A DNA stretch of 39,961 nucleotides. Source: Aliarcobacter sp. (lineage in GTDB: Bacteria; Campylobacterota; Campylobacteria; Campylobacterales; Arcobacteraceae). Below, piece after piece: positions 1 through 39,961 of this stretch. The position numbers were made by a program, and so were the translations under genes. Position 1 is the stretch's first letter. The number at the start of each line of letters is the position of its first letter. Under the pieces are notes generated by a model. That model saw nothing but the letters and a program-made list of their open reading frames with translations. It was not told where the DNA came from and made no database searches. The stretch lies in contig JAGOIF010000011.1 of the NCBI GenBank assembly GCA_017995775.1, positions 1 through 39,961 of the forward strand, in the 5' to 3' direction.

Positions 1-503
1 ATGAATATACAAAAGGTATTCATAAAACAAAACTAGATAAAAAAGATTTGAAAAATTTAATTTCGAAAATAAAAAAGATTCATAAAATAAAACTAAAAAC
101 ACCTACTTATGGTTTAGACGCTGATTTAAATATGTATCGTAATTCTTTAAAAGATGACAAAAGTAAAAAACTTATAAATGAGTCTTTTCAAAGTTTAAAA
201 AAATTAAAAAAAGAAAAAATACAATTAGGATTAGTTCACCATGATTTAAATCCTAAAAATATTATTTTTACAAAAGATAATATTAAAATAATTGATTGGG
301 AATATGCAGGAACAAATGATATCTTTTTTGATTTAGCAACTATTTGTATTGAATTTAATTTATCAAATAAACAAGAAAAATTACTTGTGGATTACTATTT
401 TCCTAAGAAAAAGAGTTTTTATACTATAAAATTAATGCATTATAAAATAATTTACAAAAACTTATGTAAATTATGGTTTTTAAAAAATATAAAATTAGAT
501 TAA
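1..503 (+). CDS. Choline kinase / aminoglycoside phosphotransferase-like protein, 5' partial
   Basis: The reading frame is open from base 3 to a stop at 501-503, so the true start lies before the window; the TTG at 48 is an internal leucine codon, not a convincing start. About 167 C-terminal residues are visible. They contain the kinase catalytic loop HHDLNPKN (pattern HxDxxxxN) and, about 15 residues later, IDWEYAG, the metal-binding Asp region of the choline/ethanolamine kinase and APH fold. This is known to phosphorylate small hydroxyl substrates with ATP. The substrate cannot be told from the C-terminal half: LicA-type choline kinase, thiamine kinase and homoserine kinase II-like proteins all share these motifs. 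It is very lysine- and isoleucine-rich like its neighbours, so there is no sign of recent transfer. No terminator is evident before the next promoter. Confidence 0.75.
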   Translation, partial: EYTKGIHKTKLDKKDLKNLISKIKKIHKIKLKTPTYGLDADLNMYRNSLKDDKSKKLINESFQSLKKLKKEKIQLGLVHHDLNPKNIIFTKDNIKIIDWEYAGTNDIFFDLATICIEFNLSNKQEKLLVDYYFPKKKSFYTIKLMHYKIIYKNLCKLWFLKNIKLD

Positions 504-544
504 ATTTTTTATTAGTCAAAAATACAAAGATTATGTTTATTTTC

Positions 545-553
545 TGATATAAT
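545..553 (+). promoter_or_regulatory. Extended -10 promoter of the diguanylate cyclase gene
   Basis: TG at 545-546, one base, then a perfect TATAAT at 548-553. Transcription would begin near 560, giving a leader of about 28 nt before the ATG at 588. No good -35 is seen, as is usual for sigma-70 promoters in Campylobacterota. Confidence 0.6.
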
Positions 554-587
554 AATTTTCCAAAAAATTATTACATTAAAGTAAAAT

Positions 588-1889
588 ATGAAAAATAAAA
601 ATTTCCTAATATATTCTGCAATTATTATAATAACTTGTTTTGCACTATTTACTGCAAAATATATAAGTAATACAAAAGATGACTACAAAACTATTTCCCA
701 AGAAATACTATTTCAACAAGCATCAACACTATTTAATAACATTGTAACTATGAGAAAATGGAACGCAGATCATGGATCTGTTTATGTAAAATCCCATGAT
801 AATATAAAACCTAATCCATATTTAATTGAAAATTCTACCTATACAAAAGATAATGAGCTTTTAATTAAAATAAATCCTGCTTGGATGACTAGACAATTGT
901 CTGAGTTATCTAATAAAAGTGAAAAATTTTACTTCAAAATCACTAGTTCAAAACCTATTAATCCCAATAATGCTCCTGATAAATTTGAAAAAGAGGGACT
1001 TGAAGTTTTAGATAAAAATAAAGAACTTAAGTATTATACAAATATTGAAAATAATAAATATAATTTAATTGGTCCATTATTTGTAGAGGAATCTTGCATG
1101 CAATGCCATGCGGAACAAGGATATAAAGTTGGTGATTTAAGAGGTGGTCTTAGAGTTTCTGTTCCAATTGATACTTATATTAAAAATATTGAAATTGTAA
1201 ATTCAAGAGCCGATATGTTGTATATTGTAACTTTTCTTATTTCTCTTGCTTTTATTACAATAATTATATTTACAATAAATTCTATTTATTCACGAGAACT
1301 AAATATTATTAAATTAAATAAGACTTTAGAGAAAAAAATTCTTAGAAGAACAAAAGAGTTAAGGGATGCAAATAAAAAACTACTTGAGATTTCTATTCTT
1401 GATTATTTAACAAATATTCCAAATAGAAGATATTTATTTGAAACTGGTTCAAAATATTTTCATTTAGCAAAACGTGAAGAAAATAGTTTATCCATAATTT
1501 GCATTGATATTGACCATTTCAAAAAGATTAATGATACTTATGGTCACGATATTGGTGATGAGATTTTAAAATTAGTTGCAAAAACAATGGGTAGATTTGT
1601 TAGGAAATCAGATATTATAGCCCGAACAGGTGGAGAAGAATTTACAATATTATTAAATAATGTGGATGCATCAAATGCATATATAGTCGCTGAAAAAATA
1701 AGAACAACAATAGAAGATTTAAACTATAAAAATGATAATCAAGTTGTAAAAATTACAATTAGTTTAGGTATTAGTCAATTAAAAAATGATGACATTAATT
1801 TAAATTCAATTATAAAAAGAGCAGATACTGCATTGTATCAAGCAAAAGAACAAAATAGAAACAAAACTATTATATATTCAGAAAAGTAA
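588..1889 (+). CDS. Haem-sensor (DUF3365/Tll0287-like) diguanylate cyclase
   Basis: A 433-residue inner-membrane protein. A TM helix at about 6-24 is followed by a periplasmic domain (about 28-200) that carries one c-type haem motif CMQCH at 170-174 with the downstream GDLRGG segment typical of DUF3365/Tll0287-like sensors. A second TM lies at about 208-232, then a short coiled coil, then a GGDEF domain (about 265-433). The active-site loop is GGEEF (348-352), an active variant, and an RxxD inhibitory site (RKSD, 339-342) sits exactly five residues before it. It should therefore make c-di-GMP from two GTP and be product-inhibited. The haem suggests control by redox state or a gas ligand; this is inference. 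It stands alone between its own extended -10 promoter and uvrC. The Shine-Dalgarno is weak. The same sensor type recurs in the chemoreceptor at 27188-29377. Confidence 0.9.
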   Translation: MKNKNFLIYSAIIIITCFALFTAKYISNTKDDYKTISQEILFQQASTLFNNIVTMRKWNADHGSVYVKSHDNIKPNPYLIENSTYTKDNELLIKINPAWMTRQLSELSNKSEKFYFKITSSKPINPNNAPDKFEKEGLEVLDKNKELKYYTNIENNKYNLIGPLFVEESCMQCHAEQGYKVGDLRGGLRVSVPIDTYIKNIEIVNSRADMLYIVTFLISLAFITIIIFTINSIYSRELNIIKLNKTLEKKILRRTKELRDANKKLLEISILDYLTNIPNRRYLFETGSKYFHLAKREENSLSIICIDIDHFKKINDTYGHDIGDEILKLVAKTMGRFVRKSDIIARTGGEEFTILLNNVDASNAYIVAEKIRTTIEDLNYKNDNQVVKITISLGISQLKNDDINLNSIIKRADTALYQAKEQNRNKTIIYSEK

Positions 1890-1936
1890 ATAGCTTGTAT
1901 TTGAGTAATTTATTATTCTTATTGCAAGTATATTTT

Positions 1937-1945
1937 TGATACAAT
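1937..1945 (+). promoter_or_regulatory. Extended -10 promoter placed for a leaderless uvrC mRNA
   Basis: TG at 1937-1938, one base, then TACAAT at 1940-1945. Only six bases separate the hexamer from the ATG at 1952, so normal +1 placement falls on the A of the start codon. No purine-rich ribosome site is present before the ATG. Confidence 0.6.
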
Positions 1946-1951
1946 CCCCAA

Positions 1952-3808
1952 ATGAATCTACTAGAAAAACTCAAACAACTTCCCAATGATGCCGGTGTTT
2001 ATCAATATTTCAATAAAGATGGGCATTTATTATATGTAGGAAAAGCTAAAGTACTTAAGAACCGAGTTAAATCATATTTTAAATTTACTCCAACTTTAAT
2101 GCCTGCTGATAAGCTAGGACCTCGTATTTATAAAATGATTAGTGAAGTTGCAAGTTGTGACTGGATAGTAGTACCAAACGAACACGATGCCTTGATTTTG
2201 GAAAACTCACTAATCAAGCAATTAAAACCAAAATACAATATTTTATTAAGAGATGATAAAACATATCCTTATATTACAATAGATTATAATGAAGATTTTC
2301 CAAGACTTGAAATAACAAGAAGAGTTTTAAAAAACAAAAATATTAAATATTTTGGACCTTATTCAAGTGGTGCAAAAGATATGCTTGATAGTATTTATGA
2401 AATAGTTCCATTGGTGCAAAAAAAATCTTGTGTAAAAGGTAAAAGTGCTTGTTTATTTTATCAAATACAAAAATGTCTTGCTCCTTGCGAAAATAAAATT
2501 TCCAAAGAAGATTATGTAAAAATAGTAGAAACAGCTTTGGATTTTGTTTATAATAAAACCAAACTAATCACAAAATTAAATGAACGAATGCTTCAATACT
2601 CAAATGATTTTAGATTTGAAGAAGCTATGAATTTAAGAGATAGAATAAAAACCATAGAAAAATCTCAAATAAAATCTGGAATAGATTTAGCAACAAATGA
2701 AGATATAGATGTTTTTGCAATAAGTGCATCAAATAAAAAAGCAGTTCTTGTAAGAATGTTTTTAAGAGATGGAAAACTCGCATCTTCTAGCCATGATTTT
2801 CTAAAAGCAAGTAGCTTTGATGATAATTTTGATTTTGATTATAATGAAGCTTATAAAAGAGCAATTGTGAATTACTATGATAATGAAATACCTCTTTTAC
2901 CAAAAGAAGTTTTAACAGCAATTGAACTTGAAGCGGATGAGATTGAAGAGCTTGAATCATTTTTACAAATTAGATTTAACAAAAGAATAAAAGTAATAAA
3001 TCCAAAAAAAGATAAGAAAAAAGATATAGTTCAAATTGCATTAAATAACTGTGATGAGTTATTAAGAATTGATTCAAGTAAAAATTCTACAACTATTTAT
3101 GAAGAATTAAAAGAACTATTTAATCTTCAAACACTTCCATACCTAATAGAAAGTTTTGACAACTCTCACATGATGGGACAAGCAACTGTTGGTGCTATGG
3201 TTGTTTGGAATGAAGAGATAGAAGCATTTGATAAAAAGTCTTTTAGACACTATAATCTTGAATCAAAAGATGAATATTCTCAAATGAGAGAAATGCTAAT
3301 AAGAAGAGTTGAGAGTTTTTATAAGAACCCTGCTCCTGATTTATGGATACTTGATGGTGGAGAAACTCTTTTAAAATTAGCTTATGATATCGTTCAATCA
3401 GTTGGAATGAATCTTGATATAATTGCAATTGCAAAAGAAAAAGTTGATGCAAAAGCACATAGAGCAAAAGGTGCTGCTAAAGATATCATTCATTATAGAT
3501 CTAGTAATAAAGAGTTTAAAAACTTTAAATTATCAACAAGCGATAAAAGATTACAATTTGTTCAAAGACAAAGGGATGAAGCCCATAGATTTGTAATTAA
3601 TTATCACAAAAAACAAAAAAGAACAGAAGATAAACAAATATCACTTTTACAAATCAAAGGTATTGGAGAAGCTAAGATTAAAAAACTTCTTTTATATTTT
3701 GGTGAATTTGAAAAAATAAAAACAGCATCTCTTGAAGAATTAACAAATGTTTTAAATGAAAAAGATGCAAGTACAATAATAGATTATTTCACAAACTCAA
3801 AGGATTAA
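1952..3808 (+). CDS. uvrC: UvrABC excinuclease subunit C
   Basis: 618 residues, full length for UvrC (about 600-620). In nucleotide excision repair it makes both incisions around a lesion handed over by UvrA-UvrB. Domains in order: GIY-YIG nuclease at about 12-95 ([14 protein letters not shown]), which makes the 3' cut; a cysteine cluster around residues 160-178 ([15 protein letters not shown]); the UVR motif at about 200-235, which contacts UvrB; the RNase H-like endonuclease at about 385-540 ([10 protein letters not shown]), which makes the 5' cut; and a C-terminal helix-hairpin-helix pair (about 565-615). There is no ribosome-binding site, and a -10 box ends six bases before the ATG, so it probably makes a leaderless mRNA. 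alr starts two bases after its stop, in the same operon. Confidence 0.97.
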
Positions 3809-3810
3809 TT

Positions 3811-4833
3811 TTGGCAAAAATCTTACTAAATAAAGAAAATTTATTTCATAACTTTAAAATTATATCAGGACATACAAAGTCAAAAGAAAAAGTAGCAGTT
3901 GTTCTAAAAGACAATGCCTATGGTCATGGAATAATAGAAATAGCAACATTAGCAAATGAGTTTGGAATCAAAAAAGCAGTGGTAAGATCACTTGATGAAG
4001 CACTTAAAGTTGAAAAATTATTTGATTATATTTTAATACTTGCAGAAAAATCTTTTCACACTTATTCACATGCTTTTCACATAGCATTAAATAGCCTTGA
4101 TGATATAAAAATTCTACCAGAAAATTGTAATGTTCATATCAAAGTAGACACAGGAATGCATCGTAATGGAATTCTTCCTAATCAACTAGAAGAGGCTATT
4201 TTAGGGCTTAAAGAAAGAAATATAAACATAACTGGAGTATTTACACACCATAGATGTGCAGATGAATTATCAACAGATTTTTTCTGGCAAAACAATGTTT
4301 TTACTAGGGTAAAAATCGATGTGAAAAGAATATGTGAACAACTTTTATTACCCCTTCCTGCCTTTCATTCGTGCAACTCTGCAGCACTTTTTAGACATAC
4401 AAACTTCGATGAAGACTTTGCTAGAGTTGGAATTGCAACTTATGGATATTTAGACAATGCAAACATCTTTAAATTTCCAAAACTGAAACCAGTTTTATCG
4501 CTTTGGGCTTCAAAACTTTCAACAAGAGTTTTAAAAAAAGGACAAAGTGTTGGTTATGGAGGAACATTTACTGCGAATACAGATATGACTATTTCAACTT
4601 ATGATGTTGGTTATGGGGATGGTTTTTTAAGACTAAATGAAAGATGTTCTTATGAAACACCAAAAGGTTATAAAGTTTTAGGTCGTGTTTCTATGGATAA
4701 TTTATCCTTAAATACAAATGATGATGAAGTTTGTATTTTTAATGATGTTAATGCTTTAGCAAAAACTCATGATACAATAACTTATGAGATTACAACTGCT
4801 CTAAATCCTAATATTAAAAAAGAAATAGTATGA
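3811..4833 (+). CDS. alr: Alanine racemase
   Basis: 340 residues; interconverts L- and D-alanine with pyridoxal phosphate and so supplies D-Ala for peptidoglycan, the substrate of the ddl ligase encoded at 25452-26492. The PLP lysine lies in [11 protein letters not shown] (about residue 33), with the usual KANAYG changed to KDNAYG. Other family marks: [10 protein letters not shown] with the conserved Arg, [16 protein letters not shown], the catalytic-Tyr segment SVGYGGTF, and RVSMDN. The start is TTG at 3811: AAAGGA, which overlaps the uvrC stop, stands six bases upstream, and no ATG fits. The last four bases overlap the next gene (ATGA), so translation is probably coupled. It is a little shorter than the 350-370 residues usual outside the phylum. 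Confidence 0.93.
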
Positions 4834-5495
4834 AAATTACACTACTTATTTTCTTATTTATAAGCTTTATAAATGCAATGACATTTGAAGAAGTTTATAC
4901 AATAAAAGAAGTTCAAGGAACAATGAAAGCCTTAGGAGCATATAAAGATTTAGCAAGTGAAAATGATCCAAGAGCAATGCATGAATTAGGATTGATTTAT
5001 TTCAAAGGTGATGGAATTGCAAAGAACATAAATTTAGCAGTTGAATATTTTCAAAAAGCATCTGACTTAGGAAATCTAGAATCTACATACTTACTTGGAA
5101 AAATATATCTTTCAAATCAAACACAATATCACGATCCTAAAAAAGCATATAATGCTTTTGTAGAGGCTGCAAATAACAATCATGGGAAATCTCAACTAAT
5201 GATTGGAAAGTTCCTTTTATTAGGTGAAATTGTTCCAAAAGACTATGAAAAATCTTTACACTATTTTAAATTAGCATCAAAACAAAAAGAGTATGATGCA
5301 AATTGTTATATTGCATATATGTACGCAAGTGGAACTGGAGTTTTCCCAAACTTTGGAAGAGCTCATACTTTTGCTAAAGATCAATATAAAAAAGGAAATA
5401 AACTTTGTATGAAAGTTTGGAAAGATTATAATCTAGGAAAATATCCAAAAGATGATGGTTGGAAAATTGGTGATTATAATGAGCCAGTTAAATAA
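4830..5495 (+). CDS. Secreted Sel1-repeat (SLR) protein
   Basis: 221 residues. A signal peptide at 1-16 ([16 protein letters not shown]) suggests export to the periplasm. The remainder is about four Sel1-like repeats: [18 protein letters not shown], then [23 protein letters not shown] and [13 protein letters not shown], each a helix-turn-helix of about 36 residues. Sel1 proteins are scaffolds for protein-protein contacts; in Campylobacterota, several families of this kind are cysteine-rich (Hcp-like), but this one has only two cysteines. It overlaps the end of alr by four bases and so belongs to the uvrC-alr operon. The partner and role are unknown. A cell-envelope role is suggested only by the neighbour alr and the signal peptide. 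Confidence 0.85.
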
Positions 5496-5561
5496 TCCAT
5501 ATTTCATATTATAATTATTTACAGCGTTCTATCTTAGCTTAAAGTAAGTACTCGTTTATTC

Positions 5562-5588
5562 AAAGACTAAATCATACATTTAGTCTTT
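5562..5588. terminator. Bidirectional hairpin between two convergent genes
   Basis: Perfect 11-bp inverted repeat AAAGACTAAAT / ATTTAGTCTTT with loop CATAC. It lies between the Sel1 gene (+) and the TroA-like gene (-). The flanking U-tracts are weak. A second small stem, TCCCA/TGGGA followed by TTTT, sits at 5598-5619. Confidence 0.6.
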
Positions 5589-5643
5589 AGCTATTTCTCC
5601 CAAAAAATAGTGGGATTTTATCTAAAATCATTTAAAAAGTTAT

Positions 5644-6444
5644 TTAGTTTTCATGTTGATTATTAGTTTTAAAAAGTTTTTGAGAGAATTCTAAAAGATT
5701 TGTTTGCCAAATGTCATCAAAAATATCATTTTCAATTACCTGTAAATTTAAATTATTTGTATATGATAATAAAACATTATAATCCATTCCTTTGAAAAAT
5801 AATATTTTCTGAATATTTTTATCTTTTGTAAAATTTATTGATGAAGAAATTTTTGCGATATCTAAGTGTTTTTTCTCTTTTTTAATTATATTAAGTCTAA
5901 ACCGATTAGCAAAGTAATCCCAATAATCATCAAAGGCATAGACTGTTGTAATTTCACTACCATTTATTTTTTGTTTTATTTTTAAAAATGTATTATCGAT
6001 TTCATTTAAAAAATTTTCATAGTTTTCTTTATAAAAATCAGCATTTCTTTTATCTAATTCAAGGAATGTTTCATAAATCGCTTTTGCAACAACTCTTAGA
6101 GTAAAAGGATCAGTCCAGAAATAAGGATTGTTATCTATTTTTTCAACACCTTTTGATAAATCAACAATTATTAAATTTGGATTTTCCTCTTTTAAAACTG
6201 ATTCATACTCTTTTTCAACATCTAATCCGAAATGGAAATATATTTTTGAATTTGACAATTTTGAAATTTCTGATTTTGGCATTTTTTGATATATGGGAGT
6301 ATAGACTCCTGTAATTTCTCTTGCAAAAGCTTCTTTTTGTGCAATTTTTTTAATGATTTTTGTTTCTAGGGGAAAGTAAGTAACTATTTGGATTTTTGAG
6401 AAAAGAAAAAGAGGAAATGATAAGATCAAAAATATTTTTATCAT
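5644..6444 (-). CDS. TroA/ZnuA-like periplasmic binding protein without canonical metal ligands
   Basis: About 266 residues with an N-terminal signal peptide ending near LFLFSK. The overall pattern is that of zinc/manganese ABC-transporter binding proteins (TroA family): FGLDVEKEYESVL, the NPYFWTDP block in place of DPHxWLDP, a long backbone helix (about 135-160) and VYAFDDYWDYF. The metal-binding histidines are missing. The first DPH is TPI, the second is NPY, the third (usually in AFHxAF) is Asp, and the fourth segment (usually vfvE) reads ILFFKG. No ABC permease or ATPase gene is adjacent. The ATG at 6444 has AGAGGG seven bases upstream; the ATG two codons earlier would be too close. It sits 33 bases after aspS in the same direction. 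It may bind another ligand or be a scaffold; function unknown. Confidence 0.7.
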   Translation of the reverse strand: MIKIFLILSFPLFLFSKIQIVTYFPLETKIIKKIAQKEAFAREITGVYTPIYQKMPKSEISKLSNSKIYFHFGLDVEKEYESVLKEENPNLIIVDLSKGVEKIDNNPYFWTDPFTLRVVAKAIYETFLELDKRNADFYKENYENFLNEIDNTFLKIKQKINGSEITTVYAFDDYWDYFANRFRLNIIKKEKKHLDIAKISSSINFTKDKNIQKILFFKGMDYNVLLSYTNNLNLQVIENDIFDDIWQTNLLEFSQKLFKTNNQHEN

Positions 6445-6477
6445 TAACATTCCCTCTTCTAAATTTTTATATATTAA

Positions 6478-8235
6478 TTAGATATCAGAAACTGTTTTTC
6501 TTAATCTGATTCCTAACTCTTTTAATTGTTCATCATCAACACTTGAAGGAGCTTGAGTTAATAAACATTGAGCTTTTTGCGTTTTAGGAAACGCAATAAC
6601 GTCTCTAATTGAATCAGTTCCTGCAAGAAGCATAATCATTCTATCAAGTCCTAAAGCAAATCCACCGTGGCTTGGAGCTCCATATTGAAGTGCATCAAGT
6701 AAGAAACCAAATTTCTCTTTTGCTTCTTCTTTAGAAATTCCCATAAGTTCAAATACTTTTGATTGAATCTCTTCTTTATGAATTCTAATACTTCCACCAC
6801 CAAGCTCTGTACCGTTTAATACAATATCATAAGCGATTGATTCAATAGCTTCTAAATCAGAAGTATCTTCAAGTGATTTTGGCATTGTAAATGGATGGTG
6901 TAATGCTTTTGTTCTTCCGTCTTCAACTTCGAACATAGGGAAATCAACAACCCATAAGAATTCAAATGCGTCTTTTGGAATAATATCCATTTCAGCTGCT
7001 AGGAATAATCTAAATCTTCCCATATAATCCCAAACTACTTTTTTAGACCCTGCTCCAAAGAATACAACGTCTCCCACTTCAAGTTGTGTAGCTTTAATGA
7101 TTTCTTCTAAATCAGATTCACTAAAGAATTTAGTTAATGGACCTTTTAATCCATCTTCTTTCATTTGAAAATATCCAAGACCTTTAGCTCCGAATTTTCT
7201 TACGTAATCTTCAAAACCTTTCATTTGTCTTTTAGAGAAGATATTATCTCCGTTTTTACATTTTAGGGCTTTGATTCTATTGTTCTTTTTATCTTTTGCA
7301 ATTTCTGCAAAGATTTCATTTGTTGAGTTTGCAAAAATATCAATAACATCAACAAGTGGCATTTCAAATCTTAAATCTGGTTTATCACATCCGTAGTTTT
7401 CCATTGCATCTGAATATTTCATTCTTTTAAATGTTGATGGAATTGTTTTACCACATTTTGTAAATACATCATAGATTAATTTTTCTGCAACTGCAATTAC
7501 ATCATCTTGATTACAAAATGACATTTCAACGTCTATTTGAGTAAATTCAGGTTGTCTATCAGCTCTTAAATCTTCATCTCTAAAACATTTTGCAATTTGA
7601 AAATACTTATCAAATCCTGCAACCATTAAAAGTTGTTTAAATAACTGTGGAGATTGAGGTAGTGCATAAAACTCACCTGGGTGAACTCTTGATGGAACTA
7701 AATAATCCCTTGCGCCTTCTGGAGTTGATTTTGTTAAAATTGGAGTTTCAACATCTAAGAAACCTAATTCATCTAAAGTATTTCTAGCTTGAATTGCTGC
7801 TTTTGATCTTAATTGAAAAATATTAAATGATTTAGTTGATCTTAATTCTAAGAATCTATTTCTTAATTTAATCTCATCATTTACTTTTTCATCATTAATA
7901 TCAAAAGGCATTGGTTTAGATTTGTTTTCAATAACTAAATTTTTTAAAACAATTTCAATTTTACCCGTTTTAAGATTTGGGTTTTCAAGTCCCTCACCTC
8001 TTGCTCTTACTATTCCAGTAGCTATTAAAACAAATTCATCTCTTACAGTTTCTGCAACTGTTAAAACGTCCTTACAATCACTTGGATCAGCAACAAGTTG
8101 AACTAATCCACTTTTATCTCTTAAATCTATAAATATAATTCCACCGTGGTCACGCCTACTGTTTACCCAACCAGCAACAGTTACCGTATCACCAATCTTA
8201 GCTTCAGTTACATCTGTACAATAATGTGTTCTCAA
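6478..8235 (-). CDS. aspS: Aspartyl-tRNA synthetase
   Basis: A class II synthetase of about 585 residues that charges tRNA-Asp. It has an N-terminal anticodon-binding OB domain ([19 protein letters not shown]), motif 2 ([18 protein letters not shown]), the bacterial GAD insertion (about 275-400), and motif 3 ([11 protein letters not shown]). The longest frame begins with GTG at 8253. I prefer the TTG at 8235: GGAG stands eight bases before it, and it gives the usual bacterial N-terminus MRTHYC. Many Campylobacterota lack an asparaginyl-tRNA synthetase and use a non-discriminating AspRS with GatCAB; that may apply here but cannot be shown from this window. It is 45 bases downstream of the lipoprotein gene and probably cotranscribed with it. 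Confidence 0.96.
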
Positions 8236-8280
8236 ATTATAATCTCCATTCACATAAATATTCGCGATTTTATCTAATTT

Positions 8281-9516
8281 TTACTTAATTTCTAAAAATC
8301 CTGTTTCTGTGCTTTTATATAACTTAGGATTATATATAGCTTGGTTGTTTGAAATTTTTGTTTTTATCAAACTTGTATTTCCACCATAATATAAATAATT
8401 TATTCCAACCAAAGTAGAATAATCAACCCATTCAAAATTTATATTCCCACCAAAAGTTATGATTTCATCTTTTAATTCTTTATTGATTGTATCAATAGAA
8501 TTTGCAATTATTAGGTTTTCTCTATCTTTATCTTGTGTTAGTGTCATTAACATAGGATCATACATTACTTGAGTAGAAAAAATATACTTAGGATAAACAT
8601 CATATGCTCTTAATTGAGATAAGATTAAAGATGTTTTTACAATATCAGTATTTAAATATAATATAGAATTATTTAGTCTATTATCATTTACAATACCTTT
8701 AAAATTATTTTCTGTTTTACTAATTTCTTTTCTAATTGTAGTATTAGGTACCGTTAAATCAAAAGCCTTTTTTAATTTATTTCCTATATATGTATTTTGG
8801 TAAAACATTGCATTATTACCACTTGAATAAGAATTTAATTTTTGGATTTGTTGTTCATATGAAATAGATCCAAAAATTAAACTTTCATTAGTTGTTAAAG
8901 AATCTTTTTTTTCTATTAAAGGAAGATAAACTTTTGTATTGCTTGAAACTAATTTATCTAAAGAACTAATGGCATTGGGAGTAAATAAACCAATAACATT
9001 TGTAATTTCAGCTTGTGAAATTTTTGAAAATGCAGAGTTTATATTTTCATAACTCTCATTTGTACAATCAATTACCGTTAGATCATAATCAGCTTTTTGA
9101 TATGATAAATATCCAGAAACAGTATCTAAAGATGATTTAGCATATTTTTCAACTAAAGATGAAGGGTAAATAAAAGCTATTTTTATCTTTACCTTCTTCA
9201 TATCAACTTTTAAATCATCTAAAGTGACATCACTTACATTATTTGATTCAATTGGCTCTTCTTTAATAGGTTTCTCGTCATTAATAGAAGGTGTAACATC
9301 AATTATCTCATCAGGTTTCGTCTCTCTAATATCATCTGGTTTAAGCTCTTCAATAACAGTTATTGACTCATTTACAACTACGGGTGCCTTTTCTTTTTTA
9401 GGCTTAATTTGTGTTGTGCTATCTTTTTTTTGTGGAAGTTTTAGTTCAACTACTTGTTTTGGAGTACAACCAAAAAAAAGAAAAACTAAAGCGATTATTG
9501 TAATTATTTGTTTCAA
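8281..9516 (-). CDS. Lipoprotein with periplasmic-binding-protein-like domain
   Basis: 411 residues. A lipoprotein signal ends in FFGC, so Cys17 is the likely lipidated residue. Residues 20-105 are a low-complexity, Lys/Glu/Pro-rich linker. From about 108 the sequence looks like a type I periplasmic binding fold: IKIAFIYPSSLV, then alternating strands and helices (ITNVIGLFTPN, VYLPLIEKK, NNAMFYQN, YPKYIFSTQV). This recalls the C-terminal domain of LpoA-type penicillin-binding-protein activators and of amino-acid-binding ABC proteins, but the resemblance is only at fold level. The start is TTG at 9516, with GGAG eight bases upstream; it overlaps the UDG-like stop by four bases (TTGA), so the two are translationally coupled. 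The role is not known; an outer-membrane-anchored ligand sensor or peptidoglycan-enzyme activator is possible. Confidence 0.75.
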   Translation of the reverse strand: MKQIITIIALVFLFFGCTPKQVVELKLPQKKDSTTQIKPKKEKAPVVVNESITVIEELKPDDIRETKPDEIIDVTPSINDEKPIKEEPIESNNVSDVTLDDLKVDMKKVKIKIAFIYPSSLVEKYAKSSLDTVSGYLSYQKADYDLTVIDCTNESYENINSAFSKISQAEITNVIGLFTPNAISSLDKLVSSNTKVYLPLIEKKDSLTTNESLIFGSISYEQQIQKLNSYSSGNNAMFYQNTYIGNKLKKAFDLTVPNTTIRKEISKTENNFKGIVNDNRLNNSILYLNTDIVKTSLILSQLRAYDVYPKYIFSTQVMYDPMLMTLTQDKDRENLIIANSIDTINKELKDEIITFGGNINFEWVDYSTLVGINYLYYGGNTSLIKTKISNNQAIYNPKLYKSTETGFLEIK

Positions 9517-10181
9517 ACTAAACTCTCCATATAACTTTTGATTTTTAACATATCATAATATGCATCTTTTTTTGAAGATGGATTTCGTAACAAAAAATTT
9601 GGTGAAAATGTTGCTATTAATGTTATTCCATTATACAACAATTCTTTACCTCTTATTTGCATAAAATTATCATTATTTTTTAATAAATAAGAATAACTTT
9701 TCTCACCTAAGGCAACAATTAATTTAGGTTTTATTAATTCAATCTGTTTTAATAAATAATCATTGCAGGTATCAATATTAGAATTATTTAAACCATTTAA
9801 ACTTTTACATTTTACCAAAGTTGTTAAATAAACATCTTCTTTTTTAATAAGTAAAACATTTTCAATCATTTTTGTTAATAATTCACCTGACTTACCAGAA
9901 TAAAATACTCCAAGCTCATCTTCACTATTACTTGGTTCATCACTTATAAACATAATATCAGAATTATTTTTACCATATCCAAATAAAACATTTTTTCTAG
10001 ATTTACAAAGATCACATAAATAACAGTGTTGAACACTATTTTTTAGTAACTCTAAGTTATCTGGTAATTTAACATTTTTAATTTCACTTGATATGAAATT
10101 TATTGTTTCATGATATTCATAACCAAAAGATTTTAAATAATTTAAATTTTTCAATAATTGATTTTTAACTGTTTTTGTCAT
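9513..10181 (-). CDS. Divergent family-4-like uracil-DNA glycosylase
   Basis: 222 residues. The plan is that of the 4Fe-4S uracil-DNA glycosylases (families 4/5): a cysteine cluster CYLCDLC (53-59), then RKNVLFGYG, then a diverged motif 1, DEPSNSEDELG, then SGKSGELL, TTLVKC (Cys125), Cys139 fourteen residues on, LIVALGEKS and a final TFSPNFLL. Cys125 and Cys139 with two of the early cysteines are spaced for a cluster. Two signature sites deviate: family 4 has GEAPGxxED, where this protein has SDEPSNSED, and the HP(S/A) of motif 2 is SP. It may therefore have altered or lost glycosylase activity. It is the first gene of an operon with the lipoprotein and aspS. No ribosome-binding site is seen, and a TACAAT ends five bases before the ATG. 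Confidence 0.75.
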   Translation of the reverse strand: MTKTVKNQLLKNLNYLKSFGYEYHETINFISSEIKNVKLPDNLELLKNSVQHCYLCDLCKSRKNVLFGYGKNNSDIMFISDEPSNSEDELGVFYSGKSGELLTKMIENVLLIKKEDVYLTTLVKCKSLNGLNNSNIDTCNDYLLKQIELIKPKLIVALGEKSYSYLLKNNDNFMQIRGKELLYNGITLIATFSPNFLLRNPSSKKDAYYDMLKIKSYMESLV

Positions 10182-10186
10182 GTGAA

Positions 10187-10192
10187 ATTGTA
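10187..10192 (-). promoter_or_regulatory. -10 box TACAAT five bases before the UDG-like start codon
   Basis: On the minus strand TACAAT is followed by TTCAC and then the ATG at 10181. With no Shine-Dalgarno present, this suggests transcription from or next to the start codon. A TG one base upstream is not in the exact extended position, so support is weaker than for uvrC. Confidence 0.4.
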
Positions 10193-10215
10193 CATAAATA
10201 TTTCTTGAATAACTA

Positions 10216-10267
10216 TTTGTTCCATCTATTTATATAATTTTGTAAAAAAACTTGACTTTTGTTCCAA
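10216..10267 (+). repeat. Two direct TTTGTTCCA repeats, 42 bp apart, at the HTH gene promoter
   Basis: TTTGTTCCAT at 10216-10225 and TTTGTTCCAA at 10258-10267. The start-to-start distance of 42 bp is four helical turns, so both lie on the same face. The second copy fills the spacer between the -35 and -10 of the promoter at 10252-10280. They are candidate operator sites, possibly for the small HTH protein itself. Confidence 0.45.
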
Positions 10268-10280
10268 TATTTTATACAAT
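10252..10280 (+). promoter_or_regulatory. Sigma-70 promoter of the small HTH gene
   Basis: TTGACT at 10252-10257 and TACAAT at 10275-10280 are separated by 17 bases. Transcription should start near 10287, giving a leader of about 21 nt. A strong ribosome site (AAGGAG at about 10295-10300) precedes the ATG at 10308. A real -35 box is uncommon in this window; the S10 operon promoter is the only other one. Confidence 0.65.
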
Positions 10281-10307
10281 GCCGAAGAAATAAAAAGGAG
10301 AACTATA

Positions 10308-10520
10308 ATGACAGTGCCTAGTTTAAGAAAACTAGAATTTGATTTACAGGTTAATAAAACAACTTTACATAATTGGAAAAAGAATAGACCTAAACTTTTT
10401 GAGTTTATTATTGAATCATATAAGAATAGAGAAGTGATGAAAAAACATTTAGAATTACTGATGGAACAAAAAGAAATTATTGAAAAAGAGATTGATCTTA
10501 CAAGAAATAGAATTAGCTAA
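10308..10520 (+). CDS. Small helix-turn-helix protein with C-terminal coiled coil
   Basis: A 70-residue protein. Residues 4-34 (LRKLEFDLQVNKTTLHNWKKNRP) look like a helix-turn-helix in which the recognition helix ends in HNWKK, a pattern seen in short XRE/MerR-like and phage-type regulators that read one DNA half-site. Residues 35-68 are a charged amphipathic helix (KNREVMKKHLELLMEQKEI) suited to dimerisation. No other domain is present. It has its own strong promoter and ribosome site, and lies alone between the UDG-like operon and the end of the ribosomal operon, divergent from the former. Paired repeats around its promoter suggest autoregulation. Role unknown; a transcription factor or antitoxin-like regulator is possible, but no toxin gene is near. 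Confidence 0.75.
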   Translation: MTVPSLRKLEFDLQVNKTTLHNWKKNRPKLFEFIIESYKNREVMKKHLELLMEQKEIIEKEIDLTRNRIS

Positions 10521-10606
10521 TATTAAAAGCTATGGAGCTAATATTAAAGAGGTATAACTTTTTTAAAGCGCGCGAAATATTATTTATATTGGCTTCATAG
10601 TTTTTT
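10515..10606 (+). other. Structured non-coding region / terminator after the HTH gene
   Basis: AGCTAATATTAAA occurs at 10515-10527 and again at 10536-10548, 21 bp apart (two helical turns). AAGCTATGGAGCT (10527-10539) can pair with GGCTTCATAGTTT (10591-10603), 13 bp with three G-U wobbles, and TTTTTT follows at 10601-10606, so the whole could end transcription. The 51-base loop holds an inner helix AAAGAG/CTTTTT and the striking GCGCGCG run near 10568-10574, very rare in such AT-rich DNA. It may be an elaborate terminator or the 3' part of a small RNA. Confidence 0.45.
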
Positions 10607-10674
10607 GTATTTTTTTGGGATTATATTTATTTGAGGTATTTGAGTTTAAATTTTAATTTTGAGTTTAATAAATC

Positions 10675-10696
10675 AAATAAGGAAAAATCCTTATTT
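10675..10696 (-). terminator. Terminator at the end of the S10-spc operon
   Basis: Perfect 9-bp inverted repeat AAATAAGGA / TCCTTATTT with a four-base loop, 22 bases past the infA stop. No further ribosomal gene (rpmJ, rpsM) follows, so the operon ends here. It may also stop transcription coming from the HTH gene, since the plus-strand side is followed by AATTTTT. Confidence 0.7.
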
Positions 10697-10718
10697 AATT
10701 TTTCAGATATAAATATTA

Positions 10719-10937
10719 CTACTTATATCTATGAGTTATTCTACCTTTATCAAGTGAATAAGGTGTTATTTCTACTTTTACTGTATCATTAGTTAATATT
10801 TTAATATAGTGCATTCTCATTTTTCCTGAGATATGACATAAAACTATATGTCCATTGTCTAATTCAACTCTAAACATAGCGTTTGGTAAAGCTTCAATTA
10901 CTTTTCCATCTACTACTATTACATCATCTTTTGCCAC
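10719..10937 (-). CDS. infA: Translation initiation factor IF-1
   Basis: 72 residues, the standard length. A single S1-like OB fold ([34 protein letters not shown]) that binds the 30S A site during initiation with IF-2 and IF-3. The start is GTG at 10937, with AAGGAG five bases upstream; that Shine-Dalgarno overlaps the stop codon of map, so the two are coupled. It is the last gene of the operon; a terminator follows. In many bacteria rpmJ-rpsM-rpsK-rpsD come next, but not here. Confidence 0.97.
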
Positions 10938-10946
10938 TTTTTCTCC

Positions 10947-11711
10947 TTAGTTTTCCGAATTACTTAAAATAACTGCTGTACCATTGATAACAGCCACAGT
11001 GTGTTCATAATGACTACCTCTTAATTTATCTTTAGAGACAACATCCCAGCCATTTTCTAAAATAACAGGTTCTCTCATCTTCTGACAAATCATAGGTTCT
11101 ATACAAAATACCATTCCATTTTTGATTTTTGGACCAGATTTTGTATCTCCATTTTCTAAATAATTTGGAATTTCTGGTTCTTCATGTGGTTTTTTCCCGA
11201 TACCATGCCCACAAAATCTAACAAGTGGTTGGTAACCTCGTGATACAATAAAATCTTCAATAAGTTTAGATAACTCTTTAAATCGCATACCTTCTCTTAT
11301 TACGTCAATTGCATAATATAAAGAGTCTTTAGAGCATGCTATTAATTCTTCATCTTCTTTTGATATTTTTCCTATTGGCATAGTAATAGCAGAATCGCCA
11401 TACCAGCCATCAATTTCTGAACCAATATCAAGTCCAAGAATATCACCTTCTTTTAAAACAACATCAGTAGGAATTCCATGTATTATAACTTCATTAAGTG
11501 AAGTACAAATAGCTGCAGGAAAACCATAAAGTCCTTTAAATGAAGGTCTAGCTCCTAAATCTCTTAAGAACTTTTCCCCCATCGCATCAACTTCTTTTAA
11601 TGTCATTCCAGCTTTTACATTAACTTTTAAAAAATTTAATGTTTTTGCAACTGCAATGTTTGCAATTCGAAGTTTTTCTATTTCGTTCGGTTTTCTTAAT
11701 GGGATTGCCAT
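10947..11711 (-). CDS. map: Methionine aminopeptidase, type I
   Basis: 254 residues. Removes the N-terminal Met from new proteins with small second residues. The five metal ligands are all visible: two Asp in GLDIGSEIDGWYGDSA, His in RFCGHGIGKKPHEEP, Glu in FCIEPMI and Glu in GSHYEHTVAV. There is no N-terminal zinc-finger extension, so it is the short bacterial type Ia. It starts two bases after the secY stop and is followed by infA, the usual Campylobacterota order secY-map-infA (adk, common between secY and map elsewhere, is absent). Confidence 0.97.
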   Translation of the reverse strand: MAIPLRKPNEIEKLRIANIAVAKTLNFLKVNVKAGMTLKEVDAMGEKFLRDLGARPSFKGLYGFPAAICTSLNEVIIHGIPTDVVLKEGDILGLDIGSEIDGWYGDSAITMPIGKISKEDEELIACSKDSLYYAIDVIREGMRFKELSKLIEDFIVSRGYQPLVRFCGHGIGKKPHEEPEIPNYLENGDTKSGPKIKNGMVFCIEPMICQKMREPVILENGWDVVSKDKLRGSHYEHTVAVINGTAVILSNSEN

Positions 11712-11713
11712 TT

Positions 11714-12976
11714 TTATAATCCAACCGCACTAAGAGTTTGATATTTATTAGAATACTGTTGTGCTTCAATTTTTCTCATAGTATCAATAGCAACTTGTAC
11801 AACGATTAGTACAGCAACCCCTCCAAAATAGAAAGGTACTCCCATAGCTTTAACAATAAGCCAAGGAAGAGTTGAAATTAATCCCATGTAAATCGCACCC
11901 CAGAATGTTAATCTACTTGCAACATCATTTAAAAAATCAGCTGTACTTGCTCCTGGTCTTACACCTGGAATAAATCCACCTTGCTTTTTAAGGTTTTCAG
12001 AAATATCTTTTGCATTAAATGTAATTGATGCATAAAAGAATGCAAAGAAAACTACAAATAAAAACATAAATAGGTTAAACGTATATGAAGTTGGACTTAA
12101 ATAATCAGCTATCATAACTAGGTATTTATTTTGACTTCCTTGTAACACAGTTGCAGGGAACATTAAAATAGCACTTGCAAAAATTGCTGGAATTACTCCT
12201 GATAAGTTAACCTTAATAGGAATATAATTCATAATTCTTTTATTTTGGTTTTGCATCATAACTTTTCTAGAATATGATACAGGTACCCTTCTTTCACCTA
12301 ACTCAACATAAATAATAGCTCCAACTGTTGCCATAATAATAACTAAAATTGCAATTACCGTTAAGAAACTCATTTGTCCATTATTAACTAAATCAATAGT
12401 TCCACCAATTGCACTTGGAATTGCAGATACAATACCAGCAAAAATAATTAATGAAATACCATTTCCAATACCTTTTTGTGTGATTTGTTCACCAATCCAC
12501 ATTAAAAGCATAGTACCAGTTAACATTGAAATTGCAGAAACTGCAATAAATGTATTCATATCGATTGAAATAGCTCCTTGTCCGCTTTGACCAGTTAATG
12601 AATTAAGACCAACTGAAACACCAATAGATTGAATTAATGTGATAACAATTGTTGTATATCTAATGATTTGCATGTATTTTTGCATACCATCTCGTTCTTT
12701 TTTCATTTTACCAAGTGCTGGGAAAGTTGCTGCTAGAAGTTCCATAATAATAGAAGCAGTAATGTAAGGCATAATTCCTAGTGAAATAATTGACAATCTT
12801 TCAACTGCATTTCCACTAAACATATTAACAAGACCTAGTGCATTATTTGCATTAGAGTCGAAGAATTCTTTAACTACGTCTATATTAACTCCAGGTACTG
12901 GCACGTATGCCAGTAATCTGTAAAGAAAAATAAAGCCTAATGTAATAAGAATCTTATTTATTAGATCTTTACTCAT
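11714..12976 (-). CDS. secY: Preprotein translocase channel subunit SecY
   Basis: 420 residues with about ten hydrophobic helices. It forms the SecYEG channel in the inner membrane for signal-peptide-bearing proteins. Recognisable segments: an N-terminal LLAYVPVPGVN helix end with the plug region after it, GIGNGISLIIFAGI, the cytosolic loop GERRVPVSYSRK that contacts the ribosome and SecA, and PGASTADFLNDVASRLTFWG. It begins two bases after the rplO stop with only a weak ribosome site, so it is probably translated by coupling to rplO. Confidence 0.97.
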   Translation of the reverse strand: MSKDLINKILITLGFIFLYRLLAYVPVPGVNIDVVKEFFDSNANNALGLVNMFSGNAVERLSIISLGIMPYITASIIMELLAATFPALGKMKKERDGMQKYMQIIRYTTIVITLIQSIGVSVGLNSLTGQSGQGAISIDMNTFIAVSAISMLTGTMLLMWIGEQITQKGIGNGISLIIFAGIVSAIPSAIGGTIDLVNNGQMSFLTVIAILVIIMATVGAIIYVELGERRVPVSYSRKVMMQNQNKRIMNYIPIKVNLSGVIPAIFASAILMFPATVLQGSQNKYLVMIADYLSPTSYTFNLFMFLFVVFFAFFYASITFNAKDISENLKKQGGFIPGVRPGASTADFLNDVASRLTFWGAIYMGLISTLPWLIVKAMGVPFYFGGVAVLIVVQVAIDTMRKIEAQQYSNKYQTLSAVGL

Positions 12977-12978
12977 AA

Positions 12979-13377
12979 CTATTTTCTCGTAGTTGTAACG
13001 TTTTCGTCTTTAATCTTAGCTACTAAATCTTTTGCAGTTGATCCAATTAATTTAACTTTTACTACTGATTTTGATAATTTATACACAGATTTAATAGAAT
13101 CTAATGTAATTTCATCAAGTGTCGCAATTTGAGTTACTTTATCAACATTAAGTGAATAAGGTTTTACTACTCTTGAAAAGAATCCAACTTTAGGAAGTCT
13201 TTTGTAAAGTGGTTGTTGACCACCTTCAAATCCTCTCTTCATTGAATAACCAGATCTAGCTTTTTGACCTTTGTTACCTTTTCCTGCAGTTTTACCAGTA
13301 CCACTTCCTTGACCTCTACCAAGTCTTTTAGTATTTTTAGTACTTCCAGCGGCTGGTTGTAAGTTATTTAATTCCAT
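12979..13377 (-). CDS. rplO: 50S ribosomal protein L15
   Basis: 132 residues, somewhat shorter than the 144 in E. coli. The N-terminal half is the long Gly/Arg/Lys-rich extension that threads into 23S rRNA ([20 protein letters not shown]); the C-terminal half is the globular domain. It starts only a few bases after rpsE: the L30 gene rpmD, which usually stands between rpsE and rplO, is absent here as in other Campylobacterota. Confidence 0.97.
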
Positions 13378-13381
13378 TTTT

Positions 13382-13822
13382 CTATCCTTTAATTCTAGCT
13401 AATGCTTCAACAGTAGCTTGTACAAGGTTGTTTGGATTATTTGATCCTAAAGATTTTGCAATAATATCAGTTACTCCAGAAAGCTCAAGAACAGGTCTTG
13501 CAGCTCCTCCAGCGATAAGCCCAGTACCCTCAGATGCAGGCTTTAATAATATTCTACTTGCATTATATTTATGCTCAATATCGTGTGCGATTGTAGTTCC
13601 TTTAATAGAAACAGTAACTAAGCTTTTGAATGCGTCATCTAATGCTTTTTTAATTGCATCAGGAACTTCTTTTGCTTTACCAGTTCCAAATCCTACTGTA
13701 CCGTTTTTATCACCAACAACAACTAAAGCTGTAAATCTGAATCTTCTACCACCCTTTACAACTTTTGTTACTCTTCCGATTTTAACGATTGCTTCTTGAA
13801 AGTCTTCTCTATTTACTGCCAT
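13382..13822 (-). CDS. rpsE: 30S ribosomal protein S5
   Basis: 146 residues ([18 protein letters not shown]). The double-stranded RNA-binding N-terminal domain has the KGGRRFRF loop linked to accuracy and spectinomycin response; the C-terminal domain begins near [15 protein letters not shown]. Two ATGs are in tandem at 13825 and 13822. The second has AAGGG six bases upstream and is the better start; the first would be only three bases away. It is shorter than the E. coli protein (167) at both ends. Confidence 0.96.
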
Positions 13823-13831
13823 CATTAACCC

Positions 13832-14191
13832 TTATAATTTAATACCATTTGCTCTTAATGCGTCAGCAAATGCTGCTACAACACCATGATAAAGATATCC
13901 ATTTCTGTCATAAACTACAGTTTCAATTCCAGCTGCTTTTAAAGCTTCAGCAAATTGAGTTGCAACTTTTACTGCATTTTCTTTATTCACATTTAAACCC
14001 ATAGCTTTTGAACTAACTGCTGCTAAAGTTGTACCTTCAGCATCATTAATAGCTTGTGCGCTAACATATTTGTTAGATTTAAAAATTGATACTCTTGGCT
14101 TTTCAGCTGTACCAAATATTGATCCTCTAACTCTTTTTTTTCTTTTTATTCTTAAAGCATTTTTTTTAGCTAAGTCTTTTATTCTACTCAT
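13832..14191 (-). CDS. rplR: 50S ribosomal protein L18
   Basis: 119 residues. Binds 5S rRNA together with L5 and helps place it in the large subunit. Basic N-terminus ([20 protein letters not shown]) followed by the conserved [18 protein letters not shown] core and the C-terminal [19 protein letters not shown]. The AAGG ribosome site overlaps the rplF stop codon nine bases upstream. Confidence 0.97.
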
Positions 14192-14200
14192 AGTTATACC

Positions 14201-14737
14201 TTACTTCTTAGAAGTTTTTCCGGCTTTTCTGATGATTTTCTCATCAGTATATTTAATACCTTTACCTTTGTACGGTTCTGGTTTTCTATAGCCTCTAATA
14301 ATTGCAGCAGCTTGACCAACTTGTTGTTTGTCTGCACCTTTTACGTTAATTATGTTTTTTTCAACAGTAACTTCTAATCCGTCAGGGATTTCATAGTTAA
14401 TAGGATGAGAATAACCTAATTGTAGTTCTAAAACTTCACCTTTTACTGCAGCTCTATAACCAACACCGTTGATTTCTAAAGATTTACTAAAACCTGTATT
14501 TAGACCATCAATTGCATTGCTTGTTAAAGCTCTGTAAGTTCCCCAAAACGCTGATGATTCTTTACTCTCACCAACTCTTGTTAAAGTAACGTTACCTTCT
14601 GCAACTTCAATACTTACTCTACCATGTGTTTCAACAGTAGCTACCTTGTTACCTTTTTTAACGCTAATTACCGTACCATCAACTGATACTTCAATCCCTG
14701 AAGGGATTGCGATAGGTTTTTTTCCAATTCTAGACAT
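14201..14737 (-). CDS. rplF: 50S ribosomal protein L6
   Basis: 178 residues, the normal length. Two similar alpha/beta repeats from an ancient duplication; the second ends in [20 protein letters not shown], the conserved region near the factor-binding site of the 50S subunit. Its AGGAG ribosome site overlaps the TAG stop of rpsH, so the two are translationally linked. Confidence 0.97.
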
Positions 14738-14746
14738 TACTCTCTC

Positions 14747-15145
14747 CTACCATACTGTACAAAGTACTTCACCACCAACATTAGCAGCAAATGCTTCATC
14801 GTTAGCAATTACACCTTTGTTAGTTGAAACGATAATTGTACCGTACCCATTTTTAAAGTTTTTAATTTCAGAAGCGTTTTTATAAACTCTTCTACCAGGC
14901 TTAGAAACTCTTGTTATTTCGTTGATTACTGATTTATCATTATCATCATATTTCAATTCAACTTGAACCGTTTTCTTATTGTTTTGTCCATCGATAACTT
15001 TGAATCCAGTAATATACTCTTTTTGTAATAATACAGTAACTATACCAACTACAGTGTTTGAGTGTAATAATGTTGCAACTTCTAATTTTCTCATTGCAGC
15101 ATTTCTAATTCTTGTTAAAGCATCTGCGATTATATCATTCATCAT
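14747..15145 (-). CDS. rpsH: 30S ribosomal protein S8
   Basis: 132 residues ([16 protein letters not shown]). Primary binder of the central domain of 16S rRNA and, in E. coli, the translational repressor of the spc operon. The C-terminal STNKG.....GGEVLCTVW block is conserved. AGGAG stands ten bases before the first ATG of a tandem pair, which is the start chosen. Confidence 0.97.
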
Positions 15146-15158
15146 AGCTTAAATTCTC

Positions 15159-15344
15159 CTACCAACTAGCTTTTCTAACACCAGGTAATAAACCTTCGTT
15201 AGCCATTTTTCTTAAACAAATTCTACATAAACCAAAATCTCTATATACAGAGTGAGGTCTTCCACAAACAGAACATCTTGTGTAAGCTCTTACAGCAAAC
15301 TTAGGTGTTCTCTTTTGTTTAGCGATCATAGATTTCTTTGCCAT
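15159..15344 (-). CDS. rpsZ: 30S ribosomal protein S14, zinc-binding type
   Basis: 61 residues, the short S14 form. Two CxxC pairs ([20 protein letters not shown]) make a zinc ribbon, so this is the zinc-dependent (C+) version and not the long zinc-free one that some bacteria switch to under zinc limitation. Its ATG shares one base with the rplE stop (TAATG), with GGAAG upstream inside rplE. Confidence 0.96.
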
Positions 15345-15892
15345 TACGCTCTTCCTTTTGTAAATGGAATCCCTACTAATTCAAGTAATCTAAATGCCTC
15401 AGCATCATTAGAAGAACTTGTAGTGATTGAAATATTCATACCGTGTGTTTTAATAATGTTATCATATACAACTTCTGGGAACATTAATTGCTCATCTAAA
15501 CCAAAGTTGAAATTTCCTCTACCATCAAAACCATTTTTGTTAAGACCTCTAAAGTCTTTAACTCTTGGTAATGCAACGTTACATAATTTATCTAAGAAAT
15601 GATACATTTGTTCACCTCTTAAAGTAACTTTTACACCAACAGGCATACCTTCTCTAACTTTAAATCCAGCTACTGATTTCTTAGCAATAACTTTAACTGC
15701 TCTTTGACCAGCAATTAAAGAAATAGTATCTTCAATATTTTGGATTAATTTAGAATCTTTCATCGCTTCACCAGCACCAACAGAAATAACTACTTTTTCT
15801 ACTTTAGCAGTTAAAGTTTTATTCTTTGGAAACTCAGTTTCTAATACTGGTTTGATTTCTGATTTGTATTTTTCAAATAATCTTGATGCCAT
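15344..15892 (-). CDS. rplE: 50S ribosomal protein L5
   Basis: 182 residues from the ATG at 15892 ([10 protein letters not shown]). Binds 5S rRNA and touches the P-site tRNA. Conserved blocks: [58 protein letters not shown] three codons earlier opens the frame, but GAGG abuts it with no spacing, while GAGG to the ATG is nine bases; so the ATG one base after the rplX stop is preferred. Confidence 0.96.
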
Positions 15893-15893
15893 A

Positions 15894-16133
15894 TTACTCA
15901 CCCTCTACTTTTGCTACATTTGAAATGTCAATTGGCATTTCTTTGTTTACGAATCCACCCTCAGGGTTTTTTTCTTGATCCGGCTTAACAGTTTTTTTAG
16001 CAACTTTACAATCTTTTACGATTACTTTATTTTTTGAAGGTAATACTCTTAAAACTTCTCCAGTTTTACCCTTGTCATCTCCAGCGATAATTTTTACAAT
16101 ATCACCTTTTTTGATTTTTAATTTAATTGCCAT
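15894..16133 (-). CDS. rplX: 50S ribosomal protein L24
   Basis: 79 residues beginning [11 protein letters not shown]. An early assembly initiator of the 50S subunit. The KOW motif [20 protein letters not shown] is at the N-terminus. The frame extends seven codons further upstream, but GGAGG, inside the end of rplN, lies nine bases before the ATG at 16133 and fixes this as the start. Confidence 0.96.
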
Positions 16134-16134
16134 A

Positions 16135-16503
16135 TTATAGTACCTCCGGTGCAAGTGAAACGATTTTCATGAAACCTGAATATCTTACTTCTCTAGCAAC
16201 TGGTCCAAAGATTCTTGTTCCAACTGGCTCTCTTTTTGCATCAAGAATAACCGCTGCATTATCATCAAATCTAATTAATGAACCATTTTCTCTTTGAACT
16301 TCTTTATGAGTTCTAACAACAACAGCTTTAACAACTTGACCTTTTTTGATCTTTCCAGTTGGAAGAGCTTTTTTAACTGAAGCAACAATAACGTCACCAA
16401 CAGTTGCGTATCTTCTTTTAGACCCACCTAAAACTTTGATACACATAATCTCTTTTGCACCTGTGTTGTCAGCTACATTTAATCTTGTAAAACTTTGAAT
16501 CAT
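16135..16503 (-). CDS. rplN: 50S ribosomal protein L14
   Basis: 122 residues, the exact family length. Lies at the subunit interface (bridge B8) and is a docking site for the silencing factor RsfS. Five-stranded barrel with [22 protein letters not shown] at the start and [11 protein letters not shown] near the end. ATG overlaps the rpsQ stop by one base; GGAG is seven bases upstream. Confidence 0.98.
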
Positions 16504-16754
16504 TAGTTAACTCCTGTAGCTACAATTGTCTTTAATCTAAAAGATTTAGTTTTCGACAATGGTCTACACTCAACAGCGATAACACTATCTCCAACATTTA
16601 ATTCATTTTTTTCATCATGAACTAAATATTTCTTAAATCTTTTTACAGTTTTGTGATATTTAGGATGCATTACTGATCTTGTAACTAATACAGAAGCAGT
16701 TTTATCACCTGATCTTTTTACCACTACACCTTGAATCTCTCTTTTATGTGTCAT
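16503..16754 (-). CDS. rpsQ: 30S ribosomal protein S17
   Basis: 83 residues. OB-fold protein that binds the 5' domain of 16S rRNA and is needed early in 30S assembly. Typical segments: [38 protein letters not shown] and [18 protein letters not shown] overlapping the rpmC stop region precedes the ATG. Confidence 0.97.
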
Positions 16755-16764
16755 ACTTAGATCC

Positions 16765-16956
16765 TTAGTTAGCTTTTGCAGCAGTCATAGCCGTTTGAAT
16801 TTTAGCGATGTCTTTTTTAGCAACTCTTAATTCAGACGTATTCGTTAACTGCATTGTTTTTAGCTTAGCTTTTAATTCAAAAAGAAGCACCTTTTTCTCT
16901 TTTAATAATACTTGAAGTTCATTCAAGTTTTTGTCTTTTAAATCAGTATAGTTCAT
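16765..16956 (-). CDS. rpmC: 50S ribosomal protein L29
   Basis: 63 residues, almost entirely two antiparallel helices ([22 protein letters not shown]). Sits at the polypeptide exit tunnel near L23 and contacts trigger factor and SRP. The gene begins inside rplP: the two overlap by 14 bases, an unusually long overlap for this cluster, and no clear Shine-Dalgarno precedes it beyond AAGAGA, so coupling to rplP is likely. Confidence 0.96.
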
Positions 16957-17368
16957 TTTCGCTATCTCTTGTTACAATTTTAGTTTTAAATGGTAGTTTA
17001 TGTTGTGCTAATGTTAAAGCTTCTCTAGCTAATTCATCAGAAACCCCCGCCATCTCAAAACAAATTCTTCCTGGCTTAATGTTCATAACCCATTTATCAA
17101 CAGACCCTTTACCTTTTCCCATTCTTGTTTCTAATGGTTTTGCAGTAAGTGGTTTATCAGGGAATACCATAATCCAAACTTTCGCTTGTCTTTTAACTTT
17201 TCTAGTCATCGCAATTCTTGACGCTTCGATTTGTCTTGAGTCAATTCTTCCGTGCTCTACAGCTTTGATACCGATATCTCCGTATGCTAAAGAGTTTCCT
17301 CTATGAGCCATACCTCTATTTCGGCCTTTCATCATTTTTCTAAATTTCGTTCTTTTAGGCATTAACAT
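16943..17368 (-). CDS. rplP: 50S ribosomal protein L16
   Basis: 141 residues. Binds near the A-site and peptidyl-transferase centre of 23S rRNA and organises the A-site tRNA. Marks: [17 protein letters not shown], the R-E-A-x-R-type segment [15 protein letters not shown], and [21 protein letters not shown]. Two candidate starts (17368 and 17362); AGAGG is nine bases before the first, which is kept. Confidence 0.97.
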
Positions 17369-17370
17369 GA

Positions 17371-18075
17371 TTATTTACCTCTTTTCTTAGTTGGTCTTCT
17401 TTTTGGCTTAGAATCAGTATCTTCAGCTTTTTCAGTTGGAATACCTTTTGCTAATACTTCACCTTTGAAAATCCAAACTTTGATACCAATACAACCATAA
17501 GTTGTATGACCTTCAGCAAAACCATAATCAATTCTAGCTCTTAAAGTATGTAAAGGAACTCTTCCTTCTAAATACCATTCAGTTCTAGCCATTTCAGCTC
17601 CACCAAGTCTTCCAGAAACAGATACTTTAATACCTTTTGCTCCACCTTTTAAAGCGTTTTGCATAACTCTTTTCATAGCTCTTCTGAATGCAACTCTTCT
17701 TTCTAATTGTTGAGCAACGTTTTCAGCAGATAATTGAGCAGAAGTTTGAGGTTTTCTCTCTTCTTTAATATTTACAGCGATTTCTTTACCAACTAATTTT
17801 GAAAGTGCATCTTTTAGTTTTTCAACATCTGCACCTTTTTTCCCAATAATAATACCAGGTCTAGCAGCAACTACTGTAACTCTAACTTTTTTTGCAGTTC
17901 TTTCAACGATTGTTTGAGCAATTCCAGCATAGTATAATTCTTTTTTAACATACTTTCTGATTTTGTCATCTTCTAAAACATTTGCAGGCATAGTAGAAAA
18001 TTTAGGAAACCATCTTGATTCCCAATTTCTATTAATACCTAATCTTAAACCTATTGGATTAACTTTTTGACCCAT
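17371..18075 (-). CDS. rpsC: 30S ribosomal protein S3
   Basis: 234 residues. Forms the mRNA entry site with S4 and S5. The type II KH domain carries the GxxG loop in [17 protein letters not shown]; the C-terminal domain has [17 protein letters not shown]-like spacing ([19 protein letters not shown]). The tail is highly basic ([12 protein letters not shown]). The ATG shares a base with the rplV stop, and GGAG is upstream inside rplV. Confidence 0.97.
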
Positions 18076-18407
18076 TACTTATCTCCTTTAGTTGCAGCAG
18101 CTACTTCAATCATAATATGTGCAGTTGGTTTATGCTTTGGAGAAGCAGAACCTCTAGCTCTTGGAGTAAATCTCTTAAGAACTGGACCTTTGTCAACTCT
18201 TGCTGATACAACAACTGCATCAGCAGGATCTAAACCTGCATTTGCTACAGCAGAAGCTATTACTTTAGAAATAATTCCTGCAGCTTTATTTGGAGTAAAT
18301 TGTAAAGATGCAATTGCATACTCTGCATTCATTCCTTGAACTTCTCTAGCAATTAATCTTGCTTTTGTAGGAGAAAGTCTAATAAATTTTAATATTGCTT
18401 TAGCCAT
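18075..18407 (-). CDS. rplV: 50S ribosomal protein L22
   Basis: 110 residues, the standard length. Touches all 23S rRNA domains; its long beta-hairpin ([20 protein letters not shown]) reaches the exit-tunnel constriction where macrolides act. The hairpin shows no insertion or deletion. Starts two bases after the rpsS stop. Confidence 0.97.
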
Positions 18408-18409
18408 TC

Positions 18410-18685
18410 TTATGCCTTTCTTTGAACAGAACCTTTATGGCCCTTAAACGTTCTAGTTGGTGCAAACTCACCTAATTTATATCCAACGTGGTTCTCAGTA
18501 ACATTAACTGGAACGAAATTTCTTCCATTGTGCACATTGAAAGTTAATCCGATCATATCTGGTAATACCATAGATCTTCTTGACCAAGTTTTAATTGGTT
18601 TTTTATCATGAGCTTCATTAGCTTTGATAACTTTCTTCATCAGGTGTGCGTCTACGAATGGACCTTTTTTTATCGATCTTGCCAT
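18410..18685 (-). CDS. rpsS: 30S ribosomal protein S19
   Basis: 91 residues. Head protein of the small subunit, next to S13 and the A-site tRNA. Conserved [13 protein letters not shown] start, [17 protein letters not shown], and [11 protein letters not shown] near the end. AAAGG is six bases before the ATG. Confidence 0.97.
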
Positions 18686-18694
18686 CTTAAACCT

Positions 18695-19522
18695 TTACTT
18701 CTTTCTTTTTGAAATGATTAGTTTGTCACTAGTTTTTTTCTTTCTAGTTTTGTAACCTTTAGTTGGCATACCCCATGGAGTAACAGGATGTCTACCAGAG
18801 TTAGTCTTACCTTCACCTCCACCGTGTGGGTGATCTATTGGATTCATTGCAGATCCTCTAGTTTGAGGTCTAATACCAAGGTGTCTATTTCTACCCGCTT
18901 TTCCAACTACCATATTAGAGAAATCTTCGTTTCCAACTACACCAATTGTAGCCATACAAACACCAAGAATTTTTCTCATCTCACCAGATGGTAATCTCAT
19001 AATTACATACTTGTCTTCTCTACCCATAATTTGAGCATATCCACCAGCAGATCTAGCGATTTGTCCACCTTTTCCTGGTTTCATTTCAATATTATGAACC
19101 ATAGTTCCAACAGGAATACTAACTAATCTCATTGCATTACCAGGTAAAATATCAAGTCCTGATTCAGCAGCTTGAACTTTATCTGAAACTTTTAATCCAG
19201 AAGGTTGAAGAATATATCTTTTATCACCGTCTAAATAAGTAACTAAACAAATTCTACAGTTTCTATATGGATCGTATTCAACAGTTGAAATTGTACCTTC
19301 AACACCGAATTTGTCTCTTTTGAAATCAATAATTCTATATAATTTCTTAGCACCTGCTTCTTTGTGTCTAGATGTAATTCTACCGTTATTATTTCTACCA
19401 GCTGCTGCTTTAACTCTTACAAGTAAAGATTTAACTGTTGGTTTAGAAGTAATATCAGAAGTATCCATTACAGACATAAATCTTCTTGCAGGAGTTATTG
19501 GTCTAAATTTTTTAATTGCCAT
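18695..19522 (-). CDS. rplB: 50S ribosomal protein L2
   Basis: 275 residues. The most conserved large-subunit protein, needed for subunit joining and peptidyl transfer. The essential histidine is in [14 protein letters not shown]; the RNA-binding domain with [12 protein letters not shown] and the C-terminal basic tail ([18 protein letters not shown]) are intact. A strong AAGGGGA precedes the ATG. Confidence 0.98.
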
Positions 19523-19533
19523 TTATAATCCCC

Positions 19534-19815
19534 TTAAGCTGAAAGGTTCGCAATTGCTGCGCCCTCTGGTAGTGTTACATAGAATTTTTTGAAATCAGCT
19601 CTTTTACCGATTTTCCCTTTAAATCTTTTCACTTTACCATTTTGTCTTAAAGAGTTTACTTTTGAAGGTGTTACTCCAAAATACTCTTTAAATACTTCTT
19701 TTAAACCGTTTTTAGTCATTCTAGGACTAGTTTGAACAACGATTACACCATTTTCTTGAAGCTCAATTGTTTTTTCTGTATATAATATTGCTTTAATATC
19801 TGTAATATCTGCCAT
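19534..19815 (-). CDS. rplW: 50S ribosomal protein L23
   Basis: 93 residues. Exit-tunnel rim protein, the docking site for trigger factor and [23 protein letters not shown] at the start and [23 protein letters not shown] in the loop that enters the tunnel. AGAGG at the end of rplD is six bases before the ATG, one base after the rplD stop. Confidence 0.96.
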
Positions 19816-19816
19816 C

Positions 19817-20428
19817 TTAAGCCTCTTTTGTTAATGCATCAAGTACTGTTTTTTCAATTAGTACTGAGTGGTATGCAGCAATTAAATAAGCGTTAACTTC
19901 TTGCTTTTCAACCATATAACAGTTTTTAATGTTTCTAAACGCTAAATAAGTTTTTTCATCAATTGTATCACATACGATTAATGTATCTCTTTTGTTTATT
20001 TTACTTAAAACTGCAACTGCTTCTTTAGTTTTTCCTGATTCAAGTCTAATTGAATCAACTACAAATAATGTACTATTATTTGCTTGAGCATTGATAGCAT
20101 ATTTTAATGCTAATGCTTTTTGTTTTTTGTTAACTTTTTGATTATAGTTTCTTTTAGTAGGTCCAAATGCTTGTCCCCCACCAACGAATAATGGTGATCT
20201 TTTTGAACCCCATCTAGCCGCACCAGAACCTTTTTGAGCTTTAGGTTTTTTACCACCACCGCTTACTTCTGCTCTTGTTTTAGCTCTTGCTGTATTTGAT
20301 CTTAATGCTGCTAAATATGATTTAACATACAAATATAAATTATGTTTGTTTATTTCTTCATAACTAGCTGGTAATACTACTTCACCACTATTTTCAAATT
20401 TTTCATTTAATACTATTGCTTTGCTCAT
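19817..20428 (-). CDS. rplD: 50S ribosomal protein L4
   Basis: 203 residues. Structural protein of the 50S subunit whose extended loop lines the exit tunnel ([34 protein letters not shown]). In E. coli L4 also represses its own S10 operon; the leader seen here (21334-21392) has small hairpins, but no clear relation to the E. coli target. Overlaps rplC by four bases (ATGA), so the pair is coupled. Confidence 0.97.
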
Positions 20429-21000
20429 TTAGCAACCTTTACTTTTCCTAATGCTCCGTTTGGACCAGATACTGAACCTTTAAGAACTAAAATTCCAGTT
20501 TCAGCGTCAAATGAAATAACATCATTTTTCACAGATACATTTGTATTTCCGTATTGCCCTGGCATTTTTTTACCTGGCTGAACTCTACCTGGCCATTCGC
20601 AGTTACCGATTGAACCAACTCTTCTACCCATTCTATGACCGTGTGATGCTCTACCACCCGCAAAATTCCATCTTTTAACAGCTCCAGTAAAACCTCTACC
20701 TTTTGTTTTAAAAGTTGTTTTTAACGTTTGTGCTTCACTTAATCCAGAAACATCTAAATCACCAGCTTCAGCATTTGCTACAGTCATTGTTGCAAATCTG
20801 TTAAACTCTTTAGATAAGTTATATTTTTTTTGTATACCTTCGATAGCTTTGTTAAATTTTTTACCATTGCTATACGATACAATTGCTACACCGTCAGTCA
20901 CTTCACACACTTTAGTATCAAGAACTTTTAAAAGTGTAACAGGAGTACTTGGAACAGAAACTGTTCTACTCATACCGATTTTTTGAACTATAAATTCCAT
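20425..21000 (-). CDS. rplC: 50S ribosomal protein L3
   Basis: 191 residues, shorter than the 209 of E. coli, as in other Campylobacterota. One of the first proteins to bind 23S rRNA; its central extension reaches the peptidyl-transferase centre ([20 protein letters not shown]). The block [20 protein letters not shown] is conserved. AAAGGG is eight bases before the ATG. Confidence 0.97.
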
Positions 21001-21018
21001 CTATATTACCCTTTCTTC

Positions 21019-21333
21019 TTATTCTTGACCCATAGATCTAACTTCAACATCAACTTCAGGAGCTAAGTCAAGTTTCATTAACGAATCTACAGTATCTGGA
21101 GTTGCAGCTATAATATCAATAATTCTTGAATGAACTCTGATTTCAAATTGCTCTCTAGAATCCTTATTTACGTGAGGACCTTTAATAACTGTATATCTTC
21201 TGATTTTTGTTGGAAGAGGTATAGGACCTCTTAAATCAGCGCCAGTTCTTTTTACGGCTTCAACAATTGAAGCAACACTTCTGTCTAAAACTCTATGATC
21301 ATAAGCTTTTAGCTTTAATCTAATTTTTTCCAT
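21019..21333 (-). CDS. rpsJ: 30S ribosomal protein S10
   Basis: 104 residues. Head protein of the small subunit that also serves as the NusE transcription antitermination factor. Contains [47 protein letters not shown] and VEVRSMG. First gene of the ribosomal operon, 24 genes long to infA. AAGGA is six bases before the ATG, and a consensus promoter lies about 65 bases upstream. Confidence 0.98.
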
Positions 21334-21392
21334 TTTTTTCCTTTAAAGAACTCGTTAGATGTGCAAAAATGCACCCTAACCACATTTAGTGG
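21334..21392 (-). promoter_or_regulatory. 5' leader of the S10 operon with two small hairpins
   Basis: About 58 nt between the predicted start of transcription and rpsJ. Two stems can form: CCAC/GTGG with a five-base loop (21380-21392) and GTGCA/TGCAC with a four-base loop (21361-21374). The ribosome site AAGGA follows. This is much shorter than the E. coli S10 leader, so an L4-type control is uncertain. Confidence 0.4.
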
Positions 21393-21398
21393 ACGCGG

Positions 21399-21427
21399 AT
21401 TATAACTTTTTTGTACTTGAATGTCAA
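21399..21427 (-). promoter_or_regulatory. Consensus sigma-70 promoter of the S10-spc operon
   Basis: On the minus strand a perfect TTGACA (21422-21427), a 17-base spacer and a perfect TATAAT (21399-21404). It is the strongest promoter in the window and suits the single long operon of translation genes from rpsJ to infA. Confidence 0.85.
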
Positions 21428-21519
21428 GTATTATGGGCTTCTTGAATAAAAATATTTAAATTTATTTCCTTTTATAAAGGAAGGATAGTTCACTTTTGAC
21501 TATAAGGTAAGTTTTGATT

Positions 21520-21543
21520 AAGATTAGGATAAATCCTAATCTT
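21520..21543 (-). terminator. Hairpin at the end of the zinc-ribbon membrane protein gene
   Basis: Perfect 11-bp inverted repeat AAGATTAGGAT / ATCCTAATCTT that overlaps the stop codon at 21536-21538. The U-tract is poor. A second short stem of TTCCTTT/AAAGGAA lies just beyond at about 21466-21483. Either could separate this gene from the ribosomal operon promoter downstream. Confidence 0.5.
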
Positions 21544-22771
21544 TTAGAGAATTTCCGCAGTTTTGGCAGAAATTTAATCCTGCAATTGTAAGTTTATTAC
21601 AGTTTTTACACTCTACTTTTAATTTATTTACGCAAATTGGACAGTAATTCATAATACTATATGAAACTTTATTTCCGCATGAGTTACATTTATCTTGATT
21701 ATAAAACTCTATTTTTGATATTTTATTATTTTTTAGTTTTTCATTTTGTTCCTTAAATCTTTTTTGTAGTTTAATTATTATAAATATAAAAATAATTATG
21801 AAAACTATGATAAGTAAATAATATACAACAAAAGGAATATCTAAATTGTAAAAAAACTCTATTAAACTTGCAATAAAAACTTTTGGTAATATTTTATATA
21901 TTGTTGTAAATACTGTATATAAAGTTGGAATTAGTGAAACAATTAATATATTTTTGAAAATCAAATACAAAATATATTTTTCTTCTTTCATGTATTTTTT
22001 CATTAAATAAAAAAATGCAATAACTAATGGCAATAAAAATATTAATTTTACAAACTCAACTTTATAAAAATAAATATTATATTCTTCTTTTTCATCTGTT
22101 AAATATTTTTCTTTTATAGAATCTACATATGAACTTAATTCTTTAACTTTGTTATTTTGCTCAAAATTATTTTTTAAAGATTCTTTTTGTTCTTTTAAGA
22201 TTTCATAATTTTTTGTTAGTGCATCATATTTTTGTTTTATATTTTCACTATTTATTTTTCCATCAATTATTGACTTATCTAAATCTTGTGTAGCAATTTT
22301 TTCAAATAAAACTGTATTGTAATTATTTCTTAAATAATTTAGTTCATCTTCTAGTTTATTTATATTTGTAAAAAGTTCTTGATCCTGTGTTCTTAGTTCA
22401 TCAATATTATTTTCAGAGAGCACTTCATTTATTTTTATATCAATTATTTTGCATCTATCATCTAATAAATCTTTTTTTGTTTCAAATTTTCTATATTCAT
22501 TATTATTGTAATTATCATAAAAATCATTATCTTTTCTATAAGAGTATGAATTAAAATCATTTGTATTACTATTTATTATAGATGAACATTTTGAAGAATA
22601 AATATTATTTGGATGGGAGACAAAATTTGTTTGAAAGTCTAAACCTTCCATTAATACTAAAAAAACAATAAGATTTAAAATACTTATTGCTAAGCTAGTA
22701 AGTTTAGAAAGTTTTTCTTTTGTCGAATATACGAAATTATTTTTATAGAAGTTTTGTAAAGGATTTTTCAT
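21536..22771 (-). CDS. Membrane protein with coiled coil and C-terminal double zinc ribbon
   Basis: 411 residues, not recognised as a known family. There is an N-terminal TM helix (about 25-43), then an Asn/Tyr-rich stretch and a long coiled coil (about 95-225: LRTQDQELFTNINKLEDEL and following). Three hydrophobic segments follow at about 233-255, 265-295 and 300-340. The C-terminus (about 360-408) is two zinc ribbons: CNSCGNK..NYCPIC and CKNCNK..NFCQNCG, eight cysteines in four CxxC pairs. Such double ribbons are common on bacterial membrane proteins of unknown role and may bind partner proteins. It follows the HIT gene by 36 bases, and a perfect 8-bp inverted repeat (22781-22800, TAGTAAAT/ATTTACTA) lies just before its start. 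It is very AT-rich. Confidence 0.7.
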   Translation of the reverse strand: MKNPLQNFYKNNFVYSTKEKLSKLTSLAISILNLIVFLVLMEGLDFQTNFVSHPNNIYSSKCSSIINSNTNDFNSYSYRKDNDFYDNYNNNEYRKFETKKDLLDDRCKIIDIKINEVLSENNIDELRTQDQELFTNINKLEDELNYLRNNYNTVLFEKIATQDLDKSIIDGKINSENIKQKYDALTKNYEILKEQKESLKNNFEQNNKVKELSSYVDSIKEKYLTDEKEEYNIYFYKVEFVKLIFLLPLVIAFFYLMKKYMKEEKYILYLIFKNILIVSLIPTLYTVFTTIYKILPKVFIASLIEFFYNLDIPFVVYYLLIIVFIIIFIFIIIKLQKRFKEQNEKLKNNKISKIEFYNQDKCNSCGNKVSYSIMNYCPICVNKLKVECKNCNKLTIAGLNFCQNCGNSLKD

Positions 22772-22807
22772 TAAATTGCCTAGTAAATTTTTATTTACTA
22801 TAACATA

Positions 22808-23296
22808 TTATATAAAATATTTTCCTGCATTATTTTTTAGTTTTTCAAAAATCTCATTGAAATCTGCTGGATAAACTCTCACTCCACCAAGTGAACTAAT
22901 AAAATTTGTATCACCAAGCCATCTTGGTAACATATGATAGTGAACATGTTGTTCTATTCCTGCACCAGCTGCTTTTCCAAGGTTCATTCCAATATTTACA
23001 CCTTCACATGGCATAACTTCTTTTAAAAGCTTTACACCTTGCCTTACACGTAAACTCATTCTTATCCAAACATCATCTTCTAATTCTTCTATATTTGAAG
23101 TGTGAAAATAAGGTATTACCATCATATGACCTGGACTATATGGAAATTTATTCATAACAACATAACAATATTCATCTTTAAATAAAACTTGCATTTTTTC
23201 ATCATCAATATTTTTTGAAATATGACAAAAAACACAATCTTCGATTTTCTCATCACTTACGTAATTATATCGCCAAGGTGAATATATATGTTCCAT
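22808..23296 (-). CDS. HIT-family nucleotide hydrolase/phosphorylase
   Basis: 162 residues. The histidine-triad motif HVHYHMLPR is at 117-125, with the catalytic middle histidine. An N-terminal CVFCH (21-25) can hold a structural zinc with a later histidine. The N-terminal YSPWRYNYV and SPGHMMVIPYFH are typical of the bacterial AP4A-phosphorylase-like HIT group. Such enzymes cleave dinucleoside polyphosphates or nucleotide phosphoramidates. It is the last gene of the ruvA-ddl-hydrolase-murF-HIT run, ten bases after murF. The true substrate cannot be read from sequence. Confidence 0.88.
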   Translation of the reverse strand: MEHIYSPWRYNYVSDEKIEDCVFCHISKNIDDEKMQVLFKDEYCYVVMNKFPYSPGHMMVIPYFHTSNIEELEDDVWIRMSLRVRQGVKLLKEVMPCEGVNIGMNLGKAAGAGIEQHVHYHMLPRWLGDTNFISSLGGVRVYPADFNEIFEKLKNNAGKYFI

Positions 23297-23306
23297 TTAT
23301 TTTACT

Positions 23307-24743
23307 TTATATAAAATTCGGTGCATCATTTGCAAATAAAATCAAATCACCTATTCTTGTTTTTTTTGCTAATGTTGCTTCCATTAAAGATTTATCTTTT
23401 AGAATGTACACTTTATTTTTATCTATATTTGAGCTTAATAATTGAGTATTTAAACTTCCTGTTAAAATTACAAAATCAAAGTTTTCATTTATGACTTTTG
23501 CTAAAAGTATATTTGCTTCATCTGTTGATTCCACAAGTCCTGGAGTTATAATTACTCTTCGACCTATATGATTTGAGCATATATTTACGGCTTCTAACAT
23601 TCCTTCTAAATTACCATTAAAAGAGTCATCAATTATAAGTTTTCCGCCTGCTTCTATTTTTTGAAGTCTGTGTTCAACTTGAGGAAGAGATTCAAGAGCA
23701 ACTTTTATTTCATGAATACTCATTCCTAAATAATAGGATACTAAAATAACTGCTGTTAAATTTATTGCATTAAAGCTTCCTAAAATTGGTGCATGGAAAT
23801 GTTCTATATTTCCATCTACTTCAACATCAAACCAAATACCTTCTAAGTTACTTTTTACAATATGTAAATTATTTGGATACTTTATAATACTTGGATAAGG
23901 TTTTATTGGAACAGATTCATGAACGAATCCCATTTTCATTTTTGGAGATTTTAAAAGTTCCATTTTTGTATGAATAATATTATCAAGTGTTTTGAAATAT
24001 TCGATATGTTGAGGACCAACACTTCCTATAACACAAATTTGAGGTTCCAAAAACATAGCAATTTCTTCTATGTCACCTTTTACTCTAGCTCCTGCTTCTG
24101 CGATATATATTTGTGTATCTAAAGGAATATCTCTATTTACATCAAGAACAATTCCTGCAATTGTATTTACTGATCTTGGAGTTTTATATGTTTTGTATTT
24201 ATTTTTCAAAATATGATACAAATAGTTTTTTATAGATGTTTTACCATAAGATGCTGTAATTGCAATTGTTCGTAATCCGGCAATACTTTGGATTCTTTGT
24301 TTACCTTTATGTTTAAAAGATATAAAAAAGATTTTTTCTAATAATGTAGAAATTGCATAAGTTAAGATTAATGGTATAAATATAAAAGTATTTGTACAGC
24401 TAGGATTTGTTAAACATAATGCTGTTACTGCAAATATTGAAAAAAGTAAAATTACTAAAAATCTTTTTACTCTTGATGTTAATACAAGTGTTCTATCTAG
24501 CTTTTTATTCCATAAAACAAAACTTGTCATATATATAAGTAAAAAATAAATTCCATAATAAGGTTCAGGAATAATATAAAAAAGAACGATGGGAGAAAGA
24601 AAATAAGTAATATGCCATTGCCATTTATGATGTTTAAATATTACTCTGTCTAGCTTATAATTATACCATTGAAGATTAGTAATTAAGTACCAACCTAAAC
24701 TCATGATTAAAATTATGTGCGTAATTATATTAAAGTATTCCAT
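23307..24743 (-). CDS. murF: UDP-MurNAc-tripeptide--D-Ala-D-Ala ligase with membrane N-terminus
   Basis: 478 residues. Mur ligase that adds D-Ala-D-Ala to UDP-MurNAc-tripeptide. Residues 1-140 hold about four or five TM helices in place of the usual soluble MurF N-terminal domain, the form known in Campylobacter. The ATP P-loop is ASYGKTS (164-170). It is followed by TPRSVNTIAGI, the central ligase region, LPQVEHRLQ and DDSFNGNLEGM, and the C-terminal domain (VIITPGLVES). It lies next to ddl, which makes the D-Ala-D-Ala substrate, and overlaps the hydrolase gene by 14 bases. The gene order ruvA-ddl-hydrolase-murF supports the name. Confidence 0.9.
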   Translation of the reverse strand: MEYFNIITHIILIMSLGWYLITNLQWYNYKLDRVIFKHHKWQWHITYFLSPIVLFYIIPEPYYGIYFLLIYMTSFVLWNKKLDRTLVLTSRVKRFLVILLFSIFAVTALCLTNPSCTNTFIFIPLILTYAISTLLEKIFFISFKHKGKQRIQSIAGLRTIAITASYGKTSIKNYLYHILKNKYKTYKTPRSVNTIAGIVLDVNRDIPLDTQIYIAEAGARVKGDIEEIAMFLEPQICVIGSVGPQHIEYFKTLDNIIHTKMELLKSPKMKMGFVHESVPIKPYPSIIKYPNNLHIVKSNLEGIWFDVEVDGNIEHFHAPILGSFNAINLTAVILVSYYLGMSIHEIKVALESLPQVEHRLQKIEAGGKLIIDDSFNGNLEGMLEAVNICSNHIGRRVIITPGLVESTDEANILLAKVINENFDFVILTGSLNTQLLSSNIDKNKVYILKDKSLMEATLAKKTRIGDLILFANDAPNFI

Positions 24744-25449
24744 TTTCCATTCTCTTTGTTATGTCTTTTATATTTTTAATAAAAAAATAGTGGTCACCAT
24801 CATAAGATATAAATGTTGATTTTTTTATTAAAGATGATATTTTCTTTCCTGATTCAAGGGAAGTAGCAGTATCACTTTCTCCCCAAAATATAAGTGCATT
24901 ATTTGGGAATGTGCCAAAATGAGTTGAAAAATCTTCATTTACAACATTTTTAAATGTCTCATACATATTTTCACTCATTTGATTTACATCTTTACTTCTA
25001 AATAATTTAGTGATTTTTCTTAAACCTAATTTATTAAAAAATTTTGTTATTGCTATTTTAAATTTTACAGAAAAAGGTTTTTCTTCTAGAATTCCTGCAC
25101 TACTTAATAATACTAGGTTTTTAGGATTTAACAAAGTTGCTACTTTTCCACCATAAGAGTGACCTAAAATCACATCTTTTGATGAATTTAAAAGTTTTAA
25201 AAACTCATTTATTATTTTTACATAATCACTTGTTTTTAAAGCATATTTATTTTCACTGTTTCCAAACCCTGGAAGATCTATATAAATATGTCTAAAGTTT
25301 TTTAAGTATGGAGAAAAAGAGTTTTTCATAATCTCTTTGTTTGATCCCCAACCATGTAAAAAAATTATATCTTTTTGTTCTCTTGGATTAATAATCTCAT
25401 AGGAAATATCAAAAAATTTATTATCCACAATTAGATTTTTTGTTGCCAA
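24730..25449 (-). CDS. Alpha/beta-fold hydrolase
   Basis: 239 residues. The oxyanion-hole HGWG is at 32-35, the nucleophile elbow GHSYGG has Ser98, an Asp occurs in WGESDTAT, and the final catalytic His is in GDHYFF. This gives a complete Ser-Asp-His triad with a cap region between about 115 and 180. The substrate is unknown. The fixed place between ddl and murF, as in Campylobacter, hints at a cell-wall or lipid-linked role. The start is TTG at 25449 with AAGGA eight bases upstream; the gene begins two bases after the ddl stop and ends 14 bases inside murF. Confidence 0.88.
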   Translation of the reverse strand: MATKNLIVDNKFFDISYEIINPREQKDIIFLHGWGSNKEIMKNSFSPYLKNFRHIYIDLPGFGNSENKYALKTSDYVKIINEFLKLLNSSKDVILGHSYGGKVATLLNPKNLVLLSSAGILEEKPFSVKFKIAITKFFNKLGLRKITKLFRSKDVNQMSENMYETFKNVVNEDFSTHFGTFPNNALIFWGESDTATSLESGKKISSLIKKSTFISYDGDHYFFIKNIKDITKRMENGIL

Positions 25450-25451
25450 GA

Positions 25452-26492
25452 TTATTTTCCTTTAGTAGCTTGAATTTTATTTACATAAGCATATGTAATT
25501 GGTATATGTTTTTTCTTTGGTAAGTTTTTTGCAACTTCATCGAACATATTTTGAAAATCTGGAAATAAATAATTTGCCATAGATCCAGGTATTGAATTTA
25601 TTTCATTTAAATATACTTTATTATCAACAACAAAAAAGTCACATCTAATAATTGAACCTTCAAATAATGTGTTATAAATTCTTTTAAAAGATTCTTTTAT
25701 TTCATTGTTTAGTTTTTCACCTAAATCAACTTCTAATGCTTTTGATGTTCTTGAAAAGTCTAAATATTTTTTATCAAAATCTAAAAATTCTACTTTTTGT
25801 GGCTCTTCAATAATAGAGAATTTAAACTCACCATTTACTTTAGTTCCTGCAAGATTATACTCTTTAACTCCACTAATAAATGGCTCAATAATAATTGCAT
25901 TATCAAACTCATAGGCAACATCAAGTGCATACTCTAATTCTTCTTGAGATTTTACAATTGATACTCCAATTGAACTTCCTAGTTTTACTGGTTTTAATAT
26001 TACAGGGAACATATCAACTTTTACAGTATCACCTTTTGTGAAATATTTATAATCTAAAGTATTTACATCAACACTTGATGCATATCCTTTTGTTAAAAAT
26101 TTATTTGAACTTACAACACAAGCTTCTGTTCTTGGAGCAATAAATGGGATATCATAAAAATCTAAAACAGATGATAAAATACCATCTTCACCATCACCAC
26201 CGTGTGAAAGGTTTAATACAACATCAAAATCAATTTGTTTTTCTTTTGAAAAAAGTCCGCCTTTTTTATAAAAACCACCTTTTTGGAAATATACTTTATC
26301 GAATTTTTTATATTCACCTGAACTAAATACTTTTGAATTAATAATATCAGTAGGAATATGGTACATATCTCTTGATGCATCTAAAAATAAATATACCAAC
26401 TCTTTATTTAATACATCTTTCATAGCAATTGAACTTACTATTGATATTTCATGTTCAAAACTTACTCCACCAAAAACTATAGCTATTTTCAT
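25452..26492 (-). CDS. ddl: D-alanine--D-alanine ligase
   Basis: 346 residues, an ATP-grasp enzyme of peptidoglycan synthesis. N-terminal VFGGVSFEHEISIVS, the GGDGEDGILSSVLDFYDIPF segment, KPVKLGSSIGVSIV (ATP/loop), EPFISGVKEYNLA and the metal/substrate end RCDFFVVDNKVYLNEINSIPGSM are all present. The Tyr/Phe position that sets D-Ala versus D-Lac preference cannot be judged without alignment. The frame opens with TTG at 26495, but AGGA is five bases before the ATG at 26492, which is taken as start. It works with alr (3811) and murF (23307). Confidence 0.96.
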   Translation of the reverse strand: MKIAIVFGGVSFEHEISIVSSIAMKDVLNKELVYLFLDASRDMYHIPTDIINSKVFSSGEYKKFDKVYFQKGGFYKKGGLFSKEKQIDFDVVLNLSHGGDGEDGILSSVLDFYDIPFIAPRTEACVVSSNKFLTKGYASSVDVNTLDYKYFTKGDTVKVDMFPVILKPVKLGSSIGVSIVKSQEELEYALDVAYEFDNAIIIEPFISGVKEYNLAGTKVNGEFKFSIIEEPQKVEFLDFDKKYLDFSRTSKALEVDLGEKLNNEIKESFKRIYNTLFEGSIIRCDFFVVDNKVYLNEINSIPGSMANYLFPDFQNMFDEVAKNLPKKKHIPITYAYVNKIQATKGK

Positions 26493-26517
26493 CAAATTCC
26501 TTCTTTCAAATATATTT

Positions 26518-27081
26518 TTATTTTTGTAATTTTTTTAAAGCTTCTTTTACTAAATCACTAGTAGTTCCGCTTACACAAGTTTTTAAAACTTTTGATACTA
26601 AATCTTTTTTAAATCCTAAAGATTCTAAGGCAAGTGCTGCTTCAAAAGATGAAGATAAACTCGAATCATCACTTCCATCGCTTGAATCAATAATAAATCC
26701 AGAAAGCTCTACTAAAATTCTACTTGCACCTTTTGGACCAATTCCTGGAACTCTTTTTAACATTGATATATCATTTTCATTTACTATTTGTGCAAAAGAG
26801 TTTGGAGTAAAAGTAGAACAAATTGCAAGGGCAACTTTTGGACCTACTCCATTTATTTTTATTACTGTATCAAAAAGTTTTTTTTCATTTAAATCTAAAA
26901 AACCGTATAAATTTTGAGCATCTTCTCTTATAATATGTGTGATTTCTAGTTTTACATCTTCAGAAATAATTTTTGAACTACAATTCAAAGAAACAAAAAC
27001 CTCATAAATAATACCATTTACATTTACATTTAATAATGTTGGTTCTTTCTTTGTTATTTTACCAATAAGACCTATAATCAT
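26518..27081 (-). CDS. ruvA: Holliday junction branch-migration protein RuvA
   Basis: 187 residues. RuvA tetramers bind Holliday junctions and load the RuvB motor. N-terminal OB domain ([14 protein letters not shown]), tandem helix-hairpin-helix motifs ([16 protein letters not shown] and [16 protein letters not shown]), and the C-terminal RuvB-contacting domain (about 140-187: [19 protein letters not shown]). A GTG at 27087 opens the frame, but AAGAG is about seven bases before the ATG at 27081, which gives the usual MIxGLIG start. First gene of the run down to the HIT protein, divergent from the chemoreceptor gene. Confidence 0.95.
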
Positions 27082-27152
27082 AAACACGCTCTTTAACTTA
27101 TAAAATGTTGAAATTTAATATCTAATTAATATCTAATAAACATTTTTCATTA

Positions 27153-27158
27153 TATAAT
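27153..27158 (+). promoter_or_regulatory. -10 box of the chemoreceptor gene
   Basis: TATAAT within a palindrome-like TTATATAATAA, 29 bases before the ATG at 27188. The mirrored TATATAATG on the other strand could serve ruvA, so the two divergent promoters may overlap. The ribosome site AAAGG is at 27174-27179. Confidence 0.45.
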
Positions 27159-27187
27159 AATTTCACTTAAACAAAAAGGTTGGTTCA

Positions 27188-29377
27188 ATGCTTGAATTAA
27201 TAACAAAAAAAATAAGTAACAAAATTATACTTGCGTTATTTATTTTGATGTCTTTTAGTAGTTTAACAATCATATTTGTTACTACTTCAAAAGTAACAGA
27301 AAATTCTATTGTGAAAACTAAAGAGAATTTAGAAATGCTAAATGCTGCAATGTTTCAAAGCTTAAGAAACGCTATGAGTACAGGAGATCCTGTTCAAATT
27401 GCTAATGCAGAAGAGAATGCAAGACAAATAAAAGGTGTAAAACAACTAACAGTTGCAAAAAGTGAAGCTTTAATGGAACTTTATCCTACTGATATCCCTT
27501 TTACAAAAGATGAAAAAGTTCTTACTACCTTTAAATCAAAAGAGCCTTTACTTTTACAAACAAAAGATGAAAATGGACATAATCTTCGAATGATTAAACC
27601 AATGGTTGCAGCAAAAGATTGTTTATTATGTCATGCAAACCAAGTTGAGGGTGATGTTATTGGTGTAATGGATTTAACTTTCTCATTAGATGAAAGCGAT
27701 TCACAAATTAAAAGTCTTGTTACTGAAATATCTATAGTTTCTATTCTTTTAGCTATTTTAACTATTGGTCTTATCTTTTTTATTGTTAAAAAAGCTACAA
27801 ATCCTATCGCAAAATTAAAAGATGGTTTTGAGAATCTACTTCATTCAAATGATACAAATATTACTTTAAATGTTGAATCAAAAGATGAAATTGCAGAAGT
27901 TGCTACATTGTTTAATTTATATATGAACAAAGTAAATGAAGGCTTAAAGCAAGATGAAAAAGTTATTGAAGAAGCAAGTGATGTTTTAGAAAAAACTGGA
28001 AATGGTTTTTTTGTATATAAAGTAGAGACAAAAGCATCAAATCAACATGTTGAAGATTTAAAAAATAAATTAAATTCAATGATTTTAAGTACAAAAGAGA
28101 CTTTAGATAAAATAAATGAAACACTAAGACATTACGCAGAATCTAAATATGATTTTAAAATAAATGATGAAGGTGTATATGGAAATTTAGGTTCTTTAAC
28201 TGCTGGAATTAAATTAGTAGGAAATAATACCTCTGAAATCTTAGCAATGATTATGAATACAGGTGATTCATTAAATGAAAGTACAAAAACACTTTCAGGA
28301 GCATCAGCTAATTTATCAACTTCTTCAAATCAACAAGCGGCATCTTTAGAAGAAACAGCAGCAGCTCTTGAAGAAATAACATCAACAATTCAAGCAAATA
28401 CACAAGCAACAATTAGAATGTCTCAATTAGCACAAAGTGTTACAAACTCAGCTAAAAACGGGCAAATTCTTGCAAACGAAACTGCTAAATCTATGGATGA
28501 TATAAATAAAGAAGTAAGCTCTATAAATGTAGCAATTGAAGTGATTGATCAAATAGCATTTCAAACAAACATTCTTTCACTTAATGCTGCTGTTGAAGCT
28601 GCAACTGCGGGAGAAGCTGGACGAGGATTTGCTGTTGTTGCAGCTGAAGTGCGAAATCTTGCAAGTAGAAGTGCTGATGCTGCTAAAGAGATTAAAAACA
28701 TTGTTGAAAATGCTAGTAAAAAAGCAAAAGAAGGGAAAAATATTTCTGATAATATGATTCAAGGTTATGAAGAATTAAATGAAAATATCTCTCAAACAAT
28801 TGCTACAATTAACAATGTTGCAAATGCATCAAAAGAGCAAGAAAGAGGAATCATTCAAATAAATGATGCTGTAAATACTCTAGATCAAGCTACTCAGAAA
28901 AATGCACAAGTTGCTGATCAAATTTCAATAATGGCTTCAAATATAGCAAATATGTCCAATTCTCTTGTAACTGCTGCATCAAGAGCCTCATTCTTAAAAG
29001 ACTCTCTTGATAAAGTTTGTGATGTTGATTTAGTTTATGATACGGCACTATTAAAAGTTGATTTATTAAATACTAAAGATAATGTTTACTCACAATTGGG
29101 TGATTTAAAAGCATTTAAAATTAAAGAAAATGTTAGTTTAGCACAATGGTTAAATCAACATACAAATTCAGGTAAAAAAGTTGATACTCAACTTATGAAT
29201 GAAATAGAAATTTTAAATAAAAAATTCCATGAAAATTTACAAAAACTTGTAGATGCAAATGCTAATAAAGAATCAAATGAGATTTTGAATAAAAAAGCTA
29301 AGGATCTTGAAAAAGATTCTTTAGATATATTTGAGAACTTAAATAATGTTAAAAAAGTTGCTTGTAAAAAAAGCTAA
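27188..29377 (+). CDS. Methyl-accepting chemotaxis protein with c-type haem sensor and degenerate CZB domain
   Basis: 729 residues. TM1 is at about 12-31, then a periplasmic DUF3365/Tll0287-like domain with one haem motif CLLCH (145-149), then TM2 at about 180-203, a HAMP domain (205-255), a helical linker, and the long methyl-accepting coiled coil. Its hairpin tip reads about 453-500 ([20 protein letters not shown], then [18 protein letters not shown]). It should pass a redox or gas signal to CheA-CheW. Residues about 614-690 resemble the zinc-binding CZB domain ([25 protein letters not shown]), but the His, Cys and first paired His ligands are changed; only the last His remains. No classic C-terminal CheR-binding pentapeptide is present. 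It ends in a strong terminator shared with the CheZ-like gene. Confidence 0.92.
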
Positions 29378-29379
29378 AT

Positions 29380-29414
29380 AAAAAAGGCAGAAGAATAAAT
29401 CTTCTGCCTTTTTT
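29380..29414. terminator. Strong bidirectional terminator
   Basis: Perfect 15-bp inverted repeat (AAAAAAGGCAGAAGA / TCTTCTGCCTTTTTT) with a five-base loop, A- and T-tracts on both sides. It starts three bases after the chemoreceptor stop and serves the convergent CheZ-like gene as well. Confidence 0.92.
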
Positions 29415-29436
29415 CTAGAACAATTCTTCTATATAT

Positions 29437-29796
29437 CTAAGACTGCATTTGTGCTATTAAAAGCGCTAACTCTTCTTCACTCATAGCTTCTTCACTATCT
29501 TTTGCATCAATAGTCTTTGCACTTGAAGCAAGATTGTACTGAGCTTTATCAATACCGTTATTATCACAAACAAAATTTACGACTCTTTCTATTTTTTGTC
29601 TATGTAAATCTTGATTTTGAAGTAATCCAAAAATATCAGAAACAAGGTTTGTTATTTTTGTTTTTTTATGAAAAGGAACATCTAACTCAGAAATAATAGT
29701 ATTTATCATCTCTGTATTGTCATAAATCATTTCGGCATTATTTTCAGATTCTTTTATTACTTCACACAACTGTGTAATTAAATCTTCATATTTCAT
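29437..29796 (-). CDS. Small CheZ-like protein (candidate CheY-P phosphatase)
   Basis: 119 residues. The stretch FGLLQNQDLHRQKIERVVNFV (56-76) matches the active site of the CheY-P phosphatase CheZ, where E. coli has QDLTGQVIKRM; Asp63 and Gln67 fall on the catalytic Asp143 and Gln147. The rest is helical. The acidic C-terminal helix MSEEELALLIAQMQ (105-118), after a loose linker, resembles the CheY-docking tails of CheZ and the N-terminal helix of FliM (consensus like LSQDEIDALL). At about half the length of CheZ it lacks most of the long N-terminal hairpin. It converges on the chemoreceptor gene and is last in thiL-truD-this gene. Function is inferred from motifs only; not proven. Confidence 0.65.
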   Translation of the reverse strand: MKYEDLITQLCEVIKESENNAEMIYDNTEMINTIISELDVPFHKKTKITNLVSDIFGLLQNQDLHRQKIERVVNFVCDNNGIDKAQYNLASSAKTIDAKDSEEAMSEEELALLIAQMQS

Positions 29797-29822
29797 TTAT
29801 ATCCTTTTTTCTGATTATTTTT

Positions 29823-30890
29823 TTATTGATGAATTATTTCTGCAATTACTTCTGTTGCATATGAACCTTTTGGTAAGAAAAATTGTACTTCAAACCAGTT
29901 TTTATCTTCTTTATAGTTACTTGAAATATCTTCAGGAAAAACCCATGCAAATCTTCTTGCACCATCTTCACCTGTTTTTTCTTCATACTCTTTTTCTATT
30001 TCGTAAGCTAGACCTTCTGAATTTTTAACTCTTTTTCCACTTAAAAGTCCTGTTGGAACTCTATCTCTTTCACTAAACTTCAAAGATTCTTCTTCAAGGT
30101 TTTCAATTGTAAAAATTTTTCCAAAAGGATAATGAGAAAGTAAATCACCCGTCATTAATTTAAAAGGATGTTTTTGTTTTTTCATTTGTTTTACAACATC
30201 AAGTGGTAAGTTTAATCTTTGATAAATCTCTTTTGGTTCAAATGCGTCAATTAATTTTGATATTTCAATTCTTTTTGAAAGCCATGAATTAAAAAGATAA
30301 CTTTGATATGCATTAATATACATTTGCTTAAGATTTCTTCTTTTTTCTTTTAGTTTTCCATCAATGATATCTTTACCTTTTTTATAGTTATCACCTTCGA
30401 TTCCAAATCTTTGAAAACCAAAATAATTTGGAATTCCATAAGTTACAATCGAACCTAAAGCTTCTTCAATCTTTCTTTTTTCAATTGCTCCTACTCTTTT
30501 TAGTCTAATAAAAAATTTATTACCTTTTAGATGTCCTACTTTTATTTTGTTGTTGTGATAAGTAGTTTCAAGTATTTTTAGGTTTTCATTTTGAAAAGAT
30601 TTTAAAGCTTCTTCATATTTTCTATGAACTGAAATTGATTGAACAGTTAATGCATTTTTATCTTTTAAACCTGCGTATCCAAACTCTCGTGAACTGCAAT
30701 TTAAATATTTTGCTAATATTTCAATAGCATCCCAAGTGGCTAAATCTTTTTTTCTAATTTTCAAAACAAGATGCTCACCCTCCCCTGAAAATTCATAAAG
30801 TGGAATTTCTGTAACTACGAAATCATCTTTATTTTGTTTGAATACCACATCAATTTTTGTGTGATTTAAATATCTTTGTAACTGTTCCAA
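29823..30890 (-). CDS. truD: tRNA pseudouridine(13) synthase TruD
   Basis: 355 residues. Converts U13 of certain tRNAs to pseudouridine. N-terminal DFVVTEIPLYEFSGEGEHLVL; the catalytic Asp77 in FGYAGLKDKNALTVQ, the TruD signature; then the insertion region with NYFGFQRFGIEGDN and the YINAYQSYLFNSWLS segment. The protein is full length. The start is TTG at 30890 with AGGA six bases upstream. It follows thiL by 39 bases and precedes the CheZ-like gene by 26. Confidence 0.95.
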   Translation of the reverse strand: MEQLQRYLNHTKIDVVFKQNKDDFVVTEIPLYEFSGEGEHLVLKIRKKDLATWDAIEILAKYLNCSSREFGYAGLKDKNALTVQSISVHRKYEEALKSFQNENLKILETTYHNNKIKVGHLKGNKFFIRLKRVGAIEKRKIEEALGSIVTYGIPNYFGFQRFGIEGDNYKKGKDIIDGKLKEKRRNLKQMYINAYQSYLFNSWLSKRIEISKLIDAFEPKEIYQRLNLPLDVVKQMKKQKHPFKLMTGDLLSHYPFGKIFTIENLEEESLKFSERDRVPTGLLSGKRVKNSEGLAYEIEKEYEEKTGEDGARRFAWVFPEDISSNYKEDKNWFEVQFFLPKGSYATEVIAEIIHQ

Positions 30891-30929
30891 TATTTTTCCT
30901 TTTAGTATATGTTATTATTTATTGTGTGA

Positions 30930-31751
30930 TTAAAAATGATGATTATTAAATTTTGTGCTATATTTACCTTTTACTGCTTTTGCAAAAGGGTTTAATTTTA
31001 CTTTGTGTTTTAGTGCAATTTTTTTAATTTTTTCTAAGTATTTAGGATCAAATGAAAAAAGTATTTCATACTCTTCCCCTGATGTTCCAATGTCTTCATC
31101 AATATCATGAAAAAACTCAAATCCTAAATTATTTGCTTTTGATAATCTTTCAAGTTCAAAAAACAAACCATCAGAAATATCCATAGAAGTTGTTATAAAA
31201 GGTGCAATTTCATAAAAGAATTTTTGTTTTAATGTAGGTTTTATAAACTTTGAAGTCTTTGAAATCTCTTTGTTTTTTAAAAGTTTTTCTAAATCTTTTT
31301 TTGAAAATCCCAAAGTTCCTGTATAACAAAGAATATCACCTTTGTTCATAGTGTTTCTATAAATAGGTTTTGAGGTTTTTGAAATAATAGTAATAGAAAT
31401 ATCAAGTTTTTCATTTGATATTGTATCTCCACCTATTATCTCGATTCCAAACTCAAGGGCTGCTTTTTTAAAGCCTTTTGATAAATTTTTCAAATCATCA
31501 TTCGTATAAGATTTTGGAATAGCTACACTTAAGAGTGCATATTTAGGTACTGCATTCATTACAATAGCATCAGAAATATTAACAATCATTGATTTATAAG
31601 CAATCTGCTTTAAAGTCATCCACTCTTTTTTAAAATGCACATTTTCAAAAAATGCATCCATTGAGTAAACATACCCATCAATAACCGCACCATCGTCGCC
31701 TATAAACTTACTATTTGAAAATTGTTTTATAAAATATTCTTCTTTATTCAT
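30930..31751 (-). CDS. thiL: Thiamine-monophosphate kinase
   Basis: 273 residues, shorter than the about 325 of E. coli but usual for Campylobacterota. Phosphorylates thiamine monophosphate to the active diphosphate. Motifs: FIGDDGAVI at the start, DAFFENVHF, ISDAIVMNAVPKYALL, EIIGGDTISN, CYTGTLGFSKKDL, SMDISDGLFFEL and SGEEYEILF. All fit the AIR-synthase-like fold; the C-terminal part is abbreviated. No ribosome-binding site precedes the ATG; an extended -10 (TGCTATAAT) ends five bases before it, so the mRNA is probably leaderless. First gene of thiL-truD-CheZ-like. Confidence 0.93.
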   Translation of the reverse strand: MNKEEYFIKQFSNSKFIGDDGAVIDGYVYSMDAFFENVHFKKEWMTLKQIAYKSMIVNISDAIVMNAVPKYALLSVAIPKSYTNDDLKNLSKGFKKAALEFGIEIIGGDTISNEKLDISITIISKTSKPIYRNTMNKGDILCYTGTLGFSKKDLEKLLKNKEISKTSKFIKPTLKQKFFYEIAPFITTSMDISDGLFFELERLSKANNLGFEFFHDIDEDIGTSGEEYEILFSFDPKYLEKIKKIALKHKVKLNPFAKAVKGKYSTKFNNHHF

Positions 31752-31756
31752 TCATT

Positions 31757-31765
31757 ATTATAGCA
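31757..31765 (-). promoter_or_regulatory. Extended -10 promoter placed for a leaderless thiL mRNA
   Basis: On the minus strand TGC followed by a perfect TATAAT (31762-31757), then five bases and the ATG at 31751. No Shine-Dalgarno can be fitted. An ATG at 31755 leads to a stop after two codons and is not the start. Confidence 0.6.
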
Positions 31766-31801
31766 AAGATGTTCAAAAAATATTTATATTTTATAAAATT
31801 T

Positions 31802-31836
31802 AATAAAGAGGATAAAATACATCCTCTTTATTTTTT
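31802..31836 (+). terminator. Strong hairpin with T-tract between divergent promoters
   Basis: Perfect 12-bp inverted repeat AATAAAGAGGAT / ATCCTCTTTATT, seven-base loop, T-tract to 31836. It has all marks of a plus-strand terminator, but the gene upstream (thiL) points away. It may insulate the superoxide reductase promoter, end an unseen short transcript, or be a relic. Confidence 0.65.
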
Positions 31837-31849
31837 ATCTAAGTTATAG

Positions 31850-31855
31850 TACAAT
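31850..31855 (+). promoter_or_regulatory. -10 box of the superoxide reductase gene
   Basis: TACAAT at 31850-31855, preceded by an overlapping TATAGT. Transcription would begin near 31862, giving a leader of about 27 nt; AGGAGA at about 31880-31885 precedes the ATG at 31889. Confidence 0.5.
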
Positions 31856-31888
31856 ACTGTTTTTAAAAATAATTTATTAGGAGACACT

Positions 31889-32275
31889 ATGCCAAAAATT
31901 AACAAATATGTTGATATTGATACTGTAGAAAGAGAAGCAAAAAAAGATTTAATTGATAGACACAGTCCATTTATTCACTGTGCTGCAACTGCAAAAGCAG
32001 GAGAGCCATTTGAAGTAACTGTTAAAATGGGTAATGAATATTCTCATCCAGATGATTTTGATCATTATATTGAATCTGTAACATTATACAACGGTGATGT
32101 TAAACTAGCTAAAGCAACTTATGTTCCAGGAACTTTAGGAAATGTTAAAGCTCATAATACAACTACATTTACAATTATTCCAACTGGAAAAAAATTAAAC
32201 TTAGTAGCTCATGGTTACTGTACAAAACATGGTATCTGGGAAGGTACTCCAGTAGAAGTATCAGTAGCTGAATAA
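31889..32275 (+). CDS. Superoxide reductase (neelaredoxin / desulfoferrodoxin family, one-iron type)
   Basis: 128 residues. Reduces superoxide to peroxide at a ferrous Fe(His)4Cys centre, without making oxygen. All five iron ligands are visible: His25 (RHSPF), His53 and His59 (SHPDDFDHYI), Cys111 and His114 (YCTKHGIWE). There is no N-terminal rubredoxin-like Fe(Cys)4 domain, so it is the class II, neelaredoxin-like form. The usual lysine next to the first His (EKH) is Arg24 here, with Asp23 in place of Glu. Monocistronic: its own promoter, a strong AGGAGA ribosome site, and a terminator. It suits a microaerophile's defence against oxygen. Confidence 0.93.
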   Translation: MPKINKYVDIDTVEREAKKDLIDRHSPFIHCAATAKAGEPFEVTVKMGNEYSHPDDFDHYIESVTLYNGDVKLAKATYVPGTLGNVKAHNTTTFTIIPTGKKLNLVAHGYCTKHGIWEGTPVEVSVAE

Positions 32276-32296
32276 GCTCTAAACCATACTCTATCG

Positions 32297-32331
32297 AAAA
32301 GGTAAGAGATTTTTGTCTCTTACCTTTTTTT
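32297..32331 (+). terminator. Intrinsic terminator of the superoxide reductase gene
   Basis: 13-bp stem (AAAAGGTAAGAGA / TCTCTTACCTTTT), six-base loop, then T-tract to 32331, about 20 bases past the stop. Confidence 0.92.
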
Positions 32332-32415
32332 ATTATAGTACAATCTTGGTACACAGAGTATTTTTAATATAAAATTTTACGTTAATTAAATTTTACACTC
32401 TCATTCTAAACTAAC

Positions 32416-32832
32416 TTATCGTAATTTTACACTATACCCTTGTATAACATCTTCTATTGAAGAAATTAACTCTTCAAAATCAATTGGTTTTACTAAAAAA
32501 CCATTTGCTTGTAAGGGAATACATTCTAATAATATTTTTCTATCATCATTCGCAGAAAGAAAGATAAAATCACAATTTCTATCAATCTTTTTTATCTCTT
32601 TTATCATTTCAATACCATTTAAATTTGGCATATTTATATCTGTAATTATTAAATCTATATTATTTTCTTTAAACTTATTTAAGCCATCTTGTCCATCAAC
32701 AGCAATAATTATATTAGCAAAAATTATTGACAATACATTAGAAGTAGATTCCCTATTTTCTGCATTATCCTCAACATAAAGTAAATTTATATTCTTTGAA
32801 TATTCTAATATTTTATTTATTCTTTCTTTCAT
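32416..32832 (-). CDS. Free-standing response-regulator receiver domain (recent duplicate)
   Basis: 138 residues, a single CheY-like receiver with no output domain. Acid pair Glu21-Asp22, phospho-acceptor Asp65 (IITDINMPN), Ser93 and Lys115 are present, so it should accept phosphate. Residues 1-125 differ by only eight or so positions from the receiver of the EAL protein at 33534, and the DNA is about 97% identical over 399 bp (32461-32859 against 35160-35558), including the ribosome site and bases before it. Past the repeat the sequence ends quickly in VIQGYSVKLR. It is the last gene of the kinase / EAL / OmpR-like run, 31 bases after the OmpR-like gene. Possible roles are phosphate sink or diffusible messenger of the same kinase; this is inference. 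Confidence 0.88.
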   Translation of the reverse strand: MKERINKILEYSKNINLLYVEDNAENRESTSNVLSIIFANIIIAVDGQDGLNKFKENNIDLIITDINMPNLNGIEMIKEIKKIDRNCDFIFLSANDDRKILLECIPLQANGFLVKPIDFEELISSIEDVIQGYSVKLR

Positions 32833-32859
32833 TTTAAACCTATTTTTCTTTTATATTAA
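32461..32859. repeat. Direct repeat copy A (399 bp) of a receiver-domain segment
   Basis: Near-identical to 35160-35558 with a constant offset of 2699 and about a dozen mismatches. It covers most of the receiver, its start codon and about 27 bases upstream. The mismatches cluster near the receiver's N-terminal codons. Confidence 0.95.
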
Positions 32860-32863
32860 TTTT

Positions 32864-33523
32864 TTAGAAAATTAATTTGTATCCATATCCATACTCAGTT
32901 ACTAAATATTTTGGTTCTAAACCATCATCATTTAATTTTATTCTAATATTTTTCACATGATAATCTAAAGATCTTGATGAACTTAAACTAGATAAAGATT
33001 CACACAATAAATCTCTTGTTAATGGTTTATTTTTATTATTAATCAATTTTTCTAAAATCTCAAATTCTATTTTTGTAAGATTTAATTGTTTTGAATTATA
33101 GTAAATACAATTATTTTTTATTTCAAATACTTTTTCATCTGTATTTACAAAAGAAGGTTTTTTTCTTAAATGTATTCTAATTCTGACTTCAAGTTCTTCT
33201 AAATATATAGGCTTAATCATATAATCAATTGCTCCTAGTTGAAAAGCATATAGTTTACTTTTTTTATCTGATCTTGCACTTATTATAATTATTGGAATAT
33301 CCAAATTATTAATTTGAGCATATTTTAATATTTCATAACCACTAAAATCAGGAAGACCTAAATCAAGGATAATAATATCAAATGAATATATACTCAAATT
33401 TGATAAAGCATCAGTTACTGTGGTTTGAGCAGAAACTTTATAATCATACTCCTCTAAAAATTCTTTTAACAAGAGAAGTGTATCTTCGTCATCTTCTATT
33501 AATAATAATTTATTTTTAATCAA
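32864..33523 (-). CDS. OmpR/PhoB-family response regulator
   Basis: 219 residues. A receiver at 1-120 with Glu10-Asp11-Asp12 pocket and phospho-acceptor Asp54 (IIILDLGLPDFSG) and Lys in YMIKPIYLEEL. A winged-helix DNA-binding domain follows at about 128-219 (TKIEFEILEKLINN, then RSLDYHVKNIRIKL and YGYGYKLIF). It should bind promoter repeats when phosphorylated. It lies between the two receiver-copy genes of the same operon, ten bases after the EAL gene, so it is probably a second output of the histidine kinase at 35539-37319. Confidence 0.93.
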   Translation of the reverse strand: MIKNKLLLIEDDEDTLLLLKEFLEEYDYKVSAQTTVTDALSNLSIYSFDIIILDLGLPDFSGYEILKYAQINNLDIPIIIISARSDKKSKLYAFQLGAIDYMIKPIYLEELEVRIRIHLRKKPSFVNTDEKVFEIKNNCIYYNSKQLNLTKIEFEILEKLINNKNKPLTRDLLCESLSSLSSSRSLDYHVKNIRIKLNDDGLEPKYLVTEYGYGYKLIF

Positions 33524-33533
33524 AATTTTCCTT

Positions 33534-35531
33534 TTATATTATTTTCAAAGAAATAGGTTTTCCAAAATAATAACCTTGTGAATAATCAACACCAATTTCA
33601 TTTAAAATATTAAAAATTGCTTCATTTTCTACAAATTCCCCAACGGTTTTAATATTTTGTTTTTTTGCAAAGGCAACTATTGTTTCTACTAAATCTCTAC
33701 TAAATACATCTGTTTGTATATTTTTTATTAATGATCCATCTATTTTTATAATATCAGGTTCAAATTCAAGGATTCTTTCAAAATTTGAATAACCTGCTCC
33801 AAAATCATCAATTGCGATTTGCACACCTTTATTTTTTATTTCTTTTATGAATCTTTTTATTACATCAAAATCTTTAACATTCTCATCTTCTAAAAGTTCA
33901 AATATAACTCTATGTGCATTTTCTTTGTGATTTTTAAGTAAGCTGAATATTTCTAATCTTGTTTGCTCTTTTTCTAAATCTGAAAAGGAAATATTAACAG
34001 AGAGTTCTGCTTTAATAGATTCTAAGATTTTAAAAGAATTTTCTAAAACTCTATGGGTAATTTTATTATAGTAATTTCCTTTTTTAGATATTTCTAAAAA
34101 GTGAAAAGGTGAAATTACATTTTCATTTTCATCAATTAATCTTACTAAAGATTCATATTTTTCTATCTCTTTTGTTTTATTATTTATAATTGGTTGGAAA
34201 TATGAAACTATTTTATAATTATCAAGAGCAATTTTTACAGTTTTAATCATCTCAAGATTATATTTTGCTTCTTTTGAAGCAACTATTGAACTATCATTTG
34301 AAAAACTTATTGCATTTTTTTCTTTTATTGCATTTTCAAGTCCAGTTACACAATCTTCATATAACATGTATTTTCCGATTCCATAACTAAGTGTTATACT
34401 TAAATCAAACTCTAAATCATCAACTTTTAAATTAGAATTTTTTACATTATCTATAAATTGATTTAAATATTCTTGTAGATTAAAATCTAGATTATTCAAG
34501 TTATCAAATTTCATCAATAAGCCGAATCGACCATTTCCCAAAGTATAAACATTTTCAAATTTATACTCAAATGCATACTCAGATGGTAAATAAGAAAGTA
34601 AATTAAAAGCAAAAGTATTTTCTATTTGACCCATAATTATATTGGTATAAAATTTTTCAAATATTTCAAATTCATCTATTTGTAATAAAACTAAAATCGA
34701 AAAATTATTTTCTTCAATTTGCTCAAATAAATATTTTTTATCATCAACTGAAGAATTAAGATTACTTCTTATTGTTATATATTCAACAATTTCACCTTTA
34801 ATATTTCTAATAGGAGTAATTATAGTTTTTATATAATAAGTACTTCCGCTTTTTGATTTATTCTTAAGTACTCCTTCCCACACCTTTTCTTTAACTTTAA
34901 TGGTATTCCAAATATCTTCATAAAGTTCATCTGGGTTTTCAAAATGTCTTATTACACGGTGAGTTTTATGCAAAAGTTCTTCTCTTTTATATCCACTAAT
35001 TTTGCAAAAATTATCATTTACATATGTTATTTCACCATTTGTATTTGTTTTAGAAATTATATTATTTTTATCAATTAAAGCTAAATATTGTTCATTATAA
35101 TATTCATTATTTTTAGACTCATGTAAAAGCTGTATTTTTTCAATAATTTCTTCAATCAAAGAAATTAACTCTTCAAAATCAAGTGGTTTTACTAAAAAAC
35201 CATTTGCTTGTAAGGGAATACATTCTAATAATATTTTTCTATCATCATTCGCAGAAAGAAAGATAAAATCACAATTTCTATCAATCTTTTTTATCTCTTT
35301 TATCATTTCAATACCATTTAAATTTGGCATATTTATATCTGTAATTATTAAATCTATATTATTTTCTTTAAACTTATTTAAGCCATCTTGTCCATCAACA
35401 GCAATAATTATGTTAGCAAAAATTATTGACAATATATTAGAAGTAGATTGCCTATTTTCTGCATTATCTTCAACATAAAGAAGATTCATGTTCTTTGAAT
35501 ATTCTAATATTTTATTTATTCTTTCTTTCAT
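33534..35531 (-). CDS. Response regulator: receiver-PAS-degenerate GGDEF-EAL (c-di-GMP phosphodiesterase candidate)
   Basis: 665 residues. A receiver at 1-125 (Asp65 phospho-acceptor) is followed by a PAS domain at about 150-255 (NGEITYVNDNFCKISGY, then PITPIRNIKGE-type PAC end). A GGDEF domain at about 270-410 is degenerate: the GGDEF site reads GNGRF, so it cannot make c-di-GMP but might bind GTP. The EAL domain (about 415-655) has YESLVRL in place of EAL, Asn in LSVNISF, Glu in FELLEDE, DDFGAGYS, Lys in IIKIDGS, Glu in VGEFVE and QGYYFGKP. The residues for metal and catalysis are thus present, and it should cleave c-di-GMP. The receiver puts this under the adjoining histidine kinase. Its first 399 bp are repeated downstream at 32461-32859. 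Confidence 0.92.
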   Translation of the reverse strand: MKERINKILEYSKNMNLLYVEDNAENRQSTSNILSIIFANIIIAVDGQDGLNKFKENNIDLIITDINMPNLNGIEMIKEIKKIDRNCDFIFLSANDDRKILLECIPLQANGFLVKPLDFEELISLIEEIIEKIQLLHESKNNEYYNEQYLALIDKNNIISKTNTNGEITYVNDNFCKISGYKREELLHKTHRVIRHFENPDELYEDIWNTIKVKEKVWEGVLKNKSKSGSTYYIKTIITPIRNIKGEIVEYITIRSNLNSSVDDKKYLFEQIEENNFSILVLLQIDEFEIFEKFYTNIIMGQIENTFAFNLLSYLPSEYAFEYKFENVYTLGNGRFGLLMKFDNLNNLDFNLQEYLNQFIDNVKNSNLKVDDLEFDLSITLSYGIGKYMLYEDCVTGLENAIKEKNAISFSNDSSIVASKEAKYNLEMIKTVKIALDNYKIVSYFQPIINNKTKEIEKYESLVRLIDENENVISPFHFLEISKKGNYYNKITHRVLENSFKILESIKAELSVNISFSDLEKEQTRLEIFSLLKNHKENAHRVIFELLEDENVKDFDVIKRFIKEIKNKGVQIAIDDFGAGYSNFERILEFEPDIIKIDGSLIKNIQTDVFSRDLVETIVAFAKKQNIKTVGEFVENEAIFNILNEIGVDYSQGYYFGKPISLKII

Positions 35532-35558
35532 TTTAGACCTATTTTTCTTTTATATTAT
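35160..35558. repeat. Direct repeat copy B (399 bp) of a receiver-domain segment
   Basis: Partner of 32461-32859. It includes the start of the receiver-PAS-GGDEF-EAL gene and runs a few bases into the end of the histidine kinase gene, whose stop is at 35539-35541. Confidence 0.95.
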
Positions 35559-37319
35559 TAAAACAAATTTTAAATGCCACACCAACAGAAGTGTTTGATA
35601 CTTCTATTGAGGCATTAAAGTTTTTTTCAAGTATATTTTTTACAATATATAAACCTAATCCCGTATTTGTTTTTTCAGATTTTGTTGAGAAATATGGTTT
35701 AAATATTTCTTTAATAATATTATGGGGAATAAATTCACCATTATTCTCAATTGTCACAATATATTTTTCTTCAATTATATCGGAACTAATAGTTATTATC
35801 TTTTCTTTATTTTTTGAATTAAGCAATGCATAATTAGCATTTTGTAAGATTATTAAAATGCAGTGTGATATTTCATTTGAAAATCCATTTAGATTAAAAG
35901 AGCTCAAATCATCAAATATAATTTTTATATCTTTTTTAAAGTAATAATTTTTTGAAAGTTCAATTGTTTTTAGTATTGAATCTTTTATATCAAAAGTATT
36001 TTTTCTTCCTCTAGGATGATTAAAATTAGTAAAATCATCTATTGTATTTGACATATACATAATTTGATTTAAAACATCCATTTCAAATTTATCAATAATT
36101 ATGTCATCAACCATTTTCTTTTTTAACTTTAAAACTATTGATTGCACAATAATAGAAATTTTGTTTAGGGGTTGTTTCCATTGATGTGTAATGGTACTAA
36201 GCATATCGCCCAAAGCTGCTTGTTTAGCTTGTAAAAACATACTTTTTTCAATATCTGAAATTTTTTTATCTCTTAATTTCAAAATATAAGTAAAAAGCAG
36301 TAATAGGAATAATAAAATTATTAAAGAAAGTGCAAAAAATGTCTCTTTGGGATATGTTTTCCAAATAGGAATAGGTTTATTTATAATAATTGCATCAGAG
36401 GGACACTTACTTTCATCAATTCCAAATTTTTGTAATACCTCATAATCTAAATATAGTTTAGCACAAGGTAAATCATAAATAAAGTTTCCTTTTTCAATCT
36501 TATTTACAATACTTTCAAGACTTTTAAAAGATATTTCATGGGCACTTTTTTGATATCCTCCAAGGGTTCCTGTTCCTATAAATGTATTCCAAAAACTATA
36601 TATAGGAGCATTTGAATTTGTAGCTATTATTTTTAAAAAATCTTTTGGAATATAATTTTTCCCTAAATAATCTTCAAAATTTAAAGTATAAAAAACTGCG
36701 CTATCTTTAGGTACTTTTGATAAAAATTCTTTTGTCTGCTCAACTAATAAATCTTTAACTATAACTGTATTAAATTTCTCTTTTCCTAATTCTTCAAGAA
36801 GCAAGTTTTCCATTAATATACCTATTTCGTTATAGGATTTTATTATGTAGATATTTTTAAGGTTTTCATTGTTTTGTTTTGCAAGTTTAATTGAATTTAC
36901 AATTAGCTCTTTTTTTGTATTATTTACTTGTAAGGTATCATTTTGTTGCTCAATATTAAAATCCGATATATAAATTTTGGGTATATCTGCATATAGTTTT
37001 TTAGAGAAGCTATTTAATATTTTAGAAGCAATCTCATTTTCTATTATTATTCCATCAAATTTAAAATCTTTATATTTTTTTTTAAGATAATTTTCCCAAT
37101 CATCATTTTCCATTTGTGATTTTAATCTTTTGTAATCAATGGATTCTGCATAAATATTTATTATTTTATTACTGTTTTTTTGTAATCCTCTATTCCAAGA
37201 AAAAAATCTTTTGACCAAGGATATGATTCATTAAAACTATGAAATATAAGAATATTTAGTGCTTTTTCTTGAGCAAAAAGTGCACTATAAAATATGAATA
37301 TAGATATAAATAATTTCAT
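35539..37319 (-). pseudogene. Sensor histidine kinase with periplasmic-binding-like sensor, frameshifted in an A7 tract
   Basis: The kinase is split by one base. From ATG 37319 the frame gives a signal peptide (MKLFISIFIFYSALFAQ) and LNILIFHSFNESYPWSKDFF, then hits a stop. The other frame, starting within the gene at 37218, continues the protein. The frames join in a run of seven A (plus-strand T, 37175-37181); eight would give one 593-residue protein. Its parts: ABC_sub_bind-like sensor (about 20-320), TM at about 328-347, H-box with the phospho-His in THQWKQPLN (about 379), N-box with NANYALL, ENNGEFI, and TGLGLYI. The first glycine box has Asn in place of the usual Asp. It could be phase-variable, a true pseudogene, or a sequencing error. 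First gene of the signalling operon. Confidence 0.8.
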
Positions 37320-37386
37320 TAAAAAATATCTATTAACAAGTTTTTATTCTCCAACATTCATAAGCCTTATATTTTTTAATTTTGGC

Positions 37387-37392
37387 ATTATA
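37387..37392 (-). promoter_or_regulatory. Possible -10 box of the histidine kinase operon
   Basis: TATAAT on the minus strand, 67 bases before the ATG at 37319, with no clear -35 or TG extension. No good ribosome site is seen directly before that ATG. The rest of 37320-37522 is AT-rich, with a degenerate run of AAAAGTGAAAG-like units at about 37460-37490 and nothing else recognisable. Confidence 0.35.
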
Positions 37393-37522
37393 ACTTATAA
37401 AAATTCATAAAAAACATTAAAAATTCACGATTCTTAGTATTTTAGTTACTAATAAAAAAAGAGCTAAAAGCAAAAAGTGAAAGATGAAAATTACTAAGTA
37501 TATTTAAATTACTTTGCCTTTT

Positions 37523-38161
37523 CTAAAATCTTCTTTCTATTTCTCCATAAGCACTTAGAAAATATGGGCTTAGGCACTCGTATTTTGATCTGCTTGGTTC
37601 ACATCTTTTTAAATATGTATTTATATTTTTATTTTCTTTATTTGCGATTTTTGGATATTTTTCATTTAATACACCGATTACATTTTTACCACGAATATTA
37701 TGAATAAAATGAACCGTTCCATCCCTATCTACTTGAGTTACAATACCAATGTGGGTTATATTTTCAGCACCTACTTTACGCTTTGTTTTTTCAAGGGTAT
37801 CTGAGAAAAAAACTAAATCTGCAATTTTTGGCGATTGTTTTTTGGCAATTCTTTCATCTGATTTCATAACATTATAAATGGCTTTAGATCTGTAATCATT
37901 TGAAAAATGATTACTCAATTTTTTTGTTTTATAATAAGGTTCACCATTTTCTGTATTAACTAAAGCTACAAGTCCTGAACAATCTCTTCCTTCTTTTGTA
38001 TTAAGATATTTAAGGGCATTTGCAACTATTGCTTTACGCTTTTTTTCTATACTTAAACTTTCAGTTTCCATATTTGATTGTTTTTGTGAACATCCTGTAA
38101 ATATAAAAATCAAAGGAAAGATAAATAAAATAATAATTTTTGAGATATTAAGATGGTACAT
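37523..38161 (-). CDS. NlpC/P60-family lipoprotein (putative peptidoglycan endopeptidase)
   Basis: 212 residues. The signal ends in a lipobox FTGC, Cys24, so it is lipid-anchored. The NlpC/P60 catalytic Cys is Cys61 in GRDCSGLVALV; the His is His137 in ITHIGIVTQV; a third polar residue would be His151 or His154 (GTVHFIHN). ADLVFF before the His is also typical. This family cleaves peptidoglycan stem peptides, usually between D-Glu and the diamino acid. The spacing between Cys and His (76 residues) is longer than usual because of an inserted Lys-rich stretch. Monocistronic on the minus strand; AGGA is five bases before the ATG. No second SH3b or LysM domain is present. Confidence 0.87.
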   Translation of the reverse strand: MYHLNISKIIILFIFPLIFIFTGCSQKQSNMETESLSIEKKRKAIVANALKYLNTKEGRDCSGLVALVNTENGEPYYKTKKLSNHFSNDYRSKAIYNVMKSDERIAKKQSPKIADLVFFSDTLEKTKRKVGAENITHIGIVTQVDRDGTVHFIHNIRGKNVIGVLNEKYPKIANKENKNINTYLKRCEPSRSKYECLSPYFLSAYGEIERRF

Positions 38162-38184
38162 GGAAATCCTGAAATTTTACTTTT

Positions 38185-38193
38185 ATTTTATCA
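38185..38193 (-). promoter_or_regulatory. Possible extended -10 of the NlpC/P60 gene
   Basis: TGATAAAAT on the minus strand (TG, one base, TAAAAT), 23 bases before the ATG at 38161. Confidence 0.35.
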
Positions 38194-38312
38194 GAGTATT
38201 GCTTATTCTAAGTGCCTATTTTAGACTATATATACAAATTTGAAATCCAAAGATTTTGTTTTGCGATTTTTTTAATATATAATAAGAAATTATAATTATA
38301 TAAAGGGAATTT

Positions 38313-39353
38313 ATGAACAATAATATACTTGATGATGAAAAACAACTAGAATATATAAATAAAAAATTAGTTAAATTTTTAGAAAAAAGATTAGATATTC
38401 TTAATAAAAACAAAACAATTGATTCACTATTGATTGATAAAAAAATTATAGATGAATTAAGAGAAAAAAATAAAAATAATTTAAAAACTTCTACTATTGA
38501 AAAAATATTTTCAGATATTTTATCTTTAAAACAATATACATTAAATGATGAAAAAATTGTTTATTTAGGACCAGAAGGAAGTTATACCCAAGAAGCTGCT
38601 ATAAATAAATTTGGAGTTGATAATACTTATTATTCTGTAAATTCAATAAAAAATTTATTCCTTGAAATAGAATTAAATAGAGCAAAATACGCAATCGTTC
38701 CTATTGAAAATAGCTCAAATGGAATTGTTGGTGATACAATAAACTGCTTTAGTTCTTATGATTTAAATATCGTTGGTGAGACTGTTTTAGATATTCATCA
38801 TACACTTGTGAGTAATTGTACAAAAGTTGAAGATATTAAGATAATTTATTCAAAAGATATAGCCTTTGATCAATGCTCTATTTTTCTTGAAAACTATCAT
38901 TTAAATGAAGTAAAATACGAATATGTGGATTCAACAACAAAAGCTGCGCAACTAGCATCACAAACACCAAATAGTGCTGCAATTTGCTCAAAACTTGCTT
39001 CAAAAACAAATGATATTCCGATTTTATTTGAAAATATTGAAGATAATAAAGATAATAAAACTAGATTTTTAGTAATTAGTAAAGAAGATACACAAAAAAG
39101 CCTAAATGATAAAACATCAATAATAGTTCAATTACCAAATAAATACGGAAGCTTAATTGACTTTTTAAATGACTTCAAAGAAGCAAGAGTTAATTTAAAT
39201 AAAATAAAATCTCATATAGTAAAAGGAATCTCAACATTCTTTATTGAATTTGAAGGTCATAAAAACGATAAAAATATTAAAAAAATACTAACAAAACACA
39301 GTAAACATATAAAGGTTCTAGGTTCTTATAAAAAAGAAGTTGAGGATATCTAG
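38313..39353 (+). CDS. pheA: Prephenate dehydratase with diverged chorismate-mutase and ACT domains
   Basis: 346 residues. The central domain (about 82-262) is a clear prephenate dehydratase: VYLGPEGSYTQEAA, VPIENSSNGIVGDT, DSTTKAAQLA, and the catalytic TRF motif in KTRFLVIS. It makes phenylpyruvate for phenylalanine. The N-terminal 75 residues are helical like an AroQ chorismate mutase (INKKLVKFLEKRLDILNKNK), but the usual Arg/Lys catalytic set is hard to find. The C-terminal ACT domain (about 270-340) has GSLIDFL for GALxxxL and KIKSHI where the phenylalanine-binding ESRP normally stands. Feedback control by Phe may be weak or lost. AAGGGA precedes the ATG; two TATAAT boxes are just upstream. 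A terminator follows at 39433-39468. Confidence 0.88.
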   Translation: MNNNILDDEKQLEYINKKLVKFLEKRLDILNKNKTIDSLLIDKKIIDELREKNKNNLKTSTIEKIFSDILSLKQYTLNDEKIVYLGPEGSYTQEAAINKFGVDNTYYSVNSIKNLFLEIELNRAKYAIVPIENSSNGIVGDTINCFSSYDLNIVGETVLDIHHTLVSNCTKVEDIKIIYSKDIAFDQCSIFLENYHLNEVKYEYVDSTTKAAQLASQTPNSAAICSKLASKTNDIPILFENIEDNKDNKTRFLVISKEDTQKSLNDKTSIIVQLPNKYGSLIDFLNDFKEARVNLNKIKSHIVKGISTFFIEFEGHKNDKNIKKILTKHSKHIKVLGSYKKEVEDI

Positions 39354-39373
39354 AACTTATTTTATTTACTAAA

Positions 39374-39394
39374 TGCGATTAAACTGCGATTAAA
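39374..39394 (+). repeat. Tandem TGCGATTAAA direct repeats upstream of the porin gene
   Basis: TGCGATTAAA at 39374-39383 and 39385-39394, one helical turn apart (11 bp). A further TGCGATT is at 39446-39452 in the terminator loop and another at 38262-38268 upstream of pheA. They may be a regulator binding site. Confidence 0.4.
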
Positions 39395-39432
39395 TTAAAT
39401 TATATTTAGGTTGAAGTTCTAATATTTCTTAG

Positions 39433-39468
39433 ACTCTATGATTTTTGCGATTTTTTATAGAGTTTTTT
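39433..39468 (+). terminator. Terminator of pheA
   Basis: 7-bp stem ACTCTAT / ATAGAGT with a 17-base loop, then six T. It lies 80 bases after the pheA stop and 35 before the porin start. Confidence 0.6.
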
Positions 39469-39503
39469 ATTTGAATATCGAAATTTAATTTCAAGGAATA
39501 AAT

Positions 39504-39961
39504 ATGAAAAAAAATCTTAGTTTAATTACTGCGTTATTATTAACTGCTCCTTTATTTGCTGATAACTTAAATGATGCTTTTGCAAATGGAAAAGTTAAAG
39601 GGGAAATCAAATCTGAATATTCTAATTCTAATTTCTTAGGCGCTACATCATCAGATGATATTGGAGTAGTTGGTGGAAGTTTAGGTTATACAACTGGTGA
39701 TTTCTACGGATTTAATGCAGGAGCTACTTTTCAAGCATCTCATGTAATTGCAGAAGATAATGACCATTCTATTTTTGCACGTGATTTAGATGCATCAGGT
39801 GCTGTTTTATCTGAACTTTATTTACAATATAAATTATCAAATACAAGTGCAAAAGCTGGTAGACAATTTATTTATACTCCTCTAATTAGCACATCAATTA
39901 ATGGAAAATCATCAGAAAGTGTAGTAAAAGACTCTTTTGAAGCTTATTTATTAACAAATAC
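39504..39961 (+). CDS. OprD-family-like outer-membrane porin, 3' partial
   Basis: The first 152 residues are seen; the gene runs out of the window. A clean signal peptide (MKKNLSLITALLLTAPLFA) is followed by mature sequence with alternating polar and hydrophobic residues, as in outer-membrane beta-strands (VKGEIKSEYSNSNF, VVGGSLGYTTGDFYGFNAGA). AKAGRQFIYTPLISTSINGK and KDSFEAYLLTN match the OprD-like porins common in Campylobacterota, which pass small organic acids and amino acids. The substrate is not known. AAGGA lies eight bases before the ATG. The upstream gap holds tandem TGCGATTAAA repeats that may control it. Confidence 0.82.
   Translation, partial: MKKNLSLITALLLTAPLFADNLNDAFANGKVKGEIKSEYSNSNFLGATSSDDIGVVGGSLGYTTGDFYGFNAGATFQASHVIAEDNDHSIFARDLDASGAVLSELYLQYKLSNTSAKAGRQFIYTPLISTSINGKSSESVVKDSFEAYLLTN

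Follow-up and report, generated by a model that had tools for sequence, protein, structure and literature searches.

Frame changes at runs of adenine have been described both for two-component genes of Campylobacterota and for genes of AT-rich endosymbionts. In Campylobacter jejuni, the poly-A tracts of the sensor kinase gene flgS as well as the poly-A and poly-T tracts of flgR vary in phase, and the reversibility of these changes has been shown experimentally (PMC3930126, PMC4811654). Sensor kinases that switch through an A-tract are therefore a known kind, as exemplified by flgS. For endosymbionts such as Blochmannia, it has been proposed that slippage during transcription corrects frameshifts in A-tracts (PMC3017870). 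The sensor kinase gene described here, which lies in a window of 39,961 nucleotides from Aliarcobacter sp., resembles both systems. Like flgS and flgR, it is a two-component gene of the Campylobacterota with a frame change at poly-A, and like the frameshifted genes of Blochmannia and Buchnera it combines an AT-rich genome, a single A-run indel, and an open remainder. In contrast to flgS and flgR, it is represented by one sequence state, its kinase domain appears to be decaying, and its ortholog is broken by a nonsense codon. It also differs from the endosymbiont genes, whose genomes contain many tracts of at least nine bases and some of whose frameshifts are shared between species (PMC3017870), whereas the run in the window is an A7 that is not shared with the ortholog. 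A third group for comparison is formed by histidine kinases with an ABC_sub_bind sensor from the same family, mostly of 725-745 aa. Intact paralogs of about 730 aa exist, and one of them, G000:C164, is encoded by the genome of the window (G000) itself. These proteins share the sensor region and the HQWxQPL kinase domain with the gene described here, but in G000:C164 the frame is unbroken and a PAS domain separates the sensor from the kinase domain.

The kinase gene is encoded on the minus strand, and the sequence as reported shows its frame interrupted at an A-run. The frame starting with the ATG at 37319 opens with MKLFISIFIFYSALFAQEKALNILIFHSFNESYPWSKDFFLGIEDYKK, encodes a signal-peptide-like N-terminus and the start of the sensor, and ends after 52 codons with a stop at 37161 (37161..37319). 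A second frame on the same strand extends over 559 codons without a stop, counted from a TTG at 37218. The junction between the two frames is an A7 run (37181-37175), and joined at this position they encode a kinase of 593 residues, 48 from the first frame and 545 from the second. These 545 codons (37176-35542; 35539..37176 including the stop) contain neither a stop nor a second frame break. A hexamer-based coding-potential model that was trained on G000 and was blind to this finding places the frame switch at 37170/37169. Sequence and coding model thus bear out the first-pass annotation, which had assigned signal peptide and sensor start to one frame and the remainder to another, with an A7 as the meeting point and 593 residues as the length of the joined product. 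An ortholog from a genome of another genus (G053) aligns across the junction (GIEDYKK|NSNKIINIYAESIDY versus GINNFKNSTKQSVELFLESIDY). Because this alignment spans GIEDYKK in the first frame, the break is located at or close to the A7. A T7 run (37206-37200) that also lies inside the frame overlap was considered as the slip site and rejected on the same grounds.

The second frame encodes the sensor, the phosphoacceptor and the ATPase domains. The putative periplasmic sensor (36352..37176) is related to ABC_sub_bind (PF04392) and shows 28% identity to the 734-aa paralog G000:C164, which matches PF04392 at 4.9e-12. It is followed by one hydrophobic helix, judged by eye from the translation to be a transmembrane helix (36280..36339), by an HQWxQPL phosphoacceptor site, and by an HATPase_c domain (PF02518, E 2e-12). 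In the alignment of homologs, the phosphoacceptor histidine of the H-box THQWKQPL (H331; 36184..36186) is kept, with a change from Arg to Lys at position +3. In contrast, the G1 box of the ATP site (35731..35745) is degenerate and reads NNGEF where homologs have DNGxG; the Asp and the Gly found in 29 of 30 homologs each are replaced by Asn and Phe, respectively. Altogether, eight positions with a conservation of at least 97% in these 30 homologs have changed (A330T, R334K, D449Y, D478N, G482F, K490E, G504N, and G522A), and the G053 ortholog keeps the conserved residue at each of them. Only one near-invariant residue is lost by G053 alone, which gives a two-sided sign test value of about 0.04 (calculated by hand) for this comparison of two orthologs only. 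In the known ATPase fold, D478 and G482 are part of the G1 box and G504 is part of the G2 box of the ATP site. N442 in the N-box region is replaced by Ile in both proteins. In addition, the window kinase has the longest terminal branch among 32 sequences (0.98, compared to 0.62 for G053). With these residues lost, even an unbroken protein might not be a competent autokinase. These changes could also mark a functional pseudokinase rather than decay.

The kinase gene is the first gene of a tight operon, with gaps of about ten bases. A response regulator consisting of REC, PAS, a degenerate middle region, and EAL is encoded directly downstream (33534..35531, minus strand), followed by an OmpR-type response regulator (32864..33523, minus strand) and a stand-alone receiver. 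Both regulator genes are intact.

Among 103 other genomes of the family, the single-contig genome G053 contains the only close ortholog of the kinase that was found, which shows 46% identity and adjoins the same two regulators (61% identity for the REC-PAS-EAL protein and 60.5% for the OmpR-type protein). The N-terminal part encoded by the first frame aligns to the G053 protein with 47% identity over 45 residues. It is as conserved as the rest of the gene and has therefore been under the same constraint until recently. The G053 gene is also interrupted: an in-frame TAA stands after codon 20, just behind the signal peptide MKIKALFITLILFSLLLKAD (L100 (G053:C1), about 7700-7850, minus strand). 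The 573 codons after this TAA are open, with no start codon among the first 39. Thus each known copy has its own lesion among the first 50 codons, the TAA in G053 and the A-run break in the window. The G053 gene has only a short A-run at the position equivalent to the A7. A conserved programmed frameshift, raised as a candidate since the open frame of G053 lacks a start codon, was rejected because the interruption is an in-frame TAA and a long A-run is missing from the junction. The search for an intact 593-residue form that had been proposed for this locus yielded none in 30 genus mates, none of which encodes a close ortholog of the N-terminus or of the sensor, and the proposed comparison of the tract came down to the one interrupted ortholog. 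Public genome contigs and viral contigs contained distant kinase-domain relatives at most, and a class-level sample, to which G053 apparently does not belong, contained no additional kinase ortholog.

The EAL regulator's nearest relatives from ten genus mates (53-55% identity) are not accompanied by a kinase gene in their immediate neighbourhood, and the acidic pocket of the receiver or its conserved lysine is altered in the seven relatives that were inspected. Judging from these neighbourhoods and changed active-site residues, this type of regulator can evidently persist without the kinase.

To place the A7 in its background, A-runs were counted in a 333-kb sample of G000 consisting of the window and sampled stretches. 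Well inside unbroken coding segments, 309 A7, 65 A8, and 2 A9 runs as well as 105 T7-T9 runs were found. Compared to synonymous-codon shuffles of the same sample, runs of at least seven adenines are slightly rarer (434 observed versus 473), and the difference grows for runs of at least eight (85 versus 154) and at least nine (4 versus 44). As the shuffles predict more runs than are seen, long coding A-runs are strongly avoided rather than cultivated in this sample of the genome. The kinase gene itself contains a longer run, an A9 that is in frame and located 92 nt further on (37075..37083, minus strand). Nothing distinguishes the A7 from the other A-runs of the genome.

Taken together, these observations are probably best explained by a recent and real one-base slip in an ordinary A-run of a dispensable, decaying sensor gene, the regulators of which remain intact. 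The ancestral gene would have encoded a membrane sensor histidine kinase heading an operon with the REC-PAS-EAL and OmpR-type regulators. A one-base slip during replication would then have split its frame; the break and its place are directly visible, and the slip is the presumed cause. As no MutL was found in G000, a slip that escaped correction is plausible. Of all random substitutions in the 545 codons, about 4.7% would introduce a stop, and the fact that no stop is seen limits the number of neutral substitutions to at most about 62, or 3.8% of sites, at the 95% level. The break, and any decay of a pseudogene following it, is therefore young. The missense changes in the kinase domain are probably older than the frame break, and the sensor may already have been weakly constrained when its frame was lost. 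Translation would stop at 37161 so that no membrane sensor is made. The intact regulators may be transcribed less because of polarity from this early termination, and they probably act without a kinase or together with another one. Together with the slip in the window, a parallel loss of the sensor in the genus of G053 is the reading that the two interrupted copies would support best.

There is some, albeit small, likelihood that the A-run is instead subject to reversible slipped-strand mispairing, which would turn the kinase on and off and, through polarity, the whole operon with it, much as proposed in the first-pass annotation for an on/off control of a c-di-GMP and transcription circuit. 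The part of this proposal that stands is the break at the A-run, and flgS and flgR provide a precedent for switching at such tracts (PMC3930126, PMC4811654). The position of the kinase at the head of a tight operon also fits. Furthermore, MutL was not found in G000, and a MutS-like protein that is present scores under the mutS1 family cut-off. Without MutL, the repair of slips would be poor, and any A-run might revert from time to time. No feature of the locus, however, points to an evolved switch. Contingency loci are recognized by unusually long or enriched tracts, whereas the run in the window has an ordinary length among the hundreds of A7 and A8 runs that leave coding sequence unbroken in the 333-kb sample, and the longest runs are depleted there. 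The in-frame A9 in this gene would be expected to mutate more readily than the A7. Contingency tracts are also conserved or variable in length among relatives, but the single ortholog compared has only the short run and is itself broken by another lesion. Finally, the ATP site of the protein that would be switched is degenerate. In a variant of this reading, the A-run would act as a low-frequency reversible switch that sets the c-di-GMP phosphodiesterase and the OmpR-type regulator via the sensor and polarity, with the sensor being a pseudokinase and not an autokinase; we consider this variant improbable.

It is also unlikely that the break results from a consensus or assembly error and that the true genome has an unbroken kinase frame. 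Homopolymers are the classic place for base-call errors, the break sits at such a site, and the assembly of G000 is a draft of 209 contigs. However, about 480 coding runs of at least seven bases stay in frame in the 333-kb sample. Furthermore, among 132 transitions between frames on the same strand, only the kinase and one further case (in L105) have the properties of a break, defined as a junction that lacks a start codon within 30 nt and shows a frame overlap of more than 40 nt, a definition that misses breaks near gene ends. With homopolymers taken as A/T runs of at least six or G/C runs of at least five, the transition in L105 is not associated with one. With two such transitions and one of them at a homopolymer, the assembly is not riddled with homopolymer indels. 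In L105 (L105:3166-5354), a gene of about 730 codons lies right behind its upstream neighbour and has no ATG, GTG, or TTG near its start; it possibly uses an unusual start codon.

Far less probable is a rescue at the level of expression, in which slippage of RNA polymerase or ribosomes at the A-run yields some full-length kinase, as the first-pass annotation had also suggested. This idea draws on the correction of A-tracts proposed for endosymbionts (PMC3017870) and on the intact downstream frame. For RNA polymerase of E. coli, rescue is undetectable on A-runs shorter than eight (PMC6260861), a limit which the A7 does not reach, and a transcriptome-wide survey of E. coli and Buchnera detected no transcription error that restored a frame (PMC5574713). 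Transcriptional rescue at the A7 is therefore considered unlikely. Regarding the ribosome, the zero-frame codons at this site, TAC AAA AAA ACA, would permit slippage of a single tRNA only and do not form a canonical in-register heptamer for tandem slippage, and folding of the sequence after the A7 revealed no stable RNA structure beyond chance when compared with shuffled sequences (z -0.7 and -1.3). The stimulators of programmed ribosomal frameshifting are thus not found at the A7, and the suggestion that slippage restores the protein is weak.

Use of the gene for an N-terminally truncated protein that starts within the second frame is barely credible. The interruption falls among the first 50 codons in both known copies and leaves about 545 or more codons open, but an in-frame ATG is not reached until about 21 codons into the second frame, no start codon near the junction has a convincing ribosome-binding site, and a periplasmic sensor would be deprived of its export signal.

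If the gene is indeed decaying after a recent slip, it represents another case in which a sensor has been lost from a signalling operon while the regulators were kept, and a second genus shows a loss in parallel. Should strains turn out to vary at the tract, A-tract switching of a kinase as in flgS would extend to a c-di-GMP operon and to another family. In practical terms, the gene calls for caution: coding sequence of this AT-rich genome contains about one A7 per kilobase, and finding an A7 where a frame breaks is no evidence of a switch.

Two further observations concern the neighbourhood of the regulators. The nearest EAL-regulator relatives of the ten genus mates (L081-L090) adjoin a gene resembling molybdopterin oxidoreductases. 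In the window, the stand-alone receiver at the end of the gene series (32416..32832, minus strand) arose by recent duplication of the receiver-coding 5' end of the REC-PAS-EAL gene, with 94% protein identity over 131 aa. The duplicated stretches (32444-32743 and 35143-35442) are identical at 97% of 300 nt and lie 2.7 kb apart, and recombination between the two receiver copies would remove most of the EAL gene together with the OmpR-type gene.
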